Shown in pieces: positions 1 to 64,000 of a DNA stretch of 64,000 bases. The stretch lies in assembly GCA_021779955.1 (NCBI GenBank), contig JAJXZS010000048.1:1-64000 (forward strand). Direction: 5' to 3'. Position 1 is the first letter of the stretch, and each line of letters begins with the position of its first letter. Source of the stretch: Chloroflexota bacterium. Its GTDB lineage: Bacteria; Chloroflexota; Anaerolineae; Anaerolineales; Anaerolineaceae. The notes beneath the pieces were generated by a model, which had not been told where the DNA came from, made no database searches, and was given only the letters and a program-made list of their open reading frames with translations. Made by a program: the position numbers and the translations under genes.

Positions 1-118
1 CGTCGGTGAACGAGATCCCGTCGAGCCGGGGATCGTGTATCTCTCCCTTGACAAGCATTTCGGAGAGTTCCATCCTCAGACGGTCTCCGATCCTTTTCAA
101 TCGAGTTGGGGAAGGCAT
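1..118 (-). CDS. rbfA: Ribosome-binding factor A, partial (C-terminal part outside window)
   Basis: The minus strand starts ATG at 118 and reads a RbfA-like N terminus: basic TRLKRIGDRLRMELSEML, then a segment with IHDPRLDGISFTD. This fits the family pattern of a helix followed by D-P-R-L and a beta strand. RbfA is a KH-fold protein that binds the 30S subunit during late 16S maturation. Only 39 codons are inside the window. It lies 23 bp after infB on the same strand, the usual infB-rbfA order. An AAGGAG stretch lies upstream of the ATG at a somewhat long spacing. Confidence 0.85.
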   Translation of the reverse strand, partial: MPSPTRLKRIGDRLRMELSEMLVKGEIHDPRLDGISFTD

Positions 119-141
119 TTCGACTTTGCTCCTTCTCTTGA

Positions 142-1926
142 TTAGATATTCTTTTCCAGGGTGTAGCACTCTAAAACATCGCCCTCGACCAGATCGTTGA
201 ATCCCTTCAATGAAATGCCGAAGTCAAAACCCTGGCGTACTTCACGCACATCGTCTTTCTCATGCTTCAGCGATGACACTTCGCCATCGAAGATCTTCTC
301 TTCTCCACGCTTCACGCGAATGCGTGCGTTTCGCCGAATTTCACCTTGCGTCACACGGCAGCCTGCGATTGTGCCGACCTTGTTGATCTTGAATAGAGCT
401 CTTACAACTGCCTGCCCAATCGCAACTTCCCGCATTTCAGGCTCGAGCATACCTTTTAATGCCTTTTCGATGTCTTCGGTCATCCGGTAGATAATATCAT
501 AAGTGCGAATCGATACCCCTTCCGAATCCGCCAGGCTTCGAGCAGCACTGTCTGCCTGGACGTTGAATCCAATAACAATGGCTTTTGATGCGGCAGCCAG
601 CATGACATCGCTTTCATTGATATTGCCTGTTTCTGCATGCAGAATATTGATCTTGATCTCCCCTTTGCCAAGCTCGTTCAATTCAGACATGATCGGTTCA
701 AGCGAGCCCTGAACATCGGCTTTGACGATTAGTGGTAACTCGCGGACTTCGCCTGCCTTGAACTTTTGGAAAAGCTCTTCGAGAGTGGCCTTTGGTGCCA
801 GGACCGCGCCTTCACGAATCTCCGTTCGCCTTGTTTCGATCATCGCGCGAGCTTCCTTTTCATTTGGAACGACGCGGAAGAGCTCGCCAGCGGGGGGAAC
901 ATCTCCAAGACCCATAACCTGCAAAGGAGTCGAAGGTCCGGCGCTGCGAATCTTGTGCCCTCGGAAGTCGAACATGGCGCGCAACTTGCCGTAGGTTTCT
1001 CCTGCCAGCACTGTGTCGCCCATCTGCAAGGTGCCATTTTGAACCAGCAAGGTGGCAATGACGCCCTTGTTCCTTTCCACCTGAGCCTCGATGACCGTGC
1101 CTACGACTTTGCCGTTGGGGTTCGCCTTGATATCGATCGATTCGGACACCAACAATACTGCTTCGAGTAAATCGTCCAACCCCTTTTTTTGCTTGGCAGA
1201 AACAGGGACAACGATGGTGTTGCCATCCCATTCATCTGGAACAAGACCATTATCTGCAAGCTGACGTTTGACGAAATCGGGGTTCGCATCGGGTCTGTCC
1301 ATCTTGTTCAATGCAACGATGATGGGCACTCTTGCTGCTTTGGCATGGGCGATCGCCTCACGCGTCTGGGGCATCACGCCGTCATCTGCTGCAACCACAA
1401 GGATGACGATATCAGCTCCCTGGGCGCCGCGAGCCCGCATCGCCGTAAACGCTGCATGGCCCGGAGTATCGAGAAACGTGATGAGGTGACCTTTGTGTTC
1501 AACCTGATACGCGCCAATATGCTGGGTGATGCCGCCTGCTTCGCCTGCCGCAACTTCGGTATGGCGAATCGCATCCAGCAGTGTGGTTTTACCATGATCG
1601 ACGTGTCCCAGGATCGTCACGACAGCTGGCCTGGTCACCAGTTTCTTTGGATCTTCATCGGCGATGAGTTGACGCCAATAAGGGATCTCTCCCTGTTCTT
1701 CGACGATCGTATCTTCTTCAAGCTTCTCGGGAGCGGCTTCAAAACCCAGCTCTGAGGCAACAATGGCGGCAGTGTCGAAATCAACCGTCTGGTTGATATT
1801 CGCCATAACACCATTGGACATTAAGATTTTGATCACCTGAATGGGGCTTGCTTCCATGCGCTGAGCCAAATCGCGTACAGTCAGGCTCGATGGGAATTCA
1901 ATTGTTTTCTGCCCAGTCTCGCTCAT
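142..1926 (-). CDS. infB: Translation initiation factor IF-2 (short form)
   Basis: This 594-residue GTPase delivers initiator fMet-tRNA to the 30S subunit. An N-terminal IF2_N-type segment (residues 10-60) is followed by G1 GHVDHGKT (107-114), G3 DTPGH (153-157) and G4 NKMD (207-210). Domains II-IV follow, with the C-terminal fMet-tRNA-binding domain intact. It is much shorter than enterobacterial IF-2 because the long charged N-terminal linker is missing. The ATG at 1926 has a strong GGAGG Shine-Dalgarno sequence 7 bases upstream. It is part of the nusA-ylxR-infB-rbfA unit, with an unusually long 139-bp spacer after ylxR. Confidence 0.97.
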
Positions 1927-2065
1927 AAAATACCTCCGTAAGATGTGCCCCCTGAATTGTGCTGCTGCCTTTCATGCCCTTATCCTTTTAAAGGCGGATC
2001 ATGAGTTCTGCAGCTTTAAGGTTGTGAGCAAGTCTGGATCAGATTAGAGGTTCATGCTGGATTCC

Positions 2066-2389
2066 TCATGCATGACGCTCCGGCTCTTGTGAGGCTGCCC
2101 GATCCTCCGGTGGAATCTTTTGCAGATATTCCATCAGACGCAGGCGGTCTTCCTCTGTCAATTCCCCGCGCAATGCGCGTGAAATTGGTCCTTTAAGTGC
2201 TTGCTCCCAACACGAACGAGTGTTGTGTACATAAGCTCCCCTTCCGGCTACTCTTCCGGTTGGGTCTACTATCACACCTTCAGACGTTCGAACGATACGG
2301 ACAAGTTCCCGTTTTGCGTTCGTCGTCCTGCAGCCGATGCAGGTGCGGTAGGGGATATGTTTCACTCGTTGTGGCGTTTTTTTAGTCAC
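2066..2389 (-). CDS. ylxR: YlxR-family RNA-binding protein (DUF448)
   Basis: This 107-residue basic protein carries the YlxR signature: YRTCIGCR near residues 14-21, then RELVRIVR, DPTGRVAGRGAYVH and a conserved Cys/Trp segment. YlxR proteins are small nucleic-acid-binding proteins encoded between nusA and infB in many Gram-positive and related lineages, and reported links include RNase P and nucleoid-associated functions. It starts 19 bp after nusA, consistent with co-transcription. The C-terminal acidic tail is not conserved. Confidence 0.9.
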   Translation of the reverse strand: MTKKTPQRVKHIPYRTCIGCRTTNAKRELVRIVRTSEGVIVDPTGRVAGRGAYVHNTRSCWEQALKGPISRALRGELTEEDRLRLMEYLQKIPPEDRAASQEPERHA

Positions 2390-2408
2390 CTTGCCTTCTC
2401 ACCAATTT

Positions 2409-4316
2409 CTACTCTTCCCACTCAAAGCCGCTGCCGCGTTTGTGCTTCTTGCGCACTGTTGTAGTGTCGCGATCGGGATCGTATGTGACCTCGACATGCT
2501 TGGATTTCTTCTTGCCTTTCTTTTTCTTCTCGCCAAACTCGTCGGTTTCTTCCTCATCTTCAGTAGCGACGTTTTCAAGAACTTCCGGCCGTAAGGTAAA
2601 GAGCTCTTCCAGAGACGGCTCTTCTTCAGGTTCTTCGACGGTTTTTTGCGCTTCGACTACTTCGGGTACGGTTGCTTCTGCAGGGACCTTTTCTTCAGCC
2701 GGGGTGACAACTTCTTCTTCAACTGGTGCGGTTGAGCTTGCAGGCTCGACTACAGGTTCTACAGACACAGGTGCTGTCTCTGCAGCCAATTTCGCAGCAG
2801 CTTCCTCGACTACCTGGGCTTCAAGCGAAGCCATCAAGTTGGTAATGCTTTCCATTGCGCGAGGTCCGATACCCTGCAACCGGAGAATATTGTCCGAATT
2901 GATCTTCATCTGGATGGCCAGATCGCCCACAGTGGCATGACCGGCTTCCTGAAGCAGATAGGCAACATGCTCGGGCAACCCCGAATCGAGGATGCTGGTC
3001 GTAAATGCACCGGCGGGGATGCCTTGCTTGAGTTCTGCCAGGCGATCCTCTTCCTCTTTCTTCTGCTCGTTGGTCTTGATCGTAGCCTTCCGTTCGACAC
3101 GATCCATGAACTTCGACATGAAATCGTATTCCTCGGGGGTCAATGGACGGCCTTCGGCTTTACGGGCAAGCAATTCTTCAACTTTGGCAGCATTTTCCTT
3201 TTCGGGTTCGACGAGCGCAGCCAAACTAGGATCGTTCTGCAACTTGTACAATGCATCTGAAGTGGCTTCAGGCAAGCTCTTGATATCGATGCGCCAGCTG
3301 GTCAGTTTTGCGGCAAGGCGTGCGTTTTGGCCGTCGCGGCCGATGGCAAGGCTCAACTGATCTTCCGGGACTACGACCGTGGCCGTTTTGCCGCCGCCGC
3401 TGCTCTTTTGCTCGTTGAGGTACACACCGCTGACCCGGGCCGGGCTGATTGCTTTGGCAATGAAAGCAGACGGATCGGGATTCCATTCGATTACATCGAT
3501 TTTTTCCTCATGGAGTTCGCGTACGATTGCCTGAATGCGCACGCCGCGGATACCCACGCATGCGCCTACAGGGTCGATACCCGGTTGGGTTGCAGAAACA
3601 GCGACCTTGGCACGTTGGCCAGGTTCGCGGGCGATCGAACGAATTTCCACGATTCCGTGAAAGATTTCAGGAACTTCATTCTCCAACAGGCGCCGTAGGA
3701 AGTTGCGATGCGTGCGCGATAGGATGATCTGAGGGCCGCGTTGATTGTCTTTAACTTCAGAGATCAATGCGCGAACACGATCGTGAATGTGAAAACGCTC
3801 GCCAGGAATCATTTCCTTCCGCGGCATGCTCGCTTCGGTCTTCATTTCGAGCCCAACGGTGAGTCCCGTGGTGCCCACTGCCTGTACTACGCCGCTGACA
3901 ATCTCGCCAAGCTGCTTGTCGAAATAGGTTAGTTGAGCCTGGCGTTCCGCATCACGGATGCGCTGCTGGATTACCTGACGGGCGGTTTGGGCAGCTACAC
4001 GGCCAAAATCTCCCGGCGTGGTTTCGACGATGATCAGACCGCCGATTTCTGCGTCCGCCTGAACCTTCTTTGCGTCTTCAAGAGACACCTCGGTGATCGG
4101 ATTCTCGACTTCGTCCACCACCTCTTTTTCGGCATAGATGGTTACCTTGCCGGATTCTGTGTCCACGGTAGCTTCGATATGCTGCTGGGCTGATGCGTTC
4201 ACAGAACGGCGGTATGCCGAAATCATTGCCGATTCGAGGGCTTTGAGGATGATCTCTTTAGGCAGGCCTTTTTCTTCCAGTACCTCATTGAAAGCGAGCG
4301 TAAATTCGTTCTTCAT
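2409..4316 (-). CDS. nusA: Transcription termination/antitermination factor NusA with long acidic tail
   Basis: NusA binds RNA polymerase and nascent RNA and modulates pausing, termination and antitermination. The protein has the N-terminal polymerase-binding domain, an S1 domain, two KH domains (GACVGIRGVRIQAI, then GRDGQNARLAAK), a helix-hairpin-helix segment (LQGIGPRAMESI) and a Glu/Val/Ala-rich acidic region ending in a Lys-rich tail. I place the start at ATG 4316 (635 residues), preceded by GGTGGAGAAA. A longer in-frame ATG at 4385 would translate the leader hairpin and is unlikely. No rimP lies upstream; the gene begins its own transcription unit. Confidence 0.96.
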   Translation of the reverse strand: MKNEFTLAFNEVLEEKGLPKEIILKALESAMISAYRRSVNASAQQHIEATVDTESGKVTIYAEKEVVDEVENPITEVSLEDAKKVQADAEIGGLIIVETTPGDFGRVAAQTARQVIQQRIRDAERQAQLTYFDKQLGEIVSGVVQAVGTTGLTVGLEMKTEASMPRKEMIPGERFHIHDRVRALISEVKDNQRGPQIILSRTHRNFLRRLLENEVPEIFHGIVEIRSIAREPGQRAKVAVSATQPGIDPVGACVGIRGVRIQAIVRELHEEKIDVIEWNPDPSAFIAKAISPARVSGVYLNEQKSSGGGKTATVVVPEDQLSLAIGRDGQNARLAAKLTSWRIDIKSLPEATSDALYKLQNDPSLAALVEPEKENAAKVEELLARKAEGRPLTPEEYDFMSKFMDRVERKATIKTNEQKKEEEDRLAELKQGIPAGAFTTSILDSGLPEHVAYLLQEAGHATVGDLAIQMKINSDNILRLQGIGPRAMESITNLMASLEAQVVEEAAAKLAAETAPVSVEPVVEPASSTAPVEEEVVTPAEEKVPAEATVPEVVEAQKTVEEPEEEPSLEELFTLRPEVLENVATEDEEETDEFGEKKKKGKKKSKHVEVTYDPDRDTTTVRKKHKRGSGFEWEE

Positions 4317-4363
4317 GCTTTTGTTTCTCCACCTGAGTTTGTTTCTGATCGGTTCAAATAAAT

Positions 4364-4390
4364 AAGAAAAGTGGGGGGAACCCACTTCTC
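4364..4390 (-). promoter_or_regulatory. Hairpin in the nusA 5' leader
   Basis: On the minus strand AGAAGTGGG pairs with CCCACTTTTCT around a short C-rich loop, between the predicted promoter (4427-4455) and the nusA start codon. It is followed by TTATTTATTT, a poor U-tract, so it may be a pause or weak attenuator. This is inference from sequence only. Confidence 0.4.
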
Positions 4391-4426
4391 GGTGTTAGTG
4401 ACTGTATTGTCTTCCGAACAATCACT

Positions 4427-4455
4427 ATTCTACCATATTACCAAACACGCTGCAA
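4427..4455 (-). promoter_or_regulatory. Sigma70-type promoter for nusA operon
   Basis: The minus strand reads TTGCAG, a 17-base spacer, then TAGAAT. It lies about 110 bases upstream of the nusA ATG. It is the best promoter match in the divergent nusA/alpha-glucosidase gap. Confidence 0.65.
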
Positions 4456-4566
4456 GGTTTCTGTCAAGAGAGGAAGATAATACTTTTGTTAATATCTCCG
4501 CCAAACTCCTTTTTTCTCAAAAGGCAATAGAATAGTATTCACAAGATCATATCACCGAGGTGTGGA

Positions 4567-6168
4567 ATGAGCGATTCGCATTGGTGGCGCAACGGGGTCA
4601 TCTACCAGATCTATCCGCGTTCTTTTGCAGATAGCAATGGCGATGGCATTGGAGATTTGAACGGGATCACAGGCAAGCTGGATTACCTTGCCGAACTGGG
4701 TGTGGATGCCATTTGGCTCTCTCCAATCAACCCATCACCTGATGTCGATTTTGGCTATGACGTCGCCGACTATTATGCGGTTGATCCGAAATATGGCAGC
4801 ATGGCTGACTTCGACCGCTTACTCGAAGAAGCTCACCGGCGCAATATCCATGTGATTCTCGATCTCGTGCTCAATCACACATCAGACCAGCATGAATGGT
4901 TCATCCAGTCCCGCTCGTCAAAAGACAATCCATACCGGTCATGGTATATCTGGCGCGATGGACGCAAGCCGGGCTCAACTCCAAATAACTGGGCATCTAT
5001 TTTTGGTGGTCGTGGGTGGGTATTTGACTCCAGGACAGGCCAATGGTATTACCATATGTTTGCTCCGCAGCAGCCCGACCTCAACTGGCGGCATGAACCG
5101 GTGCGCAAAGAAATGATGAACATCTTCAAATTCTGGCTGGACAAGGGCGTCGATGGCTTCCGTCTGGATGTGTTCAATGAGTACTTCAAAGATGATCAAT
5201 TCCGCGATAACCCCTGGAAGCTGGGAATCCGCCGCTTCGACAGGCAGCAGCATGTCTACGACGCTGATGGGCCTGAAATGATGGGCGTGGTCGAAGAAAT
5301 CAGGTCGATACTCGATCGATATCCTGAACGATACGCTGTGGGGGAAACATACCTTGCGACTCCCGAGCGTGCAGTTGAATATACTGGCGATTCCCGCCTT
5401 CATGCGGCATTTGATTTCTCTTTGCTTCAAAGTAAATGGTCGGCGCAGAGCTTTATGCAGGTCGTTCAACGCTGGGATGCCATGAATATCGGAGATCATT
5501 GGCCGAATAATGTCATGAACAACCACGATAATCCCCGCTCTGCAACCCGTTTTGGCAGAGGCGAGGATGATGAGCGTCTGAAAGTGGCAACCGCTTTTTT
5601 ATTGACGATTCGCGGCACGCCCTTCCTGTATCAAGGCGAAGAAATCGGCATGCGCGATATTCACCTCAAGTGTTCTGAAATGCAGGATCCTGTTGGCAAA
5701 AAGTATTGCCCGGCTCACAGGGGCAGAGACGGCTGCCGCTCACCCATGCAGTGGGATGCCAGTGAATTCTCCGGCTTCAGCCGGGCAAAACCCTGGATCA
5801 AAGTGCATCCCAATCATGTCCTCCGCAACGTCGAAAACCAGAAGCAGGATGCCCAATCGCTGTTTCATTTCTACAAAGATATTCTTCGCCTTCGCAAGAA
5901 TAGCCCGGCACTCCAGGAAGGCATGTTTCAGCCCATCACCTTCGAACCGAAGCGCCTCGTTGCCTACCTTCGGCAGAACGAAACTGAAACCATACTCGTC
6001 GCTCTCAACTTCGGAAGACGCAAGGTACGCTTGGCGCTCGGCTATGAATTGGCAAATCGCGAATGGGAATTGCTGCTTTCGAGCCAGCAGCGCGCGGAGG
6101 TCGGGGTGAAGGATCAATGGCTTCCACTCTCAGGCGAAGAAGCATGCATCATGAAGGCTCGTAATTGA
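4567..6168 (+). CDS. Alpha-glucosidase, GH13 family (oligo-1,6-glucosidase/maltase type)
   Basis: This 533-residue glycosidase hydrolyses terminal alpha-glucosidic bonds in maltose- or isomaltose-like sugars. The N terminus WWRNGVIYQIYPRSF is typical of the GH13 alpha-glucosidase group. The catalytic triad is visible: nucleophile Asp in DGFRLDVFN (about residue 200), acid Glu in AVGETY (about 258) and the stabilising Asp in NNHDNP (about 318). A C-terminal beta domain follows. There is no signal peptide, so it acts in the cytoplasm. The ATG follows a GAGGTG Shine-Dalgarno sequence. It stands alone, divergent from nusA, and ends at a strong terminator. The exact substrate cannot be set from sequence. 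Confidence 0.93.
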   Translation: MSDSHWWRNGVIYQIYPRSFADSNGDGIGDLNGITGKLDYLAELGVDAIWLSPINPSPDVDFGYDVADYYAVDPKYGSMADFDRLLEEAHRRNIHVILDLVLNHTSDQHEWFIQSRSSKDNPYRSWYIWRDGRKPGSTPNNWASIFGGRGWVFDSRTGQWYYHMFAPQQPDLNWRHEPVRKEMMNIFKFWLDKGVDGFRLDVFNEYFKDDQFRDNPWKLGIRRFDRQQHVYDADGPEMMGVVEEIRSILDRYPERYAVGETYLATPERAVEYTGDSRLHAAFDFSLLQSKWSAQSFMQVVQRWDAMNIGDHWPNNVMNNHDNPRSATRFGRGEDDERLKVATAFLLTIRGTPFLYQGEEIGMRDIHLKCSEMQDPVGKKYCPAHRGRDGCRSPMQWDASEFSGFSRAKPWIKVHPNHVLRNVENQKQDAQSLFHFYKDILRLRKNSPALQEGMFQPITFEPKRLVAYLRQNETETILVALNFGRRKVRLALGYELANREWELLLSSQQRAEVGVKDQWLPLSGEEACIMKARN

Positions 6169-6189
6169 CCCGGTCGCACCGGATACAAA

Positions 6190-6213
6190 AAGGCGGAACG
6201 AATCCGCCTTGTT
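6190..6213. terminator. Terminator after the alpha-glucosidase gene
   Basis: AAGGCGGA and TCCGCCTT form an 8-bp stem with a short loop between the converging alpha-glucosidase and Ldh2 genes. The A-run on the left and T-rich right side could serve both strands. Confidence 0.7.
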
Positions 6214-6233
6214 GATTTCAATTGAAACAGTAG

Positions 6234-7334
6234 TCAATCTTGGATTTCACCTTGTTTGATCGGAATCAGTGAAAAAGGTATTCCTAATTTGTCTGCACCT
6301 TCGCGGATTGTGGCAATTGTCGCATCTGAAAGCGGCACACCTTCGATTTCGGCCTGAGCTGCCCGTTGGAACTCTTTTTCGCCGTGGATGTAGATGCGCT
6401 CTTGTCCTGCAGCTTTGGGCGAATTCTTGAGTGCTGTGATCATCTCATCCATATCCTTCTTGAATTCGAAAATATCTCTGAAGGCATCGATGCGCAGCGC
6501 GCCGAAGAAATGCCCGACGTTAGATGGTGAATCCGAGTTAGCTCCAAGGACTCCCTCACCAAAGCCGGCGCCGGCAAGCACTCCGGCAAAGATATCCACC
6601 ATCAAACTCAGGCCGTAGCCCTTGTACCCGCGCAGGTTTTCGGGCCCTCCCAGGGGCATCAAAGCGCCGCCATTCAGCACCTGATCGGGATTTTCGGTTG
6701 GGTTTCCATCGCTGTCGATTCCCCAGCCTGAAGGGATGGGCTTGAGTTTCTTTTGATAAAGTTGAACCTTGCCGATGGGCACGATACTGGTAGCCATATC
6801 CAGGACAAACGGAAGTTGCCCTCGCGCAGGCACTGCAACCGCAATCGGATTTGTGCCAAGCATTGCCTTTTTGCCGTGTGTAGGCGCCATGAGTGGGCTT
6901 GAATTCGTATAGCAAATACCGATCATGTTATGCGGAAGCGCCATCATGGCGTAATATCCTGCGATGCCAAAGTGATTGCTATTGCGTACGGTGGCAAAAG
7001 CGACACTGTTGTCTTTAGCCTTCTCGATGACCATCTGCATCGCCTTGTAGCTGACCGGGTGCCCCAGTCCGTTTCCGCCGTCCAGAGCTGCGGTCGTTAG
7101 TGTTTCGCGCAATGTGGATACCGGAGATTTTGGATCGATCAGCCCTTTCTGAAGCCGCAGACCGTAATAAGAGAATAGGCGAATGATCCCGTGTGAATCG
7201 ACGCCACGCTTGTCCGCAGACAGAAGGACTTCAGCGGCGATCTGGGCATCGCTTTGGGGAACCTCCCATTGTGTGAAGCATTTGATCATGTATTTGCGCA
7301 GGTCTTGTGATTTGAAGTAGTAATAGTGCGTCAT
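6234..7334 (-). CDS. Malate/L-lactate/ureidoglycolate dehydrogenase family oxidoreductase (Ldh2)
   Basis: This 366-residue NAD(P)-dependent 2-hydroxyacid dehydrogenase belongs to the Ldh2 (MdhII-like) fold, which is unrelated to classical LDH. Family marks are RGVDSHGI (43-50), NSNHFGIAGYY (118-128) with the conserved His, NSSPLMAPTHGKK, a LGTNPIAVA segment and GYKGYGLSLMVDI. The family includes malate, sulfolactate, ureidoglycolate and delta-1-piperideine-2-carboxylate reductases, so the substrate is open. It is a single gene with its own upstream region. Confidence 0.88.
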   Translation of the reverse strand: MTHYYYFKSQDLRKYMIKCFTQWEVPQSDAQIAAEVLLSADKRGVDSHGIIRLFSYYGLRLQKGLIDPKSPVSTLRETLTTAALDGGNGLGHPVSYKAMQMVIEKAKDNSVAFATVRNSNHFGIAGYYAMMALPHNMIGICYTNSSPLMAPTHGKKAMLGTNPIAVAVPARGQLPFVLDMATSIVPIGKVQLYQKKLKPIPSGWGIDSDGNPTENPDQVLNGGALMPLGGPENLRGYKGYGLSLMVDIFAGVLAGAGFGEGVLGANSDSPSNVGHFFGALRIDAFRDIFEFKKDMDEMITALKNSPKAAGQERIYIHGEKEFQRAAQAEIEGVPLSDATIATIREGADKLGIPFSLIPIKQGEIQD

Positions 7335-7468
7335 GGCTGCAATTCTCCTGCTTCGGGTCGTATTTGAATTCCATTATGCAATAAAAACCAATGTTCGTCA
7401 AAAATACCGTGTACATGGATCCGTTTTTGCCGATTTGTTAATTCATCTATTCTCGGGCATTCACGCAA

Positions 7469-7501
7469 CACCAGGTGCATTGATTGAAATGCACCTGGTG
7501 T
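7469..7501. terminator. 14-bp hairpin downstream of fhs
   Basis: ACACCAGGTGCATT and AATGCACCTGGTGT form a perfect 14-bp stem with a 5-base loop, 27 bp after the fhs stop codon. There is no U-tract on either strand, so it may stabilise the fhs transcript end rather than act as a canonical terminator. Confidence 0.5.
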
Positions 7502-7527
7502 AATTTGATCATCGTATTTCCAAAGGA

Positions 7528-9456
7528 TCAGCTCAATCCAACGATCTTCCCCGTTTCAAGATCGATATCGATGTCCATGAACACCGGTCTGGTTGGAAGG
7601 CCGGGCATGGTGGCCATAGTTCCCAGCAACGGATAGAGGAAGCCAGCTCCAACAGATGCGCGCACATCCCGAATTGGGATCCGATATCCCTTCGGCACCC
7701 CCTTGAGCGTCGAGTCGTGCGACAGGCTCAAGTGCGTTTTTGCCATACAGATCGGAATCTTGTCGAAACCAAGCCTGGTGTATTCGGCAATTCGTTCTTC
7801 TGCTTCGGGCGAATAATCCACCCCGTCGGCCCCATAGACTTCAGTCACGATTGTTTCGATCTTCTTCTTGATCGGCCAGTCTACTGGATAGAGAAATTCA
7901 AATTTTGAAGGCATTTCGCATGCCTTTACGACTGCTTTGGCCAGGTCGAGCGCGCCTTCGCCTCCCTTTTCCCAGTGCTCGGCAACCACAGCATCGACAG
8001 CGCCTCCCTCCTCCACAGCTGCCTTGCGGATCATCTCCAACTCAGCCATAGTATCGGTAAGGAAGCGGTTGACCGCTACGACCACGGGGATCCCGTATTT
8101 GCGCGCTGTGCCAATGTGGTGAAGCAAATTGGGCAATCCTGCGCGCAGGAGTTCGAGATTCTCGTTGGTGTACGCCGGGTCGAGCGGCTTGCCTGCAACC
8201 ACCTTGGGACCGCCGCCATGCATCTTCAACGCACGGACTGTCGCGACAACAACGACGCAGGAGGGGATCAACTTCGAATACCTGGTTTTGATATCGAAGA
8301 ACTTCTCCATGCCCATGTCCGCGCCAAAGCCGCTCTCCGTGATAACGTAATCTGCGAGCTTCAGTGCGATTTTGTCTGCCAGAATGGAACTGTTACCGTG
8401 CGCGATATTCGCAAATGGACCCGCATGAACAAAAACGGGCGTCCCTTCGACAGTCTGCATCAAGTTGGGTTTGATCGCGTCTTTCATCAGCACAGTCATA
8501 GCACCTGCGACGCCAAGATCTTCCGCTGTGACCGGGTCTCCTGCTTTGCTGATGCCAATGACGATCTTGCCGAACCGCTCACGCATGTCCTTGAGGGAGA
8601 TGGTCAGCGCGAGAATCGCCATGATCTCAGAGGCGACCGTGATATCGAAGCCTGTCTCGCGTGTGAAGCCTTTTTCGTCAGGCCCCTTGCCAATCGTAAT
8701 TCCTCTCAAGAATCGATCCGAGGTGTCGATGACGCGCCGCCAGGTGATTGAATCCGGATCGATATCCAGCCTGCACAACTTGACCCGCTCTTCAGGCGTC
8801 AACTCATCAGGTTCCTTGACCGGAATTCCCAGTTTTTTCAGTCTCGCAATCATCCCCCGCGTGTAGTGGCGTTTTCCCTTCTTGTCGACAGGCAGGAGGC
8901 GGTTGAACAGTTGTTCATCCGTGGCGTCAGCTTCGTGGAACATTCGCGCGTCGATGGCAGCTGCCAGCAGGTTATTGGCGGCTGTGATGGCATGAATATC
9001 ACCGGTAAGGTGAAGGTTGAATTCCTCCATCGGAACCACCTGAGAATAACCGCCGCCTGCAGCTCCACCTTTAATGCCGAAAGTAGGTCCTTGCGATGGT
9101 TGGCGGATGCAAGTAAACACTCGCTTGCCAAGATGAGCCCCGATTGCCTGGCTCAACCCTACGGTTGTGGTCGTCTTTCCTTCACCCAGCGGAGTGGGGG
9201 TGATCGCGGTGACATCGATATATTTGCCGTCCGGAATATCCTTCAAGCGTTCGAGTACTTCGAGCTTCACCTTTGCTTTTGTGTTGCCGTAAAGCTCGAT
9301 CTCTTCGGGAAGTAGTCCAAGCTCTTCAGCGATTTGCGTGATCGGCTTCAGCACGGCCTCCTGCGCAATCTCGATATCGCTGGGCACAGGACTTCGACGC
9401 ATCAGAGGTGATGCTTTGAAAGATTTTGCTCCGGGAATCTTTTGCGAATTGCTCAT
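7528..9456 (-). CDS. fhs: Formate-tetrahydrofolate ligase
   Basis: The enzyme joins formate to tetrahydrofolate using ATP to give 10-formyl-THF. The ATP-binding motif [13 protein letters not shown] sits at residues 87-99, followed by [22 protein letters not shown] (shared family signature, given here as two parts: RQPSQGP and [12 protein letters not shown]). [14 protein letters not shown] and the C-terminal [13 protein letters not shown] are also family-typical. At 642 residues it is longer than the roughly 555-residue clostridial enzymes and nearer the domain length in C1-THF synthases. It supplies C1 units that MTHFR and MetH, encoded later in this window, could pass to methionine. Confidence 0.96.
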
Positions 9457-9636
9457 GGGTTATCTCCTTCACTAATCAATATTAAGATTAAAGACCTAAT
9501 TGAGGGGAAAATCAAGTAGAAGCTTCAGGATTGGTCAATTTGGCCGAAGATGTTCTACAAAAAGGTCGATTTCCGTAAATTAACCCTTGACTTTTCATCA
9601 AATTGCATGAATACGTGCGAAATTCGTATATGGATA

Positions 9637-9645
9637 TGCTATAAT
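9637..9645 (+). promoter_or_regulatory. Extended -10 promoter for the small zinc-ribbon gene
   Basis: TGCTATAAT is a perfect extended -10 (TGnTATAAT). No clear -35 is needed for this class. It lies 46 bases before the ATG at 9692. Confidence 0.6.
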
Positions 9646-9691
9646 GCAACTTGTAAGAACTATATCTGCCGTACTCAAAAGGAGGATCAAC

Positions 9692-9838
9692 ATGGCGGAA
9701 ATGGCTTATTGCATGAAAGAAAAGAAGAAACAACCGATGGTGAATGTCGAGACCGTCACCATGAAAAATGGCCGCAAAGCATTGAAAGGCAAATGCGCGG
9801 TTTGCGGCACTGGAATGTACAAGATTCTGGGCAAATAA
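9692..9838 (+). CDS. Small Cys-pair protein (DUF5679-like)
   Basis: This 48-residue protein starts at an ATG with a near-perfect AAAGGAGG Shine-Dalgarno sequence. The sequence is Lys-rich with one early Cys (CMKEKK) and a C-terminal KGKCAVCGTGMYKILGK. The CxxC pair with Gly/Lys context suggests a half zinc ribbon. Similar tiny proteins grouped as DUF5679 are frequent in Chloroflexota and have no assigned function. The strong promoter, strong ribosome binding site and own terminator imply high expression. A longer frame exists upstream but lacks a ribosome binding site. Confidence 0.85.
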   Translation: MAEMAYCMKEKKKQPMVNVETVTMKNGRKALKGKCAVCGTGMYKILGK

Positions 9839-9851
9839 GAAAAGCAAAAAG

Positions 9852-9884
9852 AATCCGCACCCGATCGGGTGCGGATTTGTTTTA
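9852..9884 (+). terminator. Intrinsic terminator after the small zinc-ribbon gene
   Basis: AATCCGCACCCG and CGGGTGCGGATT form a 12-bp stem followed by TGTTTT, 13 bases after the stop codon. Confidence 0.85.
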
Positions 9885-9936
9885 ATTATCATTGAGAATT
9901 CTTCGAGGTATATTTTGATATCGAAATGCTAAATTC

Positions 9937-9996
9937 AGTGGGGCGAGAGGGGGTCGAACCCTCACGATGTCTCCATCGACGGATTTTAAGTCCGTT
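9937..9996. repeat. attL: 60-bp partial copy of tRNA-Leu(UAA)
   Basis: This stretch is identical over 60 bp to 21498-21557, covering the tRNA 3' end, T arm, variable arm and anticodon arm (minus-strand sense), then diverges at TTAACTT. It lacks the D arm and acceptor 5' strand, so it is not a working tRNA. It marks the far end of the integrated element. Confidence 0.93.
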
Positions 9997-10313
9997 TAAC
10001 TTCGCACCCGGTTTTGAGCCTGAAAAATCCCATTTTCGTATTTGAACAGAAAATCAGAATCTAACAAATTTCAAATAGTCCTACGAACTTCGCAGCTTTT
10101 TTGACGGTCACTTTTCTTAAGATTGCGAATGTGATTACGATTAATGGATTGACCAAAATGTAGCATTTTCCAGAGGGATTGTCAAACGGAATGATGGGGG
10201 AGCTCAGTAGAGGGGGAAAATGGTGATTAATACGCAGGCACAGAATAGAAAAATGGATGTACACTTGTATTAGCACATTAAGATTCCGCTTCGTTATAGT
10301 TAGAAGCCAGCGA
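9997..10313. other. Non-coding left end of the element
   Basis: No convincing coding sequence is seen; a minus-strand open frame here (10061-10354) has no ribosome binding site and crosses the structured leader. The stretch holds one CTCAGTAG copy (10203-10210) followed by a G-run. It may contain integrase arm sites, but I cannot identify them. Confidence 0.5.
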
Positions 10314-10430
10314 ACCCCCTGATAGGGTGACCGCTCCAATATAAGGATTTGCAACTACAAATCTGGGAGTAAAAAATATAAGAGCCCCTTCCATTTTGAT
10401 ATGGAGAATTTGGGGCTCTTTTTATTTTGG
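10314..10430 (+). ncRNA. Structured leader RNA ending in a terminator, upstream of the element's early genes
   Basis: In order: an ACCC/GGGT hairpin (10314-10328), an outer CTCC/GGGAG stem (10334-10369) enclosing a perfect GATTTG/CAAATC hairpin (10346-10363), then an AGAGCCCC/GGGGCTCT stem (10381-10419) followed by TTTTTATTTT. This layout resembles a premature-termination leader or a short regulatory RNA. No known riboswitch class was recognised. Confidence 0.45.
10381..10428 (+). terminator. Intrinsic terminator preceding the ribbon-helix-helix gene
   Basis: AGAGCCCC pairs with GGGGCTCT, with an inner CCAT/ATGG, followed by a T5AT4 tract. It sits 20 bases before the ATG at 10448, so read-through would control the early genes. 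Confidence 0.75.
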
Positions 10431-10447
10431 AAATGAAAGAGGTAAGA

Positions 10448-10606
10448 ATGAACAAAAATAAACGTTTCAATTTACGATTGTCAGAATCACGAAAGAACGC
10501 ACTCATTGAACTTGCGCGGATCCGTAAGAAAACAGCGTCCGAGCTTATTCGGGAATATATCGAGAAAGAGCTTGCGCGCTCGCCCAAAGACGGGCAATCG
10601 GCTTAA
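10448..10606 (+). CDS. Small ribbon-helix-helix DNA-binding protein
   Basis: This 52-residue basic protein has an N-terminal beta strand KRFNLRLSESRKNAL, a helix (IELARIRKKTA), a turn and a second helix (SELIREYIEKELAR). That is the Arc/CopG ribbon-helix-helix layout. Such dimers bind short, partly palindromic sites. The ATG follows AAAGAGGT. It is the first gene of the early block and a candidate binder of the repeated CTCAGTAG motif. That last link is inference. Confidence 0.75.
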   Translation: MNKNKRFNLRLSESRKNALIELARIRKKTASELIREYIEKELARSPKDGQSA

Positions 10607-10673
10607 CCAAAAACCCACCTTGGCGGGGCGGGTCTGGAAAAAATGAGACGGCAAATGGGAATTTGGAGATTAC

Positions 10674-11099
10674 GTGAATATTATAGCAAAGATTTGCAAT
10701 AAGCGATTACCAAACCCTCTAGGTCAATGGCGGCCGGTACCACCTGGGGAAGAAAAGATAGTTTGGCTGCAGGATCCAACAAAGTTTCCATTCGTGCGCA
10801 CTCGGATTTTTGAGAGCTCGAAAAGGGCATCGAAGCCGAAATGCGAAACTGACGGGATTTTGGTCGGTTATTCGATCCTAGACAAAAATCAAAGTAGAAA
10901 TATGTTCCATGCGTTTGAACGGCGGTACTTTTATTTGACACCGCGCGATTTACGCTGCGACTGCGTTTACCTTAAAGAAAATTGTCACCCAGCCGAGGGC
11001 GTGGACCCCAAAACCGTAAGACCTGGGGAATGGGGAAAACATTTACAACCCCTAAGATGGCCGCTACTCAGTAGATGGGGGGCGAATAGTGGCGACTAA
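10674..11099 (+). CDS. Unknown element protein with Cys-rich C-terminal half
   Basis: This 141-residue protein has a GTG start preceded by TTTGGAGAT. It contains a CDCVYLKENCHP segment (three Cys and one His close together) that could bind a metal. No family was recognised. It overlaps the following VapE-type gene by 11 bp, so the two are probably translated together and it may act in replication. It lies between the ribbon-helix-helix and VapE genes. Confidence 0.6.
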   Translation: MNIIAKICNKRLPNPLGQWRPVPPGEEKIVWLQDPTKFPFVRTRIFESSKRASKPKCETDGILVGYSILDKNQSRNMFHAFERRYFYLTPRDLRCDCVYLKENCHPAEGVDPKTVRPGEWGKHLQPLRWPLLSRWGANSGD

Positions 11100-12240
11100 A
11101 ACGTTGACGAAAACCGTTGATTTTAGGCAAGCGTTTCTTGACCTTAATGCTTATTTTGCTTTGAATGAAGTAACCCGGGCGGTGGAAATAAACGGTAAAC
11201 CGTTTGACCGTTTTGAAGAATCGCGGTTCTTATGTCTTTTGCGAGCTAAGGGAGCAAGGAATGAGGCTATTTCAATCCGTGAAATCGAGTTTGCAGCTTA
11301 TGACAATAAATATCATCCCATAAAGCAATACCTTAACTCGTTGTCGTATGATGGGCATGACTATATAGGGGATTTATGCAGCTATTTCAAGGCTGATAGA
11401 TTCTTTGAAATTTGGTTAAGGCGTTGGCTAATAATGGCAATCGCCCGTGTTGTCTCGGGTGCGCAATGCCCTGTTTTAATCCTTGACGGTCCGCAGCGGA
11501 AGGGAAAATCTAAATTTGTAGCATGGCTATGCTCATCCCCTAAAGTCAAGGGTCTTTTCACAGAGGGGCAAATTAATCCCGGTTCAAAGGATGAGCGAAT
11601 TAGGGCAACCCAAAAGTGGATATGGGAAGTCCCGGAGTTTGGAGCAACGGCGCGAAAAGCTGATCAGGAAGAACTTAAAGGCTTTATTACCCTGGGGGAA
11701 GTTACGGAGCGCACGCCTTACGCAAGGTCAGACGAAAAAAGACCTATGCTAGCCTGTTTTGTGGGGACCATAAACAATGGTGGTGCCGGATTTTTAAGCG
11801 ATCCTTCCGGGTCCCGGCGATTCCTAATTACACATATTGAAGATATTGACTGGAAAGGATATACCGCACATCTCACACCTGACCAAATTTGGGGGCAGGC
11901 CTATGCTGAATATTTGATAGGTGAACCTTTTGAGCTCACACCCATGGAAGTCGATTTACTCGAAAAGAATAACGCTACTTACGAGGTTTCCAACCCCCTT
12001 CAATCTGCATTTGAGAGTGTTTTTGAAGTTGAATCAACCCGGGCAACTTTTACCCCCACAATTGAAATTATCCAGGCTTTGCAGGATGTTGGGTATAAGG
12101 CAGGGAACACAAATACTCTTTCTAAGGAACTCTCACAACTTCTAATGAAATTTGGTTTACAGAAAACCAGACAACGGCAATCAGGGAGCCTAAACTCAAA
12201 CCCAGTTATGGGGTACATGGGAATTAGGAGAATCATTTGA
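11089..12240 (+). CDS. VapE/VirE-type P-loop ATPase (replication protein)
   Basis: This 383-residue protein carries the virulence-associated E domain: Walker A GPQRKGKS (134-141), Walker B-like WIWEVPEF (177-184), then ARSDEKRPMLACFVGTIN and SGSRRFL with the conserved arginines. In phages and satellites these superfamily 3-like helicases act with or replace a primase at the element origin. The N-terminal 90 residues are unassigned and no primase motif is seen. GTG start with GGGGG upstream. A CTCAGTAG site (11067-11074) lies 15 bases before the start and an iteron array directly follows the stop. Confidence 0.87.
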   Translation: MATKTLTKTVDFRQAFLDLNAYFALNEVTRAVEINGKPFDRFEESRFLCLLRAKGARNEAISIREIEFAAYDNKYHPIKQYLNSLSYDGHDYIGDLCSYFKADRFFEIWLRRWLIMAIARVVSGAQCPVLILDGPQRKGKSKFVAWLCSSPKVKGLFTEGQINPGSKDERIRATQKWIWEVPEFGATARKADQEELKGFITLGEVTERTPYARSDEKRPMLACFVGTINNGGAGFLSDPSGSRRFLITHIEDIDWKGYTAHLTPDQIWGQAYAEYLIGEPFELTPMEVDLLEKNNATYEVSNPLQSAFESVFEVESTRATFTPTIEIIQALQDVGYKAGNTNTLSKELSQLLMKFGLQKTRQRQSGSLNSNPVMGYMGIRRII

Positions 12241-12246
12241 TTATTC

Positions 12247-12351
12247 GTGCAGGGTGTGCAGGGTGTGCAGGGTCTGAGACTACCCATTTTATTTATAAAG
12301 AAAAATATAGAAGGGTAGAAAAAACCATGCACAGGCTGCACAGGCTGCACA
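12247..12351. repeat. Iterons and AT-rich core: candidate replication origin
   Basis: Three exact tandem copies of GTGCAGGGT (12247-12273) are followed by CTACCC, an AT-rich 27-base stretch, GGGTAG, then inverted copies of TGCACAGGC (12328-12336, 12337-12345 and a partial third). Both arrays share the core TGTGCAG in opposite directions. Iterons flanking an AT-rich segment next to a VapE gene suggest an origin of replication. Confidence 0.6.
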
Positions 12352-12410
12352 AATTACCATCTTCTACTGAGTAACAGCAATTCAAATTTGAACTGAAAAG
12401 GATAAAGAAA

Positions 12411-12782
12411 ATGACACAAGAAGAACAGAACAAAAAGATTCGAGCGTACCTTGACGTTTGTTTACAGTGGGACCCCAAGGTAATTTCCCTCTGTCGATCA
12501 ATTGAGGAACTTCACAATCAAGTATGTGAACTCGCAGGGATTGAACGCGAACTAGAGGCAGCTTATGAAAAGTTAGACGATCCAAAACCTGATTTTAGTT
12601 TGACGCGTCCGATTCAAATTGACCTGTGGCGTATCGAGATTCTACTCCAGGAAGCTTTCAACACAGCCGTTGCAAGGGCCGCAAAGGTTGACCGCGAGCG
12701 ATTAGTGGCGGCGGGTATTCCCAAAAACACAAAATGGGGCGATCAATTTGAGGGAAAAGGGAAATTCGCAGCTACTGAGTAA
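12411..12782 (+). CDS. Unknown element protein, helical
   Basis: This 123-residue protein is mostly helical and charged (EELHNQVCELAGIERELEAA), with no recognised family. The ATG has AAAGGATAAAG upstream. Its last codons GCTACTGAG carry one copy of the repeated octamer directly before the TAA stop. It is the first of three consecutive small unknown genes. Confidence 0.6.
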   Translation: MTQEEQNKKIRAYLDVCLQWDPKVISLCRSIEELHNQVCELAGIERELEAAYEKLDDPKPDFSLTRPIQIDLWRIEILLQEAFNTAVARAAKVDRERLVAAGIPKNTKWGDQFEGKGKFAATE

Positions 12783-12790
12783 TAGTGATT

Positions 12791-12851
12791 CACCTGGGGG
12801 AACCCAGATAAACCTAAACCCGGCGGGGTAGACGCAGAAAGGAAATCAAAA
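12791..12851 (+). promoter_or_regulatory. Conserved leader, copy 1
   Basis: The order is CACCTGGGGGAACCCAGATAAA (CTGGG/CCCAG hairpin, from 12791), then CCGGCGGGG and GACGCAGAAA before the ATG at 12852. The same order recurs at 13162-13218. Confidence 0.55.
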
Positions 12852-13154
12852 ATGTTTCATTCGAAAGAAGAATTTGAAGAAGCTAAGGCAAGAAATCAGG
12901 AACGGGAAAAGCAGATTAGGAGTGATCATGCAAAAGAGATAACCAGGCATGATGACTTAATGCAAAAAATCAAGTCAGAGCTCGAAAACATAGAATCCGA
13001 ACTTGACGAATTGCAGGGAATTGAAAACCAATTTGACAGCGGCAAAAAAGAAATTGCCCAGGTTTACCATGCTGCAGTGAAATATGAGACCGTCAACAAC
13101 ATTCCAACAATCAAGGCACATGTAATCCAGGCTCGAAAATCGATCATCGAATAA
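12852..13154 (+). CDS. Unknown coiled-coil element protein
   Basis: This 100-residue protein is very rich in Glu, Lys and Gln, with long heptad-like stretches (KIKSELENIESELDELQGIE), so a coiled coil is likely. No family was recognised. Scaffold or tail-chaperone roles are possible by size and position but unproven. It is preceded by conserved leader copy 1. Confidence 0.6.
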   Translation: MFHSKEEFEEAKARNQEREKQIRSDHAKEITRHDDLMQKIKSELENIESELDELQGIENQFDSGKKEIAQVYHAAVKYETVNNIPTIKAHVIQARKSIIE

Positions 13155-13161
13155 CAGGAAT

Positions 13162-13218
13162 ACACCGGGGTACCCGGATAAAAATTATGCCGGCGGGCTA
13201 ACGCAGAAAAGAGAAAAG
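13162..13218 (+). promoter_or_regulatory. Conserved leader, copy 2
   Basis: CACCGGGGTACCCGGATAAA (CCGGG/CCCGG hairpin), then CCGGCGGG and AACGCAGAAAA before the ATG at 13219. The blocks are in the same order and at nearly the same distance from the start codon as in copy 1, with paired changes in the hairpin. Confidence 0.55.
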
Positions 13219-13890
13219 ATGAACGTAGCAGAAAAGGCAAAACAGCAAGGCGTTATCAACAATTTGATTAGTGGCGAAGATGCTGCAATCAAAAAAGCCG
13301 TTACACAAAAAGACGGCTTCCGGGCAAAAATTCAGGATCTACAAACGAACGGCACGCGCGATTTTTCAGCGCAATATGTAGACAAGAAGTTGCAAGAAAT
13401 CCAGGTCGAAGTATTGACTGCCATGCAAACGGCTTACACCGATACTGAGACGCGGCTTAATCAACTTCTCGGGTTGCTGCAGGAAAGGGACGCGGTTTTG
13501 GACTTGACCAACCCGGCATTGTCAGTTGCGTTATCGATCATTCCTACGCTCGGGGCGATTGACAGTACAAATCCCGGTAGACAGTTTGACGAAGCGGTCA
13601 AGATCAATGCGAATTTTGTTCACGATCAACCCGCATTGCGGGCTCTCAGAACTGCCTATCTTGCGAATGGCATTCAAGTGACTGGAAACATTGACGAAAT
13701 GATTTACGATGCTGAAAAAGTGATTGAAAACCTGAAAGAGCTTGCTTATCAAGGGTTTGTGCAAGATGGTTCGATCAATACCTTTGCAGTAGCGTTTTCA
13801 AAGTTTGCAGCACTTGAGGGCATGACAACTGAAAAAATGCCGGATCCAATAGGTGCGGATGAGGCAATGCGCCGCGCTGCAGGGTTGTAA
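13219..13890 (+). CDS. Unknown element protein, possibly structural
   Basis: This 223-residue protein is helical with a charged N-terminal third and a more hydrophobic middle (NPALSVALSIIPTLGAID). No family was recognised. It shares its 5' leader with the previous gene, suggesting joint control. It sits directly before the small-terminase-like gene, a place where some phages keep early or head-related genes. Confidence 0.6.
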   Translation: MNVAEKAKQQGVINNLISGEDAAIKKAVTQKDGFRAKIQDLQTNGTRDFSAQYVDKKLQEIQVEVLTAMQTAYTDTETRLNQLLGLLQERDAVLDLTNPALSVALSIIPTLGAIDSTNPGRQFDEAVKINANFVHDQPALRALRTAYLANGIQVTGNIDEMIYDAEKVIENLKELAYQGFVQDGSINTFAVAFSKFAALEGMTTEKMPDPIGADEAMRRAAGL

Positions 13891-13896
13891 TCAATA

Positions 13897-13920
13897 GGGG
13901 GGTAATCAATCCCCCCTTAG
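13897..13920 (+). terminator. G6/C6 hairpin between element genes
   Basis: GGGGGG and CCCCCC form a stem around TAATCAAT, followed by a weak TTAGTAATTT tract. It could end or slow the transcript of the three unknown genes. Confidence 0.4.
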
Positions 13921-13957
13921 TAATTTGTACATTTGGACGCTATTAAAAGGATGAAAC

Positions 13958-14329
13958 ATGGCTAACTGTGGAATTTCAACAAAACAAAAAATCGCTATCC
14001 GTTCCCTACTGAGTGGTGCTAATTATTCCGAGGCTGCCCGGGCTGCCAGGGTGCATGAAAACACAGTAGGCATGTGGATGAAAGACAGTAATTTTATCGC
14101 GGCCCTAAAATCGGCAGAATCTGAAAGTATGCAAGCAATAAGCCGTACTCTTGTATCAATTGCAGATAATGCAAGTCAGGTTTTGAGGGATGTAATGGAT
14201 AACCCCAAGGCGCGCGATAGCTCGAAAATCCGGGCTGCCGATGTTGTCTTAGGGCGGCTGCTAGAGATACGATCCATGGCTGAATTGGAAGAACGCATAA
14301 AGAAGCTGGAAGATTCTCAAAATGACTAG
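13958..14329 (+). CDS. HTH protein, small-terminase-like
   Basis: This 123-residue protein has an N-terminal helix-turn-helix (KQKIAIRSLLSGANYSEAARA, split by family as a homeodomain-like fold) with EAARAARVHENTVGMWMKD as the recognition unit, then a helical oligomerisation region. This is the usual design of phage small terminase subunits and related phage HTH proteins. No large terminase follows, so packaging would need a helper, or the protein has a different role. One CTCAGTAG copy lies in its 5' part. Confidence 0.6.
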   Translation: MANCGISTKQKIAIRSLLSGANYSEAARAARVHENTVGMWMKDSNFIAALKSAESESMQAISRTLVSIADNASQVLRDVMDNPKARDSSKIRAADVVLGRLLEIRSMAELEERIKKLEDSQND

Positions 14330-14912
14330 GCAACTTTTTGAAAGAGTAAAGCAACTTGAAAATACTGCCAAAATTCAAAATGATGCGGGGTTATTCATCG
14401 ATATGAAAAATACCCAGGTGCGAGTTGATATAGGCGGTAAACGGGGTCAAGTGCGTAATTTCGACTCAGTAGAAGCGGCGGGGCGTTGGCTCGAAAAGGT
14501 AATTGACGAACACCCGGCAGCTACCGGGTCAATTATTGTTGATGATTTTTGCAGTCTTTATTCCGATCCCGAGGATCTTCGCGCAGAAATCGCCGGAATT
14601 TTGGGGAACCGCGTAATTGGAAGTCCCATGGGCGATATGAGCTCGGGCGGTATTCCCGTTCTGCATTTTGGGACCCTAAAGACCATGGGAACGGCAGATA
14701 TTAACCTCTGGTTACTTGCGGATGCTATCTGGACATATTATCGAACGGCTGAATTTTCGGCGCGTTTGAAAATCAATTCCTTTACTGAGCAAGATAGGCT
14801 TGCATTACAGGTTTTTCTGACTTTCTTTGTATGGGATCGAATTGACCCTTACGAAAAAATAGCTAACGACTTCTTAAATTTCTTTTATCAGGTGGGTGGA
14901 CGACATGAGTGA
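14322..14912 (+). CDS. Unknown element protein
   Basis: This 196-residue protein overlaps the previous gene by 8 bp (ATGACTAG junction). No family was recognised. It has a mixed alpha/beta N-terminal part (TGSIIVDDFCSLYSDPEDL) and an aromatic C-terminal half (FLTFFVWDRIDPYEK). It carries one exact CTCAGTAG (14465-14472) and one near copy (14782-14789) inside the coding region. Confidence 0.6.
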   Translation: MTRQLFERVKQLENTAKIQNDAGLFIDMKNTQVRVDIGGKRGQVRNFDSVEAAGRWLEKVIDEHPAATGSIIVDDFCSLYSDPEDLRAEIAGILGNRVIGSPMGDMSSGGIPVLHFGTLKTMGTADINLWLLADAIWTYYRTAEFSARLKINSFTEQDRLALQVFLTFFVWDRIDPYEKIANDFLNFFYQVGGRHE

Positions 14913-15204
14913 TGAGATTTTTGGTTTTGCGCACGCACAACGAATATCAGCAATTGTGCTTACCCAGGCTTTACGAGATTACAGGGCGGGGCAGCTTACT
15001 GCAGCGTGGTTTTCAACCCAGGTTGCACAGACGTATTTAGTCACTATGGGATTGGATGTCGAATTGATTATTGCCATGGCCAACACCGGGGAACTCAAAA
15101 AGCGAACTAGACCACCCAGGAAGAAGTATCTCAGGCAAAAATCTGAATACAACGACACTGATTATCTGGGAAGGGTGTACCGGGTGCATAGGCGAAGGCG
15201 ATAA
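14905..15204 (+). CDS. Unknown small basic element protein
   Basis: This 99-residue protein starts at ATG 14905 with GGTGGG upstream, overlapping the previous stop (CATGAGTGA). The N-terminal half is helical; the C-terminal part is strongly basic (KKRTRPPRKKYLRQK, ending RRRR). No family was recognised. It lies two genes before the tape measure, where phages encode tail assembly chaperones, but there is no direct sequence support for that role. Confidence 0.55.
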   Translation: MSDEIFGFAHAQRISAIVLTQALRDYRAGQLTAAWFSTQVAQTYLVTMGLDVELIIAMANTGELKKRTRPPRKKYLRQKSEYNDTDYLGRVYRVHRRRR

Positions 15205-15293
15205 TTACGATAAACAAGATACTAAATGGATGCTTTCGATAATTGAATATTATCGCAACCATGGTTTACAAAATGTTGTTTTCGAGGTGGATA

Positions 15294-15599
15294 ATGGGAA
15301 AAGGGTATAAGCAAGTAAAGAGCTTTGGGGCGGTTAACCGTTTGATCAATGGATCCAAAACTGCAAGGGCGTTGGCTGCGAAGTACGATCCGGCGATTAT
15401 GGATGAACTTTTACGCGACCCCATTATGCTACAGAGCAATCCGGATATTCCGACAATGGACGAAAAAAGATTGAAGTTGTTAAAGGGAATGGCAGTCATC
15501 GAAGGCGTATATTCGCACTTCATAGAATTCAGGAAAAAACAATCTGCAAGTGGTGGTGTGATCGAAACGGCAAATTCAGATATTGGAAAAGGTGGTTAA
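15294..15599 (+). CDS. Unknown element protein upstream of tape measure
   Basis: I place the start at ATG 15294 (101 residues; MGKGYKQVKSFGAV), which has GAGGTGG just upstream. An in-frame ATG at 15243 has no ribosome binding site. The protein is helical and charged (DEKRLKLLKGMAVIEGVY). No family was recognised. Its stop codon TAA touches the ATG of the tape-measure gene, so the two are translationally coupled. Confidence 0.6.
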   Translation: MGKGYKQVKSFGAVNRLINGSKTARALAAKYDPAIMDELLRDPIMLQSNPDIPTMDEKRLKLLKGMAVIEGVYSHFIEFRKKQSASGGVIETANSDIGKGG

Positions 15600-17219
15600 A
15601 TGGCTGGTTCGTATGATGGCAGTATAAAAATTGACACGAAATTGGATAGCGGTAATTTTTCATCCGGCATGGCAAAAGTTGTCACGAGCGCAAAGGCGGC
15701 CTTTGGAAAACTCGTAAGCACAATTGCCCAGGGTGTTATGCAAATGGCTAATATCGGCACGATCTTGACATTAATTGGAGTAATCATAGCTACAGTAGCC
15801 ACAAAGGTTTACAAGTTTTTTGAGCAATTGACTAATAACCTTGCAAAATCACTTTCACACACATCCGCTTATTACTCTCAGGTTATGTCACTAAAAGGGG
15901 CGTTCGATAGTGTAAAAGGTTCGATGCAAGCATTATTCACAACTTTATTGACGGCGGCTACTCCTGCATTGCTTTGGGTGATCAATTTATTGCAAAGAAT
16001 CATCACGTTCATTCAAATGGTCTTTGCTGCCCTCACGGGTCAAGCAACGGTTATGCAGTATGTCTCGGGTTCCGCAGAGGGGATTGCAAACGGAACCGGC
16101 AAGGCAGCAAAGAACACTAAGAAAATGGGCGAAGCGGCTAAGGGAGCTTTGGCGGCGTTCGATGAGCTCAACGTTTTGCAGATGAACCAAGAAGATAATA
16201 CCGGCGGCGGAGCTGGCACCGGTGGAAATATCATGCTGAAAGAAATTCCAGTGGATAGCAAGATACTGAAAACCGTCGATGACATAAAAAAGTGGTTCCA
16301 AAACGCATGGGATTATGTTGTAAATCTTTGGGGAACTCTAAGCACATGGTTCAAAACAAACGTTTGGGATCCTCTTGTCGCTCAATGGAATTATGCGTGG
16401 AGTACAAACTGGCTATTCATTCAAGGTGTTTGGAATTGGATTGTCACTGCATGGGGAACTATTTCGACATGGTTTAAGGCAAATGTGCTTGACCCTATTG
16501 TAAGTGCCTGGACAAATGCCTGGGCGATAAATTCAATCATTGCTTATGATGCGTGGATGACAGTCAAATATGTTTGGGGCGTTGTAAGTTCTTGGTTCCA
16601 AACTAATGTTTTGGCTCCAATGGTTGCGGGGTGGACAACAAATTGGGGAATCTTGAAATCAATTGCAAACACAGTGTTTGGAGGGTTCAAAACAAATTGG
16701 ACAATATTTTTGGGTGTGTTCAATACCATCATTGATGCAATGGTGGCAGGATGGACTACAAATTGGGAAATAATGAAAACCGTTGTCGGTACAGTATGGA
16801 ATGGCATTGTAATCTTTATTAAAGGTGCCATCAACTTGATTATTGACCTTATCAATGGTTTATTGAGTGGGGCAACCTCAGGCATCAACTCTCTTATCAA
16901 TGATCTGAATACTTTTGGCGGCAAGGTTCCTGGTTGGAAAACAATTCCTAACGTATCAGCGCCACAGATACCCAGGCTGGCAACAGGGGCTGTAATTCCG
17001 CCAAATGCTGAATTCGCGGCAATCCTGGGTGATCAGAGAAATGGCAGGAACCTTGAATTGCCTGAAAATCTTTTGCGGCAAATTATTCGTGATGAAGGTT
17101 CATCCAACGATATGACAATTACCATGCCAGTGTACCTTGATGGCGAAAAGATTTACGAGAATCAGAAAAAGGTACAGCGGCGAAGGGGAACAAGTTTGAT
17201 TGTAGGGGGTACAGCATGA
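15600..17219 (+). CDS. Phage tail tape-measure-like protein with Trp-rich tandem repeats
   Basis: This 539-residue protein begins GSIKIDTKLDSGNFSSGMAKV, typical of tape-measure N termini in Gram-positive siphophages. Hydrophobic segments follow (residues 45-70 and 110-150). A Trp-rich region at about residues 230-410 repeats a unit like W..ISTWFKANVLDPIVSAW. A Gly/Asn-rich stretch and a C-terminal beta segment (MTITMPVYLDGEKIYENQ) complete it. It is short for a tape measure, implying a short tail or a reduced form. Tape measures set tail length and help DNA entry. Confidence 0.72.
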   Translation: MAGSYDGSIKIDTKLDSGNFSSGMAKVVTSAKAAFGKLVSTIAQGVMQMANIGTILTLIGVIIATVATKVYKFFEQLTNNLAKSLSHTSAYYSQVMSLKGAFDSVKGSMQALFTTLLTAATPALLWVINLLQRIITFIQMVFAALTGQATVMQYVSGSAEGIANGTGKAAKNTKKMGEAAKGALAAFDELNVLQMNQEDNTGGGAGTGGNIMLKEIPVDSKILKTVDDIKKWFQNAWDYVVNLWGTLSTWFKTNVWDPLVAQWNYAWSTNWLFIQGVWNWIVTAWGTISTWFKANVLDPIVSAWTNAWAINSIIAYDAWMTVKYVWGVVSSWFQTNVLAPMVAGWTTNWGILKSIANTVFGGFKTNWTIFLGVFNTIIDAMVAGWTTNWEIMKTVVGTVWNGIVIFIKGAINLIIDLINGLLSGATSGINSLINDLNTFGGKVPGWKTIPNVSAPQIPRLATGAVIPPNAEFAAILGDQRNGRNLELPENLLRQIIRDEGSSNDMTITMPVYLDGEKIYENQKKVQRRRGTSLIVGGTA

Positions 17220-17321
17220 TAAACACAACCCACAATGCCACCAGGTTGCACAGGAAGGCTGCAGGGGCGTTTTCATGGCAAAAGGGTGATTTTATACCCC
17301 TTCTACTGAGAAAGGGCAATC

Positions 17322-17720
17322 ATGGTCAAAGAGATTAAGACACCTCGGGGTGTAATAGTTGTTGGAAAGAATGGCCGCGCGGAATTGAAATTTAATGCTA
17401 ATTTTGGTAGAACGTGGACTAGGCGCTATTCCGAGGCTCAAAGTTTTGTTGACAGTACGGTTCTGGCACGTTGCGAACCGTACACCCCTAAACTTACAGG
17501 GATGTTGATTCTATCTGGTAGTTTGGGAACTGAGATAGGCTCGGGGGAAGTCAAGTGGATTGCACCTTACAGCCGTAAGCAGTATTACCTGAGACGAAAA
17601 CCAGGTACCCAAACAGGACCTTTACGCGGGCCGTATTGGTTCCATCGAATGAAGTCAGTACATGGCACATCGATCATTGAAGGTGCTAAAAAAATCGCAG
17701 GCGGTAAAAAGGATAAATAA
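17322..17720 (+). CDS. Phage minor capsid/head-tail type protein
   Basis: This 132-residue protein contains RTWTRRYSEAQSFVDSTVLARCEPYTPKLTGML, here noted by its parts: RRYSEAQSFVDS, CEPYTPKLTG and later YSRKQYYLRRK, GPLRGPYWFHRMK. These match minor capsid proteins of clostridial siphophages, which sit at the head-tail connector. It has an ATG start near AAAGGG. A CTCAGTAG site (17303-17310) lies 11 bases before the start. Finding it without portal or capsid genes is odd. Confidence 0.7.
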   Translation: MVKEIKTPRGVIVVGKNGRAELKFNANFGRTWTRRYSEAQSFVDSTVLARCEPYTPKLTGMLILSGSLGTEIGSGEVKWIAPYSRKQYYLRRKPGTQTGPLRGPYWFHRMKSVHGTSIIEGAKKIAGGKKDK

Positions 17721-18622
17721 TGGCTATAACAATCATGTCATCGGAAGCTAAAACGGCGGATGGCAACATTACCATTCCGGCGGGTTGCGTATTGGTATTG
17801 GCTCTTGTCAAAGGCTCAGTAGCGGCGCCGAAAATCAATAACGTGGGTATGGCTCCTATTGTCTCAGTAGAAGTAAATGGAGCGCAACCCGCTGTGTCTG
17901 TCTTTCAGGTAACAACTCCAAAAGTTACAGGCGTTGCGGTTCCTTTTGAACTTTCAGGAACCCTTACCTATCTTGTTTATCTTTCTGGTGTTGATCAATT
18001 TAGGCCCGGAGCGTTTGCGAGTCAGTCATTGACCGGATCGTTCACAAAAAACCTTGTTACAACCACCACTGACATGGTATTTGGGCTAATCGCCGGCGCT
18101 ATCGGCCCCACTTCGCTAAAAGGCGATACAGTGGCAATGACATATCTCTACAACACCGCTACTGAGAAAGTGGGATGGATAACACCCTTAGATGCTTTAT
18201 TGACCTGCTTAGCTGAAGATACCGGTCTTTCAGCAGGTTATTACATCGATAATGGAGTAATTCATCACGATGCGGAATTGATTACAGAGGGATATTACTC
18301 GTTTGACCCAGTAGAAAATCATGTGACATATGTTTTTGCAGGTTATAACTCAATTAATAACACTACGCAAATCAATAGATTCGATAACGGTGTCTATACC
18401 GGTGTGTCAAGCGTGCCAGGATATATTCCCGATCCCAGTTCAATGAACTATACCTACTACACATACCCAGCCGTTTGGCACGATCCGGTTTATTCAGATG
18501 CTTGGGATGAGGAAATTCCAGATACATACGTACCCGCCGGCCCAGCACCATTAAGTTGTGCTTTCGTTAGCTTAAGGGTTATGCCAGGCAGCGGGTTTGT
18601 AGGATATGTGATCGAATGCTAA
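17720..18622 (+). CDS. Unknown element protein, beta-rich, possibly tail surface
   Basis: This 300-residue protein overlaps the previous stop by one base (TAATGG). It is rich in Thr, Val, Gly and Tyr with beta-strand patterning and few charges, like tail or fibre proteins (YSFDPVENHVTYVFAGYNS, TYYTYPAVWHDPVY). No family was recognised. Two exact CTCAGTAG copies are inside (17873-17880, 18159-18166). It is the last gene of the plus-strand block. Confidence 0.6.
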   Translation: MAITIMSSEAKTADGNITIPAGCVLVLALVKGSVAAPKINNVGMAPIVSVEVNGAQPAVSVFQVTTPKVTGVAVPFELSGTLTYLVYLSGVDQFRPGAFASQSLTGSFTKNLVTTTTDMVFGLIAGAIGPTSLKGDTVAMTYLYNTATEKVGWITPLDALLTCLAEDTGLSAGYYIDNGVIHHDAELITEGYYSFDPVENHVTYVFAGYNSINNTTQINRFDNGVYTGVSSVPGYIPDPSSMNYTYYTYPAVWHDPVYSDAWDEEIPDTYVPAGPAPLSCAFVSLRVMPGSGFVGYVIEC

Positions 18623-18906
18623 TTGACGAAAGGAAGCCAGGAAAAATCAAACGTTGGGGGGTTGGGATAATGCCAATTTATAATATGTGTTTGATAGATA
18701 TAATTATCCGGCACCGGCTCAATCCCCATCGTTTGAGTATAGACCCCATTATCAAAAATGTCGTACCAGCGAAAGCCAAAATAGCTTTGCGTATAAACGT
18801 ACGTCACTTGATGTTGAATGGGAACTGTAATCATGGCAATCCCCATAATGGCCACAAGGGCAACAACAAAGAGCGTAATTTTGAAAGTCAAAGATTTGTT
18901 TTTCAT
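18619..18906 (-). CDS. Small membrane-anchored or secreted protein of the element
   Basis: I place the start at ATG 18906 (95 residues) after AAAGGGTGG. Residues 1-28 form a signal or anchor: MKNKSLTFKI, then a hydrophobic stretch FVVALVAIMGIAMI. The rest is an aromatic, mostly extracellular part (YFGFRWYDIFDN, NWHYPNPPTFDFSWL). No family was recognised. Being transcribed with the regulator and against the structural block, it may be expressed in the integrated state, for instance as an entry-blocking protein. That is inference. Confidence 0.6.
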   Translation of the reverse strand: MKNKSLTFKITLFVVALVAIMGIAMITVPIQHQVTYVYTQSYFGFRWYDIFDNGVYTQTMGIEPVPDNYIYQTHIINWHYPNPPTFDFSWLPFVN

Positions 18907-18992
18907 TTTAACCACCCTTTCGATCATAGTATACGTGTCATTCGGTAGAAAGTAGTAATGAAAAAAGCGGACAATTCCCCTACTGAGTGGGT

Positions 18993-19214
18993 TTATTGCT
19001 CTTTGATAATCAAGTCACCTGGGGAGCAATGGAAGTAGCTGCAGAGTTTATCAATCACGGGCGTATCATACCTTGCGATTGAATTGCGAGCCCACTTTCC
19101 AAGTGTTCTTTGATCGATCCCGGTATCTCGGGCAACTTCCGCAATGGGAATGCGCCTGTTTTCGAGCGTCTCTTTTTGAGCTAAGAGAATCAATAGCCGG
19201 TTTTTGATTGTCAT
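18993..19214 (-). CDS. Cro/C1-type helix-turn-helix regulator
   Basis: This 73-residue protein starts at ATG 19214, after TTAGGAGCC. It has an HTH_XRE-like domain: NRRIPIAEVARDTGID, then QRTLGKWARNS (recognition helix), then VIDKLCSYFHCSPGDLI. This is the compact C1/Cro form common in Gram-positive phages and satellites. It faces gene 19342 across a 127-bp region with three TGATAT-type operator candidates, the classic switch layout. A longer upstream frame has no ribosome binding site and crosses the operators. Confidence 0.8.
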   Translation of the reverse strand: MTIKNRLLILLAQKETLENRRIPIAEVARDTGIDQRTLGKWARNSIARYDTPVIDKLCSYFHCSPGDLIIKEQ

Positions 19215-19255
19215 GTTATGGCTCCTAATCGTTGCAATGTAACATCTTTGTAGTA

Positions 19256-19318
19256 GTATATCACAAACACTTGACAAATAGCATCTAATTGATATATCAT
19301 ATCTGTAAGGTGATATTC
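19256..19318. promoter_or_regulatory. Divergent operator/promoter region of the element switch
   Basis: Three related sites occur: GTATATCAC (19256-19264), the palindrome TGATATATCA (19290-19299) and GTGATATTC (19310-19318). For the plus strand TTGACA (19271-19276) and TATATC (19293-19298) have a 16-base spacer, with the palindrome covering the -10. On the minus strand TGATATACT is an extended -10 driving the HTH gene. Confidence 0.6.
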
Positions 19319-19341
19319 TTATACAGGAAGGGGTAAATACG

Positions 19342-19623
19342 ATGGACACTAACAAAATGGTAAGGTTGGGACATGCGCTACCCGGGGATCTGACAAACGA
19401 TCTTGAAACTGCAGCGAATGAAACGATTTTTGATTATTTGACGAAAACCCAGGCACCGCAAAACTTGATTGACCTGGTAGGCGAAGCGGTAATCCTTGCA
19501 CGGTTCAATGTCTATAAGCGAACCGGCTCTTTCACTGATACCATGGCTCGGGATTTGATCGAAATGCTGCCAGAAACGGCAATCAACATCCTTGACCTGG
19601 GCGGGGAATTGAAAGGGTTGTAA
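19342..19623 (+). CDS. Unknown element protein under the divergent switch
   Basis: This 93-residue protein starts at ATG 19342 after GGAAGGGG. It is helical and acidic (LTNDLETAANETIFDYLTK, DTMARDLIEMLPETAINIL); no DNA-binding motif is evident. It is the only plus-strand gene directly opposite the C1-type regulator, a place usually held by a cro, antirepressor or excision factor. A terminator follows. Confidence 0.6.
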   Translation: MDTNKMVRLGHALPGDLTNDLETAANETIFDYLTKTQAPQNLIDLVGEAVILARFNVYKRTGSFTDTMARDLIEMLPETAINILDLGGELKGL

Positions 19624-19647
19624 GCAATAGAAGCCACTCAGTAGATG

Positions 19648-19676
19648 GACGGTCCACCCGGGCCGTCTTTTTATTT
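19648..19676 (+). terminator. Intrinsic terminator after gene 19342
   Basis: GACGG and CCGTC form a GC-rich hairpin, followed by TTTTTATTT. A CTCAGTAG copy (19637-19644) sits immediately before the stem. Confidence 0.7.
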
Positions 19677-19968
19677 GTCTCTCAATAAACCGTCAAATTG
19701 ACATGAATTTACCACTAAAATGCCATGGAATTGACGCGAAATTGCTTAGAATTGCTTAGATTTTGACTCAATCGAATAACCAAAACATTACCGATAATTA
19801 CTAAAATAAAACTTCTGATTATTAAAAGAAATCCGTACCTATCATTTAGCGGATCGAAAACAGGGGTTTTTCAGGGATAAAACACAGATAAAAACATTAC
19901 AAAATATTACTGATATGTGAAACTTTGGGACACTTTCAAAGCGGCGGGGGTGCTCATCGATGTACCTC
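19677..19968. other. AT-rich gap with short direct repeats
   Basis: No gene is seen. The tandem repeat AATTGCTTAG occurs twice (about 19739-19760), and two related stretches of the form ACATTAC..ATA.TACT occur near 19786 and 19893. This could hold integrase/excision arm sites or a maintenance locus. I cannot assign it further. Confidence 0.4.
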
Positions 19969-19997
19969 TTGATTATCGGAATAAGCAGTAGTATAAT
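19969..19997 (+). promoter_or_regulatory. Sigma70-type promoter for gene 20033
   Basis: TTGATT, a 17-base spacer and TATAAT form a near-consensus promoter 35 bases before the ATG at 20033. Confidence 0.7.
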
Positions 19998-20032
19998 CAC
20001 TGGTATAACATACGGAATAGAGGTATTGAATT

Positions 20033-20275
20033 ATGGCTGACAATAAAGTACTTGAGAATTTTTACCGCCGTAAAGCAAAGAGATTAGGATTAGGTCTTAA
20101 GAAGTCCCGGTCTAAATTGATCAACCTGGATGATTTTGGGGAGTATATGCTGATTGACCTAAACACTAATACAGTTGTTTATGGGGTCAAGTACGACTTG
20201 AACCTAAAAGAAGTCGGGGCGTGGCTTGACGAATATGAGACTAATTTGATAGCAGCGCGAAGGGCTGAAAAATGA
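20033..20275 (+). CDS. Unknown small element protein
   Basis: This 80-residue protein has a basic N-terminal third (FYRRKAKRLGLGLKKSRSK), followed by an alpha/beta part (YMLIDLNTNTVVYGVKYDL, EVGAWLDEYE). No family was recognised. Driven by a near-consensus promoter, it is probably expressed in the integrated state. It overlaps the next gene in an ATGA junction. Confidence 0.65.
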   Translation: MADNKVLENFYRRKAKRLGLGLKKSRSKLINLDDFGEYMLIDLNTNTVVYGVKYDLNLKEVGAWLDEYETNLIAARRAEK

Positions 20276-20460
20276 TAGGTTATTACGATCCTGAAAATTC
20301 CGGAAAGAAAATAGTCACCCAAGTTTTGACCAAAATTATCGATGTTCCCCATGGTGCTTTAGTAGTTGAAGTGTCTACGCGTCAAGGCGAAAAGAAAGAT
20401 CCAATAGAGATAACAAGTGCGCCTGGCAATGGGTGTTTAGCATCTAAAAATTCTCAGTAG
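20272..20460 (+). CDS. Unknown small element protein
   Basis: This 62-residue protein is translationally coupled to the previous gene (ATGATAG overlap). A hydrophobic beta-rich core (KIIDVPHGALVVEVSTRQG) is visible; no family was recognised. Its stop codon TAG is the end of a CTCAGTAG copy (20453-20460). Confidence 0.55.
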   Translation: MIGYYDPENSGKKIVTQVLTKIIDVPHGALVVEVSTRQGEKKDPIEITSAPGNGCLASKNSQ

Positions 20461-20488
20461 GGCGGGAATATACCCCATCTACTGAGAA
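20451..20488. terminator. Inverted pair of CTCAGTAG motifs between convergent genes
   Basis: TTCTCAGTAG (20451-20460) and CTACTGAGAA (20479-20488) form a 10-bp stem with further G/C pairing inside, between the end of gene 20272 and the end of the integrase gene. It has no U-tract, so it may be a protein site rather than a plain terminator. Confidence 0.5.
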
Positions 20489-20489
20489 G

Positions 20490-21428
20490 CTACCAATCCA
20501 GATTATCTACTGGATTGCCCTTGTTATGCGCGGCTCGGGTGTCCGTTTCGTCAATTTTCAAGTACCTGGATAAAACCGTTATCGTAGTATGTCCCATGAG
20601 TTTAGCTAAGGTGTGAATATCCACACCGGCACGCAACATATTTAAGGCGAATGCACGGCGAAAACTATGCAGGGAAGGACCTGCCAGGTTAGCGGCTGCA
20701 GCTCGTCTTGTCATTATCATTCGCAATCCATCATAGGTTAATCGTTCGTGGTATCTGGATAGTAATAATGCAGGGTTATCATCCGTTCTGGTTTTGAGAT
20801 ACTTACGCAGGGCTGCACGAGTTTTCTTACCAATAAATACGATTCTGTCTTTATTCCCCTTGCCATGGTGGATAAATACGGCACCTGTTTGGTCAATATC
20901 GCTTCGATCAATAGCTAACAATTCAGATGCGCGTAAACCAGTATCAAAGAGCATATAGAGAATCGCAGAATCACGAATGCAAAAAAAGGTGTCTTTATTG
21001 CAGACATTCAAAAGAGCTTTGATCGTTTCGATGCTTACCGGCGGTAAAATCTCTTGGGGAACCTTGGGGGCTTTTACCTTTTTGATAGGGTTTTTCCAGT
21101 TTTCGGGCTCCATTTCAAGATCATACCAGCGCAAAAACGCACGCACGGCTCGATAATGCGCATGTTGACCGCCTTTATTATGCCCGGCAGCTTCGATACA
21201 GAGCATGTATTCTCGAATTATGCTTGCGTTCACTTCTAAGATAGAAGTGATTAGCTTTGATTCGCAGTACTCAGTAAAGGGGGCTAATTTTTCTGTGTAG
21301 AATTTGAGGGTTCCTGCAGCGGATCCCGAGGCGCGGCGGTCCACTAAAAACAATTCTACTTGCCTGGGAATGTAATAATCCAGATCGAAATTTTGAATAG
21401 TCCGTTGTGTCTCAATTTTCGGTGTCAT
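20490..21428 (-). CDS. int: Tyrosine recombinase/integrase of the element
   Basis: This 312-residue integrase has an N-terminal SAM-like core-binding domain (about 20-105) and a catalytic domain with all key residues: Arg166 in TGLRASE, a Lys near 190-193 (HGKGNKDR), His254-x-x-Arg257 in HSFRR, His280 in LMGHTT and Tyr289 in SRYL. It is XerC/D-like in length. It catalyses strand exchange between attP and the tRNA-Leu attB. It lies 70 bp from attR, reading away from the tRNA. An imperfect motif copy CTCAGTAA is inside (21270-21277). Confidence 0.93.
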   Translation of the reverse strand: MTPKIETQRTIQNFDLDYYIPRQVELFLVDRRASGSAAGTLKFYTEKLAPFTEYCESKLITSILEVNASIIREYMLCIEAAGHNKGGQHAHYRAVRAFLRWYDLEMEPENWKNPIKKVKAPKVPQEILPPVSIETIKALLNVCNKDTFFCIRDSAILYMLFDTGLRASELLAIDRSDIDQTGAVFIHHGKGNKDRIVFIGKKTRAALRKYLKTRTDDNPALLLSRYHERLTYDGLRMIMTRRAAAANLAGPSLHSFRRAFALNMLRAGVDIHTLAKLMGHTTITVLSRYLKIDETDTRAAHNKGNPVDNLDW

Positions 21429-21497
21429 AATAATACGCTCCCATATATGGCATGGATTAGCCGATTTATGGGAATTTCAGGCACCTATACTATGTAA

Positions 21498-21557
21498 AGT
21501 GGGGCGAGAGGGGGTCGAACCCTCACGATGTCTCCATCGACGGATTTTAAGTCCGTT
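21498..21557. repeat. attR: 60-bp direct repeat at the tRNA-Leu junction
   Basis: This repeat is identical to 9937-9996 and forms the 3' part of the intact tRNA gene. The crossover therefore lies within the anticodon to 3' end segment. The element restores a full tRNA on this side. Confidence 0.93.
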
Positions 21558-21583
21558 GCGTCTGCCGATTCCGCCATCGCCCC
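21501..21583 (-). tRNA. tRNA-Leu(UAA)
   Basis: The 83-nt cloverleaf reads GGGGCGA acceptor, D arm with GGCGGAATCGGCAGACGC, anticodon stem ACGGA/TCCGT with loop CTTAAAA (anticodon TAA), a class II variable arm (CGATGGAGACATCG), T arm GAGGGTTCGACCCCCTC and acceptor TCGCCCC. CCA is not encoded. A plausible upstream promoter is TTGTAT-17-AATTAT. It is the integration target of the element. Confidence 0.96.
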
Positions 21584-21634
21584 GGCATAATTCAATTTTA
21601 TCTTAATCGATACAAGCGTCAATAGGAATGCAGC

Positions 21635-22297
21635 TCAAAGCAGTTCGATCTCATGCTGATTGAATGCCTTGACGGCCTTCGCCCAGGTCGATCCAAAATG
21701 CACCCAAAATGGGGAAAGTCCGCCAACGACCTGGCCGGATTTGATGCTATGCCACAAGGTCTTTGTGTCGCTGAATTCCGGCAGCTCAAGCGCCGCCCTG
21801 CCCACTTCGACCAGCAAATGCGCATCTGATCCTGCCGTGCCGGGCAGCTTATGTGCTGCAGCAAATTCGACCGCCCTTCTGTTGAAAACGGGTAGAAGCG
21901 CTCGAGAGTTCATGATTTCGATCGCGTCAACCAGCGGTGCGATTTCCTCGAGCTGATGATGCGTCCATCCTGACCTGTATGGATCGAAGGGATGCGATAC
22001 GCTGATAAAAGCTCCCTGGCTGCGTAAGGCATGGATCACCTCGAGCGGTTCCAGACCTTTGGGAATTTCCTTCTTTACAAAAATCGCCAGGAGTTCGCCG
22101 GCGGTCGTCTGGATTTCTTCGCCGACTATAATCAAATTTGGCGCAAGTTGCTGAGCTGCCAAAGCCCCCAGGATGGTATTGTGATCGGTGATAACAAGCT
22201 TATCCAGGCCTGCACTCTGTGCCCGTGATATCAGTACGGGAATGCGCGTCAGGCTGTCCTTTGAACAAAAAGAGTGGCAGTGAAAATCAACTTTCAA
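21635..22297 (-). CDS. PHP-domain metal-dependent phosphoesterase
   Basis: The PHP (polymerase and histidinol phosphatase) domain is clear: VDFHCHSFCSKDS at the N terminus, ITDHNTI, IVGEEIQT, ISVSHPFD and GSDAHLLVEVG. These His/Asp/Glu residues bind the catalytic metals. I place the start at TTG 22297 (220 residues), overlapping the upstream gene by 11 bp, because the first beta strand begins there; an in-frame ATG at 22363 would add 22 non-conserved residues. Such stand-alone PHP proteins hydrolyse phosphoesters of nucleotides or small metabolites. Confidence 0.85.
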   Translation of the reverse strand: MKVDFHCHSFCSKDSLTRIPVLISRAQSAGLDKLVITDHNTILGALAAQQLAPNLIIVGEEIQTTAGELLAIFVKKEIPKGLEPLEVIHALRSQGAFISVSHPFDPYRSGWTHHQLEEIAPLVDAIEIMNSRALLPVFNRRAVEFAAAHKLPGTAGSDAHLLVEVGRAALELPEFSDTKTLWHSIKSGQVVGGLSPFWVHFGSTWAKAVKAFNQHEIELL

Positions 22298-23276
22298 TGA
22301 CCCTGCCTTCCTGATTCTGAATCCCCAGGTTCTTTCCTGAGAACGTCCAAACAAGCATTCCAACTCCGAACGCAGCCCAAAAAGTGACGAGGCGGAAAAG
22401 AATGGTCGCTACAACTGCATAGCCGGGATGAGCACCCAAAAAGATCGTCAGAAATGCTGCCATGGCCAGTTCAACGACTCCCAGCCCTCCAGGCAGGTTC
22501 GAGACGACTCCAATGAGCAGCGAAAATGAAAATACCAGAAAGCTGATGCCAACAAGAACCCAGGAAGCTGTGAGCCCCAATCCCAAAAGTATGAAATATA
22601 GAGCCAGACCATCGGCAAACCATGAAACAAGGCCCATGATGAATGTAAGGGTCATGATACCTGGCCGGAAAAGCATCGGATTTTCTTCGATCGACTTTCT
22701 CAGGTCGGGCAGATAAACTTCCAGGAATCTCAGGTTCTCTCGCAATTCGAATGCGCTCGATGATCCCTGTTTGGCGCTTAATGAGAAAATGGCAATCACA
22801 AAGAATCCGAAAATGATCGCAAAAATCGGCCAGAGCATGGGGAACGCGAGCGATCCGAACAGTGAAAGCGCAAAAACGCTCAGCCCATCGAAAATATGGT
22901 CGATCGTATAAACTGAGATACTCCGGGTGACAGGAATCCCAGCATAGTGATTAAGCCAGAGTCCTTTGTAGGATTCGCCGACACGGATGGGTGTCGCGGC
23001 TAAAGGAAAACTGGCTGCGAACAGGCGGATGCTTTTCATAAAGGAAAGGCGGCCAACCCCGCTCAGCGAAAGGTAATATTGTCGTTTCAGGAATCGTAGA
23101 AAGGAGTTGAGCAGGCTGAGCAGGATGGCCATGCCGAAGAACGGCCAACGATAGTCTGCAAGCAGATCAAAAACGTTGGAAACGCCACAAAGGAGAGCCA
23201 TACCAATGATGACGAATACTCCAAGGCTTACTCCTGGAAGGATCTGCCTGTAGGCGTTCCGACCTGTATTGTACAT
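22287..23276 (-). CDS. Multi-pass membrane protein, LPG-synthase TM/UPF0104 family (flippase-like)
   Basis: This 329-residue protein has about eight membrane segments. Family marks are FLRFLKRQYYLSLSGV, LFAASFPLAATPIRVGES and the late NLPGGLGVVELAM. It resembles the flippase half of MprF and archaeal AglD-type proteins, thought to move lipid-linked molecules. There is no catalytic synthase domain. It is translated with the PHP gene through an overlap. Confidence 0.85.
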   Translation of the reverse strand: MYNTGRNAYRQILPGVSLGVFVIIGMALLCGVSNVFDLLADYRWPFFGMAILLSLLNSFLRFLKRQYYLSLSGVGRLSFMKSIRLFAASFPLAATPIRVGESYKGLWLNHYAGIPVTRSISVYTIDHIFDGLSVFALSLFGSLAFPMLWPIFAIIFGFFVIAIFSLSAKQGSSSAFELRENLRFLEVYLPDLRKSIEENPMLFRPGIMTLTFIMGLVSWFADGLALYFILLGLGLTASWVLVGISFLVFSFSLLIGVVSNLPGGLGVVELAMAAFLTIFLGAHPGYAVVATILFRLVTFWAAFGVGMLVWTFSGKNLGIQNQEGRVIES

Positions 23277-23405
23277 CCACGAAGTCTCCCGGCTGCATTA
23301 TACAGTGATTCAATATCGATTGCATTTACATGCTTGTAAGGTGATTGCACCTCTGCCGGAATTAATGCAAATTTTATACCATCCTCATATTGGCGCTATC
23401 GAAGG

Positions 23406-23434
23406 TTGACAAAACAGGGAATAAAGTCATAATT
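23406..23434 (+). promoter_or_regulatory. Promoter for the amino-acid ABC transporter operon
   Basis: TTGACA (23406-23411), a 16-17-base spacer and CATAATT. It lies about 55 bases before the GTG start of the binding-protein gene. Confidence 0.6.
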
Positions 23435-23489
23435 ACCGTATTCAGCTCATTCGCAACAATTTGCCTAATTTGATAAATGGAGGAACAAA

Positions 23490-24239
23490 GTGAAACGCAA
23501 AGCATTTCTATTCATTAGTCTATTGATCGTAATCGCTACACTCTTAGCTGCGTGCTCCCCGGCCGCCAAGAAAGTCACTGTAGCCACCGATGCGACTTTC
23601 CCGCCTTTCGAATATGTGGATGCCAACAAGAATATCGTTGGCTTTGACATCGACCTGATGAACGAAATAGCCAAAACCGCCGGCTTTGAAATCGAGTGGG
23701 TGAATGTTCCCTTCGAGTCGCTGCTGGCAGGTATGGCAACTTGCCAGTACGATGCTGCTGCTGCAGCGATTAGCATCACTCCAGATCGCCAGGCGCAGAT
23801 GCTCTTCTCTGAACCCTACCTCGATGCTGGTTTGATCGTTGTTGTGCAGGAAAGCAATACGACGATTACGGGTCTGGATAGCCTCGCTGGGATGCGCGTA
23901 GCAGCTCAATTGGGCACCACCGGCGAGATCGAAGCCCAAAAGATTCCCAATGTTGTCTACAAACCATATGATTCCTATGATCTGGCATTCCTAGATTTGA
24001 TCAACGGCCAAATTGATGCGGTCATTGCCGATAACCCGGTTGCGCTTGGCTTTATTGCCGCCAATCCTGGAAAACTGAAGACCGTCGGCCCCGTCTTCAA
24101 CAATGAGCAGTATGGCATTGCCATTTGCAACACTGACACTGAATTGCAGGCGAAGATCAATACCGCGTTGCAGGCTTTGATCGATCAAGGTTTCGTCAAT
24201 GAATTGGCCGGAAAGGATCTTGCTCCGGCTGCTCAATAA
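23490..24239 (+). CDS. Polar amino-acid ABC transporter, substrate-binding lipoprotein
   Basis: This 249-residue protein has a GTG start after GGAGGAAC. A lipoprotein signal ends at LLAACSPAA (Cys about residue 22). The SBP family 3 pattern follows: VTVATDATFPPFEYVD, GFDIDLMNEIAK, LLAGMATCQYDAAAAAISIT, then MRVAAQLGTTGEIEAQ. It captures a polar or basic amino acid outside the membrane for the permease and ATPase encoded next. Exact specificity is not readable. Confidence 0.93.
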   Translation: MKRKAFLFISLLIVIATLLAACSPAAKKVTVATDATFPPFEYVDANKNIVGFDIDLMNEIAKTAGFEIEWVNVPFESLLAGMATCQYDAAAAAISITPDRQAQMLFSEPYLDAGLIVVVQESNTTITGLDSLAGMRVAAQLGTTGEIEAQKIPNVVYKPYDSYDLAFLDLINGQIDAVIADNPVALGFIAANPGKLKTVGPVFNNEQYGIAICNTDTELQAKINTALQALIDQGFVNELAGKDLAPAAQ

Positions 24240-24252
24240 ACAGCGTCAACAT

Positions 24253-24284
24253 AGCCTGCGGAGAGTCATTCTCCGCAGGCTTTT
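24253..24284 (+). terminator. Intercistronic terminator-like hairpin
   Basis: AGCCTGCGGAGA pairs perfectly with TCTCCGCAGGCT, followed by TTTTAT. It lies between the binding-protein and permease genes and would raise binding protein over membrane components. Confidence 0.8.
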
Positions 24285-24307
24285 ATGTCTGAATGAGGAA
24301 CCTGTTC

Positions 24308-25111
24308 ATGGATCAAACGATCGAGACGAATGAACCTCGTGAAAAAAAGTCAGTCACCTTCGATAGATGGTGGCTGTTGTTCGCTGGAGTGATTCTCATT
24401 ATCGTCCTTCTCGTCATATTTAAGCCGGATCCATATTCACGAATCGTTGTTTTTGTCTCGGACGGAATATGGATGACGATCGTTCTTACCGTGGTCTCCT
24501 TTGTGCTTGTGCTCTTGCTGGGACTATTTGTCGCTCTTGCGCGTCTTTCGAAAATAGTCATTCTGAGAGGAATAGCAACGGTATATGTCGAGGTCATCCG
24601 TGGCATTCCTTTGCTGGTTCAGTTGATTTTCTGGTATTTTGCTTTTCCCGCTCTTGTCAAGCAATTAGGCGCTGCCTGGGGCATCGAAAGCTTTAAGAAC
24701 TATCAGGCGAATGCCATTGCCATGGCCATCCTCGGCTTGGCCTTCTGCTACACTGCCTACATGAGCGAGGTTTATCGCTCAGGCATCCAAAGCATTTCCA
24801 AGGGCCAAATGGAAGCCGCGCGAAGTTTGGGGATGACTTATTTCCAGGCGATGCGCTTTGTGATTATTCCCCAGGCTATTCGGGTGATCCTTCCCCCGGT
24901 TGGGAATGAATTCATCACCTTGCTTAAAGATACATCGCTTGTTTCCACCGTGGCAGTTGCAGATATGACCCGCCGTGGACGAGAATTTATGGCAGCGAAT
25001 TATATACCGATCCAAACCTGGATCATGATTGCCCTCTTATATCTAGTATTGACGGTACTTTCAGCTCGAGTGGTGAGCTTTTTGGAAAGAAAAATGCGAA
25101 TGGAGAAGTAG
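24308..25111 (+). CDS. Polar amino-acid ABC transporter, permease
   Basis: This protein has 267 residues from ATG 24308; GAGGAAC sits 9 bases upstream, which makes the in-frame ATG at 24293 unlikely. There is a short cytoplasmic N terminus, then five or six membrane helices. The HisM/GlnP-type motif YVEVIRGIPLLVQLIFWYF and the EAA loop (EAARSLGMTYFQAMRFVIIPQ) that contacts the ATPase are clear. It forms the channel with the two flanking gene products. Confidence 0.93.
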   Translation: MDQTIETNEPREKKSVTFDRWWLLFAGVILIIVLLVIFKPDPYSRIVVFVSDGIWMTIVLTVVSFVLVLLLGLFVALARLSKIVILRGIATVYVEVIRGIPLLVQLIFWYFAFPALVKQLGAAWGIESFKNYQANAIAMAILGLAFCYTAYMSEVYRSGIQSISKGQMEAARSLGMTYFQAMRFVIIPQAIRVILPPVGNEFITLLKDTSLVSTVAVADMTRRGREFMAANYIPIQTWIMIALLYLVLTVLSARVVSFLERKMRMEK

Positions 25112-25114
25112 CGC

Positions 25115-25846
25115 GTGGAACCGATCATTCATATTGAAGATGTACACAAGCATTTCGGGAAATGCTATGCGCTTAAAGGCGTCAGTCTCGACGTGAACAA
25201 GGGCGAGGTCATCATCATCATCGGCCCCTCGGGTTCGGGCAAATCAACTTTGCTCAGGTGCATCAACCGCCTTGAGGAATTCGACAGCGGAAAGATCGTC
25301 GTAGATGACATTCCCCTCGACAACGCGCAGAACATCAACGCGGTGCGCACCGAAGTGGGAATGGTATTTCAGCAGTTCAATCTTTTTCCGCATCTTACAG
25401 TGATCGAAAATATCATGCTTGCTCAACGGATCGTTCGTAAGCGGAATGACCGGGAGGCCAGGGATCAGGCTGAGCAGTTGCTTAAAAAAGTAGGGATTCC
25501 GGAAAAGGCCGACTACTTCCCCGGGCAACTGTCAGGCGGTCAACAGCAGCGCGTGGCCATTGCTCGTGCGTTGGCTATGAACCCCAAGATCATGCTTTTC
25601 GACGAGCCAACCAGCGCGCTCGACCCTGAAATGATCCAGGAAGTGCTCGACGTGATGACCAACCTTGCCAATGAAGGCATGACGATGGTGGTCGTTTCGC
25701 ATGAGATGGGATTTGCCAGGGCCGCTGCCGATCGTGTGCTTTTAATGGATGGCGGCCTGATCGTCGAACAAGGAACACCAGACGAAGTCTTCAATAACCC
25801 GAAAGAAGAGCGAACCAAGATCTTCTTGAGTAAAGTGCTCAAATAA
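25115..25846 (+). CDS. Polar amino-acid ABC transporter, ATP-binding protein
   Basis: This 243-residue protein has a GTG start 3 bases after the permease stop. Walker [11 protein letters not shown]-loop [11 protein letters not shown], signature [15 protein letters not shown], Walker [12 protein letters not shown]-loop LDPE and switch VVSHEMGFA are all intact. It is a GlnQ/HisP-type ATPase that powers uptake. Confidence 0.96.
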
Positions 25847-25877
25847 GAAATAAAACCACCTCTAAATGCTCGAAAAG

Positions 25878-25961
25878 AATTGCAGGAGAGTAGAATCAGG
25901 TACAAAAAGGGTCATTTTTTGACTTTTGATCCTGTTTGTGCTATTCTACTCTCTTGTAATT
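25878..25961. repeat. Large inverted repeat (19-base arms) after the ABC operon
   Basis: The left arm (25878-25896) and right arm (25943-25961) are complementary with two mismatches, both of which would be G-U pairs in RNA from the plus strand. The 46-base centre holds CAGG/CCTG and GTCA/TGAC pairs, so the whole forms one long hairpin. It could be a transcript-end structure or a small miniature element. Confidence 0.55.
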
Positions 25962-25990
25962 TTGGTATCATGTCAATCAGGATTGTATAA

Positions 25991-26860
25991 ATGCATCGAG
26001 AACGAGTAAGTGAGAATGTCTATTGGTTCCAGAGTGAGATCTATGCACAGGTGACCGCCGGTGCAATCACGGGTCCGCAATGGGCTGTGGTTATCGATAC
26101 CCTGGCTCTGCCGGAAGAAACACTCGAAATGCGATCATACATCGAGGATGTGCTCGGTGTGCCGGTCAGGTACGTGATCAACACGCATTACCACGCAGAT
26201 CACAGTTGGGGGAACTGCTATTTCCCCGGGGCGACGATTTTATCGCATGCGTTGTGCCGGCAGTTCTTGACTGAACGCGGCATTCCTTCTCTCGAGACTG
26301 CAAAAAAGCAAAACCCAATCTATAAGCAAGATAAGATCATTCTTCCGCATATGACCTTTGAGAGCGGAACGATGAGCCTGCGGGCGGGGAAGAAGACATT
26401 GGTTCTCTCTCATACTCCGGGACATTCGCCTGACGGCATCTCTGTTCTGATCGAAGAGGATCGTGTCTTGTTCGCTGGAGATGCCTTCATGCCTCTGCCT
26501 TACTTCATCGATGGCGACGTGGATGAGTTGAGTGCCACGATTCGGCATATTGGCAAGATGGGGCTTGAAAACATCATCCAGGGGCACGGCGACATTATTC
26601 TGCGGGGTGAGATAGAGGAAGCTGTACGAGAGAACCAGGCATATATCAATGCTGCCAGGAAAGCGGTCAAAGCTGCCGCGCGCAAGAAGAATCCATTGGA
26701 AGCTCTTGCAGAAGTGGACGTCGAATCTTGTGGGAAGAGCAGGGTCTTATTAGGGGGACTCGCGCCAGAACTCCATAGACGCAATCTTCTTTACCTCTAC
26801 AAGCAACTCTCTACCGAAGATGGCGAAAGAGTCCAACCCGGTGATGAGGAAAATCTGTAA
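25991..26860 (+). CDS. MBL-fold metallo-hydrolase
   Basis: This 289-residue protein has the metallo-beta-lactamase motifs NTHYHADHSWG (HxHxDH), HTPGHSPDG, FAGDAFMP and QGHGD. Together these bind a two-metal centre. The family includes thiolesterases, lactonases and beta-lactamase relatives; the substrate is unknown. There is no signal peptide. The ATG lacks a good Shine-Dalgarno sequence. It is a single gene ending at a strong terminator. Confidence 0.88.
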   Translation: MHRERVSENVYWFQSEIYAQVTAGAITGPQWAVVIDTLALPEETLEMRSYIEDVLGVPVRYVINTHYHADHSWGNCYFPGATILSHALCRQFLTERGIPSLETAKKQNPIYKQDKIILPHMTFESGTMSLRAGKKTLVLSHTPGHSPDGISVLIEEDRVLFAGDAFMPLPYFIDGDVDELSATIRHIGKMGLENIIQGHGDIILRGEIEEAVRENQAYINAARKAVKAAARKKNPLEALAEVDVESCGKSRVLLGGLAPELHRRNLLYLYKQLSTEDGERVQPGDEENL

Positions 26861-26863
26861 ATT

Positions 26864-26889
26864 AAAAGAGCCCTAGGGCTCTTTTTTTT
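26864..26889. terminator. Bidirectional terminator
   Basis: AAAAGAGCCCTAGGGCTCTTTT is a palindrome with A- and T-runs, shared by the MBL gene (plus) and the plsY gene (minus, stop at 26888). Confidence 0.88.
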
Positions 26890-27559
26890 ATTCTGAAGCT
26901 GGTTTCTTCTTCTTGAGGAAGTAGGCGCGTAACCCCACAACCCGTTCGGTGCCGGCTTTCAGCCTTTCGAGGTTGGGAGCCAATGTGTGAATGACGATGA
27001 TCAGGCTCAGGGCTCCGTAGAGCGCGTATTCCCATGGACCCATACCAGCAATCGCCCGATATCCGAAGAGGATGAGTGAGAAGAACGCAATGCTAATCGT
27101 AGTCACTGAGGCGTAGCCGACAACGACATAAACGACTGCCACAAGGGGCAATAGGATGATCAGGCTTCCTGGCCAGAGTGCAATTGCACCGCCAAGCGTC
27201 GTTGAGCCGCCTGCGCCGCCCCGCAAGTGCAGCTTCCCATCTTCTCTCTTTTCGATGAGGAAGATCGAGAAAATCTGACCGATAACGGCGAGCGTTACCG
27301 CGATGAATTTCAGCCACATGCTGTCGGGCATCAACGCAACTGAAATGATTCCTGCCAGAATCCCTTTGCCTATGTCCATACCAGAGGTGAAGAGACCGGC
27401 TAAAAATCCAGCTGCGCGCATGACATTTGTTCCACCGACCCTGCCGCTGCCGATTTCGCGGACATCTTTACCTGTAAAGATTTTTACAATGATCCAACCC
27501 ACGGGCACAGAGCCAATTAAGTAGGCGAGAATCAACACACTGAATATTTTGAGAGTCAT
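26888..27559 (-). CDS. plsY: Glycerol-3-phosphate acyltransferase, PlsY family
   Basis: This 223-residue membrane protein has five or six helices. PlsY marks are AYLIGSVPVGWI, REIGSGRVGGTNVMRAAG (the usual GSGNIGATN is changed to GSGRVGGTN), MDIGKGILAG and the LRGGAGGSTTLG loop. PlsY moves acyl groups from acyl phosphate to glycerol 3-phosphate, the first step of phospholipid synthesis. The altered motif means it could be a paralogue with a different role. It ends with a Lys-rich tail. Confidence 0.85.
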   Translation of the reverse strand: MTLKIFSVLILAYLIGSVPVGWIIVKIFTGKDVREIGSGRVGGTNVMRAAGFLAGLFTSGMDIGKGILAGIISVALMPDSMWLKFIAVTLAVIGQIFSIFLIEKREDGKLHLRGGAGGSTTLGGAIALWPGSLIILLPLVAVVYVVVGYASVTTISIAFFSLILFGYRAIAGMGPWEYALYGALSLIIVIHTLAPNLERLKAGTERVVGLRAYFLKKKKPASE

Positions 27560-27639
27560 CGAATTGGTATTCCTCTTATGTCAGTACATGATAAAAACAC
27601 CGCGGTCGCAATTGCGTTGCGCAAGGAGTACTATATCCT

Positions 27640-28452
27640 CTATCGAAGCAGAATGGCAATTAAAATCAGGGCACCTGACATAATTGTTGGTTCAGTCCAG
27701 AGTCTGTGCTTTGGCTGTCTTTCTTCGAGCGCCGCAACGATGCTGATCAATGCGTAGGTGATGGCAATCAGCGAAAGGCCAAACCTCAAAGGCGAGAGAG
27801 GCAAATAATACAATCCGATAGCAACCTGGGTGGTAATGAGTGTGATCACTCCTGCCCATGGCAGAGACCAGCGGCCGTTCATGCGCAAAGAAAGACAGCG
27901 GGCGCTGATAAGAGCTGTAGCCGGTATTTCGGCGGCCAGAATCAAAAACAGCCGGAAACCTGCTCCGCGCATCGTGATGAGGAGGATCAGCAGCAGCGCC
28001 AGTGCCACGGCCGTCAAACCTATCATCGCCAGGGAATATCTTTCATCTTCGGGATCGACCGAAATGTATTCCAGGGTCAGGACGGCGCTGAAGAGAATAC
28101 CGCCAAGCCCGAAGAGAACCCACCATGTAGTGCCGGGTTGCATCGTATCCAGGGGAACGCCGATCACCATTGCGGTCAGGGCAGGCAAAAGCCAGTGATA
28201 GATCCGGTTATTCCTGGTAATCCGCGGGTGGGTGGAAAGCAGCCAATCGGTACCTGAGGCCGCAAGGATCGCCACCAGCCCCGAGACAATCGTAATGAGA
28301 TTGAGTTTGAACTCGAGCAGGAAACCTGGCAGCTGCAACGAAATTGTCTGCTCCGGAATGTGAATGAACGCCGTCAGCGCATAAGCAAGCAGCACCATTG
28401 CAGCGATGATGCTCAGACGGTCGTAATTGGGCATGTGAGTCCGTTCTTGCAT
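27640..28452 (-). CDS. Unknown multi-pass membrane protein
   Basis: This 270-residue protein has about eight predicted hydrophobic helices separated by short loops (AAMVLLAYALTAFIHI, LITIVSGLVAILAASG, YALISIVAALEE). No family was recognised. The first ATG (28452) and a second at 28434 are both possible. Its 3' end and plsY point the same way with an 80-bp gap. Confidence 0.7.
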   Translation of the reverse strand: MQERTHMPNYDRLSIIAAMVLLAYALTAFIHIPEQTISLQLPGFLLEFKLNLITIVSGLVAILAASGTDWLLSTHPRITRNNRIYHWLLPALTAMVIGVPLDTMQPGTTWWVLFGLGGILFSAVLTLEYISVDPEDERYSLAMIGLTAVALALLLILLITMRGAGFRLFLILAAEIPATALISARCLSLRMNGRWSLPWAGVITLITTQVAIGLYYLPLSPLRFGLSLIAITYALISIVAALEERQPKHRLWTEPTIMSGALILIAILLR

Positions 28453-29178
28453 GGGCTAATTCTACTCGTTTTGTCCGGAATCGGCGAGTTCTCGATGCAC
28501 CCTGCCCCGGCGTTTGACTCTGAACCCCTCGTGGGTGCCACTTCTTGATTTTGTAGATATCTGGCAACTTCCCGAATTTGCGAAACAGAATTCGGAAAAG
28601 ACTGGTGCGGTATTGATTTTTGAATTGATTCTTCAATTCAATAAAGCTCCTGAGATTGGGAATGACATGGAGTAATCAGGGCGATGAAAAACCGCGTTTG
28701 CGATGAAGCTCGTCTGTACAGGAGGACCTCGGTAAGCCGAAGAGCGAATATCACATATGCGCATAGCTTACCTTGCGGGCAGAGCAAGGTGCAGGTTCCA
28801 GGATTCGCATACCCGTATTCGGGATCGATAGGAGAGTATTAATAGTCATGAACTGAAAATTGAAAACGAGAAAACAAATCTTGCGAGAATATTCCCAGGT
28901 TTGCAGGGGAAATATTAGTATGCACGCTGCAGTTCATTCAATCTCCGTGTAGAGGGCGGATGGTTACAGTCAGAGTTCAGGGAGTATGCACAACAATCAA
29001 GTGTAGTGCCAGAAATGCAATAGACCACAAGGATTGTGATTGAAAGCAGACACCGAACCCTCATTCGTTGCGTTCAGGGGCGTAAAATGAGAAAAGAAGT
29101 CAGGATGCTAATAGCATAGTACATATGTTCTAAATGTCAAGGGGTTTTAGGATTTTTAAGCTTAAAAAATGGCAGGTC
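28453..29178. other. Non-coding gap with possible structured RNA
   Basis: No convincing gene is seen. At about 28690-28835 there are several short perfect hairpins, among them ACCTTGC/GCAAGGT (around 28771-28791) and CCCG/CGGG near 28812. I could not match it to RNase P, tmRNA, SRP or 6S RNA by known core motifs. The rest is unremarkable. Confidence 0.4.
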
Positions 29179-29332
29179 GAGAGCCGTGAACCGAGAGCCG
29201 GGAACCGAGAGCCGTGAACCGAGAACCGTAAACCGAGAACCGATAGCCGAGAACCGTAAACCGAGAGTCGAGAACTGAGAACCAAGAGCCGAGAACCGAG
29301 AACTGTGAACCGAGAACCGTAAACCGAGAACC
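29179..29332. repeat. Heptanucleotide tandem repeat, 22 units
   Basis: Twenty-two consecutive 7-base units follow the pattern G-purine/T-purine-purine-A/G-C-C, mostly alternating GAGAACC with GTGAACC or GTAAACC. There are no insertions. Open frames across it are repeat artefacts. Fragments in the opposite direction (GGTTCTC) lie near 29624-29653. Confidence 0.9.
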
Positions 29333-29377
29333 GTAATTGAAATCCTGTCAGGACAATACAAAGGCGCCTACGCATGA

Positions 29378-29458
29378 CCCGTGACAGAAACGTCATGGCC
29401 GTGGCCCGTGACGGAAACGTCATAGCCGTGGCCCATGCCCGGAAAAGTCAGGGCCGTT
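29378..29458. repeat. 27-bp tandem repeat, two close copies and a degenerate third
   Basis: Units 29378-29404 and 29405-29431 differ at two positions. A weaker third follows at 29432-29458. Each begins CCCGTGAC and ends GCCGTGG. Confidence 0.75.
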
Positions 29459-29669
29459 ATTATACGCAGTTCAGATGCGAAGGCACTCCATGGCGATCCT
29501 TCGTTAAGTTGAGGACGCTCATTATCAGGCTCGCTTTCTTGTAAGGGCAGGGCGGGTTGGGTAGGTCGTAACCCACATAGACGATCGGATGATACAAAAA
29601 ACAGGAAACGACGAAGTCTCACTGTTCTCGTTTCTCGAGTCACGGTTCTCGGTCTTTACCCAGATACGT

Positions 29670-29698
29670 TTGGATGAAAGGGGAGGCTATGGTAAAAT
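29670..29698 (+). promoter_or_regulatory. Promoter for the membrane-protein/gyrB unit
   Basis: TTGGAT, a 17-base spacer, TAAAAT. The ATG at 29709 follows only 10 bases after the -10, implying a nearly leaderless transcript. Confidence 0.6.
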
Positions 29699-29708
29699 TA
29701 CATGTCTT

Positions 29709-30740
29709 ATGAATATTCAAAATGAACAATCCGTGCTGAACCCTCCCCGCATGATTCCGGCAATCACTGCTGGGTTTAATACCGTGGCAAATCGCGTCTC
29801 TCTGATTCTGCTGCCCATTGCCTTGGACTTACTGCTTTGGTTTGCTCCAAAGTTGAGCATTCAGAACCTGTTGCTGCCCATCATGGACCAGGTCATTACA
29901 ACAATGGGCAAGGTTGCAAACGCTGATACCGCCGCAGCTTTAACCACCACGAGTCAGCTTTGGAACCAGTTGCTGGGCCAGTACAGCCTGCTTAGCTCCT
30001 TGCGGACGATGCCTGTCGGCATTCCAAGCCTGGTGGCGCGCGCTGGATATACCCAAAATCCCTTGGGATCGCCGGTCGTTCTTCAGATTCCTTCCGGATC
30101 GATGGCCCTGGTGATCTTTCTGGGCTTGACGCTGATCGGATTTTTCATTGGAGCGATCTACTTCGACATGCTCAGTAGAAGCACCGCTCCGGGCCAGGAA
30201 CCGGTCAAGTTCAAACAGATCATTTCGCAGTATGCTCAGAGCCTTTGGATTGCGTTCTATTTGCTGCTGATCGGTCTATTCCTGGTCGTGCCGCTGGTCT
30301 TCTTCCTGTCGTTGTTCTCGGTGTTTGGCGCCGGGGTTTCGCAAATATTGTTCCTGTTCGCTGGTTTGGGGCTGCTCTGGCTGCTCATCCCTCTTGTTTT
30401 CTCGATCCATGGGATCTTTGTGATGCATCAGAAGGCAATGCCTTCGATGATGTTGAGCGCGAAGTTGATCCGGTTCTTCCTGCCTGGGACAGGCACTTTT
30501 ATTCTTCTCTGTGCGCTCATCAGCGAAGGGCTGAATTTGCTTTGGATTGTCACACCAGCGAATTCATGGTTAACTCTCATCGGTATTTTTGGGCATGCGT
30601 TTGTGGTAACGGGGTTGCTCGCAGCAAGTTTCATATACTATCGCGAGGGCCTGCATTGGATGCAGGAGAGCATACAGCGGTTGAGTGCTTCAGCGAGCAA
30701 TCGCACGGATAATGGAGGGTACGTTGGCAGAAATCAATAA
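29709..30740 (+). CDS. Unknown multi-pass membrane protein upstream of gyrB
   Basis: This protein has 343 residues from ATG 29709; the longer frame upstream runs through repeats and the promoter. Six or seven hydrophobic helices are seen ([59 protein letters not shown]). No family was recognised. It overlaps gyrB by 17 bp, so they are co-transcribed. Confidence 0.75.
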
Positions 30741-32652
30741 TCTCACCGCATCGTACGGTGCTAAAGACATACAGGTACTCGAAGGCCTCGAGGCTGTCCG
30801 CCGCCGTCCCGGCATGTATGTGGGCGGTACAGATCTCAAGGCTCTGCATCACCTGGTCTATGAAGTCGTTGACAATTCGATCGACGAAGCGCTGGCAGGG
30901 GTGTGCGATCGCATCGACGTGACAATCCATCCCGATAGTTCGGTCACTGTGCGAGACAACGGCCGCGGCATACCGGTGGATATCCATCCTGAAAAGAAGA
31001 AATCGGCTCTCGAAGTGGTTATGACCGTGCTGCACGCAGGCGGTAAATTTGGCCATTCCAGCTACAAAGTATCCGGCGGTTTGCACGGTGTTGGCGTTTC
31101 TGCTGTAAATGCCCTTTCCGAGTGGTGTGAAGTGCGAGTATTTCGCGACGGGAAGATCTATTTCCAGCGCTATGAGCGTGGAATTCCGGTCGCGCCGGTT
31201 AAAGAGATCGGGAAAGCGGATTCGAATAACACGGGCACTGAGACGACTTTCCGTTTCGACCGGGAAATCTTTAAGGGCGATATCGACTTCAAATTCGAAA
31301 CCCTGATCCAGCGTTTCCGCGAAATGGCATTCGTCACACGCAACGTGAAAATCGTTCTGGAAGACGAACGACCACCTGAAAAGGAAAGCACATTCCTCTT
31401 CGAAGGCGGGATTATCTCCTTTGTTCGCTACCTCGATCGCAATCGTGATGTATTGCACCCCGTCTTCTACGTCGAGAAGGAAATCGATAATATTGGCATC
31501 GAAGCAGCAGTGCAATATACCGATGCATATTCAGAATCGGTCTATTCCTTTGCCAACACGATCAATACCATCGACGGCGGGACCCATCTGACCGGTCTGC
31601 GCACCGCAATTACTCGCGTGATTAATGATTACGCCAGGCGCACCAATCTCCTCAAAGACGCCGATCCTAACTTCACGGGTGATGATACGCGCGAAGGTAT
31701 GACGGCGATTGTGAGCATCAAGCACCCGGATCCTCAGTTCGAAAGCCAGACCAAAGTCAAGCTGATGAACCCGGAAGTTCAGACTTACGTTCAGCAGGTG
31801 GTGGGCGAATCGTTTAACCAGTTCCTCGAGGAAAACCCCGCCGCGGCGAGGGCAATCATCTCCAAATGCTTAACCTCAGCCCGGGCGCGCGACGCCGCCA
31901 AGAAAGCGCGCGACCTGGTCATCCGAAAATCAGCTCTTGAAAGTATGACCCTGCCTGGCAAACTGGCCGATTGCTCTGAACGCGATTCATCGAAGACTGA
32001 GATGTACATCGTGGAAGGTGATTCGGCAGGCGGATCTGCAAAACAGGGCCGCGATCGTCATTTTCAGGCAATTCTGCCGCTTCGCGGCAAGATTCTGAAC
32101 ACCGAGCGCGCCAGGCTCGACAAGATCCTGTCAAACGAAGAAATCAAAGCCATGATCTCGGCTCTCGGCACTGGAATTGGTGATAACTTTGACTTGAAAA
32201 ACCTGCGCTACGGCCGGGTGATCATCATGACAGATGCCGATGTCGATGGAAGTCATATTCGCACGTTGTTGCTAACGTTCTTCTTCCGCTACATGCCCGC
32301 CCTGATCGAACAGGGCCATGTTTTCATCGCCCAACCGCCGCTTTACAAAATCTCTTTCAAGAACAGCCACCGCTATGTCTATACAGACGAAGAGAAGGAC
32401 AAAGTCCTTAAAGAGATGGGTAATCAGGCGGAAAAAGCCGCTCTCCAACGGTATAAGGGTTTGGGTGAGATGAATCCCACCCAACTCTGGGAAACGACGA
32501 TGAACCCGGAAAACCGGACCCTTTTACAGGTATCCGTTGAAGACGCCGCCGCTGCTGATCATACATTCGACATGTTGATGGGCTCGGCGGTACCGCCGCG
32601 CACTCGCTTTATCATCACACACGCGCATGCCGTGCGCAACCTGGACATCTAG
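30724..32652 (+). CDS. gyrB: DNA gyrase subunit B (type IIA topoisomerase ATPase subunit)
   Basis: This 642-residue ATPase subunit introduces negative supercoils with Gyr[26 protein letters not shown] and [15 protein letters not shown] form the GHKL ATP site; [15 protein letters not shown] begins the Toprim domain with [21 protein letters not shown] is in the tail. I place the start at TTG 30724, 5 bases after GGAGGG; an ATG at 30712 would overlap that ribosome binding site. ParE cannot be fully excluded, but the length and motifs fit GyrB. No gyrA is in the window. Confidence 0.93.
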
Positions 32653-32760
32653 GCTCCAAGATCCAGGAACGTATTGAAAGAGTAATATTACCAAGAGGCA
32701 ATGCCATGGGTAATCCGGCGCACTGCCTTTTTGATTCGGACGACCAAGACGAGGTGAGGC

Positions 32761-33198
32761 ATGATTTCGAACTTCCTGGCGTACCTGGTGGGTTTATTGG
32801 GTGGAGTGGCTGTAGGGTTTCAATCACCGATCGCGGGTTCGATGGGTCAGAAGGTTGGTGGAACCGCAAGCAGTTTCCTGGTGCATCTCAGCGGGATGGT
32901 GCTCTCTGGTCTCCTGCTTATTTTCAGGGGCGGGGAAAATATCCGAAGCTGGCAGCAATTGCCCTGGTACGCTTTTCTTTCAGGCGGATTCGGACTGATC
33001 TTGTTCCTGACAATCAACTATACTTTACCAAAATTGGGAAGCACGATGATGATCACCCTGATTATCATCGGTGAACTGATGATTGGCATTATCGTGGATC
33101 ACTTCGGCTGGTTTGGCGTCACAGTCAGGCAAATCGATCTACCCCGGATTGTAGGTGTGCTTCTGCTCTTTGGGGGAGGTTATCTAATCTCTCGTTAG
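32761..33198 (+). CDS. YdcZ/DUF606-type DMT-family membrane protein
   Basis: This 145-residue protein has four or five membrane helices. GLLGGVAVGFQSPIAGSMGQ at the N terminus, SGGFGLILFLTINY and LGVLLLFGGGYLISR-type ends fit the half-size DUF606 group of drug/metabolite transporters. Such proteins probably dimerise; the substrate is unknown. The ATG follows GAGGTGAGG. Confidence 0.85.
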   Translation: MISNFLAYLVGLLGGVAVGFQSPIAGSMGQKVGGTASSFLVHLSGMVLSGLLLIFRGGENIRSWQQLPWYAFLSGGFGLILFLTINYTLPKLGSTMMITLIIIGELMIGIIVDHFGWFGVTVRQIDLPRIVGVLLLFGGGYLISR

Positions 33199-33208
33199 CT
33201 TCCTTCTC

Positions 33209-33243
33209 AAAAAAAGAGCCCGCCGATCCATGTCAGTGGGCTC
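33209..33243 (-). terminator. Terminator of the SGNH lipoprotein gene
   Basis: On the minus strand GAGCCC and GGGCTC form a stem followed by TTTTTTT, 19 bases after the stop. Confidence 0.82.
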
Positions 33244-33261
33244 GTTCCAGCGGAGAGGGAT

Positions 33262-34347
33262 TCAATAGTACTCACCGTTTGCAGCTGCCACGTCGCGCCA
33301 GACCTTATCAAGCACGAGCAGCGCGCTGAGATTGCGAACCGGCCATCCCATCTGCATGGCTTCAGGATCATCGAAATCGTTTGGCCCGTAAGTGAAGTGG
33401 ACCTGGTCTTCTTTCAAGCCGGTGTTGGGTAAATCTTGCATTGCCCGCCAAAAATTCCACAAAGGAACCTGATAGTCGTAGGCTACGCGCGCGATCGTCT
33501 CGTTGATCCGGTAATCTCCTTCGAGGTTATCTGCCTTTGTCGCCAGGATCGGGACCACGTGATTTTGAAGTGAATATTTCACCAGTGCACGGAGGTTTTT
33601 CTCGAACACCTCCGGCGTATTGTGGACATCGTTCGTCCCGAACATAATCAGTGCAAATGCCGGCCGGTGCAATTTATATTCGCAGGAAATGGGGTATTCC
33701 CCGTTACATTGGGCTGGGTCAGCCCAAATGGAAGAAAATACCGATGAAACTGAAAACGAGGGTTTTGCTGCCAGGCTGACTCGTCCAAATGAACCTCTGA
33801 AATTATTGAGCAGTTCCTGCAAGTCGGTGTGGGAGCCAAGGTTGTAGTTCTGAGGTCCCAGATCGAACGGCTTCAGGAAGAATTCGGACGAAGTCTCGCA
33901 ATCGCCCACTTTGGAAAATGCACGACGGTTGTTGCCATTTTTCTGACCATCGATGTAGAGCTGCTTCATCGCGTCGCTGATCGTTTCAGGGATCACGGGC
34001 AACAATTTCCAGGAGTCTTTTACATTTGGGTCATACGCCGGTTCAGAATTTGTTGATGCCTCTTCCGGCGGCGAAACAGGTATGCCAGCAACAGGCGTCT
34101 CTGAAGGCAGCGGGTTGGATGTTGCGGAAGCCTCATCCGAGGCAGGCGTGACCGGCGGGATAGTCTCTGTCACCAGGATTTGGCCTGGGGTTTGGGTAGA
34201 GGATGGTTGTGCTTGTGAAACACAACTACTAAGCGCTGTAACCAGTAGAAGTGCACTGATTACAGCGCTCAATGTATGTAAACGCGCAATAGAGATTTTT
34301 GGCTGCAATGTTGTTCTACCTCTTATTTGGCCTGTGTTCGCGAGCAA
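33262..34347 (-). CDS. Secreted SGNH/GDSL-like hydrolase lipoprotein
   Basis: This 361-residue protein has an N-terminal signal with lipobox LSSC (about residue 42), then a Ser/Thr/Pro linker (about 45-110). The domain that follows contains SKVGDCET (Ser/Gly block), IMFGTNDVHN (Asn block) and DQVHFT (Asp/His block), the SGNH hydrolase pattern, though the first block reads VGDC rather than GDS. It probably acts on esters or glycans outside the membrane. A later start is possible because residues 1-20 are not signal-like. Confidence 0.75.
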   Translation of the reverse strand: MLANTGQIRGRTTLQPKISIARLHTLSAVISALLLVTALSSCVSQAQPSSTQTPGQILVTETIPPVTPASDEASATSNPLPSETPVAGIPVSPPEEASTNSEPAYDPNVKDSWKLLPVIPETISDAMKQLYIDGQKNGNNRRAFSKVGDCETSSEFFLKPFDLGPQNYNLGSHTDLQELLNNFRGSFGRVSLAAKPSFSVSSVFSSIWADPAQCNGEYPISCEYKLHRPAFALIMFGTNDVHNTPEVFEKNLRALVKYSLQNHVVPILATKADNLEGDYRINETIARVAYDYQVPLWNFWRAMQDLPNTGLKEDQVHFTYGPNDFDDPEAMQMGWPVRNLSALLVLDKVWRDVAAANGEYY

Positions 34348-34413
34348 AGGCGTTGCCCGATTGCGGCAGATTTGGATAGTTCAAGATGCAGCTATTATAT
34401 CTTCAATCTTATC

Positions 34414-35640
34414 TTAAGGTTTTCCAAAAACGACACGCCAAATACCCGGCTGATCTTCAGTCAGCAATGAATTCAAGCCCGTGATGCTAATCCAGGTATT
34501 GCCGGGCTGAAGCTCCAACGGCTGGTTATCCTTGGTGAAGAACTGGATGGGCATGGTGACATTGGTGTTCTTCCAGATCCCATCATACATCTGACCATCG
34601 CGGAAGAGAATTGCCCGTCCAGTTGCACCTGAAATTGTGACTTCGTGAAGTGTGTCATCGCCGTTCAATGTTTCATAGTTTGCATAGACAACGATGACGT
34701 TGGAGAAGGCAAGTTGAAGACCGGTGTTGCGATCGGTAAGTGGTACAAGAGTGACGTTGCCTGCGGCATCTTCATCTTCAGTCCAGTGCAGGTATTTCTT
34801 GGTGGTGGTGTCATATCTCCAATTGCCAAGATTGGCGCGGCTGAATTGCATGGTGAATTCAGTGCCAGGCACACCGTTGGCAGGGGGAGTGGTATTGAAC
34901 GCCATCCCATCGAGATTGGGCTTGGTATTTACATCCGTTGCTCCGGCGCGGGTATCGTACAGCTTGGTCATTTCAGCCGTATCGGCGAAATTGCTGATCA
35001 CTGTATAAGGGCCATCAGAACAAATCGCAGGGCAGGTATTCGGACCGCCCGATATCACACGAGCGTAGCCAAGCATATCCAGGATTTTCGCATAGACTGG
35101 AGCGTAAGCGTATTCGAGACCCAGGATGCCTTGATACTCGGAGACAAGGTAGCGATCGATCAAACGTCCCGAGCGAATGGGGCCTACTTTGGTCGAATCC
35201 TGTCTGTAATAAAGAGCCATGAATCGGTTGCCACCTTCACCAACGTAGTAGTCGAAGACAATATCAGCCTGGGAGAGACCAGCATGCGGGCGGCCTGATC
35301 GGGGATAATTTGCCACTTTAATCATCACGGGCCGGCGATTCATAATAGTCGGATCGCTGACGGTGAGCCCGGTTAGAGGATCTACATTATCGGGAAAATT
35401 AGTCGGGCCAACTTGAATATTCACCGGTGCGGTGGTTGGGGTTGGCGCAGGGGTTGATGTTGTGGTTGCGGTGGGAACTACGGTGTTGGTTGGTTGCGCA
35501 GTAAGCGTTTGATTTACTGCAGCTTGCATGGTCTGTTGTGCACTTTGATCTTGAGTCGCAGTACCCTGGCAGCCAGCCAATGCCAAAATGACGACTATCA
35601 AAGGAATTACCAGCCAGAGCTTCTTAATTTTGTTATTCAT
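34414..35640 (-). CDS. DUF3048 (YerB-type) lipoprotein
   Basis: I place the start at ATG 35640 (408 residues) with AGGAGAGAGG directly upstream. The lipobox ALAGC lies near residue 24, followed by a Thr/Ala/Pro linker. The DUF3048 domain has DPLTGLTVSDP, RRPVMIKVANYPRSGRPHAGLS, ADIVFDYYVGEGGNRFMALYY and KVGPIRSGR. Function is unknown; B. subtilis YerB is a related lipoprotein. It lies in a run of three secreted lipoproteins. Confidence 0.88.
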   Translation of the reverse strand: MNNKIKKLWLVIPLIVVILALAGCQGTATQDQSAQQTMQAAVNQTLTAQPTNTVVPTATTTSTPAPTPTTAPVNIQVGPTNFPDNVDPLTGLTVSDPTIMNRRPVMIKVANYPRSGRPHAGLSQADIVFDYYVGEGGNRFMALYYRQDSTKVGPIRSGRLIDRYLVSEYQGILGLEYAYAPVYAKILDMLGYARVISGGPNTCPAICSDGPYTVISNFADTAEMTKLYDTRAGATDVNTKPNLDGMAFNTTPPANGVPGTEFTMQFSRANLGNWRYDTTTKKYLHWTEDEDAAGNVTLVPLTDRNTGLQLAFSNVIVVYANYETLNGDDTLHEVTISGATGRAILFRDGQMYDGIWKNTNVTMPIQFFTKDNQPLELQPGNTWISITGLNSLLTEDQPGIWRVVFGKP

Positions 35641-35732
35641 CCTCTCTCCTGTTACAACGCTGGACTCTTTTCCAGCCATGGTCGAATACAATGCAAAAAC
35701 AGATTATAATCCAGTTTTTCCTAACCCTATTG

Positions 35733-37088
35733 TCAACGATTTACGCTGAGCGACAAGTCAGTGCCCGTTGTCAGGCTATCCGTATAGACAACAACTGGCG
35801 CCGAGCCGACTTTACCAAGCCAGATTTTCCAACCGGAACTCGTTTTATCGAGAACAAGGTAACTAACGGTATCGATCCAGGCGAACCCACGGGCATCATT
35901 TACCTGTGTTATCTGCGCTGGAGTTTGCTGAATCTTTCCCAGATATTCCCGTAAGGTCATTCCAGAGGGGATTGAATACGCAAAATGCAAGCTATCGGGA
36001 GACCAGGAAAAATCGTTGATGAGGGTTTTGGCAGCAACCACCTTATCAGGTCCACCGTCAAGGCTGGCAATATGTAAATTGAATTCAGTTGAATTTGGGG
36101 AATCCGACTTAAGGTATGCAATTTGCGCCAGGTTTGGAGATATTTCCTGCGGCATCTGGAAAGCCATCGAAGCCGTTAACAAGGTCGTCGCCGCGCCGGT
36201 TGCAGAGTTGATTTCAACCACCTTCGTCAGAGTTTCGGTATCGGTAAAGGGCTCAGCCGGAGGAACGGTGAAGGCAAAGCTTGCACTATCCATCGACCAG
36301 ATGATTTTGGGCAGGAATGCCACTTCACTTGCGGTATTCACATTGGCAAACGAATAGAATTTGGGGCTCAGTAATCGATTGCCGTTTGAATCGTACAGGT
36401 CGATGCCATCAGGCAGGGCAATTGCGATTTTCGATCCGTTTGGCGAATAAAAGAATTGGTAAGTTTCGTTCACCTGAAGCAGGGTTTGGAATGTGCCGGT
36501 ATCCACACTGAAAAGAATCAAATCCGGCGCGGTGACAAGCCCAGGTCCTTCCATAACGTAGTCCACTGTCATAGCCAACATATGGCTGTTGGGTACCCAG
36601 GCAAACTGATAGGGTTCGCTATCTGTAGCGATCGACGGACGGGTAATGCCGAGGAAATCGTCATGCGTAAAAATCGTGCGATGATTCGTCCCGTCCGAGG
36701 CGACAACATCCAGGGTATAGGTGAATCCGTCAGTTGTTCGAGAATAAGCCACAAGCTGGCCGTCAGTTGATATGACTGCAGTCTGAGCATCGCCGCTTTC
36801 GGTTATCTGTGTGAATGATGAATTGCCGTCTATCCAGGTGTAGACGTTATTGTCTGCAGCGACAAATGCTGCTGCAATTTGAGAGACCGATGAAGAAGCC
36901 CCAGCTGTCGGCGAAGACACAGGCGTGGCCGGGGTGGCCGGGGTGGCCGATGGAAGGGGAGTGGCGGCTGTTGACGGTGAAGCTGTTGGGTTTTGAGGCA
37001 GAGTCGGAGTCGGTGTCGCAGTACATGCTGCAAGCGCAATGATGGTCAGAAAGTAAAAGGAAAAAGCGATCGTCCTGATGGGTCTCAT
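35733..37088 (-). CDS. Secreted beta-propeller-like lipoprotein
   Basis: I place the start at ATG 37088 (451 residues) after GGGAGG. The lipobox is ALAAC, followed by a Pro/Thr/Ser linker. The rest repeats TolB/WD40-like blades (DGQLVAYSRTTDG, NGSKIAIALPDGIDLYD, SMDSASFAFTVP, SPDSLHFAYSIPSG). It is likely a protein-protein or ligand-binding propeller outside the membrane. No enzyme motif was seen. Confidence 0.75.
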   Translation of the reverse strand: MRPIRTIAFSFYFLTIIALAACTATPTPTLPQNPTASPSTAATPLPSATPATPATPVSSPTAGASSSVSQIAAAFVAADNNVYTWIDGNSSFTQITESGDAQTAVISTDGQLVAYSRTTDGFTYTLDVVASDGTNHRTIFTHDDFLGITRPSIATDSEPYQFAWVPNSHMLAMTVDYVMEGPGLVTAPDLILFSVDTGTFQTLLQVNETYQFFYSPNGSKIAIALPDGIDLYDSNGNRLLSPKFYSFANVNTASEVAFLPKIIWSMDSASFAFTVPPAEPFTDTETLTKVVEINSATGAATTLLTASMAFQMPQEISPNLAQIAYLKSDSPNSTEFNLHIASLDGGPDKVVAAKTLINDFSWSPDSLHFAYSIPSGMTLREYLGKIQQTPAQITQVNDARGFAWIDTVSYLVLDKTSSGWKIWLGKVGSAPVVVYTDSLTTGTDLSLSVNR

Positions 37089-37147
37089 TCTAAAAACCTC
37101 CCACATGAATATTCTGACTATACCCCTCTGATTATAATCAAGTGGTA

Positions 37148-37183
37148 AACAAAATGAAACGGCGGGTTTATACCCGCCGTTTC
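37148..37183 (-). terminator. Terminator of the B12 mutase operon
   Basis: GAAACGGCGGGT and ACCCGCCGTTTC form a 12-bp stem with a 4-base loop, then ATTTTGTTT on the minus strand, directly after the last operon gene. Confidence 0.85.
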
Positions 37184-37185
37184 GG

Positions 37186-38097
37186 TTAGACGATGCGCTG
37201 CATCACTTCTTCGAGTGTAAAGGGGAGGAAGTAGAGCGGGGGAATCTCAAGCATGGTGTATACGCCGGGGGCGAGCTTCATGACAGCGCGAGCAGCTGCG
37301 ATCATCACCTGGGCAGTGGAAGCCGGATTGTGGAATGTAGTGTCGAAGTTCAGCAACTGGTTGTCCACCCCTGATGCACCTCCCTTTCGATGTATCTGGA
37401 TTGCATGCCCCATATCGACAAGCGGAGCCACGTCTGGTACCTGAAAAACTCTAACTGAATCATGTTTGAAGTAGGAATCCTCGAGGATGGCACTCTTTAT
37501 TTTCTCGAATTCGGCATCGGGTTCGAGCTCGAGGTACAGATCCCGGTTATGGCAGCCCGGATCGCCCGGCCGGGTAATGGAAAGCGCATCCTTAACACCG
37601 GGGTAAGATTTTGCTGCGACCGTATGACCCATACTCATGCCCGGACCATATGTCACGTAGGTCAGACCGGTGGGCGTCCAGACTTCAAACAATGCGCGGA
37701 TGATGGTGCTCATTCCAGGATCCACGCCTGCGCCCATCACTGATGCAGCACCGGCCTTCAGCGCGGGTGGTTCCAGTGCATCGCGAAGATGCAAGAATGG
37801 CTCGCCGTGCATATCAAAGCAATCCACTGTCCGGATTCCTTGTTCAAGCAGCTCAGGGGCTGTTTTTTCCACATTGCGGCTGGGTACTGTCAATACTGCA
37901 ACGTCGGGTTTGTCGGGAAGGTCGCGAATATCCTCGACTGTGAGCGTGCCTGGGAAGTCATTCTTTACTTTGTCTATGCAGGTTTGGCGTTCGATGATAC
38001 CGAGGAGATCAAGATCTGGCGCCAACCGCACGGCACGAACCGCATACGACCCGATATGACCGCATCCTATTACAGCAACCTTGTACTTGTTTGCCAT
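37186..38097 (-). CDS. Diaminopimelate-dehydrogenase-like NAD(P) oxidoreductase
   Basis: This 303-residue protein follows meso-diaminopimelate D-dehydrogenase closely in layout: GCGHIGSYAVRAVRLAPD (Rossmann), VAVLTVPSRNVEKTAPELL, TVDCFDMHGE, a GAGVDPGMSTIIRALFE segment where Ddh usually has GWDPG, YGPGMSMGHTVAAK, and NPASTAQVMIAAARA. Ddh oxidatively deaminates the D centre of meso-DAP. The Trp to Val change and its place in a B12 mutase operon suggest a different diamino acid substrate. It is the last gene before the terminator. Confidence 0.8.
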   Translation of the reverse strand: MANKYKVAVIGCGHIGSYAVRAVRLAPDLDLLGIIERQTCIDKVKNDFPGTLTVEDIRDLPDKPDVAVLTVPSRNVEKTAPELLEQGIRTVDCFDMHGEPFLHLRDALEPPALKAGAASVMGAGVDPGMSTIIRALFEVWTPTGLTYVTYGPGMSMGHTVAAKSYPGVKDALSITRPGDPGCHNRDLYLELEPDAEFEKIKSAILEDSYFKHDSVRVFQVPDVAPLVDMGHAIQIHRKGGASGVDNQLLNFDTTFHNPASTAQVMIAAARAVMKLAPGVYTMLEIPPLYFLPFTLEEVMQRIV

Positions 38098-38130
38098 AGT
38101 CCCTCTTTTTGTCCGATGTCATTTTTTATT

Positions 38131-38568
38131 TCACTCAAAGCGAAACTCGATTGGATCACCGGGTTTAAGGTTCAACTCGAACCCCGTCTGGTTTTGTTTT
38201 CCGGCCTTGACGATGATATTCATATGATTGGGCATGTGCGAGAACTCATAACCTGCAAGAGCACCAATGTTTTGTCCATTGATGGATACCTTGTCGCCCT
38301 GCCACAAGACTCCGCTGCCTGCGACCTCGAAGAAACACACGTAAGCGATTCTTTCGATTCTCGATCCGGGACCGGCAGCCTCTTCGGTCAAGATCAATTC
38401 ATGGATTTCATGCTTCAAGACAGCCCTGGATGGAAAAGGCGCCAGGATCAAGCCCCGATTTTCAGCCCTGGCGTGCAAGACTGCACTGACCCGAGCCATC
38501 ACCGGTTCTTTGGCTGTGCATGGCATGGCATGATCGAGCAAGCGGTCTAGGTAAGGATCTTTTGGCAC
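38131..38568 (-). CDS. Unknown protein of the B12 mutase operon
   Basis: This 145-residue protein has a GTG start after AGAGGAG. It is soluble and beta-rich (RAENRGLILAPFPSRAVLKH, KVSINGQNIGALAGYEFSHMPNHMNI), ending KPGDPIEFRFE. No family or motif was recognised with confidence. It overlaps the KamB-like gene by 22 bp. Its strict place between the reactivase-like ATPase and the dehydrogenase suggests a role in the same pathway. Confidence 0.7.
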   Translation of the reverse strand: MPKDPYLDRLLDHAMPCTAKEPVMARVSAVLHARAENRGLILAPFPSRAVLKHEIHELILTEEAAGPGSRIERIAYVCFFEVAGSGVLWQGDKVSINGQNIGALAGYEFSHMPNHMNIIVKAGKQNQTGFELNLKPGDPIEFRFE

Positions 38569-39632
38569 TTTTGCTCCTCTCGCAGACCCAACAATTCCGA
38601 CCAGTTGGGTTGTTCCTCAACTTCGAGATCGAAAACCGGGATCGCACGAACTGCTTTGCGGACAGATTGTAAAAGCTCATTCCGGTCGGCGAAGGCCGGT
38701 TCGTAAGCATTTCCGTGCTTCGATCGGCGTGGGTAAAATGGATTCACAGTCAAACAAATCAAGGGAATCGACCGCAAGACTGTAAATTGAACCGCAGAAT
38801 TGGCAAGCAGTTTGCCCCATTGTTCAATGTGACCCGATGTGATCATCCGTAATGGGCTGGCCATAACCAGGCTTACCGGTAAGCGTGATCGATGATCGAA
38901 ATGCTCTCTTTCTAAAAGCCGGCCGAGTAATTCAGGATGGGCGACACCTGGGATGATCATCTTGCGCAGGATCATTCCCTTGGCCGCAGTGGAATCCAAT
39001 ACCGAAGGATCGATCAGATTTGCCGCAGGCAATGATCTGCTGCTGCCATCTTGATAGATGAAAATGCAATGCGTGGGGTGTGAAAGACCTTCGGGCTCAA
39101 CAGGCAGATTGAAAAAGGAGACCAGGGCAGAAATATGTTTGGTGACTTCGTCGATTCCCGAGTTGAAGGAGGCTCCAGTTGCCAGCACCAAGCCGTCACA
39201 CAAAATCATCGGGGTTAGTCTGTTCAATGCTCCATCCACCAACAACAAATCGATATCGAGCGTACGAAATCGTTCGATCAAATCAGCCAGGTCCTTCTGG
39301 CGGTTCGGCCCGGCAACCAGAACGGTGCCTTCTTCCAGAATCTCAGCAATGACGACCGCGCCCAGTATCGTCTTGCATTGGGTGGTCTGAACAATCTTGA
39401 GCTTTGCCGTGCCCGCTGCGACGCAATCCAAAGCAGTAGCTACCAGATCACCGGGCATCAAGGTATAGCGCGGTTTGGGCAATCCTGTGACGGTATCGAG
39501 TTGTTCGCCATCATATCCAATACTCGTCAAAGCAATCTTCCTGCTGCAGGCATGCAGTTCCTTCAAAGCGGAAAGAACTGTGGTGGTCTTTCCTGTATTT
39601 TTTGCTGTGCCTGCAAAGCCGATCGTTTTCAT
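38547..39632 (-). CDS. P-loop ATPase resembling the aminomutase reactivase subunit KamB
   Basis: This 361-residue protein begins MKTIGFAGTAKNTGKTTT, a Walker A loop (residues 8-16), with a Walker B-like DIDLLLVDGALNR. It resembles KamB-type proteins that help re-load cobalamin into PLP/B12 aminomutases; I recall this similarity and have not aligned it. It overlaps the mutase gene by 4 bp (ATGA), consistent with making a helper alongside its target. No KamC/MutS-like partner is in the window. Confidence 0.65.
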   Translation of the reverse strand: MKTIGFAGTAKNTGKTTTVLSALKELHACSRKIALTSIGYDGEQLDTVTGLPKPRYTLMPGDLVATALDCVAAGTAKLKIVQTTQCKTILGAVVIAEILEEGTVLVAGPNRQKDLADLIERFRTLDIDLLLVDGALNRLTPMILCDGLVLATGASFNSGIDEVTKHISALVSFFNLPVEPEGLSHPTHCIFIYQDGSSRSLPAANLIDPSVLDSTAAKGMILRKMIIPGVAHPELLGRLLEREHFDHRSRLPVSLVMASPLRMITSGHIEQWGKLLANSAVQFTVLRSIPLICLTVNPFYPRRSKHGNAYEPAFADRNELLQSVRKAVRAIPVFDLEVEEQPNWSELLGLREEQKCQKILT

Positions 39633-41461
39633 GCCTGCCTCGTGACTACTGTCCCTCTGCCCGCTCTACCCGGATACAGCCCATCTTCTGAATTTCCAAG
39701 CAGCCCTTCATAGATGCTTGCCACGAAATCTCCTCGTTTTTCGACAGCCTGGAGCACTGAAATGATATCTTCGTGAAGTCTGGACTGAATTCGTAGGGAA
39801 CGGGGCGTGGCTGTGTATCCGGAGTTTCCGGTAAAACGCATCATTTCCCGTACGCCCCTCAGGGTATCGACGCGTGCCTGGGCGGTGATGGGTCCTTTTG
39901 CGTATGCCTCGTCGGAAGAAGCCATCGTGATCGCATCGACACCGAGACTGGCTGCCAGCGATGCATAGGCCGCGGTGCTGACGGCCGATTGGACGCGATC
40001 GGGGGTATGCGTCATAAAGCCTACCGGCTCGCCCGGCCATACCGGGGTATCGATAAACTCGCGCCAGATGTTGAGCTTGGCAGCGTTCATATCGATACTG
40101 TTCTCGTCCATCTCGCCGCTTATCTGCATGTAAGGGGAAAAACACATCAGCGGTTTGGGGATGGGTTTGGCTCCGAGCTTTAGAGCAAGTGCCATCATGA
40201 TGAGCAAGCCGGCAAAAGTCTTATGCGGAGGAACGCCTGAGAGCTCATCGTTGCCTGGAATATCGAAGGGAATCCCGTACTGACTTGCCAGCATGATGGA
40301 GTACACCCCGTCAACAGTAAGGCGAGCTGGATCGGTTCCACCGCCGGTAGAGCCGTATGGGATGTTGATTTTGAACAGGTCGGCACCGGCTTCGGCTCCA
40401 AGGACGAGGGTCTCGGGTGTGTTCAGCCCCCGATGACCGCGAATGTTCCACACCGTTCTGAGAGACAGGAACCTCTTGATTAATTTCAGGTTTTCCAGGG
40501 TGACGATTGTGCCGTCATGCTCGTGCGTGAGCAAGCCGCTCATCAAGCCTTCGTGCTGCGCACCCCAGGAGGGATCGAAATGCAGCACTCCATCGGCACC
40601 CCACGCCTCGCTGATCTTGATGTGCATGATGTCCATCACGGGGCAGCCTGTGCCATATTGGACAAAGAACAACGGTTTGCTCCCATTAAGGCGCAGGGTT
40701 CGATAAAATTGATCATCCGCCTTTAGTAAACGCGGCAGAACTTCAATTTCATCACCTGATACTTTCCGAACACCCGCGAGCAGCCTGCCATCCCGGTAGA
40801 AAGCCTGGATTTCAGAATCGCACAAAGCGAGATATCGATCTCGCAGCGCTTTGCCTTTGCCAGTGCCCGCCTGCAAAAAGTCGACGTTTTCTTGTATCGC
40901 CTGAGACCGGATTTCAGCCCGCTCGATACCGCCGGAGGATTTGTCTTTCACCCAATCGAGAATTTGGGCGGTAATGCTGTCCAGAATCGGCTCGATCCTG
41001 GTATCGATGAATTTATAGGAATATCCTGCGGTGATATCCGGTTTGAGATTCGTCCCAACTCTGACTCTCGCAGAATCGCCGGAAGCAGGCCTGTTCTCGA
41101 TGAATGCAAGAAGTGCGTTCATATCGAGATCGCCCGGGAAGATGGCGTCGAAACCGAGTTCTGCTCCGGCTTCCTTTGTGAGCGCCATGCCGCCAACTCC
41201 AAGCCTTGTCTTGTCACGCAAGCCGGCAGCATCCGCAAGATCGACGAATCTGCCAAGGATTTCTGCGGATTGATATCCCAGCGTACGGCTAACAAGGATC
41301 ACATCGGGGCAGATTTCCAGGGCTTTTCCGATGGCTTCTTCTTCGTTTGTGCCAGGCGGCATGCATTCGGTGTGATAGCCGGCTTCTCTCAATCGGCGTT
41401 GGATGAGTTTGACGGCATTGTCATGGACAGGATCGAGCGGGGCAAGCAGAATCTTCTTCAT
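39629..41461 (-). CDS. Cobalamin-binding TIM-barrel mutase, unknown substrate
   Basis: This 610-residue protein joins an N-terminal B12-binding Rossmann domain (residues 1-125; LDPVHDNAVKLIQRRL with His13 as probable axial ligand, then ILVSRTLGY and GVGGMALT) to a catalytic barrel (about 250-560; FVQYGTGCPVMDI, NIRGHRGLNTPETLVLG, INIPYGSTGGGTDP, ITMASSDEAYAKGP). The barrel recalls glutamate mutase E and aminomutase large subunits, but domain order and sequence differ from MutE, KamD and OraE. The usual DxHxxG loop is altered. It is coupled by ATGA overlaps to both neighbours. Confidence 0.75.
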   Translation of the reverse strand: MKKILLAPLDPVHDNAVKLIQRRLREAGYHTECMPPGTNEEEAIGKALEICPDVILVSRTLGYQSAEILGRFVDLADAAGLRDKTRLGVGGMALTKEAGAELGFDAIFPGDLDMNALLAFIENRPASGDSARVRVGTNLKPDITAGYSYKFIDTRIEPILDSITAQILDWVKDKSSGGIERAEIRSQAIQENVDFLQAGTGKGKALRDRYLALCDSEIQAFYRDGRLLAGVRKVSGDEIEVLPRLLKADDQFYRTLRLNGSKPLFFVQYGTGCPVMDIMHIKISEAWGADGVLHFDPSWGAQHEGLMSGLLTHEHDGTIVTLENLKLIKRFLSLRTVWNIRGHRGLNTPETLVLGAEAGADLFKINIPYGSTGGGTDPARLTVDGVYSIMLASQYGIPFDIPGNDELSGVPPHKTFAGLLIMMALALKLGAKPIPKPLMCFSPYMQISGEMDENSIDMNAAKLNIWREFIDTPVWPGEPVGFMTHTPDRVQSAVSTAAYASLAASLGVDAITMASSDEAYAKGPITAQARVDTLRGVREMMRFTGNSGYTATPRSLRIQSRLHEDIISVLQAVEKRGDFVASIYEGLLGNSEDGLYPGRAGRGTVVTRQA

Positions 41462-41763
41462 TTGCCGCCGTCTTCCAACCAGAGATAATGGTCGCCGGGG
41501 TGGTGAATGTAAGCGCGCAAGCGGACTCTGGCACCAGGTCCGCTGTGTTCGAGGAAAACAACGTCACCACGGGGCAGGTTCATTTCAACCAACAATCGTT
41601 CCGCCAGCTTTCGTCCTTCTTCGGCCGAATTACAGATCAGGAAGGTCTCAATATCGATTGCATCGAGAACATGATCGGTCGCTTTGCCCAAGTTCACCTC
41701 TTCGAATTCCCTGCAGCAGCGAATCTTAATGAAACTTGAACTCAGAGATGGGCATCTGTCCAT
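41458..41763 (-). CDS. Small unknown subunit of the B12 mutase operon
   Basis: The gene encodes 101 residues if ATG 41763 is used. A GTG at 41697 (79 residues) is a serious alternative, because the ATG lies inside a perfect hairpin and lacks a ribosome binding site. The protein is alpha/beta (DHVLDAIDIETFLICNSAEEG, VVFLEHSGPGARVRLRAYIHHPG). It is not like OraS or MutS. Its 4-bp overlap with the mutase gene suggests a small partner subunit. Confidence 0.65.
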   Translation of the reverse strand: MDRCPSLSSSFIKIRCCREFEEVNLGKATDHVLDAIDIETFLICNSAEEGRKLAERLLVEMNLPRGDVVFLEHSGPGARVRLRAYIHHPGDHYLWLEDGGK

Positions 41764-41770
41764 CTCTGAG
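41741..41770 (-). promoter_or_regulatory. 11-bp hairpin at the start of the small mutase-operon gene
   Basis: CTCAGAGATGG and CCATCTCTGAG are perfectly complementary around an 8-base loop, 17 bases after the PLP gene stop. It contains the ATG at 41763. It could attenuate transcription or mask the start. Confidence 0.6.
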
Positions 41771-41786
41771 CATGTTGACCATCCAC

Positions 41787-43256
41787 TTAATCGATCACGC
41801 CTGCCGTGCGCGAGATGATTTCAATCGCTTTGAACATGGCACGGACCATCATACGTGTCGGCTGCTCGAGCAACCGGCCTTCTTCATCCAGGTTACCCAC
41901 GCCGTTGGAGACCATGATGTTTGCGTCGTATGCGATGGTTGGAATCAGGCCCATCTGCGACATGCAATTCTGCAGAATATGGCTGCCTGCATACATATCT
42001 TCGATCGAGAAGACCGGAATGCCCATCTGGCCTTCTTTCCAGGTATCGGCATAATTCAGTTCGACAGAAAGGCAATTTTGCGATTTGTAGATGCTCCAGC
42101 CGGTCTGCAGCGATTTGGGAAGCGCCTCGAACTCCTGCAGAGTGATCTTATAGAGGTCATCCAATGCAGTGAGGGCAATCTGGGGACGATCTTTAAGGAT
42201 CTTCATTGCCGCCAGGGTGCCCGCCAAGGCTTCTTTACCGGGGTCAAAGCCGACATATGCGGCCTTACCGTGTGAGCTCAATGTGCCATAGCGTGCGCCG
42301 TGAATCCCAAGCGCGCGGCGGATGAGCACCATCGGCTCTTCCTTGCCAATGATCAGGCCGCTTGTCGGAGCGCCGGAGGCTTTGTCCATCGAGTAGATGA
42401 TCAAATCCGCACCTGTTTTACGCAGGTCGGTGCCGATGAATGGAACTCCCCAGGCATTATCCACGATATAGGGGATGTCATACTCGGCGGCAAGTTGCGC
42501 CATGCCTTTCTGGAACAAAGGAGCGCCTTCGTGGTCTTTTTCACCGTAGCCGTATCCCGGGGTGTCATATCCAAGAGATGCTATTCCCGAGAGGGTGTCT
42601 GCATTACGGGATGCCACTTCCTCGAAGCGTTTGAGTGATTTTGCAGCATCAACATGCAGCATATTGGGAATTGGATTGTATTTGATCCCGTGGCAATCGT
42701 AGGTTGCGCCTACCGGTTTGACCACGAGTGTATCGAGGTTGAAAGCCCGTTTTCCCTGGACGCCATATTCGCCTGCAGCTTCACCTCTTTCAGCATTCAC
42801 CTCTTTGTACTTGGGAGGGAAGGGCCGGCCGTATGCGCCCTGGTGATGCAGATGGCGTTCGTATGGGGCGATATAGCGGGTGCGGTAGGGATCGCCTTTA
42901 CCCAGGGTTGGCGGAGTGCACAGAACATCATAAGCTGTGAATAATCCGGCTTCGCAGGTATTGATCAGGGCCGCATCGTATTCATCACCGTAAAATTCCT
43001 TGACAACGTCACGGATTTGTTCATCAAGGACAGCCGAAGGGAGGACCTTACGGGCTGCATCGTGCATTGCCTCTTCCACCTCGCGTGACAACAAGCCATG
43101 GCATCCCGAGACCGCACCTGTCAAGCCCAGGTTGCCCTTGAGTGATCCTGTGATGCCAATCTCTTCGGAAAATCTCTTTGCTTCGGCATAGATCGTAGTT
43201 GCGTTTGCTTGAAGATGCTTGTACATCTGGTAACGGAATTGCCATTTCTTGGTCAT
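41787..43256 (-). CDS. PLP-dependent fold-type I enzyme of the B12 mutase operon
   Basis: This 489-residue protein starts at an ATG with AAGAGGAG upstream. The PLP site is visible: IPYIVDNAWGVPFIG (Asp for the pyridine nitrogen) and IIYSMDKASGAPTSG, where Lys is the likely Schiff base. An HVDAAKSLKRFEEVA segment precedes. It looks like aminotransferase class V/SelA-type enzymes but I cannot name a family. In known PLP/B12 aminomutases PLP is held by the mutase itself, so a separate PLP enzyme may act before or after the mutase, as racemase, lyase or transferase. Confidence 0.75.
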   Translation of the reverse strand: MTKKWQFRYQMYKHLQANATTIYAEAKRFSEEIGITGSLKGNLGLTGAVSGCHGLLSREVEEAMHDAARKVLPSAVLDEQIRDVVKEFYGDEYDAALINTCEAGLFTAYDVLCTPPTLGKGDPYRTRYIAPYERHLHHQGAYGRPFPPKYKEVNAERGEAAGEYGVQGKRAFNLDTLVVKPVGATYDCHGIKYNPIPNMLHVDAAKSLKRFEEVASRNADTLSGIASLGYDTPGYGYGEKDHEGAPLFQKGMAQLAAEYDIPYIVDNAWGVPFIGTDLRKTGADLIIYSMDKASGAPTSGLIIGKEEPMVLIRRALGIHGARYGTLSSHGKAAYVGFDPGKEALAGTLAAMKILKDRPQIALTALDDLYKITLQEFEALPKSLQTGWSIYKSQNCLSVELNYADTWKEGQMGIPVFSIEDMYAGSHILQNCMSQMGLIPTIAYDANIMVSNGVGNLDEEGRLLEQPTRMMVRAMFKAIEIISRTAGVID

Positions 43257-43283
43257 GAAGTTCTCCTCTTGATGTTGGATGAT

Positions 43284-44003
43284 TTATTCCAGGTAGCTGT
43301 TTCCGGCCGAACCCTGGCCGTTTGTCTGGTTGATTGCCTTGATAAGAGCCTGAATATCGACGTTCTCGAGCTCTGCAAGTACATTACGCAAGTGATCTTT
43401 CATCGCAGTTTCCGCAGCTTCTGCATTCTTCGATCGAATGGCTTCCAGAACTCGCCTATGTTCGATTACCGAGGTCGGTTGGGCACCTCGCTGAACGTTC
43501 GAGAGGACCCTGAATCTTTGAATGTGGTCATCGAGGTTCGCAAGGATGGCGCGCAGGCGTTGATTTCCCGATTTCTCGAGGATCAGTCGATGAAAACGTT
43601 TGTTGAGTTCAGATGCGTTCAACAGCTCACCCGACTTGAGCATGGCTGCCTGATCGGCAAGGATCTGGGCGGCCTGCTGAAGATCAGCAGTTGTGAAATG
43701 CGAGGTCGCCTCGCGGGCGGCCAACCCTTCGAGAACCGCGCGTATCTCAAACACTTCCATCACCGATTGAGCCGTGATATCGGTAACGTAAGTCCCTTTG
43801 TAGATAATCTTGGTCACCAGGCCTTCGCGCTCCAGGCGGGTGAGCGCATCTCTCACTGGAGTCTTGCTGATGTTGAGTTGATTCGAAAGCTCTGCTTCAA
43901 CCAGCGCATCTCCGGGCTTGAGATGGAACTCTAGAATGGCTTTCTTAATGGCATCATAAGCGAATTTTTCAAGGGATACAGGTGCGGGTGAATTTGGAAG
44001 CAT
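43284..44003 (-). CDS. GntR/FadR-type regulator of the B12 mutase operon
   Basis: This 239-residue protein has a winged HTH (SLEKFAYDAIKKAIL, GDALVEAELSNQLNISKTPV, RDALTRLEREGLV) followed by an FCD ligand-binding domain (FEIRAVLEGLAAREA, FHRLILEKSGNQRL). FCD regulators often sense organic or amino acids. It is the first gene of the operon, 27 bp before the PLP gene, and its own promoter overlaps a palindrome, so autoregulation is likely. The ATG lies 6 bases after the -10, giving a leaderless mRNA. Confidence 0.9.
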   Translation of the reverse strand: MLPNSPAPVSLEKFAYDAIKKAILEFHLKPGDALVEAELSNQLNISKTPVRDALTRLEREGLVTKIIYKGTYVTDITAQSVMEVFEIRAVLEGLAAREATSHFTTADLQQAAQILADQAAMLKSGELLNASELNKRFHRLILEKSGNQRLRAILANLDDHIQRFRVLSNVQRGAQPTSVIEHRRVLEAIRSKNAEAAETAMKDHLRNVLAELENVDIQALIKAINQTNGQGSAGNSYLE

Positions 44004-44009
44004 GACAAG

Positions 44010-44037
44010 ATTATATCATATATGATATATGATTCAA
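44010..44037 (-). promoter_or_regulatory. Promoter with palindromic operator for the B12 mutase operon
   Basis: The minus strand reads TTGAAT, a 16-base spacer, TATAAT. The spacer and -10 contain ATCATATATGAT, a perfect palindrome of the kind bound by GntR dimers. Confidence 0.7.
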
Positions 44038-44148
44038 ATAAGCAATCCGGAAAGGGGAGGTGAGGATAAGGCTGCTCACGCACGATTCTTATTAAGTAGA
44101 TTCAGATAAACAGTAGTTGGAGGAATGGGAGACTAAAGACGCTCGACT

Positions 44149-46941
44149 TCAATCGAGCCATTTCGCCGCTGAAGACGGCAGTTCGGCGACCGAAGCAACC
44201 TTCAGGGTGCAGGTAGGTACACTCTCAATGAATTGTTTGCCATAACGTTTGGTAATGATGCGACGGTCCAGGATGGCGACGACACCCCGGTCCGATTGGG
44301 TTCGAATCAAGCGGCCAAAACCCTGCCTGAACCGCAAAATCGCTTCCGGAAGGCTGTATTCATTGAAGGGATCTTCGAAGGTCTCCGAGCGGGCGGCGAT
44401 AATGGGATCTGAAGGAACATCGAAGGGTAACTTGACGATCGCAAGCACCGAAAGCGCCTGCCCGGGGATATCCACGCCTTCCCAGAATGCGCGGGTTCCC
44501 AAGAGAACGGCTTGCTCGGCTTCGCGGAAAGTCTCGAGCAATGTGTTCGTGGACGCCCCTTCACCCTGCTCATAGACTTCGATATCTGCTTCTGCCAGTG
44601 CAGGGGCGATTGCCACAGAGGTTTTGCGCAATTGGGCATAGGACGTGAATAATGCCAGCATGCGGCCATGTGTAGCTTTTGCAAGGCGTACAAGCGTCTG
44701 TTCCACCATGCGCTGGTACGCACCTGCATCTGATGGCTCGGGGATATCGTTGCATAAATACAATAAGGTTGAATTCTCGTAGTCGAAAGGCGAACCGAGC
44801 ACCAGTTCCAGAGCTTCGTCGGCATTCAAGCGGTTGCGCAGATAATCGAATTCGCCATTGGTGGTCAGCGTTGCAGAGGTAAGCACGACGCATGTTTTCT
44901 CGTGCCAGAGGTACTGCTCCATCAAAGGTCCTACGTGCAGGGGAGCTGCCTGCAAGGTTAATTTGAAGTTGTTTGGCAGCAATTCTGACCAATAAACATA
45001 ATCAGCGTCGGGTTTGCTGACCATTTTGTTCAGATATTCATCAGCTTCGAGCAATCTCAGCCGCAGACTTGATAGGGAACCGAGTGTATCCTGCACTTGC
45101 TCTTCCGGATCTTCGATCAAGTTTCCGATCGTCTCGATGAAATCGGCAAGCAGGCTAAGCGTGCTTTGCATCAGGCTTTCTGTATTGTCCCAGGCGATCT
45201 CAACTTCTGACCAGATTGGCAGGGTGCGTGTAGAGGGAAGTAACCGAATCTGCTGGCCATACCCTCCCAGCGACTGGCCATCCCGTTGTTCTTCCATAAA
45301 GAATTCCATGCTGCGAACGAAAGCTGAGAATTCGTTTTCAAGTTTGAAGAGGAGGTCTGTCAGCTTGTGTACTGATTGATTCAGCGCCGCAAAATCTGAA
45401 GGCCGCAGTTCATGCGAGAGTAAGGTCAGCAGCCGGCCGAGCATCCCGCTGGATGATCCGCCAATCTCACGCAAGAGACGAATAAAATCCATCTGGTTGA
45501 TCTTGAAGCTCAAAGCGTTGGTTGATGCTTCCTCAAGATGATGGGCTTCATCAACGATGAGATAGCTATATTCGGGCAATACACGGCTTCCGGTGATCAC
45601 GTCTGCCAGAAGCAGGGCGTGGTTGACCACGAGGATATGAGCAGATTGAGCGGCCATATGCATGCGATAGAAGGGGCAGGCGCCGCCGGTACGCGACATG
45701 CAAACTTCAGCCTTACAACCCTCATCTTCTGCAGAAATTCGAGACCACACCTCGCGCTCACTCGGTCCATTAAGATTGATCTCGCTGCGATCGCCGCTGC
45801 CGCCATGGTCAAGCCATACCAACACCTTGGCAAGCACCCTGAGTTCATCAACGGTTTCGGGTGAGGTCTTCCTGAGCATCTCGAATCTACGCGGGCATAA
45901 ATAGTTGCCGCGGCCTTTGACAACCACCGCCCTAACCTCAGAACCCAATGCTGAAGCCAGGTCTGGGATATCTTTTTTGATAAGTTGATCCTGGAGGGTA
46001 ATTGTGTTGGTCGAGATGACCACCCGGGTCGAGTTTTGCAGCGCCCACTCGACTGCAGGGATGAGGTAGGCGAAAGATTTGCCAGTTCCGGTGCCTGCTT
46101 CGACCATCAAATGATCACCGTTGGAAAAAGCTTTGGCAATTGCCCGCAGCATCTCGATCTGTTGAGGGCGGCTTTCGAACGAATCGAAATAATGGGCAAA
46201 AGGCCCGCCATATTCGAGCTTTGCGGACATGTCATCGATGTCCAGCGGGGTGGGTGTCTCAACAGGGATCAGCGGAGGGTAGGCTTTTAGCGGACTTTTA
46301 AAAAGTGCGCCCAGGTCGGTCTCTGCCGTCTTGCGGGCTTCGATTCCCTGGCGGGCTCGCTCGCGCAATGCCTGTTCGAAGATCAAGCTGCCATCCCATT
46401 GCAGGGATTCGCCCATTCGAACAATCTGATTCAAGATTTCGTAGGGAAGCTCAAGTACCTTCTGATAGAGCTGCTGCAGAACTGCGTGAGCCAGGCGCGC
46501 ATCGTCAAGTGCGCGATGCGAATTGGGAATCAGGATTCCAAGTGTTTGGCCGAGCGTTCCAAGGTTATAGCGGCTGTTCGATGGGAGGGTGATTGCAGCG
46601 AGCTCATAGGTATCGATGGCATGGTTCAATTTGAGGATGTTCTGCCTGCGCATGAACGACAGATCGAATTGGACATTATGCCCGACGACAGGATCGGAGC
46701 CAATAAAGTCAACGACATTCTGCAAAACTGCCTTGATCGGAGGGGCGTTACGCACCATCTCGTTCGAGATGCCGGTCAATTGGGTGATCAATGGGGGTAT
46801 CGGCCGGCCCGGATTGATCAGTTGGGAATATTCGGATTCAACTCGATGGCCATTGAAGCGGACAATTCCGATTTCGATAATGGCATCACGTTGCGGGTCG
46901 AGTCCGGTAGTTTCGATGTCGAGGGCAACCATGGAAGGCAT
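44149..46941 (-). CDS. DinG-type helicase with N-terminal DnaQ-like exonuclease
   Basis: This 930-residue protein has a DEDD exonuclease domain at residues 1-170 (VALDIETTGLDPQ, VGHNVQFDLSF, HRALDDARLA). A superfamily 2 XPD/DinG-like helicase follows: Walker A EAGTGTGKS, DEAH box VDEAHHLE, late LLGTRAFWEGVDIPG and RQGFGRLIRTQSD. Cys residues in GNYLCPRRFE and the EGCKAEVC...ACPF segment fit a 4Fe-4S cluster. It probably unwinds damaged or R-loop DNA. The layout matches the Gram-positive DinG with fused exonuclease. Confidence 0.92.
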   Translation of the reverse strand: MPSMVALDIETTGLDPQRDAIIEIGIVRFNGHRVESEYSQLINPGRPIPPLITQLTGISNEMVRNAPPIKAVLQNVVDFIGSDPVVGHNVQFDLSFMRRQNILKLNHAIDTYELAAITLPSNSRYNLGTLGQTLGILIPNSHRALDDARLAHAVLQQLYQKVLELPYEILNQIVRMGESLQWDGSLIFEQALRERARQGIEARKTAETDLGALFKSPLKAYPPLIPVETPTPLDIDDMSAKLEYGGPFAHYFDSFESRPQQIEMLRAIAKAFSNGDHLMVEAGTGTGKSFAYLIPAVEWALQNSTRVVISTNTITLQDQLIKKDIPDLASALGSEVRAVVVKGRGNYLCPRRFEMLRKTSPETVDELRVLAKVLVWLDHGGSGDRSEINLNGPSEREVWSRISAEDEGCKAEVCMSRTGGACPFYRMHMAAQSAHILVVNHALLLADVITGSRVLPEYSYLIVDEAHHLEEASTNALSFKINQMDFIRLLREIGGSSSGMLGRLLTLLSHELRPSDFAALNQSVHKLTDLLFKLENEFSAFVRSMEFFMEEQRDGQSLGGYGQQIRLLPSTRTLPIWSEVEIAWDNTESLMQSTLSLLADFIETIGNLIEDPEEQVQDTLGSLSSLRLRLLEADEYLNKMVSKPDADYVYWSELLPNNFKLTLQAAPLHVGPLMEQYLWHEKTCVVLTSATLTTNGEFDYLRNRLNADEALELVLGSPFDYENSTLLYLCNDIPEPSDAGAYQRMVEQTLVRLAKATHGRMLALFTSYAQLRKTSVAIAPALAEADIEVYEQGEGASTNTLLETFREAEQAVLLGTRAFWEGVDIPGQALSVLAIVKLPFDVPSDPIIAARSETFEDPFNEYSLPEAILRFRQGFGRLIRTQSDRGVVAILDRRIITKRYGKQFIESVPTCTLKVASVAELPSSAAKWLD

Positions 46942-46947
46942 GCAGGG

Positions 46948-46956
46948 ATTATATCA
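46948..46956 (-). promoter_or_regulatory. Extended -10 promoter for the DinG gene (leaderless)
   Basis: The minus strand reads TGATATAAT (TGnTATAAT), then 6 bases, then the ATG at 46941. This is the same spacing as at the GntR gene. Confidence 0.6.
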
Positions 46957-47056
46957 TAGGGGTATATTTGGCCTGGTTCGATCCCCCCAATCGTGAGCGT
47001 TTTATATTTCGGATACCTGGGGTAAGATTAACCAATTCTCTCTTTGGGAGCCTGGC

Positions 47057-49417
47057 ATGGAACAAATGCATAATGGAATTTTTCGCGTAGAACTCTCTCC
47101 TGAGGAGGGATGGTTCTCTTTTATTACCCAAGATGAAGAGCTGCCCAATCTTCTTCGCAGCAGGTTGCGCCTGGAATACCGGGTGGGTGGGAAAAAAGTA
47201 TCAACACCCACCGGCGCATGGCAGGTGAATTCGACCAGGCGTAGTACCGAGCGCCTCACAACTCAAGGGGATACGGAGATTATCCATTTCGAACTTGCCC
47301 AAGATGGCAATGGCATCGCTTTAGCCCTGGATTTTGGCATTGTCCGGGAATACCCTCTCATACTCTGGAAAGCGTCAGTAAAGAATCAGGGTAGCCAACC
47401 GGTCAGGATCGAGCGGATGATGCAGCTCGATCTCAATTCAAGAACAGGGAAAGTTGATTTCGAAAAAGCGAGAAAACCTTCGGACATGGGCTTCTTTACC
47501 AACGGCTGGCAGTCCTGGTCGACGACGCAATGGTATCCTGCCGATGAACCCATGCAGATCAGCCGATTGGGCAGTGCGCAGCTTCCCATGATTCAGTATG
47601 CGGGAACGCCGCTTCTCAAAAAGAAAGGTCATTTCAGCAGCGACTTCTTTGCTGCAATCGGAGACCGCAAATCTCGCAATGGATTCCTCATGGGATTTCT
47701 ATCTCAAAAAGAGCAATTTGGATCGATCACCTGCTCCTTTGGCAGATCGATCTCGTTACAAATGTGGGCTAACGGAGACGATGTACGACTGGATCCCGGG
47801 CGAACGTTTTCCACCGATTGGGCCGTCTTCAATCCCATTCAGCTCGATCACCGTGATCCCCTTGGGAAATACACCGAAGCAGTTGCACGAGAGAATGCCG
47901 TCCGGCTGCCGGCGGACGTCCCGGTGGGTTGGTGCTCATGGTATCAGTACTACACCAGGGTGACGGCTGCCGATGTCGAAAAGAATCTCAATTTTATCCT
48001 GGATAAGCAGGAAGAACTGCCAGTTCAACTTGTTCAAATCGATGATGGGTTCGAAACCCAGGTTGGCGATTGGTTCAGCTTCAAGGACTCATTCAAAGAA
48101 GGTGTGAAATCGCTTGCCGATTCTATTTCGAGCCAGGGGTTAACTCCCGGATTGTGGCTTGCTCCGTTTGCAGTCCATCCCAAATCGCAATTGATGAAAG
48201 ACCACCCGGATTGGATCTTGCGCACCGCTCGAGGAAAGCCGGTCAACGCGGGGTTTGGCTGGGGGACCTTTTTCACCGGCCTGGATCTGACGGTTCCGGA
48301 AGCTCTTGCATATGCAGCGAAGGTCGTGCGAACGGCCGAGACCGAATGGGGTTTTCCATACCTCAAGTTGGATTTTCTGTATACCGCAGCATTGCCCGGA
48401 GTATATCGTGATGAGACGGTGACGCGGGCTCAAGTCATGCGGATGGGCATGCAGACGATCCGGGATGCCGTTGGTCAAAACACATTCCTTCTAGGATGCG
48501 GCGCGCCGCTTGGCAGCGTGATTGGCCTGGTGGATGCCAACCGGATCGGCCCGGATGTGAGCGGAGATTGGGCACCCCGCGTGGGCATCATCCAGGGCAT
48601 GGTTGCGAACGAGCTGGGCGTACCTTGCGCGCGGAATTCGATTCGGAGCATTATCACGCGCGCAAACTTGAATCGCCGCTGGTGGATCAATGATCCTGAT
48701 TGCCTGTTGATTCGCCCCAAAATGGCTCTTAAGGCTCACGAGGTGCGCTCGCTTGCTTCAGTGATTGCATTAACCGGGGGCGCGTTGCTCATTTCGGATA
48801 ATCTGACCGACGTGCCTGAGGATCGATTGCGAATTGCCGAATCACTTCTTCCACCAATCGGAGAGCAGGCGAGGGTGATCGATTGGTTCGATCGCAAGAT
48901 GCCCGAGAAGCTTCGAGTTGATCTGGACAACGAAACCGGCGGGTGGACTGTGCTTGGCGCCTTCAATTGGGACGATGTGCCCCATGATTTTACGCTCACG
49001 CCGGCGAGTTTCGGCCTGGACGATGGGGAATACTGGCTGTGCGAATTTTGGAGCGGGCATTTACGCCGCTTCAGCAGCGACCACCCTGCGCGATACAGGC
49101 AAGTCCCTGCTCACAGCGGCTTGGTATTGAGTGCGCGGATCGCAGAACCCGGAAAGGCCGTCTATATTGGCAGTGATCTGCATATTTCACAGGGAATGGA
49201 GGTCTCCTCCTGGCAGGAGACCGGGGGGGGGCTTGAGATCAAATTTCGGCTGCCGCGCACGGCGCAAGGGAATATTGTGATCAGCGTGCCGAAAACGGTT
49301 GGTCAGGTGCTGCTGAATGGATTACCGGTCGAATTCATCCAGCAAAATGCTGAGCTGCTGCAAATCCCGCTGATGGTGGAGGGGTTCGCGGATGTGGAAG
49401 TGATTTATACCGCATGA
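47057..49417 (+). CDS. Alpha-galactosidase-type glycosidase, GH36 family
   Basis: This 786-residue protein has an N-terminal beta-sandwich (to about 280), a (beta/alpha)8 barrel from VPVGWCSWYQYYTRV, the nucleophile Asp in YLKLDFLY (about 437) and the acid/base region DANRIGPDVSGDW (about 499), then a C-terminal beta domain. GH36 enzymes remove alpha-galactose (some act on other alpha-sugars). There is no signal peptide. ATG after TTTGGGAGC. Confidence 0.88.
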   Translation: MEQMHNGIFRVELSPEEGWFSFITQDEELPNLLRSRLRLEYRVGGKKVSTPTGAWQVNSTRRSTERLTTQGDTEIIHFELAQDGNGIALALDFGIVREYPLILWKASVKNQGSQPVRIERMMQLDLNSRTGKVDFEKARKPSDMGFFTNGWQSWSTTQWYPADEPMQISRLGSAQLPMIQYAGTPLLKKKGHFSSDFFAAIGDRKSRNGFLMGFLSQKEQFGSITCSFGRSISLQMWANGDDVRLDPGRTFSTDWAVFNPIQLDHRDPLGKYTEAVARENAVRLPADVPVGWCSWYQYYTRVTAADVEKNLNFILDKQEELPVQLVQIDDGFETQVGDWFSFKDSFKEGVKSLADSISSQGLTPGLWLAPFAVHPKSQLMKDHPDWILRTARGKPVNAGFGWGTFFTGLDLTVPEALAYAAKVVRTAETEWGFPYLKLDFLYTAALPGVYRDETVTRAQVMRMGMQTIRDAVGQNTFLLGCGAPLGSVIGLVDANRIGPDVSGDWAPRVGIIQGMVANELGVPCARNSIRSIITRANLNRRWWINDPDCLLIRPKMALKAHEVRSLASVIALTGGALLISDNLTDVPEDRLRIAESLLPPIGEQARVIDWFDRKMPEKLRVDLDNETGGWTVLGAFNWDDVPHDFTLTPASFGLDDGEYWLCEFWSGHLRRFSSDHPARYRQVPAHSGLVLSARIAEPGKAVYIGSDLHISQGMEVSSWQETGGGLEIKFRLPRTAQGNIVISVPKTVGQVLLNGLPVEFIQQNAELLQIPLMVEGFADVEVIYTA

Positions 49418-49452
49418 AAAAGAGGCGCACCATGGTGCGCCTCTTTTTTTTC
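49417..49452. terminator. Bidirectional terminator between GH36 and nuclease genes
   Basis: AGAGGCGCACCA and TGGTGCGCCTCT form a 12-bp stem with an A-run before and a T-run after. Confidence 0.9.
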
Positions 49453-49467
49453 CAAACAAACATGCGG

Positions 49468-52400
49468 CTAATGGAAAATGATGCTTCCATTGCCAATGTT
49501 GACCAGGCTGCCGGTGTCGTAGACAATGCCGCTGGCATCCCAGATCATGACTTTGATCTGATCAGGTGAATCATCCTTTAACGTGATCAGGAAATTGTAT
49601 TCACCTTCGCCGTTGATTGTCCCGCTTCCTTTCAGCATGGCAATGTTACCTACCTGTGATAGCCAGTCATAACCGGTGCTCTCGAAGAGCATATCATTGC
49701 CAAGATCCAATTCAGTATCCCCTGTCAGTACAGTGGATCTGTTCTTGTATTTGGCTGCAAAGTCAAATTTCGCCTTGTAGACGTCCACGGGAGACGTAAA
49801 CCAGCCACCGCCGGAGACAAAGCCACCATACTCCAGGCTCATTGCAAAGGTGGCTGCGTTTGGATCGTGGTCGCTGGTACCGCGGGCGATATCACCGGGG
49901 TACTCGGCAGGGAAGTCGCTGTTGATGTGGGCGATCTTGAAGTCCTGCAGCGTTCCGAGCAGGGGTTGGTTGACGAACATCTGGTCCAATGTCTGCGCCA
50001 TGCCTAGGTAAACATAGCTGTAGGCTGCTTCAGGTGCAGTGCCAAGGAGCACTCCCCAGAGGTTCTGCAGTCCAAGAGCGGGTTCGTACAACGCACCCAA
50101 TTGCTCCGGAGCATCCAGGGATGTGTTGTCAGGTTCGGGGTAGACGTTGAGGTCGCCGCCCATCACGATTTTGGCGTCAGGGTTGACCGTCTCGAGATAG
50201 CTGATGATGGCTGCGTTGTACCTGGCCTGCTCGGTGCGGTGTTCCACGCAGCTATCGGGTCCGCTCTTGAAGTGGTTGTTGATTACATACACATCATTGT
50301 AGAAAGGATCGCCGATCTCGCCGACAAAAATGCGGAAGAGGGCCACGCTGGCCGCGCGCGGGAAGACCCAACTGGTTTCACAGGCTGAAATTCCTTCCGG
50401 CAGCACAGCATTCAATGTCTTTGGATTGGAGATGTCACTGTTGGCGGGGACACCTGCGCCTGGATAGTCGATCGCAGGAGTAGTGCCCAGGATGGGATCG
50501 CCAGTGGGATCGACGAGTTCCACCCGATCGGTGCGATACATGAATGCGGGCGCGATGCCCCGCAAATCAGAGCTATCGCGGTCGAAGGCAGAGTCGTATG
50601 ATGGACCTCCAAGATTCGCGATCTCGATCGCTAGATCCTGAAGCACATCCGGTTTTCCGTCTGCATTGTTGACTTCGCCGCAATCGAGCGCTCCATCGGT
50701 CACTTTGCAGATATCCTGGTTTTCCACTTCCTGCACCATCAGGACGTCAGGGCTGTGCAAATCGTCGATGATCTGAAGTGCAATGTCGTGTATCCGGGCC
50801 TGATAGGCTTCCAGGCTGGCGGGCACGTAGTTGAAGGGCGCTGAGATTTTATCGATGAAGGGTGGCACCGCAGGGCAACCTGGATCTCCGGCGAAATCGC
50901 ACCCGGAAAACGGATTATTGCGATAGTCATACAGGTTCTCGAGATTGTAGTCGACGATGTTGTAAGCAACAGTACGATCCGTGATCTCTTGAACAGGGTT
51001 GTTGGCAGCCGGATCCACGCCTTCAGCATAAGTCGGTTGATCCGTAATCTCGATCCTGTACTTGCTGTAGGTGTAGTTCAACCCTCCTGATGGGGCATTC
51101 GTAACAGTATCGAATGTCCGTGCCGGGCTGATCAGCTCGTATTGATTTTCGGCAGTGAATTTAATGCCCAGGCTTCCCATCAGGATGCGATAGCCGTTAC
51201 CATCCCAGACCGTTGGATCATAATTGTCATCCAGTGGGTTCGCGTCGCGAAAAGCCCGGCGCTCGTATGGGTCAACGCGTTGGGCAATCGTGCTGTCGGG
51301 ACCAGCGATCCAGACTTCTGCATCCGCAGGGCTAAACACATTGCGGCCGCCGAGCACGATGCTATCTTCAGGCACCTGCACGCGCATGCCTTGCATGCGT
51401 TCCCAATAGCGGTTAGCGTCCGCCAGGCTGACTGGCGGGTCAGCCACGACGGGGGCAATCTCAGTGTCGATATCGATCCCACTGTGTTCAATATAGATCA
51501 AGGTTGGACCCGTAAGCTCGGTCATATTGTAGTATTCACTGATTTTGCCTGTGATGACGATTTCATCGCCGACTACAGGCGTGTAATACCCGAATGGCGC
51601 CTTGATATCTGGATATGTCCCCATATAGACGAAAAGGCCATCGGAAGTGTCCGGATTCCCATCCGCTGTCGCTGCTGTATTCTGGATAAATATCCCATAA
51701 TAAGGTTTTGCGGGATTGGCGGTTGCTTGAAGGGTATTTTCGTAGACCACAGCCTTAACGGTGACAGTCTGACCTACATAGGGTGACACGTGCGCAGTTC
51801 CGTTATCCGCATCTGCGACTACCCCATTGACTGTTCCGATGGGAAGGATTGACAAAAGCGTAATCGGGATTTGTCTTGTGTCGGACCGACCTTCGGCGTC
51901 GCTAAAGGTGCAGACTGGGTAGCTCGTGCCAGGAGTGGTATCGGCAGTGGAAAATGAGAATACACTGTCATCAGCTACAAGGTCGCCGTGCGTTGCATCA
52001 TCGTATAATGGCTGCGTTGTAGAACCGCCGATGGAGCTCAGGTCGCATGTGACGGTAATTCCTGTGCTTGCCGGGTCTAAGCCCGGGCTCACTGCCATTG
52101 TGAGCAATGCCGTTTCACCTTCTCCAACATAAGCAGGCGTCGCAAGGCCAACTGCACTGAAGGGGTAGAGGCTGTTTCTTGGGTTCGGCGCGCCTACAAT
52201 AAAATCATTGAAGTTATTATCCGTATCGATCGAGCCGTCTCCATTACGCAGCACAGCAGTTGTGTTACCTGGAGCTGCGGTAGGGGAGCCTTCAAAGCAA
52301 CTAGCGCTTCCAAAACCTACAAAATCGACAACAGCTGGATTGCTAAGGGGACAACCGCCCGTCAAAGCCGTGGCGTTATTCACCAATGCAACTTTCCCAG

Positions 52401-52779
52401 CCGTTGCAGACATAAAAATGTTACCGACAGCATCAGGTGGAGGAAGGTAGATGGTACCTCCGGAGCCTGCTGCCTCTTGAACCAGGTAATAATGTCCCGG
52501 CTGGATCAAACCTGACAAGGTGGTCTTATTTGTCCAGGATGTTCCTGCGGCTGAAGCGTATTGGACAGTCCAACCGGTGACGTCCACTGCTGAAGAACCC
52601 AGGTTGTAGAGTTCGATGAAGTCATTCTTATATGTGGCGCCAGAGTTTCCCCCACCGCCATAGATTTGGCTGATGACGATTGTGGTCGAGACAGCTTGAA
52701 CCGGTCGTGCGGGGACGAATCCGAGCACAACCGCTGTAATCACAATTACAGACAGCAACAACTGGAAAGTCTTTTTCAT
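49468..52779 (-). CDS. Large secreted nuclease: lamin-tail plus endonuclease/exonuclease/phosphatase domain
   Basis: I place the start at ATG 52779 (1103 residues) after GGAGGAATCGC. A signal peptide (1-29) is followed by a lamin-tail domain (YGGGGNSGATYKNDFIELYN), a long beta-rich middle, and an EEP nuclease (NLENLYDYRNN, DVLMVQEVENQ, INNHFKSGPDS, VMGGDLNVYPEPD, GTSDHDPNAATF). A C-terminal beta domain has SGGGWFTSPVDVYK. This resembles extracellular nucleases of the ExeM/NucH type, which degrade external DNA for nutrients or biofilm control. Confidence 0.88.
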   Translation of the reverse strand: MKKTFQLLLSVIVITAVVLGFVPARPVQAVSTTIVISQIYGGGGNSGATYKNDFIELYNLGSSAVDVTGWTVQYASAAGTSWTNKTTLSGLIQPGHYYLVQEAAGSGGTIYLPPPDAVGNIFMSATAGKVALVNNATALTGGCPLSNPAVVDFVGFGSASCFEGSPTAAPGNTTAVLRNGDGSIDTDNNFNDFIVGAPNPRNSLYPFSAVGLATPAYVGEGETALLTMAVSPGLDPASTGITVTCDLSSIGGSTTQPLYDDATHGDLVADDSVFSFSTADTTPGTSYPVCTFSDAEGRSDTRQIPITLLSILPIGTVNGVVADADNGTAHVSPYVGQTVTVKAVVYENTLQATANPAKPYYGIFIQNTAATADGNPDTSDGLFVYMGTYPDIKAPFGYYTPVVGDEIVITGKISEYYNMTELTGPTLIYIEHSGIDIDTEIAPVVADPPVSLADANRYWERMQGMRVQVPEDSIVLGGRNVFSPADAEVWIAGPDSTIAQRVDPYERRAFRDANPLDDNYDPTVWDGNGYRILMGSLGIKFTAENQYELISPARTFDTVTNAPSGGLNYTYSKYRIEITDQPTYAEGVDPAANNPVQEITDRTVAYNIVDYNLENLYDYRNNPFSGCDFAGDPGCPAVPPFIDKISAPFNYVPASLEAYQARIHDIALQIIDDLHSPDVLMVQEVENQDICKVTDGALDCGEVNNADGKPDVLQDLAIEIANLGGPSYDSAFDRDSSDLRGIAPAFMYRTDRVELVDPTGDPILGTTPAIDYPGAGVPANSDISNPKTLNAVLPEGISACETSWVFPRAASVALFRIFVGEIGDPFYNDVYVINNHFKSGPDSCVEHRTEQARYNAAIISYLETVNPDAKIVMGGDLNVYPEPDNTSLDAPEQLGALYEPALGLQNLWGVLLGTAPEAAYSYVYLGMAQTLDQMFVNQPLLGTLQDFKIAHINSDFPAEYPGDIARGTSDHDPNAATFAMSLEYGGFVSGGGWFTSPVDVYKAKFDFAAKYKNRSTVLTGDTELDLGNDMLFESTGYDWLSQVGNIAMLKGSGTINGEGEYNFLITLKDDSPDQIKVMIWDASGIVYDTGSLVNIGNGSIIFH

Positions 52780-52954
52780 GCGATTCCTCCGTTCAAACAA
52801 ATGAATACGAGAAAGTTGAAAAAACTTCCGCGGCAATTGGGATATTTGTCAATCAGTGGGAGTGGTGAGCCGTGGCCTTCGAGCCAGACACTTTTTTACT
52901 AATTTAGAATTAAGTGCATTTATTATTTTAGTGATAATTCTAAGAAATTCAAGT

Positions 52955-52990
52955 AAAAAGGCCAACATCCAAATCTCGGATGTTGGCCTT
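52955..52990 (-). terminator. Terminator of the DUF4349 gene
   Basis: The minus strand reads AGGCCAACATCC, a loop, GGATGTTGGCCT, then TTTTACTT: a 12-bp perfect stem 20 bases after the stop. Confidence 0.85.
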
Positions 52991-53009
52991 GTGAATATTT
53001 CGAGATGCT

Positions 53010-53984
53010 TTAGGGAGCAGTCGGCGGAAGAGGCGGGATTCCAGCCATTTGAACTTTCCTGGTTTTGCGGGTGATCGCGCGAATGATGAAGTAGGCAGGG
53101 ACACCGATGAGCACCAGGAGCGGCAGAACATAGATACCAAACCAGATCAAGACTGTTCCAAGGCCCTTCAATGTGTCGACCAGGGATTGGAGAGCATCGG
53201 CCGCGATCCCTTTGGGCTCCCATCCGGCGACTGTGATGGGAGCAATCGTCTCCTTGGCCTGAAGGGTGACATTGATCAGCGATTTTGCAGTTGCCTGATC
53301 ATAATACTGAATTTGACCTTTCAGAACCTCGATCTGCTGCTCGATATCCTTCTTTTGGTTATAGATGGCAAGCACATCTTCGGTTTTTGTTGCGTTTTTG
53401 TAAAAGGAAGCGAGTTCTACTTGAGCTTCTTCCAGGTTCTTTAGCCGCGATTTCAGGTCGGTGTAGGTTTGAGTGATGTCCTGGCCGGTGACGTTTTCGG
53501 TGATCACGTATTTCGTCGTGTCGCCGGTCAGTGCTTTGATCTGGTCAAGCGCATCGTTCAGTTTGTCTGCAGGAACACGGATCGATACGTAAGCCACTGG
53601 GACTTCCACTCCCTGGCCGGTTTGGGTTTTGTACAAATTTGTGCTGACGACCAGTCCGCCCATGTTTGCGGCGAGTTTCTGAATGTCGGCCATCGATTTG
53701 GTGGGATCGTCGACGGCGATCTCGAGATCAGCGTTGTAGACGATCATCTGCAGCTCAGGCTGCGCGGGGGAAGCAACATAGTTTGCCGATCCAGCAGCGG
53801 TTTGACCGGTTACTGCTCCGAGAGGCGCTTCTGGCTGCATCTCTGCAGAAGATCTGGACTGATCGGCACCCTTTGAGTTGAAGTATTCCAGGGCTGGCGC
53901 AACCGTTGGTGCGGCCTGGGCACAGGCGGCCAGAACTAATACGAGCAAGGCAATAGAAGCAACTACTCGAAATGCTTTCATCAT
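53010..53984 (-). CDS. DUF4349 membrane-anchored lipoprotein
   Basis: This 324-residue protein has lipobox LAAC (Cys about residue 21). The DUF4349 body has MIVYNADLEIAVDDP, VSIRVPADKLNDALDQIK and a coiled-coil stretch (LKSRLKNLEEAQVELASFY, KKDIEQQIEVLKGQIQYY). A C-terminal membrane helix (VLIWFGIYVLPLLVLIGV) and a short basic/Pro tail follow. Both ends may anchor it in the membrane. The function of the family is not established. Confidence 0.88.
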   Translation of the reverse strand: MMKAFRVVASIALLVLVLAACAQAAPTVAPALEYFNSKGADQSRSSAEMQPEAPLGAVTGQTAAGSANYVASPAQPELQMIVYNADLEIAVDDPTKSMADIQKLAANMGGLVVSTNLYKTQTGQGVEVPVAYVSIRVPADKLNDALDQIKALTGDTTKYVITENVTGQDITQTYTDLKSRLKNLEEAQVELASFYKNATKTEDVLAIYNQKKDIEQQIEVLKGQIQYYDQATAKSLINVTLQAKETIAPITVAGWEPKGIAADALQSLVDTLKGLGTVLIWFGIYVLPLLVLIGVPAYFIIRAITRKTRKVQMAGIPPLPPTAP

Positions 53985-54046
53985 TTTCTCCTCATTTACA
54001 TTAGGCGGTCAATGCCAAGACGAACGCGGCAGTGTAAAAGTTCCCC

Positions 54047-54781
54047 CTACCAACCTTCTGCAAGGCGATGAGCGTGCTTTTCGGGGAGTCCTGCAGCGAT
54101 GATCCGATTTTGGACTGAGGCAATATCGTATTCGATGCGGCGGATGCGCCATGTCATGTTCTCCGGGTCGAGAATCGCAAAAGATGCTTTCGGATTATGA
54201 TCGCGCGGCTGGCCGACAGAACCCGGATTCAAGATCTTGCGTCCTGTCAATTTGACCTGATCCGTCGATTTCACCAGTTCTCGCTTGACCTGTTTCGAGG
54301 TTTCGTCTTCGGTAAACGCAAGCGGCAAGTGGGTGTGGCCCACGAGAGCGAATGGCGTTTCAAAATAAGAGAAGTTGAGCAAGGCGGTGTATGGATCGAG
54401 AACATATTCCCAAATGGGGCTGCGCGGGCTGGCATGGACAAGCGTAAAGACCGAAGACCCGCGCCTTTCCGGCAATGATTTGAGATATTCGAAATTAGCA
54501 GGCTTCAATACCGATTTGGTCCAGTGGATGGAAAGGGAAGCGTCATGGTTGAACTTTTCCAGATCAAGGGCATCGATCACTGCTGCATCGTGGTTGCCCA
54601 TGAGGCAGGTGAGATTGGGTAAAGCTTGAATTCGCTCGACGCATTCGTTTGGATCAGGGCCGTATCCAACAAGGTCTCCCAGGCACCAAACCGCATCCAC
54701 CATGGCATTTGCAGCAATCACTGCCTCGAGGGCAGTGATATTTGCATGGATATCTGAAATTACTAGAATACGCATCGGCAT
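54047..54781 (-). CDS. Metallophosphoesterase, YfcE/MJ0936-type
   Basis: This 244-residue calcineurin-like phosphoesterase has RILVISDIHANITALEAV (DxH), WCLGDLVGYGPDPN (GDxVGYG), LMGNHDAAV (GNHD), LVHASP and VGHTHLPLAF (GHTH), then LNPGSVGQPRD. It is probably a cytoplasmic phosphodiesterase of unknown substrate. ATGs at 54781 and 54775 are both possible. Confidence 0.9.
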   Translation of the reverse strand: MPMRILVISDIHANITALEAVIAANAMVDAVWCLGDLVGYGPDPNECVERIQALPNLTCLMGNHDAAVIDALDLEKFNHDASLSIHWTKSVLKPANFEYLKSLPERRGSSVFTLVHASPRSPIWEYVLDPYTALLNFSYFETPFALVGHTHLPLAFTEDETSKQVKRELVKSTDQVKLTGRKILNPGSVGQPRDHNPKASFAILDPENMTWRIRRIEYDIASVQNRIIAAGLPEKHAHRLAEGW

Positions 54782-54855
54782 CTCATCAGGGATAAATAGA
54801 TTAGGAATGATTGTACATGAACCTGCGAAATATGGATACGGATTTTAAGATTCAA

Positions 54856-56724
54856 TTAGCGTATGGCTTCGATAATCTCCGCAGCATAATCGTAACGGTG
54901 AAACGCAGGCATCAAATAAACTCCCTGAACCAGAGGTCGTATTTGTTCGATGAGATCCACAGTCGCCGCAATACCTGTCTGAGCCCCTTTTTCGCCGCTT
55001 GTCCGCATCCGCTCTATGGTTTGATTTGGGATGACGATTCCCGGCACTTCTTGTTGCAGGAAGTTGGCATGCCGGACACTTGCGAGCGGCAAAAGACCCA
55101 CAAGCAGCGGGATCTGGAGTTTTCCAAATTCACTTTCATATGTTTCCAGGAAACGAGAAACCAGGCGGGCATCATAGATGGGCTGGGTAAGGATGAAATC
55201 AGAGCCTGCCGATAGTTTTCTGCGCAATTTCTTGATTTCATCAACAAGATCAGCAGGATTCAGGTTCAATGCACATCCAGCGAAGAAACTGGTTGGCTGG
55301 CCGATATCGGAACCTGCATGGTCTACACCGGCGTTGAACCCCTGCTTGATAAGTTTGATCAACCCCGAGGGCACCAGATCGAAATTATTGTTTGCTGCCG
55401 GGTAATCGCCGATCTCGGTGGGATCACCCATGACGACAAACACGTTGCGTACATCCAGGGCATGGGCAGCCAACAGGTCGCCCTGCACCCGCAGCAGGTT
55501 GCGTCCACGGGTTGGAAAATGCAGCACCGTTTCGATTCCCACTTTGCTCTGGATCAAGCTGCAGACCGCCCAGGGGCTCATGCGCATGCGCGCCATGGGG
55601 CTGTCTGCCACATCGATCACGTCGGCTCCTGCTTCAGCCAGCAAGCTGGCTCCGGCCAGGAGCTTATGTGTCGAAAGGCCTCGCGGTGGATCCATTTCTA
55701 CAGCAATAACGAAATTGCCATTTTTGAGTTTCTCAGCGAGCCGTGTCGGTGATTGGGCTGTGGATTCGTTCGAATCGCCATTCACATCGATGCTTTCAAA
55801 TACGATTTCGTTTACTTCGATTTGCGGATTGTCTTCGACGGCTTTAGCCATTGCTGCAATGTGCGCAGGTGTAGTACCGCAACATCCGCCCAGAACACAG
55901 GCGCCTTCATGCAAGAACGATAACGCATACTCCCCAAAGTACCCCGCGCCTGCAGGATACATGATCCTTCCTTCCACTTGATGTGGCCAACCGGCGTTTG
56001 GCATAACCGAGTAACGCGCGTCGGGGACTCTTTCCCTCATCGACTTGAGAAGGTTCAGGATCTGGTTCGGTCCGCCGGAGCAATTGATGCCAATCACATC
56101 TGCCCCGGCATCCTTGAGCTTCCTGGCAACCTTTGCCGGAGGATCACCCAGCAGGGTCAAATTATCCCGGGTAAATGTCATCGATGCCAGGACAGGCAGG
56201 TTTGGAGCGACTTCCCGGGCAGCCTTCACGGCTTCCACCGCTTCATACAAATCTGCCATGGTCTCGATCAGAATGAGGTCGACGTTGGCGGATGCCAATG
56301 CCGCGATTTGCTCGGCAAAGGCGGCGCGAGCCTGTTCGAGTTGAACGCGTCCAAAAGGAGCGATCCGTACGCCGAGGGGTCCAACGTCACCGGCGATCAA
56401 AACGTCTTTACCGCTTTGTTCGACAGCTTTGCGGGCAATCTCGACCCCGGCGGTGTTGATTTGTTTTAGTTTGTCTGCCAACCCATGTTGGGTCAATTTG
56501 AAGCGGTTGGCGCCAAAGGTGTTGGTCTGGATCATATTGGAGCCTGCGGCAATATACTCAAGGTGAATTTGCGCCACAAGCTCGGCATTTTCAAGATTCA
56601 GAGCATCAAAACAAACATCAGGATTTGCTCCGCGGCTGTACAGCATCGTACCCATCGCGCCATCCGAAATGATCGGCTGGTGATTGGAAATCTTATCGAT
56701 AAACTTACCCCTAATCTCGCTCAT
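54856..56724 (-). CDS. Homocysteine S-methyltransferase/methylenetetrahydrofolate reductase fusion
   Basis: I place the start at ATG 56724 (622 residues); a TTG at 56733 is possible. The N-terminal homocysteine methyltransferase has DGAMGTMLYSRG, INCSGGP and the zinc motif GGCCGTTPAH (about residue 278). The C-terminal MTHFR barrel follows from FVIAVEMDPPRGLST, with VVMGDPTE and FILTQPIYD. This is the YitJ-type bifunctional form: it reduces methylene-THF to methyl-THF and can methylate homocysteine. It lies 10 bp after metH, under the same SAM riboswitch. Confidence 0.93.
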   Translation of the reverse strand: MSEIRGKFIDKISNHQPIISDGAMGTMLYSRGANPDVCFDALNLENAELVAQIHLEYIAAGSNMIQTNTFGANRFKLTQHGLADKLKQINTAGVEIARKAVEQSGKDVLIAGDVGPLGVRIAPFGRVQLEQARAAFAEQIAALASANVDLILIETMADLYEAVEAVKAAREVAPNLPVLASMTFTRDNLTLLGDPPAKVARKLKDAGADVIGINCSGGPNQILNLLKSMRERVPDARYSVMPNAGWPHQVEGRIMYPAGAGYFGEYALSFLHEGACVLGGCCGTTPAHIAAMAKAVEDNPQIEVNEIVFESIDVNGDSNESTAQSPTRLAEKLKNGNFVIAVEMDPPRGLSTHKLLAGASLLAEAGADVIDVADSPMARMRMSPWAVCSLIQSKVGIETVLHFPTRGRNLLRVQGDLLAAHALDVRNVFVVMGDPTEIGDYPAANNNFDLVPSGLIKLIKQGFNAGVDHAGSDIGQPTSFFAGCALNLNPADLVDEIKKLRRKLSAGSDFILTQPIYDARLVSRFLETYESEFGKLQIPLLVGLLPLASVRHANFLQQEVPGIVIPNQTIERMRTSGEKGAQTGIAATVDLIEQIRPLVQGVYLMPAFHRYDYAAEIIEAIR

Positions 56725-56734
56725 TTGCCTCAAC

Positions 56735-59700
56735 CTAGTCTTTCATCAACTGATCCAAACGTGATTCACCAATATTGAAGTATTTCGCCTGTGGGTGGTG
56801 CAGGATGATTGCCGCTGTCGATTGTTCAGGTACCAGCTGATATGCTGCAGTCAGAGACATGCCCAATTCTTTCGAAGCAGGCAGAAGCTCGAAGACTTTG
56901 GCATGGTCCGAAACGTCTGGAATGGCAGGATAGCCCCAAGAGTAGCGCTTGCCCTGGTTTACAGGCAGCCCGAGCTCGTGGCGGACATAGCGGTGCAAAT
57001 ATTCTGCAGTGGCTTCTGCAGTTTGGACGGCCAAACCATGCGTGAAGTAAGCCTCAGAATAATTTCCTTCAGTCTGAAGGCGGTCGAAGCGTTCTGTGGC
57101 GTCCTTACCAACGGTGACCACCTGGAACCCGACCACATCCATGATTCCCGTATCCCGGCCGGCAAAATAATCCGCCAGGCAAAGTCCATCTCCGCCATCC
57201 TGCCTGGGGAAGCTGAAACGAACTAGTTCTTCGGGCTTGTTGCTTTCCACTGATTCCAGCGTGTAGACGAGCAGGTCTTCATTAACAGACTGGGCAGGCC
57301 AGAATCCGTAGATACCCTGAGGCTTCAGCCAGGCTTCCGTCAGCGCTGACTTTTGCATACTGGCAAGTCTCTCTTCGTATTCCTGCCGCAGCATTTCCCA
57401 TTCTTCGCCGTGCCTGTTCTTGGCTCCCCACGAGAGGCGGAATAATTCGTTCTTCGCCAAATGCTGGAAGACAATTTCGAGCGGTATTTGTTTTACGACA
57501 TGGGCGCCCCACGATGGTGGATGTGGAATCTTTACCGCTGGTTCAACAGCCGAGCTGTGCGAAGCGGCATGAGCTGCCCTGGGTGTCACATCCTCTAATT
57601 CGGCAATCGATTCCTGGTGGATCTTCGAAACCAGATCTCTGCGAGTTTCTGGAACAACCAGAGCATCCATCGTTGAGAGCCCCTCGAAAGCATCCTTACA
57701 ATAGAACACGCCCGGCTCATAGGTCGATCCATCTTCGGTTTGCAGGATACGCCGTCCGAATTTGCGGTTGATGGCTGCTCCACCGATCAAAACCGGTATC
57801 TTGAGTCCACGCCGCTGTAATTCGTTGACAATCAAGGGCATTTGCTTGCTCGTACTGACCAGCAAAGCGCTCAACCCTATCGCATCCGCCTTGGCTTCCA
57901 CCGCCTTGGAGATGATGATGTCTGCAGGAACTTGTTTACCCAGGTCGATGACTTTATATCCATTATTGGACAGGATTGTTTTTACCAGGTTCTTGCCAAT
58001 ATCGTGCACGTCGCCATACACCGTCGCCAAAACGAGGATTCCTTTGCTCGTTCCCTCCTTACGGTCGAGATATGTTTCCAAGTGCGATACGGCTTTTTTC
58101 ATCACTTCAGCCGATTGGAGTACAAATGGCAGGATCAATTCTCCCGAGCCGAACTTATCGCCGACTTCCTTCATTGCAGGCAGCAGCACGTGATTAAGGA
58201 CTTCGACTGCTCTTTGATCCTTCGAGATCGAGGAATCACCCTCGTCGACAAGATGATCGATGTCCGATTCGATTTCATCTTTGTATCGGTGGACGACCTT
58301 CCAGTGCAGGCGCTCGGCAACGGTCATTTTCTGTAATGCTTCCTGCTGCTGATCTTTCCTGGCTTCTCCCGGGCCTGCTGCCTGGAAGTATTCGATCACT
58401 TTTTGAAGCGCATCTGGTCGCCGATTGAAAACGAGATCTTCCGTCAGATCGCGTTGCTCCTGGGATATCTCAGGGTATGGGGTAATAGTCGCAGGATTGA
58501 CGATTGCCATATCCAGCCCGGCCTGTACTGCGTGATGGAGCATCACCGAGTTGATGACCGCCCTCGCGTTTGGCTGCAAGCCGAAGGAAACATTGCTCAC
58601 TCCCAATGATGTGAGCACGCCTGGCAATGCTGATTTGATCAGGGTGATCCCTTTGAGCGTTTCGATGGCAGATTGGTTGAACTCGGGATCGCCGGTGGCC
58701 AGGGTGAAGGTGAGCGCATCGAAGACCAGGTCTTGCGGACGAAGCCCGTACTCATCGACAGCAATATCGTAGATTTTGCGGGCAACCTCAAGCTTGCGTT
58801 CAGCAGTCTTCGCCATGCCTTGCTCATCAATCGTCAGGCAGATGACCGCGGCGTTGTACTTTTTCGACAGTGTGAAAATGCGATCTGCCTTTGTTCTTCC
58901 GCCTTCGAGATGGGTTGAATTAATCAAACAGCGACCTGGAGCGGTCTTGAGCGCGGCTTCGAGCACGTCCGGTTCGGTGGTGTCAATGACCAGTGGAAGG
59001 CGAATGCTCGGCGAGATGGTTTTGACCAGGCGGACCATGGTCTCTGCTTCATTGCCGCGTTCGGTGAGTGCCACGCACAGGTCCAACCCATGAGCGCCGC
59101 TCTCCACCTGCTGTTGAGCCAGGGTGAGGATGCTGTCAAAATCGTCTGCCAATACCATCTTCTTGAAGTTACGGCTGCCCTGAGTGTTCAATCGTTCTGC
59201 GATGAAAAATGGAGCGGGTTCCTGCGTCATGGGCTGTGCAGTCAGGGACGATGCGAGCTTCGGCATCGAGGGGATTTCGTGCAAAATGGGCCGCATCCCC
59301 TTGATGCGATCTACCAACGTCTTGAGATGCTCCGGCGTCGTGCCGCAACAGCCTCCAAGCACACGAACTCCAAACTTCTCTGCATATTCCTGCAATGCTA
59401 CGGCAAATGGTTCGGGCTCCAGGGGATAGACAGCCTGACCATCGACGTTCAAAGGCAATCCGGCATTCGGGATGCATGAAACAGGCAGGGAAGTATTCTC
59501 GCTCAAATACCTCAACGGCTCGCGCATGAAATCCGGGCCGGTTGAGCAATTCATGCCGATCACATCGATGGGTAATTCTTCGAGTATGGCCAGGATGGCA
59601 GAGATATCGGTACCGAGCAGCATCCGCCCGGTTGTGTCCAGGGTCACCTGCGCCTGGATGGGGAGGTAGATTCCCGTTTCCTCGTAGGCTTCCTGTATTC

Positions 59701-60250
59701 CCTGGATCACGGCTTTGACTTCGAGAATATCCTGTGAGGTCTCGATAAGCAAAAGGTCGACTCCGCCTTCGATCAGACCGCGGGCCTGTTCCTTGAAAAC
59801 ATTCTTCAGATCATCAAAGGAGACGTTTGACAGTTCTGGATCGCTCATCGAGGGCAATTTGCCCGAAGGTCCCATCGAACCTGCAACGAAACGCGGATGG
59901 TCGGGAGAGCCATATTCATCTGCTAGCCGGCGCGCAAGAGCCGCGGCGGCATGATTCATTTCCATAACCCGGCCGGCCAGCCCGTACTCCGCCATGGTGA
60001 TCCGATTTGCCCGAAAAGTACAAGTTTCGATCACGTCTACACCGGCGTCCAGGAATGACCTGTGAACCTTTTCCACTGCCGCCGGGTAGCTGATGACTAA
60101 ATAATCGTTACAACCGACGTACTTTTCTCCGCCGAATTCCCTGGCAGTCAGGTTCTGCTTTTGAAGATTCGTCCCCATGGCGCCATCGAAAATCAGGATC
60201 CTGCGATCGAGTTCATCTAGATATTTCCGGTTCGTATATTTTCGGTTCAC
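56735..60250 (-). CDS. metH: Cobalamin-dependent methionine synthase
   Basis: The enzyme moves methyl from methyl-THF via cob(I)alamin to homocysteine. I place the start at GTG 60250 (1171 residues), with GAGGAG upstream; an in-frame ATG at 60328 lies inside the riboswitch/terminator and cannot be right. Domain order: homocysteine domain with GGCCGTTPEH (about 300), pterin domain (ERLNTQGSRNFKKM onward), B12 domain with DVHDIGKN (about 745) and SAM-reactivation domain with YSWGYPAIPD (about 1100). All four are intact. Confidence 0.96.
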   Translation of the reverse strand: MNRKYTNRKYLDELDRRILIFDGAMGTNLQKQNLTAREFGGEKYVGCNDYLVISYPAAVEKVHRSFLDAGVDVIETCTFRANRITMAEYGLAGRVMEMNHAAAALARRLADEYGSPDHPRFVAGSMGPSGKLPSMSDPELSNVSFDDLKNVFKEQARGLIEGGVDLLLIETSQDILEVKAVIQGIQEAYEETGIYLPIQAQVTLDTTGRMLLGTDISAILAILEELPIDVIGMNCSTGPDFMREPLRYLSENTSLPVSCIPNAGLPLNVDGQAVYPLEPEPFAVALQEYAEKFGVRVLGGCCGTTPEHLKTLVDRIKGMRPILHEIPSMPKLASSLTAQPMTQEPAPFFIAERLNTQGSRNFKKMVLADDFDSILTLAQQQVESGAHGLDLCVALTERGNEAETMVRLVKTISPSIRLPLVIDTTEPDVLEAALKTAPGRCLINSTHLEGGRTKADRIFTLSKKYNAAVICLTIDEQGMAKTAERKLEVARKIYDIAVDEYGLRPQDLVFDALTFTLATGDPEFNQSAIETLKGITLIKSALPGVLTSLGVSNVSFGLQPNARAVINSVMLHHAVQAGLDMAIVNPATITPYPEISQEQRDLTEDLVFNRRPDALQKVIEYFQAAGPGEARKDQQQEALQKMTVAERLHWKVVHRYKDEIESDIDHLVDEGDSSISKDQRAVEVLNHVLLPAMKEVGDKFGSGELILPFVLQSAEVMKKAVSHLETYLDRKEGTSKGILVLATVYGDVHDIGKNLVKTILSNNGYKVIDLGKQVPADIIISKAVEAKADAIGLSALLVSTSKQMPLIVNELQRRGLKIPVLIGGAAINRKFGRRILQTEDGSTYEPGVFYCKDAFEGLSTMDALVVPETRRDLVSKIHQESIAELEDVTPRAAHAASHSSAVEPAVKIPHPPSWGAHVVKQIPLEIVFQHLAKNELFRLSWGAKNRHGEEWEMLRQEYEERLASMQKSALTEAWLKPQGIYGFWPAQSVNEDLLVYTLESVESNKPEELVRFSFPRQDGGDGLCLADYFAGRDTGIMDVVGFQVVTVGKDATERFDRLQTEGNYSEAYFTHGLAVQTAEATAEYLHRYVRHELGLPVNQGKRYSWGYPAIPDVSDHAKVFELLPASKELGMSLTAAYQLVPEQSTAAIILHHPQAKYFNIGESRLDQLMKD

Positions 60251-60280
60251 CTGAATCTCCTCAATTAGATCGCCTGTTAT

Positions 60281-60306
60281 AAAAAAACCTCTCCAGGAAA
60301 GAGAGG
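60281..60306 (-). terminator. Riboswitch-linked intrinsic terminator before metH
   Basis: The minus strand reads CCTCTC, loop, GAGAGG, then TTTTTTT. It sits between the SAM aptamer and the metH start, giving SAM-dependent premature termination. Confidence 0.88.
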
Positions 60307-60323
60307 CATAAAATGCTGTTTCT

Positions 60324-60439
60324 CTCATCTTCCAGATCGACCTTATAAAGCGTTTTACTCAAGGTCGCTGCCGGATTTGGCACCTGACTTTCGGTTGCCG
60401 AGGCTTCACAGGGCCGGTCCCTCCGCCTCTCTGGATGAG
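60324..60439 (-). promoter_or_regulatory. SAM-I (S-box) riboswitch
   Basis: The minus strand shows P1 CTCATC (60434-60439) pairing with GATGAG (60324-60329), and the S-box core AGAGAGGCGGAGGGACCGGC, then GCCTCGGCAACC and AGGTGCCAAATCC. High SAM should favour the downstream terminator and switch off metH and the MTHFR fusion. Confidence 0.95.
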
Positions 60440-60545
60440 CGGGTAGGCATTTCGCCTCCCAAGATTCTAAAAATTCTACCACGGAAAGGAGTGCTTTTCA
60501 AATATCGCTATCCATATTTCAACTGCAAAACAAGAGGATTATTGC

Positions 60546-60574
60546 TTGATGGAAACGCATGCCTGTAGTAGTAT
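60546..60574 (+). promoter_or_regulatory. Promoter for lipoprotein gene 60605
   Basis: TTGATG, a 17-base spacer, TAGTAT, ending 30 bases before the GTG start. Moderate match. Confidence 0.5.
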
Positions 60575-60604
60575 CAACTCATACTTTAGCCAATGGAGGA
60601 AGAT

Positions 60605-61051
60605 GTGAAGGCAAAGGTGCTTATCGGATTATTGGTAATGATCATCGTTGGAGCACTCGGTTTGTCTGCCTGCGGAAAGTCTGACGAGCAAAAAGCTCTC
60701 GATGCAGTTCAAGCTTATGCGGATGCGATGAACAAAGAAGATGCAACTGCTGTCCGCGCTTCGATGCACCGGGACAACCCGAGCTACTTTTATATCATGC
60801 AGCAGCTGCCCGGGTATTTTAGTCTATACAATGTGAAAGTATCCTTCGATGAGATGAAGTACGTGGGCGTCACTGATGGCGTGGCAACCGTTGATGTAGT
60901 GATGACGACGGTTAAAACTGACCAATCTGATTTCAAGGATAATCGTATTACTGCACAATTCAAGTTGAAGCAGCAGGATGGCGAATGGAAGGTGCTCGAC
61001 ATTGCCTACGACCCTGCTAAAGATATCGAGTATCTGACGCCTCAGCCCTGA
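60605..61051 (+). CDS. Small lipoprotein, NTF2/SnoaL-like
   Basis: I place the start at GTG 60605 (148 residues) after GGAGGAA. The lipobox is LSAC. The rest, QKALDAVQAYADAMNKEDATAV at first and QDGEWKVLDIAYDP at the end, has the helix-then-sheet pattern of NTF2-like domains. Function is unknown; such domains bind small ligands or partner proteins. Confidence 0.7.
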   Translation: MKAKVLIGLLVMIIVGALGLSACGKSDEQKALDAVQAYADAMNKEDATAVRASMHRDNPSYFYIMQQLPGYFSLYNVKVSFDEMKYVGVTDGVATVDVVMTTVKTDQSDFKDNRITAQFKLKQQDGEWKVLDIAYDPAKDIEYLTPQP

Positions 61052-61073
61052 CATTCATTGGTGGGAGTTTTGC

Positions 61074-61475
61074 ATGGAAAACAAATCGGAATTACCTCCC
61101 TTTAGAACTGTACTGGCCCTCAGCATCAGCCTGGTTGCACTTGCAGTTCTTGGCCTTGTACTCTTGTTTTCCCTCACTCTTCCCACTCTCGGACCACGTT
61201 GGCTTCTCTACTTCTTAGTCACGTTCGCTGCCAGCGGACTGTTCCTGCCCATTGCTTACTTTATTCACAGGCGGTTCCCCAATAACCCGCCTGCAGAGAC
61301 GACAGTACTGGTACGCGAAGCATTGTGGTTTGGCGCTTATTGCGATTTCATGCTCTGGCTTCAGCTCGGAAATGTGCTCAATCTTGCTCTTGCGATCTTC
61401 ATCGCGATGGGTTTTGTCTCTATCGAATTCCTGATTCGCATGCGCGAACATGCCCGGTGGAAGCCTCATGCCTGA
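61074..61475 (+). CDS. Unknown small membrane protein
   Basis: This 133-residue protein has four hydrophobic helices (VLALSISLVALAVLGLVLLF, WLLYFLVTFAASGLFLPIAY, LWFGAYCDFMLWLQLGNVL, LALAIFIAMGFVSIEFLI). No family was recognised. It lies 22 bp after the lipoprotein gene and overlaps the selA start region, so the three may be co-transcribed. Confidence 0.75.
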   Translation: MENKSELPPFRTVLALSISLVALAVLGLVLLFSLTLPTLGPRWLLYFLVTFAASGLFLPIAYFIHRRFPNNPPAETTVLVREALWFGAYCDFMLWLQLGNVLNLALAIFIAMGFVSIEFLIRMREHARWKPHA

Positions 61476-62838
61476 TTCGACGGATTACCGGCGTGTGATC
61501 CCTTCGGTAGACAAAATATTGCGGCAGACTGAAATCACGAGCCTGCAAAGTCAATTCGGGCGCGATCTCACACTTCAAGCCGTGCAATCCGTCCTGTCAG
61601 AATTGCGCCAGTCTCCAGAAGTTGGTGTTACGATCGAACGGGAGAGGATTGCAGAGACCATCAACGCTCTGGTAGCCACACGCCTGGACGAGTGGACTCA
61701 GCCTACCTTACGACCTGTAATCAATGCGACGGGGGTAATCCTGCACACCAACCTGGGGCGTGCCCCTCTCTCGAAAGCAGCAATCGAAGCTGCAAGCGAA
61801 GTGGCGGCGGGGTACAGCAATCTCGAGTTCGATCTCGAATCTGGAAAGCGCGGCAGCCGTACAATCCACGCATCCAGTTTGCTGACTCACCTGACAGGTG
61901 CAGAGGATGCCCTGGTCGTCAACAATAATGCTGCTGCGGTGTTGCTGGTGCTGACTGCACTGGCAAAAAGGAAAAAGGCAGCCATTTCCCGTACTCAACT
62001 GGTTGAAATCGGCGGCGGCTTCAGAATTCCCGAGGTGATGGCTCAATCGGGCGCACATCTGGTCGAGATTGGCACCACAAATCGTGTGCATTTAAGCGAT
62101 TACGCAGAAGCTCTCGATCAGGGTGTTCAGATCGTTTTACGCGCGCACCATTCAAATTTCAGGATTATCGGGTTTACATCTGAACCTGAAATTTCCGAGA
62201 TCATCTCGCTCGCGCATGCAAGAGAGGCTCTCTTTATCGACGATCTCGGTTCCGGGGCAATGCTCGATACAGCCCGCTATGGCCTTGCGCACGAACCCAT
62301 AGTCCAGGAATCGGTGAGCAGTGGTGCGGACCTGGTCTGCTTTTCCGGGGATAAGCTACTGGGTGGACCCCAAGCCGGGATCATCGTGGGCCGTAAGGAG
62401 CTGATCGATAAGATCCGGAAGACGCCTCTTGCGAGGGCAGTACGAGCTGACAAGCTCTGCCTGGCAGCGCTCTCGGCCACATTGCTGCATTATCTGAAGG
62501 ACGAGGCAGAGCAGTACGTACCCATCTGGCAGATGATCTCCCTACCGGCAAAGCTGATCGAGCAAAGGGCAATTAAGCTGCAGAAGGCATTGAGCCAAGG
62601 CGAGGTACTTCCCGCGAGCTCGACGATCGGCGGGGGAAGCCTGCCCGAGGAAACGCTGCCGACATTTATTCTCAGCTTTAAGGCCACCCGGCCTGATGAA
62701 GTAAGCCTGCGACTGCGCAGGGCAGCCACACCGATCATTGCCAGGATCGAGCAAGATCGCATCATCATTGATTTAAGGACCGTTTTGCCAGAACAAGAAG
62801 CATTCCTGGCTGAGGTCTTGGCTCAAGTTCTCGCATAA
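61468..62838 (+). CDS. selA: L-seryl-tRNA(Sec) selenium transferase
   Basis: SelA is a PLP enzyme that turns seryl-tRNA(Sec) into selenocysteinyl-tRNA with selenophosphate. I place the start at ATG 61468 (456 residues; MPDSTDYRRVIPSVDKIL) after GGTGGAAG. Family marks are TLRPVINATGVILHTNLGRA, EFDLESGKRGSR, LVVNNNAAAVLL and the PLP-Lys loop FSGDKLLGGPQAGIIVG. It implies selenocysteine use somewhere in the genome; no selB, selD or tRNA-Sec is in the window. Confidence 0.92.
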   Translation: MPDSTDYRRVIPSVDKILRQTEITSLQSQFGRDLTLQAVQSVLSELRQSPEVGVTIERERIAETINALVATRLDEWTQPTLRPVINATGVILHTNLGRAPLSKAAIEAASEVAAGYSNLEFDLESGKRGSRTIHASSLLTHLTGAEDALVVNNNAAAVLLVLTALAKRKKAAISRTQLVEIGGGFRIPEVMAQSGAHLVEIGTTNRVHLSDYAEALDQGVQIVLRAHHSNFRIIGFTSEPEISEIISLAHAREALFIDDLGSGAMLDTARYGLAHEPIVQESVSSGADLVCFSGDKLLGGPQAGIIVGRKELIDKIRKTPLARAVRADKLCLAALSATLLHYLKDEAEQYVPIWQMISLPAKLIEQRAIKLQKALSQGEVLPASSTIGGGSLPEETLPTFILSFKATRPDEVSLRLRRAATPIIARIEQDRIIIDLRTVLPEQEAFLAEVLAQVLA

Positions 62839-62865
62839 ATCCCGAACCCTAAAGACGAGGTAATC

Positions 62866-64000
62866 ATGAAAAAAGATCTTGATCAATTGATGCAGAAGTA
62901 TGACATCGATGTACTGCTTGTGACTGGCGCTGCCCAACACAACCCAGCCATGGTGTATCTCACCGGCGGAGGGCATATTACTGGTGCAGATTTGATCAAG
63001 AAACGCGGGAGCGACCCTGTTCTGTTCTGCGGCGCCATGGAGCGCGAAGAAGCCATGCGAACCGGGATAAAGACCATCGTTTATTCCAGGTATCCGCTGG
63101 ATGAGCGCATGAAATTAGCTGAAGGGAATTCAGATAGAGCAGCCGCTTTGCGCTACAAGATGATGTTCGCCGATCTCGGCATCCAATCTGGAAACGTGGC
63201 AATCTATGGAGAGGGCGATGTTGGCTCTTTTTACACCCTCTTTTCGCGGGTTGAAGAAGAAATGCCGGGCTTGAATTTCCGAGGTTTCTTGCAGGATGAG
63301 CTGCTCATGACTGCCATGATGACCAAGGATCAAGAAGAAATCGAACGGGTTCGCCGAATGGGAAAAATCACTACGGAAGTTGTTGCCAAAACAGCAGATT
63401 TTCTCACCGGCCAGAAGACGAAAGATGGGATGCTCGTTCATTCTGACGGTACTCCTGTGACGATTGGTGAGGTGAAGGGGCTCATCAACTTGTGGCTGGC
63501 GGAACGTAATGCCGAAAACCCTGAAGGTACCATCTTCGCCCAGGGGCACGACGCGGGGGTCCCTCATTCCACCGGCACAAATTCTGCAGCTATCAAGTTG
63601 GGCGAGCCGATTGTTTATGATATCTTTCCGTGCGAAGCCGGCGGCGGTTACTACTACGATTTCACGCGTACCTGGTGCCTTGGGTTCGCTTCGGATGCAA
63701 TGCAAAAACTTTACGATGACGTTTACACAGTTTACAGGGCTATGGCTGCGGAGTTAAAGGTCAATGCGCCATATTCTCATTACCAGGTGCGCACCTGTGA
63801 GATGTTCGAAAAGATGGGGCATCCGACGATCATGAACACGCCGGCCACTGAAAACGGTTATGTCCACAGCCTTGGGCATGGCGTTGGTTTGCGCATCCAC
63901 GAGAAGCCTTCAGCTTCGGTAGCCATGTCGTCGCCCAGCGACATCCTTGCCCCTGGAGTGGTTTTTGCCATGGAGCCCGGCCTTTACTATCCCGAAAAGG
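62866..64000 (+). CDS. M24-family (Xaa-Pro) aminopeptidase, partial
   Basis: The ATG at 62866 has GACGAGG upstream and the frame stays open to the window end (378 codons). The N-terminal domain is creatinase-like (YDIDVLLVTGAAQHNPAMVY, KKRGSDPVLFCG). The catalytic pita-bread part has QGHDAGVPHS, VYDIFPCEAGGGYYYDFTRT (metal Asp residues), SLGHGVGLRIHE (His) and FAMEPGLYY (Glu). It removes N-terminal residues before proline or acts on small amides. The last metal Glu region lies beyond the edge. Confidence 0.88.
   Translation, partial: MKKDLDQLMQKYDIDVLLVTGAAQHNPAMVYLTGGGHITGADLIKKRGSDPVLFCGAMEREEAMRTGIKTIVYSRYPLDERMKLAEGNSDRAAALRYKMMFADLGIQSGNVAIYGEGDVGSFYTLFSRVEEEMPGLNFRGFLQDELLMTAMMTKDQEEIERVRRMGKITTEVVAKTADFLTGQKTKDGMLVHSDGTPVTIGEVKGLINLWLAERNAENPEGTIFAQGHDAGVPHSTGTNSAAIKLGEPIVYDIFPCEAGGGYYYDFTRTWCLGFASDAMQKLYDDVYTVYRAMAAELKVNAPYSHYQVRTCEMFEKMGHPTIMNTPATENGYVHSLGHGVGLRIHEKPSASVAMSSPSDILAPGVVFAMEPGLYYPEK

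Follow-up and report, generated by a model that had tools for sequence, protein, structure and literature searches.

A putative adenosylcobalamin mutase operon in a Chloroflexota bacterium with a separate PLP enzyme and most of the aminomutase PLP site missing

Gene content and layout of the operon

The window analysed here is a 64,000-nucleotide stretch of DNA from a Chloroflexota bacterium of the family Anaerolineaceae (contig JAJXZS010000048.1). Between 44003 and 37186, its minus strand carries seven genes followed by a terminator-like hairpin (Table 1), which confirms the tightly packed operon with ATGA overlaps and one terminator that was proposed in a first-pass annotation. The 4-nt ATGA overlaps are two, between the small gene and the mutase gene and between the latter and the KamB-like gene. 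In addition, the KamB-like and DUF6917 genes overlap by 22 nt, provided that the GTG start of the DUF6917 gene is used, while gaps of 27 nt and 33 nt separate the regulator from the PLP gene and the DUF6917 gene from the Ddh-like gene, respectively. The homology of the small protein starts inside its listed open reading frame, and its real start may be a GTG or TTG near 41694.

Table 1. Features of the operon, with the basis for each assignment
Feature	Position	Strand	Basis
FCD/GntR regulator	44003-43284	-	PF07729 100.4 bits, PF00392 59.4 bits
PLP enzyme, fold type I, 489 aa	43256-41787	-	AlphaFold2 fold; outside any curated family
Small protein (putative small subunit)	ORF 41763-41458; homologous part ~41694-41458, about 78 aa	-	hhalign to OraE domain
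Putative mutase (B12/TIM protein), 610 aa	41461-39629	-	AlphaFold2 fold, profile alignment to KamD
KamB-like protein (putative reactivase)	39632-38547	-	NF052386 208.9 bits (cut-off 210)
DUF6917 protein	38568-38131	-	PF21891 139.5 bits (cut-off 27)
Type-II meso-DAP dehydrogenase-like (Ddh-like) oxidoreductase	38097-37186	-	TIGR01921 203 bits (cut-off 180.6)
Terminator-like hairpin	37183-37156	-	12 pairs, 8 GC, T-rich tail

The hairpin has the most pairs of the nine terminator-like sites in the region, although such sites occur there at chance level (10.7 expected). Likewise, a promoter-like site at 44037-44010 is one of nine against 8.9 expected. In a scan of genome contigs, 83 loci with a relative of the mutase were confirmed and 80 were kept; because most of these share several of the same neighbours, the operon goes beyond a chance arrangement.

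Architecture and relatives of the mutase

The 610-residue protein is predicted to begin with a B12-binding Rossmann domain (about residues 1-125), followed by a helical domain and a KamD-like TIM barrel (about 150-610). The first-pass annotation had noted a domain order different from that of OraE, and in fact the B12 domain here stands in front of the barrel. In the AlphaFold2 model (pLDDT 90.0), residues 150-610 match the alpha subunit of lysine 5,6-aminomutase (1xrs_A) with a Z of 34.0 over 389 residues, the glutamate mutase protein MutE with a Z of 27.9 and the ornithine aminomutase protein OraE with a Z of 27.1. Remote profile alignments gave 91.3% for KamD (hhalign, 398 columns from about residue 157, with reversed controls at 0.6% or less), 38.6% for OraE and 37.2% for MutE. 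MutE was thus rejected as the closest relative of the barrel, since KamD is closer by both alignment and fold.

The B12 domain matches 1y80 with a Z of 18.8, and its best sequence match is KamE (67.5 bits); corrinoid proteins match it as well (42.4 bits). By fold and sequence alike, a cobalamin-binding domain is present, with PF02310 reaching 25.1 bits, under its cut-off of 32.1. Among Pfam and NCBIfam models, none scored above its cut-off on the barrel, the PLP protein or the small protein. The curated aminomutase models NF052385 and NF040743 gave the mutase 36 bits (cut-off 280) and 17 bits (cut-off 800), PF09043 did not match it, and neither did PF06368 (MutE) at E values up to 1.

Cofactor ligands in the mutase

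Residue equivalences were taken from remote profile alignments rather than from superposed coordinates. The axial B12 histidine, H13, is present in all 78 mutase rows of a scan that was itself seeded with APLDPVHD, and also at 30/30 loci from a separate profile search. In the surrounding DxHxxG motif, the first Asp is replaced by P11 and, in the window, the Gly by A16 (66 G and 12 A among the 78 rows). E518 is equally constant (78/78 rows and 30/30 loci) and aligns, in two separate alignments, with E336 of OraE (in TPDEG) and E330 of MutE; in the KamD alignment it falls on R420, not on KamD E410. The SSDEA/TPHEA turn of the mutase and MutE also aligns. With the primers in the available part of PMC4413051, E336 was matched to Glu338 of ornithine aminomutase (OAM), so that E518 is taken as the kept adenosyl glutamate.

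By contrast, most of the KamD/OraE-type PLP site is missing from the barrel, as far as the alignments tell. The PLP ligands of lysine aminomutase (as listed in the available part of PMC3958899), which include Arg184, Arg268, Ser189 and the N1 serine Ser238, are invariant across 15 KamD/OraE rows. In the mutase, the phosphate-ligand position R184 is D296 and the N1 serine position is R344, both invariant, whereas the phosphate-ligand positions R268 and S189 are, respectively, G374 (45 G and 33 A of 78) and A301 or unaligned. The PLP imine-lysine stretch of OraE (Lys629; Lys144 type) lies opposite an alignment gap, and the residue 11 places past H13 is L24, not a lysine (77 L and 1 M of 78). A deleted TGQS loop, suggested by the KamD alignment, was discarded as alignment-dependent, for the OraE alignment pairs D296 with the Arg and A301 with the Ser and needs no such gap; consequently, only residue changes are claimed, and no loop deletion. 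Because most of this otherwise invariant site is gone, a PLP-dependent amino shift in the barrel is unlikely, and the aminomutase of PLP kind that had been proposed at first is not upheld.

The sole PLP ligand that is clearly kept is the stacking tyrosine Y263, which is Y369 in 78/78 rows. The O3' asparagine (N299/N226) corresponds to D405 in the KamD alignment (67 E, 11 D) and to N404 in the OraE alignment (78/78), and so is perhaps kept. K364 is invariant and aligns with an OraE histidine, which we take to be OAM His182. The arginine claw of MutE (R66/R100/R149 in the available part of PMC9545868) could not be aligned reliably onto the mutase.

The small protein, the PLP enzyme and DUF6917

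At 78/81 loci, the small gene lies upstream of the mutase gene on the same strand, with -15 to 245 nt from end to start. Its product was aligned by hhalign with the OraE domain that precedes the Rossmann domain (77.1%, score 32.4, 55 columns), whereas none of 35 unrelated profiles scored higher than 21.0; the values were 3.6% with the KamE N-terminus and 53.2% with OraE and KamE combined. By profile comparison, then, the small protein is a stand-alone version of this OraE domain. Identity with OraS was rejected given this match and the weak one to the KamE N-terminus, and the claim that the small subunit is something other than OraS stands on the match to the OraE domain rather than on a direct comparison with OraS. 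A search of solved structures with the small-protein profile gave a best E of 0.07, and one with the DUF6917 profile a best E of 0.18, both of which were taken as chance.

The model of the PLP protein (pLDDT 87.6) matches threonine aldolase (Z 23.4) and SepCysS (Z 22.8) in tied rows, and the top Foldseek rows are Cap15 and SelA. D266 and K292 are invariant across 36 rows and, by analogy, are taken as the PLP Asp/Lys pair. The comparison with OrtB gave 0.8%, in keeping with the reported absence of ortA/ortB homologues from the operon. DUF6917 gave 4.0% with OrtA; its score of 20.5 is the top of 36 profiles but only just, the other 35, all unrelated, reaching at most 19.1, so that kinship with OrtA was set aside and stays a hint. 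The DUF6917 protein is probably a partner of the PLP enzyme. It occurs in 39/39 mutase genomes and 0/20 controls, and, among the eight genomes that have two or more copies of the PLP gene, six have as many DUF6917 genes as PLP genes, compared with three of the eight for the mutase. Moreover, in five Fermentithermobacillaceae genomes, the DUF6917 and PLP pair is located apart from the small, mutase and KamB genes.

Accessory genes

The KamB-like protein misses its curated cut-off only narrowly (E 9.3e-62, profile 3-326 of 326), and its gene is found in 56/81 loci; FCD regulators are close to the mutase in 56/81 as well. The nearest solved relative of the Ddh-like protein is 3wb9 (E 2.5e-82), the type-II meso-DAP dehydrogenase of Symbiobacterium (StDAPDH), a full-length homologue with which it shares eight of ten DAP contacts, W121 and F146 being replaced by V125 and Y150. 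Both proteins had been named in the first-pass annotation and are borne out as a KamB-like ATPase and a Ddh-like dehydrogenase. The type-II enzyme also aminates 2-keto acids, according to the available part of PMC7084900.

Among the 81 loci, eight have a Ddh gene, 36 have FAD-type genes and 37 have neither, some of the last being on short contigs. RidA accompanies just 21 of the 36 FAD loci, and Ddh and FAD genes are not found together in any of the eight Ddh loci. Nevertheless, a strict rule by which Ddh replaces FAD plus RidA fails at the genome level, as in genome G741 an FAD gene adjoins the mutase (locus L029) and a Ddh gene adjoins the PLP gene (locus L164). A lysA-like decarboxylase gene is close to the mutase in 4/9 Verrucomicrobia loci (one member scanned), and a transporter-like gene (c10) without any Pfam or NCBIfam match is present in 13/81 loci.

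Distribution and known systems

Co-occurrence was assessed in 398 genomes of the Sporomusa phylum group, where the mutase is found in 39 and the PLP enzyme in 41. All 39 mutase genomes carry both (Fisher 4.6e-52), which agrees with the proposed division of the PLP and B12 functions between proteins that go together. Of 14 mutase genomes, two gave no PLP match and one has a piece only. In a class-level sample, the mutase is present in 1/396 genomes, namely that of the window, and a full-length mutase in 4/61 relatives; it is thinly spread close to this lineage. On viral contigs, no relative of the mutase was confirmed. The genome of the window also has a separate ord-ortA-ortB-oraS-oraE cluster whose accessory protein is of GlmL type, not KamB type. 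Of nine other mutase genomes searched, four have OraE, and one of these also has KamD.

Only a small number of adenosylcobalamin mutases are known to act on free amino acids, namely those of glutamate, D-ornithine and lysine. The present system resembles KamD/KamE (1XRS, 8T0V, 9Q1A) in its barrel fold, B12 domain and KamB-like reactivase, but here the B12 domain precedes the barrel in one chain, the small domain has its own gene, and most PLP ligands are gone while a separate PLP enzyme travels along. With OraS/OraE (3KOW, 3KP1) it shares the kinds of domain, the likeness of the small protein to the pre-Rossmann domain and E518 at the Glu338 place, yet the B12 domain is at the opposite end, OraS, OrtA and OrtB are absent, and the PLP lysine and phosphate ligands are lost. 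As for MutS/MutE, E330 and the turn mentioned above align, whereas the barrel is more distant, the claw is unaligned, and the partner here is a PLP enzyme. Glutamate mutase runs without PLP and is followed by methylaspartate ammonia-lyase as a paired second enzyme. Unlike the Symbiobacterium dehydrogenase (3WB9), the Ddh-like gene is inside a B12-mutase operon. No characterised pathway of high identity was found, and the description as an uncharacterised operon of B12 mutase type is upheld. The parallel with ornithine and lysine fermentation drawn at first is a loose one: mutase, reactivase and dehydrogenase genes are indeed adjacent, but Ddh is present in only 8/81 loci.

Possible functions

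We give about even chances to a catabolic module in which one amino-acid route is served by two elements, a mutase of the KamD lineage that works without PLP and a separate PLP enzyme together with DUF6917. These four proteins, counting the small subunit, would form its core. The small and 610-residue proteins would together make up a radical mutase that uses adenosylcobalamin and belongs to the lysine 5,6-/ornithine 4,5-aminomutase lineage, but in which one domain was split off as the small subunit and the B12 domain moved before the barrel. With most of its own PLP site gone, this mutase would most likely catalyse a PLP-independent, glutamate-mutase-like rearrangement, with its substrate amino acid held via carboxylates (candidate ligands R341, R344 and K364), while the replacement of damaged cofactor would fall to the KamB-like protein. 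The PLP enzyme and DUF6917 would perform a separate step of elimination, retro-aldol or racemisation class, by analogy in the order in which methylaspartate ammonia-lyase follows glutamate mutase. The amino group would be converted to an imine or keto acid by the Ddh-like protein here and, in many other loci, by an FAD enzyme, often with RidA. Against PLP-free chemistry, the kept Y369 fits bound PLP, as might N404, and an enzyme split between PLP and B12 proteins would equally give the constant co-occurrence. The position of E518 in the KamD alignment, the unaligned claw of MutE, the scarcity of Ddh among the loci and the mutase genomes in which no full PLP match was found likewise count against the module.

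Such a split aminomutase, in which the separate PLP protein would carry the substrate as an external aldimine or PLP would be newly placed in the barrel (for instance, at K364) for an amino shift as in lysine and ornithine aminomutases, is possible but rather unlikely. The co-occurrence in 39/39 genomes, KamD as the closest barrel, Y369 and the position of the invariant K364 agree with it, but it has to contend with D296 in place of the phosphate arginine, R344 in place of the N1 serine, the missing R268 and imine-lysine stretch, the D266/K292 pair of the PLP protein itself and the location of the PLP gene pair elsewhere in several genomes. Less probable still is a route for meso-diaminopimelate or a similar diamino-dicarboxylic acid of peptidoglycan, in which the Ddh-like protein would oxidise the D-centre. 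The eight kept DAP contacts, the lysA-like genes in Verrucomicrobia and the basic and acidic invariants of the barrel point to it; nevertheless, the DAP site is altered at W121 and F146, ddh is absent from 73/81 loci, the Symbiobacterium enzyme accepts 2-keto acids as well, and lysA may have a housekeeping role.

Two further explanations seem very improbable. A variant of known ornithine or lysine fermentation would account for the adjacent mutase, reactivase and dehydrogenase genes, but the genome has its own ornithine cluster, OraE (and in one case KamD) is present in four of the nine other mutase genomes, and the PLP protein is far from OrtB. A corrinoid methyl-transfer or other non-mutase B12 protein, for which the matches of the B12 domain to 1y80 and corrinoid proteins might speak, fits poorly with KamE as its best sequence match, the KamD-like barrel, E518 and the KamB-like reactivase.

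Significance

Within partial coverage, a literature search found no description of this system among the matches listed, which is weak evidence of absence, and a similarly partial search for DUF6917 found nothing. Tentatively, and with some doubt, the PLP-free mutase proposed above could be the first case in the aminomutase lineage of an adenosylcobalamin mutase that has given up its built-in PLP, leaving the PLP step to a separate and constant partner enzyme that has a new subunit, DUF6917. Its reaction would then be a rearrangement new to amino-acid catabolism, perhaps acting on a cell-wall diamino-dicarboxylic acid, and the mutase would link, as a natural intermediate, amino shifts that need PLP with carbon-skeleton shifts that do without it.

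The mutase represents a further family, without a description found, that has a fixed set of partners in 39/398 genomes of the Sporomusa phylum group. Once understood, the system would show what DUF6917 does, what a fold-type-I PLP family lacking any curated model is for, and how a KamB-like protein serves where lysine fermentation is not involved. A mechanistic question becomes testable as well: how did the scaffold of a PLP-dependent radical aminomutase give rise to, or arise from, a PLP-free mutase?

Operon and neighbouring pathways

The seven tightly packed minus-strand genes described in the first-pass annotation were all recovered, with the overlaps as stated there, and a 12-pair hairpin lies downstream of them. 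Curated models assign the regulator to the FCD/GntR type and also recognise DUF6917 (PF21891) and the DAP dehydrogenase-like protein (Ddh). The KamB-like protein scores 208.9 bits against a curated cut-off of 210, while the B12/barrel protein (mutase), the PLP protein and the small protein exceed none of the curated-model cut-offs. A promoter-like site would place the expected start at the regulator ATG, possibly giving a leaderless transcript; such sites occur in this region at chance frequency. The window also holds a SAM riboswitch (76.9 bits).

Coordinates of the operon and of related features
Feature	Sequence	Positions	Strand	Content
Seven ORFs	window	44003-37186	-	regulator, PLP protein, small protein, mutase, KamB-like protein, DUF6917, Ddh
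Mutase gene	window	39629-41461	-	610 aa
Promoter-like site	window	44037-44003	-
SAM riboswitch	window	60322-60441	-
Ornithine-fermentation cluster, same genome	L168, contig C9	1514-8307		ord, ortA, ortB, oraS, oraE, GlmL-type gene; apart from mutase operon
Split mutase gene, Sporomusa ovata	L097	8995-10816		two open frames, 264 and 333 aa
Second B12/MutE-like family	L113	676-2319
Second B12/MutE-like family	L114	406-2049
Second B12/MutE-like family	L115	1231-2928
Second B12/MutE-like family	L116	1417-3063

Assignment of the operon to the ornithine pathway was rejected because the same genome has a separate ornithine cluster, encoding Ord (521.6 bits, cut-off 400), OrtA (126.2, cut-off 70), OrtB (807.6, cut-off 550), OraE (1315.2, cut-off 800), OraS (PF16552) and a GlmL-type accessory protein. 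Among nine other mutase genomes, four carry OraE, one of them with KamD as well, and two others carry MutE. Searches of the Thermovorax, Thermosediminibacter, Fermentithermobacillus and Tepidanaerobacter genomes also found a second family for which there is no curated model. Its members, of about 548-566 aa, combine a MutE-related barrel (hhalign 96.6%) with a B12-like domain at the N-terminus.

Architecture of the mutase

In the structural model (55 rows, pLDDT 90.0), residues 1-125 are predicted to form a B12 Rossmann domain (1y80, Z 18.8; 4r3u_D, Z 18.6), whose closest sequence relative is KamE (67.5 bits). The modelled residues 150-610 best match the alpha subunit of lysine 5,6-aminomutase (LAM; 1xrs_A, Z 34.0, 2.8 A over 389 residues), followed by glutamate mutase (1cb7_B, Z 27.9) and ornithine aminomutase (OAM; 3kp1_A, Z 27.1). 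Profile alignment of the barrel gives 91.3% for KamD (398 columns), 38.6% for OraE and 37.2% for MutE, with reversed profiles at most at 0.6% and an unrelated PLP profile at 0.7%.

The small-protein gene lies upstream of the mutase on the same strand at 78 of 81 loci. Its product matches the OraE domain that separates the barrel from the Rossmann domain at 77.1% (score 32.4, against no more than 21.0 for any of 35 unrelated profiles). The equivalent region at the KamE N-terminus is matched weakly (3.6%), and a combination of the two at 53.2%; the OraE and KamE versions match each other at 94.5%. Thus, the parts of LAM and OAM are rearranged in the new family: in contrast to those enzymes, the B12 domain is fused N-terminally to the barrel, and the intermediate domain is a gene of its own.

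PLP site and conserved residues

Based on the LAM ligands listed in an excerpt of PMC3958899, seven positions are invariant across 15 KamD and OraE sequences (published LAM numbering in brackets): R183 (184), S188 (189), Y235 (236), S237 (238), Y262 (263), R267 (268) and N298 (299); the OraE rows have 23-26% identity to the first KamD row. By alignment, the new family would have D296 at position 184, A301 or no residue at 189, R344 at 238 and the retained tyrosine Y369 at 263. The window mutase would have G342 at 236 (family 66 A, 11 G, 1 S) and G374 at 268 (45 G, 33 A). Position 299 is D405 (67 E, 11 D) in the KamD alignment and N404 in the OraE alignment, and the OraE imine-lysine stretch lies in a gap.

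Eleven residues (D296, R341, H343, R344, K364, Y369, D400, N404, E406, D517 and E518) do not vary among the 78 mutases compared. Because the peptides APLDPVHD and GGMA[LI]T[KQ]E had served as seeds for that scan, the check was rerun on 30 loci of the 40 near-full-length places from a profile search of 398 genomes, some already in the first scan; the same residues, together with D10, P11, H13 and K18, are identical in all 30. E518 pairs with E336 of OraE in TPDEG (OAM Glu338) and with E330 of MutE, but the KamD alignment places it on R420. This residue pattern, with most PLP ligands replaced and E518 aligned with the OraE/MutE glutamate, speaks for a functional AdoCbl radical enzyme in which PLP would not be held in the LAM/OAM manner.

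A less likely alternative is that PLP and B12 functions are shared between separate proteins, with the substrate carried on the PLP protein, or that PLP sits in the barrel in a new way. The PLP protein has invariant D266 and K292 and gives a good fold-type-I model (pLDDT 87.6). Its nearest structural relatives are SelA, SepCysS and threonine aldolase, whose scores are tied; the fold does not reveal its reaction.

Distribution and companion genes

The mutase occurs in Bacillota, Chloroflexota and Verrucomicrobia, with single records from other groups, and is sparse near home (1/396 class-sample genomes; full length in 4/61 relatives). A congener has a 46-residue match (L005 in G003; 57% identity, residues 405-450) with internal stops, perhaps a decayed remnant.

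Among 398 genomes of the phylum group of Sporomusa ovata (G447), 88 were matched: 39 over the mutase's length, including G447 (with internal stops) and G740 as two matched pieces each, and 49 over little beyond the B12 domain. The split Sporomusa ovata gene is either a sequencing error or a pseudogene. The PLP enzyme is found in 41 genomes, including all 39 with the mutase (Fisher 4.6e-52); the other two are G1125, with a 77-residue piece, and G790, with a full-length match. DUF6917 is present in the same 39 and in G1125, absent from G790 and from 20 control genomes without mutase and PLP genes, and present in 4/4 Chloroflexota mutase genomes. PLP and DUF6917 copy numbers are equal in 38 of 41 genomes; where PLP copies are multiple (8 genomes), the DUF6917 count matches that of PLP in 6, and the mutase count does so in 3. 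A separate search of 14 mutase genomes, some also in the larger sample, gave PLP matches in 12 (one a 67-residue piece) and none in Paenibacillus G451 or Verrucomicrobia G739. In five Fermentithermobacillaceae genomes, DUF6917 and PLP are located away from the small protein, mutase, KamB-like and RidA genes. With the constant co-occurrence, this separation identifies small protein plus mutase and PLP plus DUF6917 as separable units that travel together.

Neighbour counts at 81 loci, which are lower bounds because of contig ends, are PLP 64, KamB-like 56, FCD 56, DUF6917 49, FAD 36, RidA 31, transporter-like 13 and Ddh 8. The FAD protein is GidA-like (PF01134); at six loci, a PyrK-like NAD-binding protein is followed by a second FAD gene. 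All eight Ddh loci are Chloroflexota (by record title; the window's by kinship) and have neither FAD nor RidA, but one further genome carries FAD and Ddh at different places. Ddh is related to type-II DAP dehydrogenase (3wb9, E 2.5e-82); by alignment, it retains eight of the ten DAP contacts given in an excerpt of PMC7424261, with W121 changed to V and F146 to Y. A lysA-like decarboxylase lies downstream of the mutase at 4/9 Verrucomicrobia loci (L079, L083, L085, L088; cluster c46). Branched-chain-amino-acid-type ABC-transporter genes (c36, c41, c42) adjoin the cluster at L024, L026, L027 and L031, with a PF13458 binding protein at L027, hinting at an imported amino acid.

Proposed function

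In the favoured reading, the mutase would catalyse a PLP-free rearrangement of an amino acid that carries one or more additional charged groups and would be reactivated by the KamB-like protein. For the steps beyond the mutase, we infer that the PLP/DUF6917 enzyme may act next after or before it, that Ddh or the FAD enzyme would carry out oxidative deamination, and that RidA would hydrolyse the imine.
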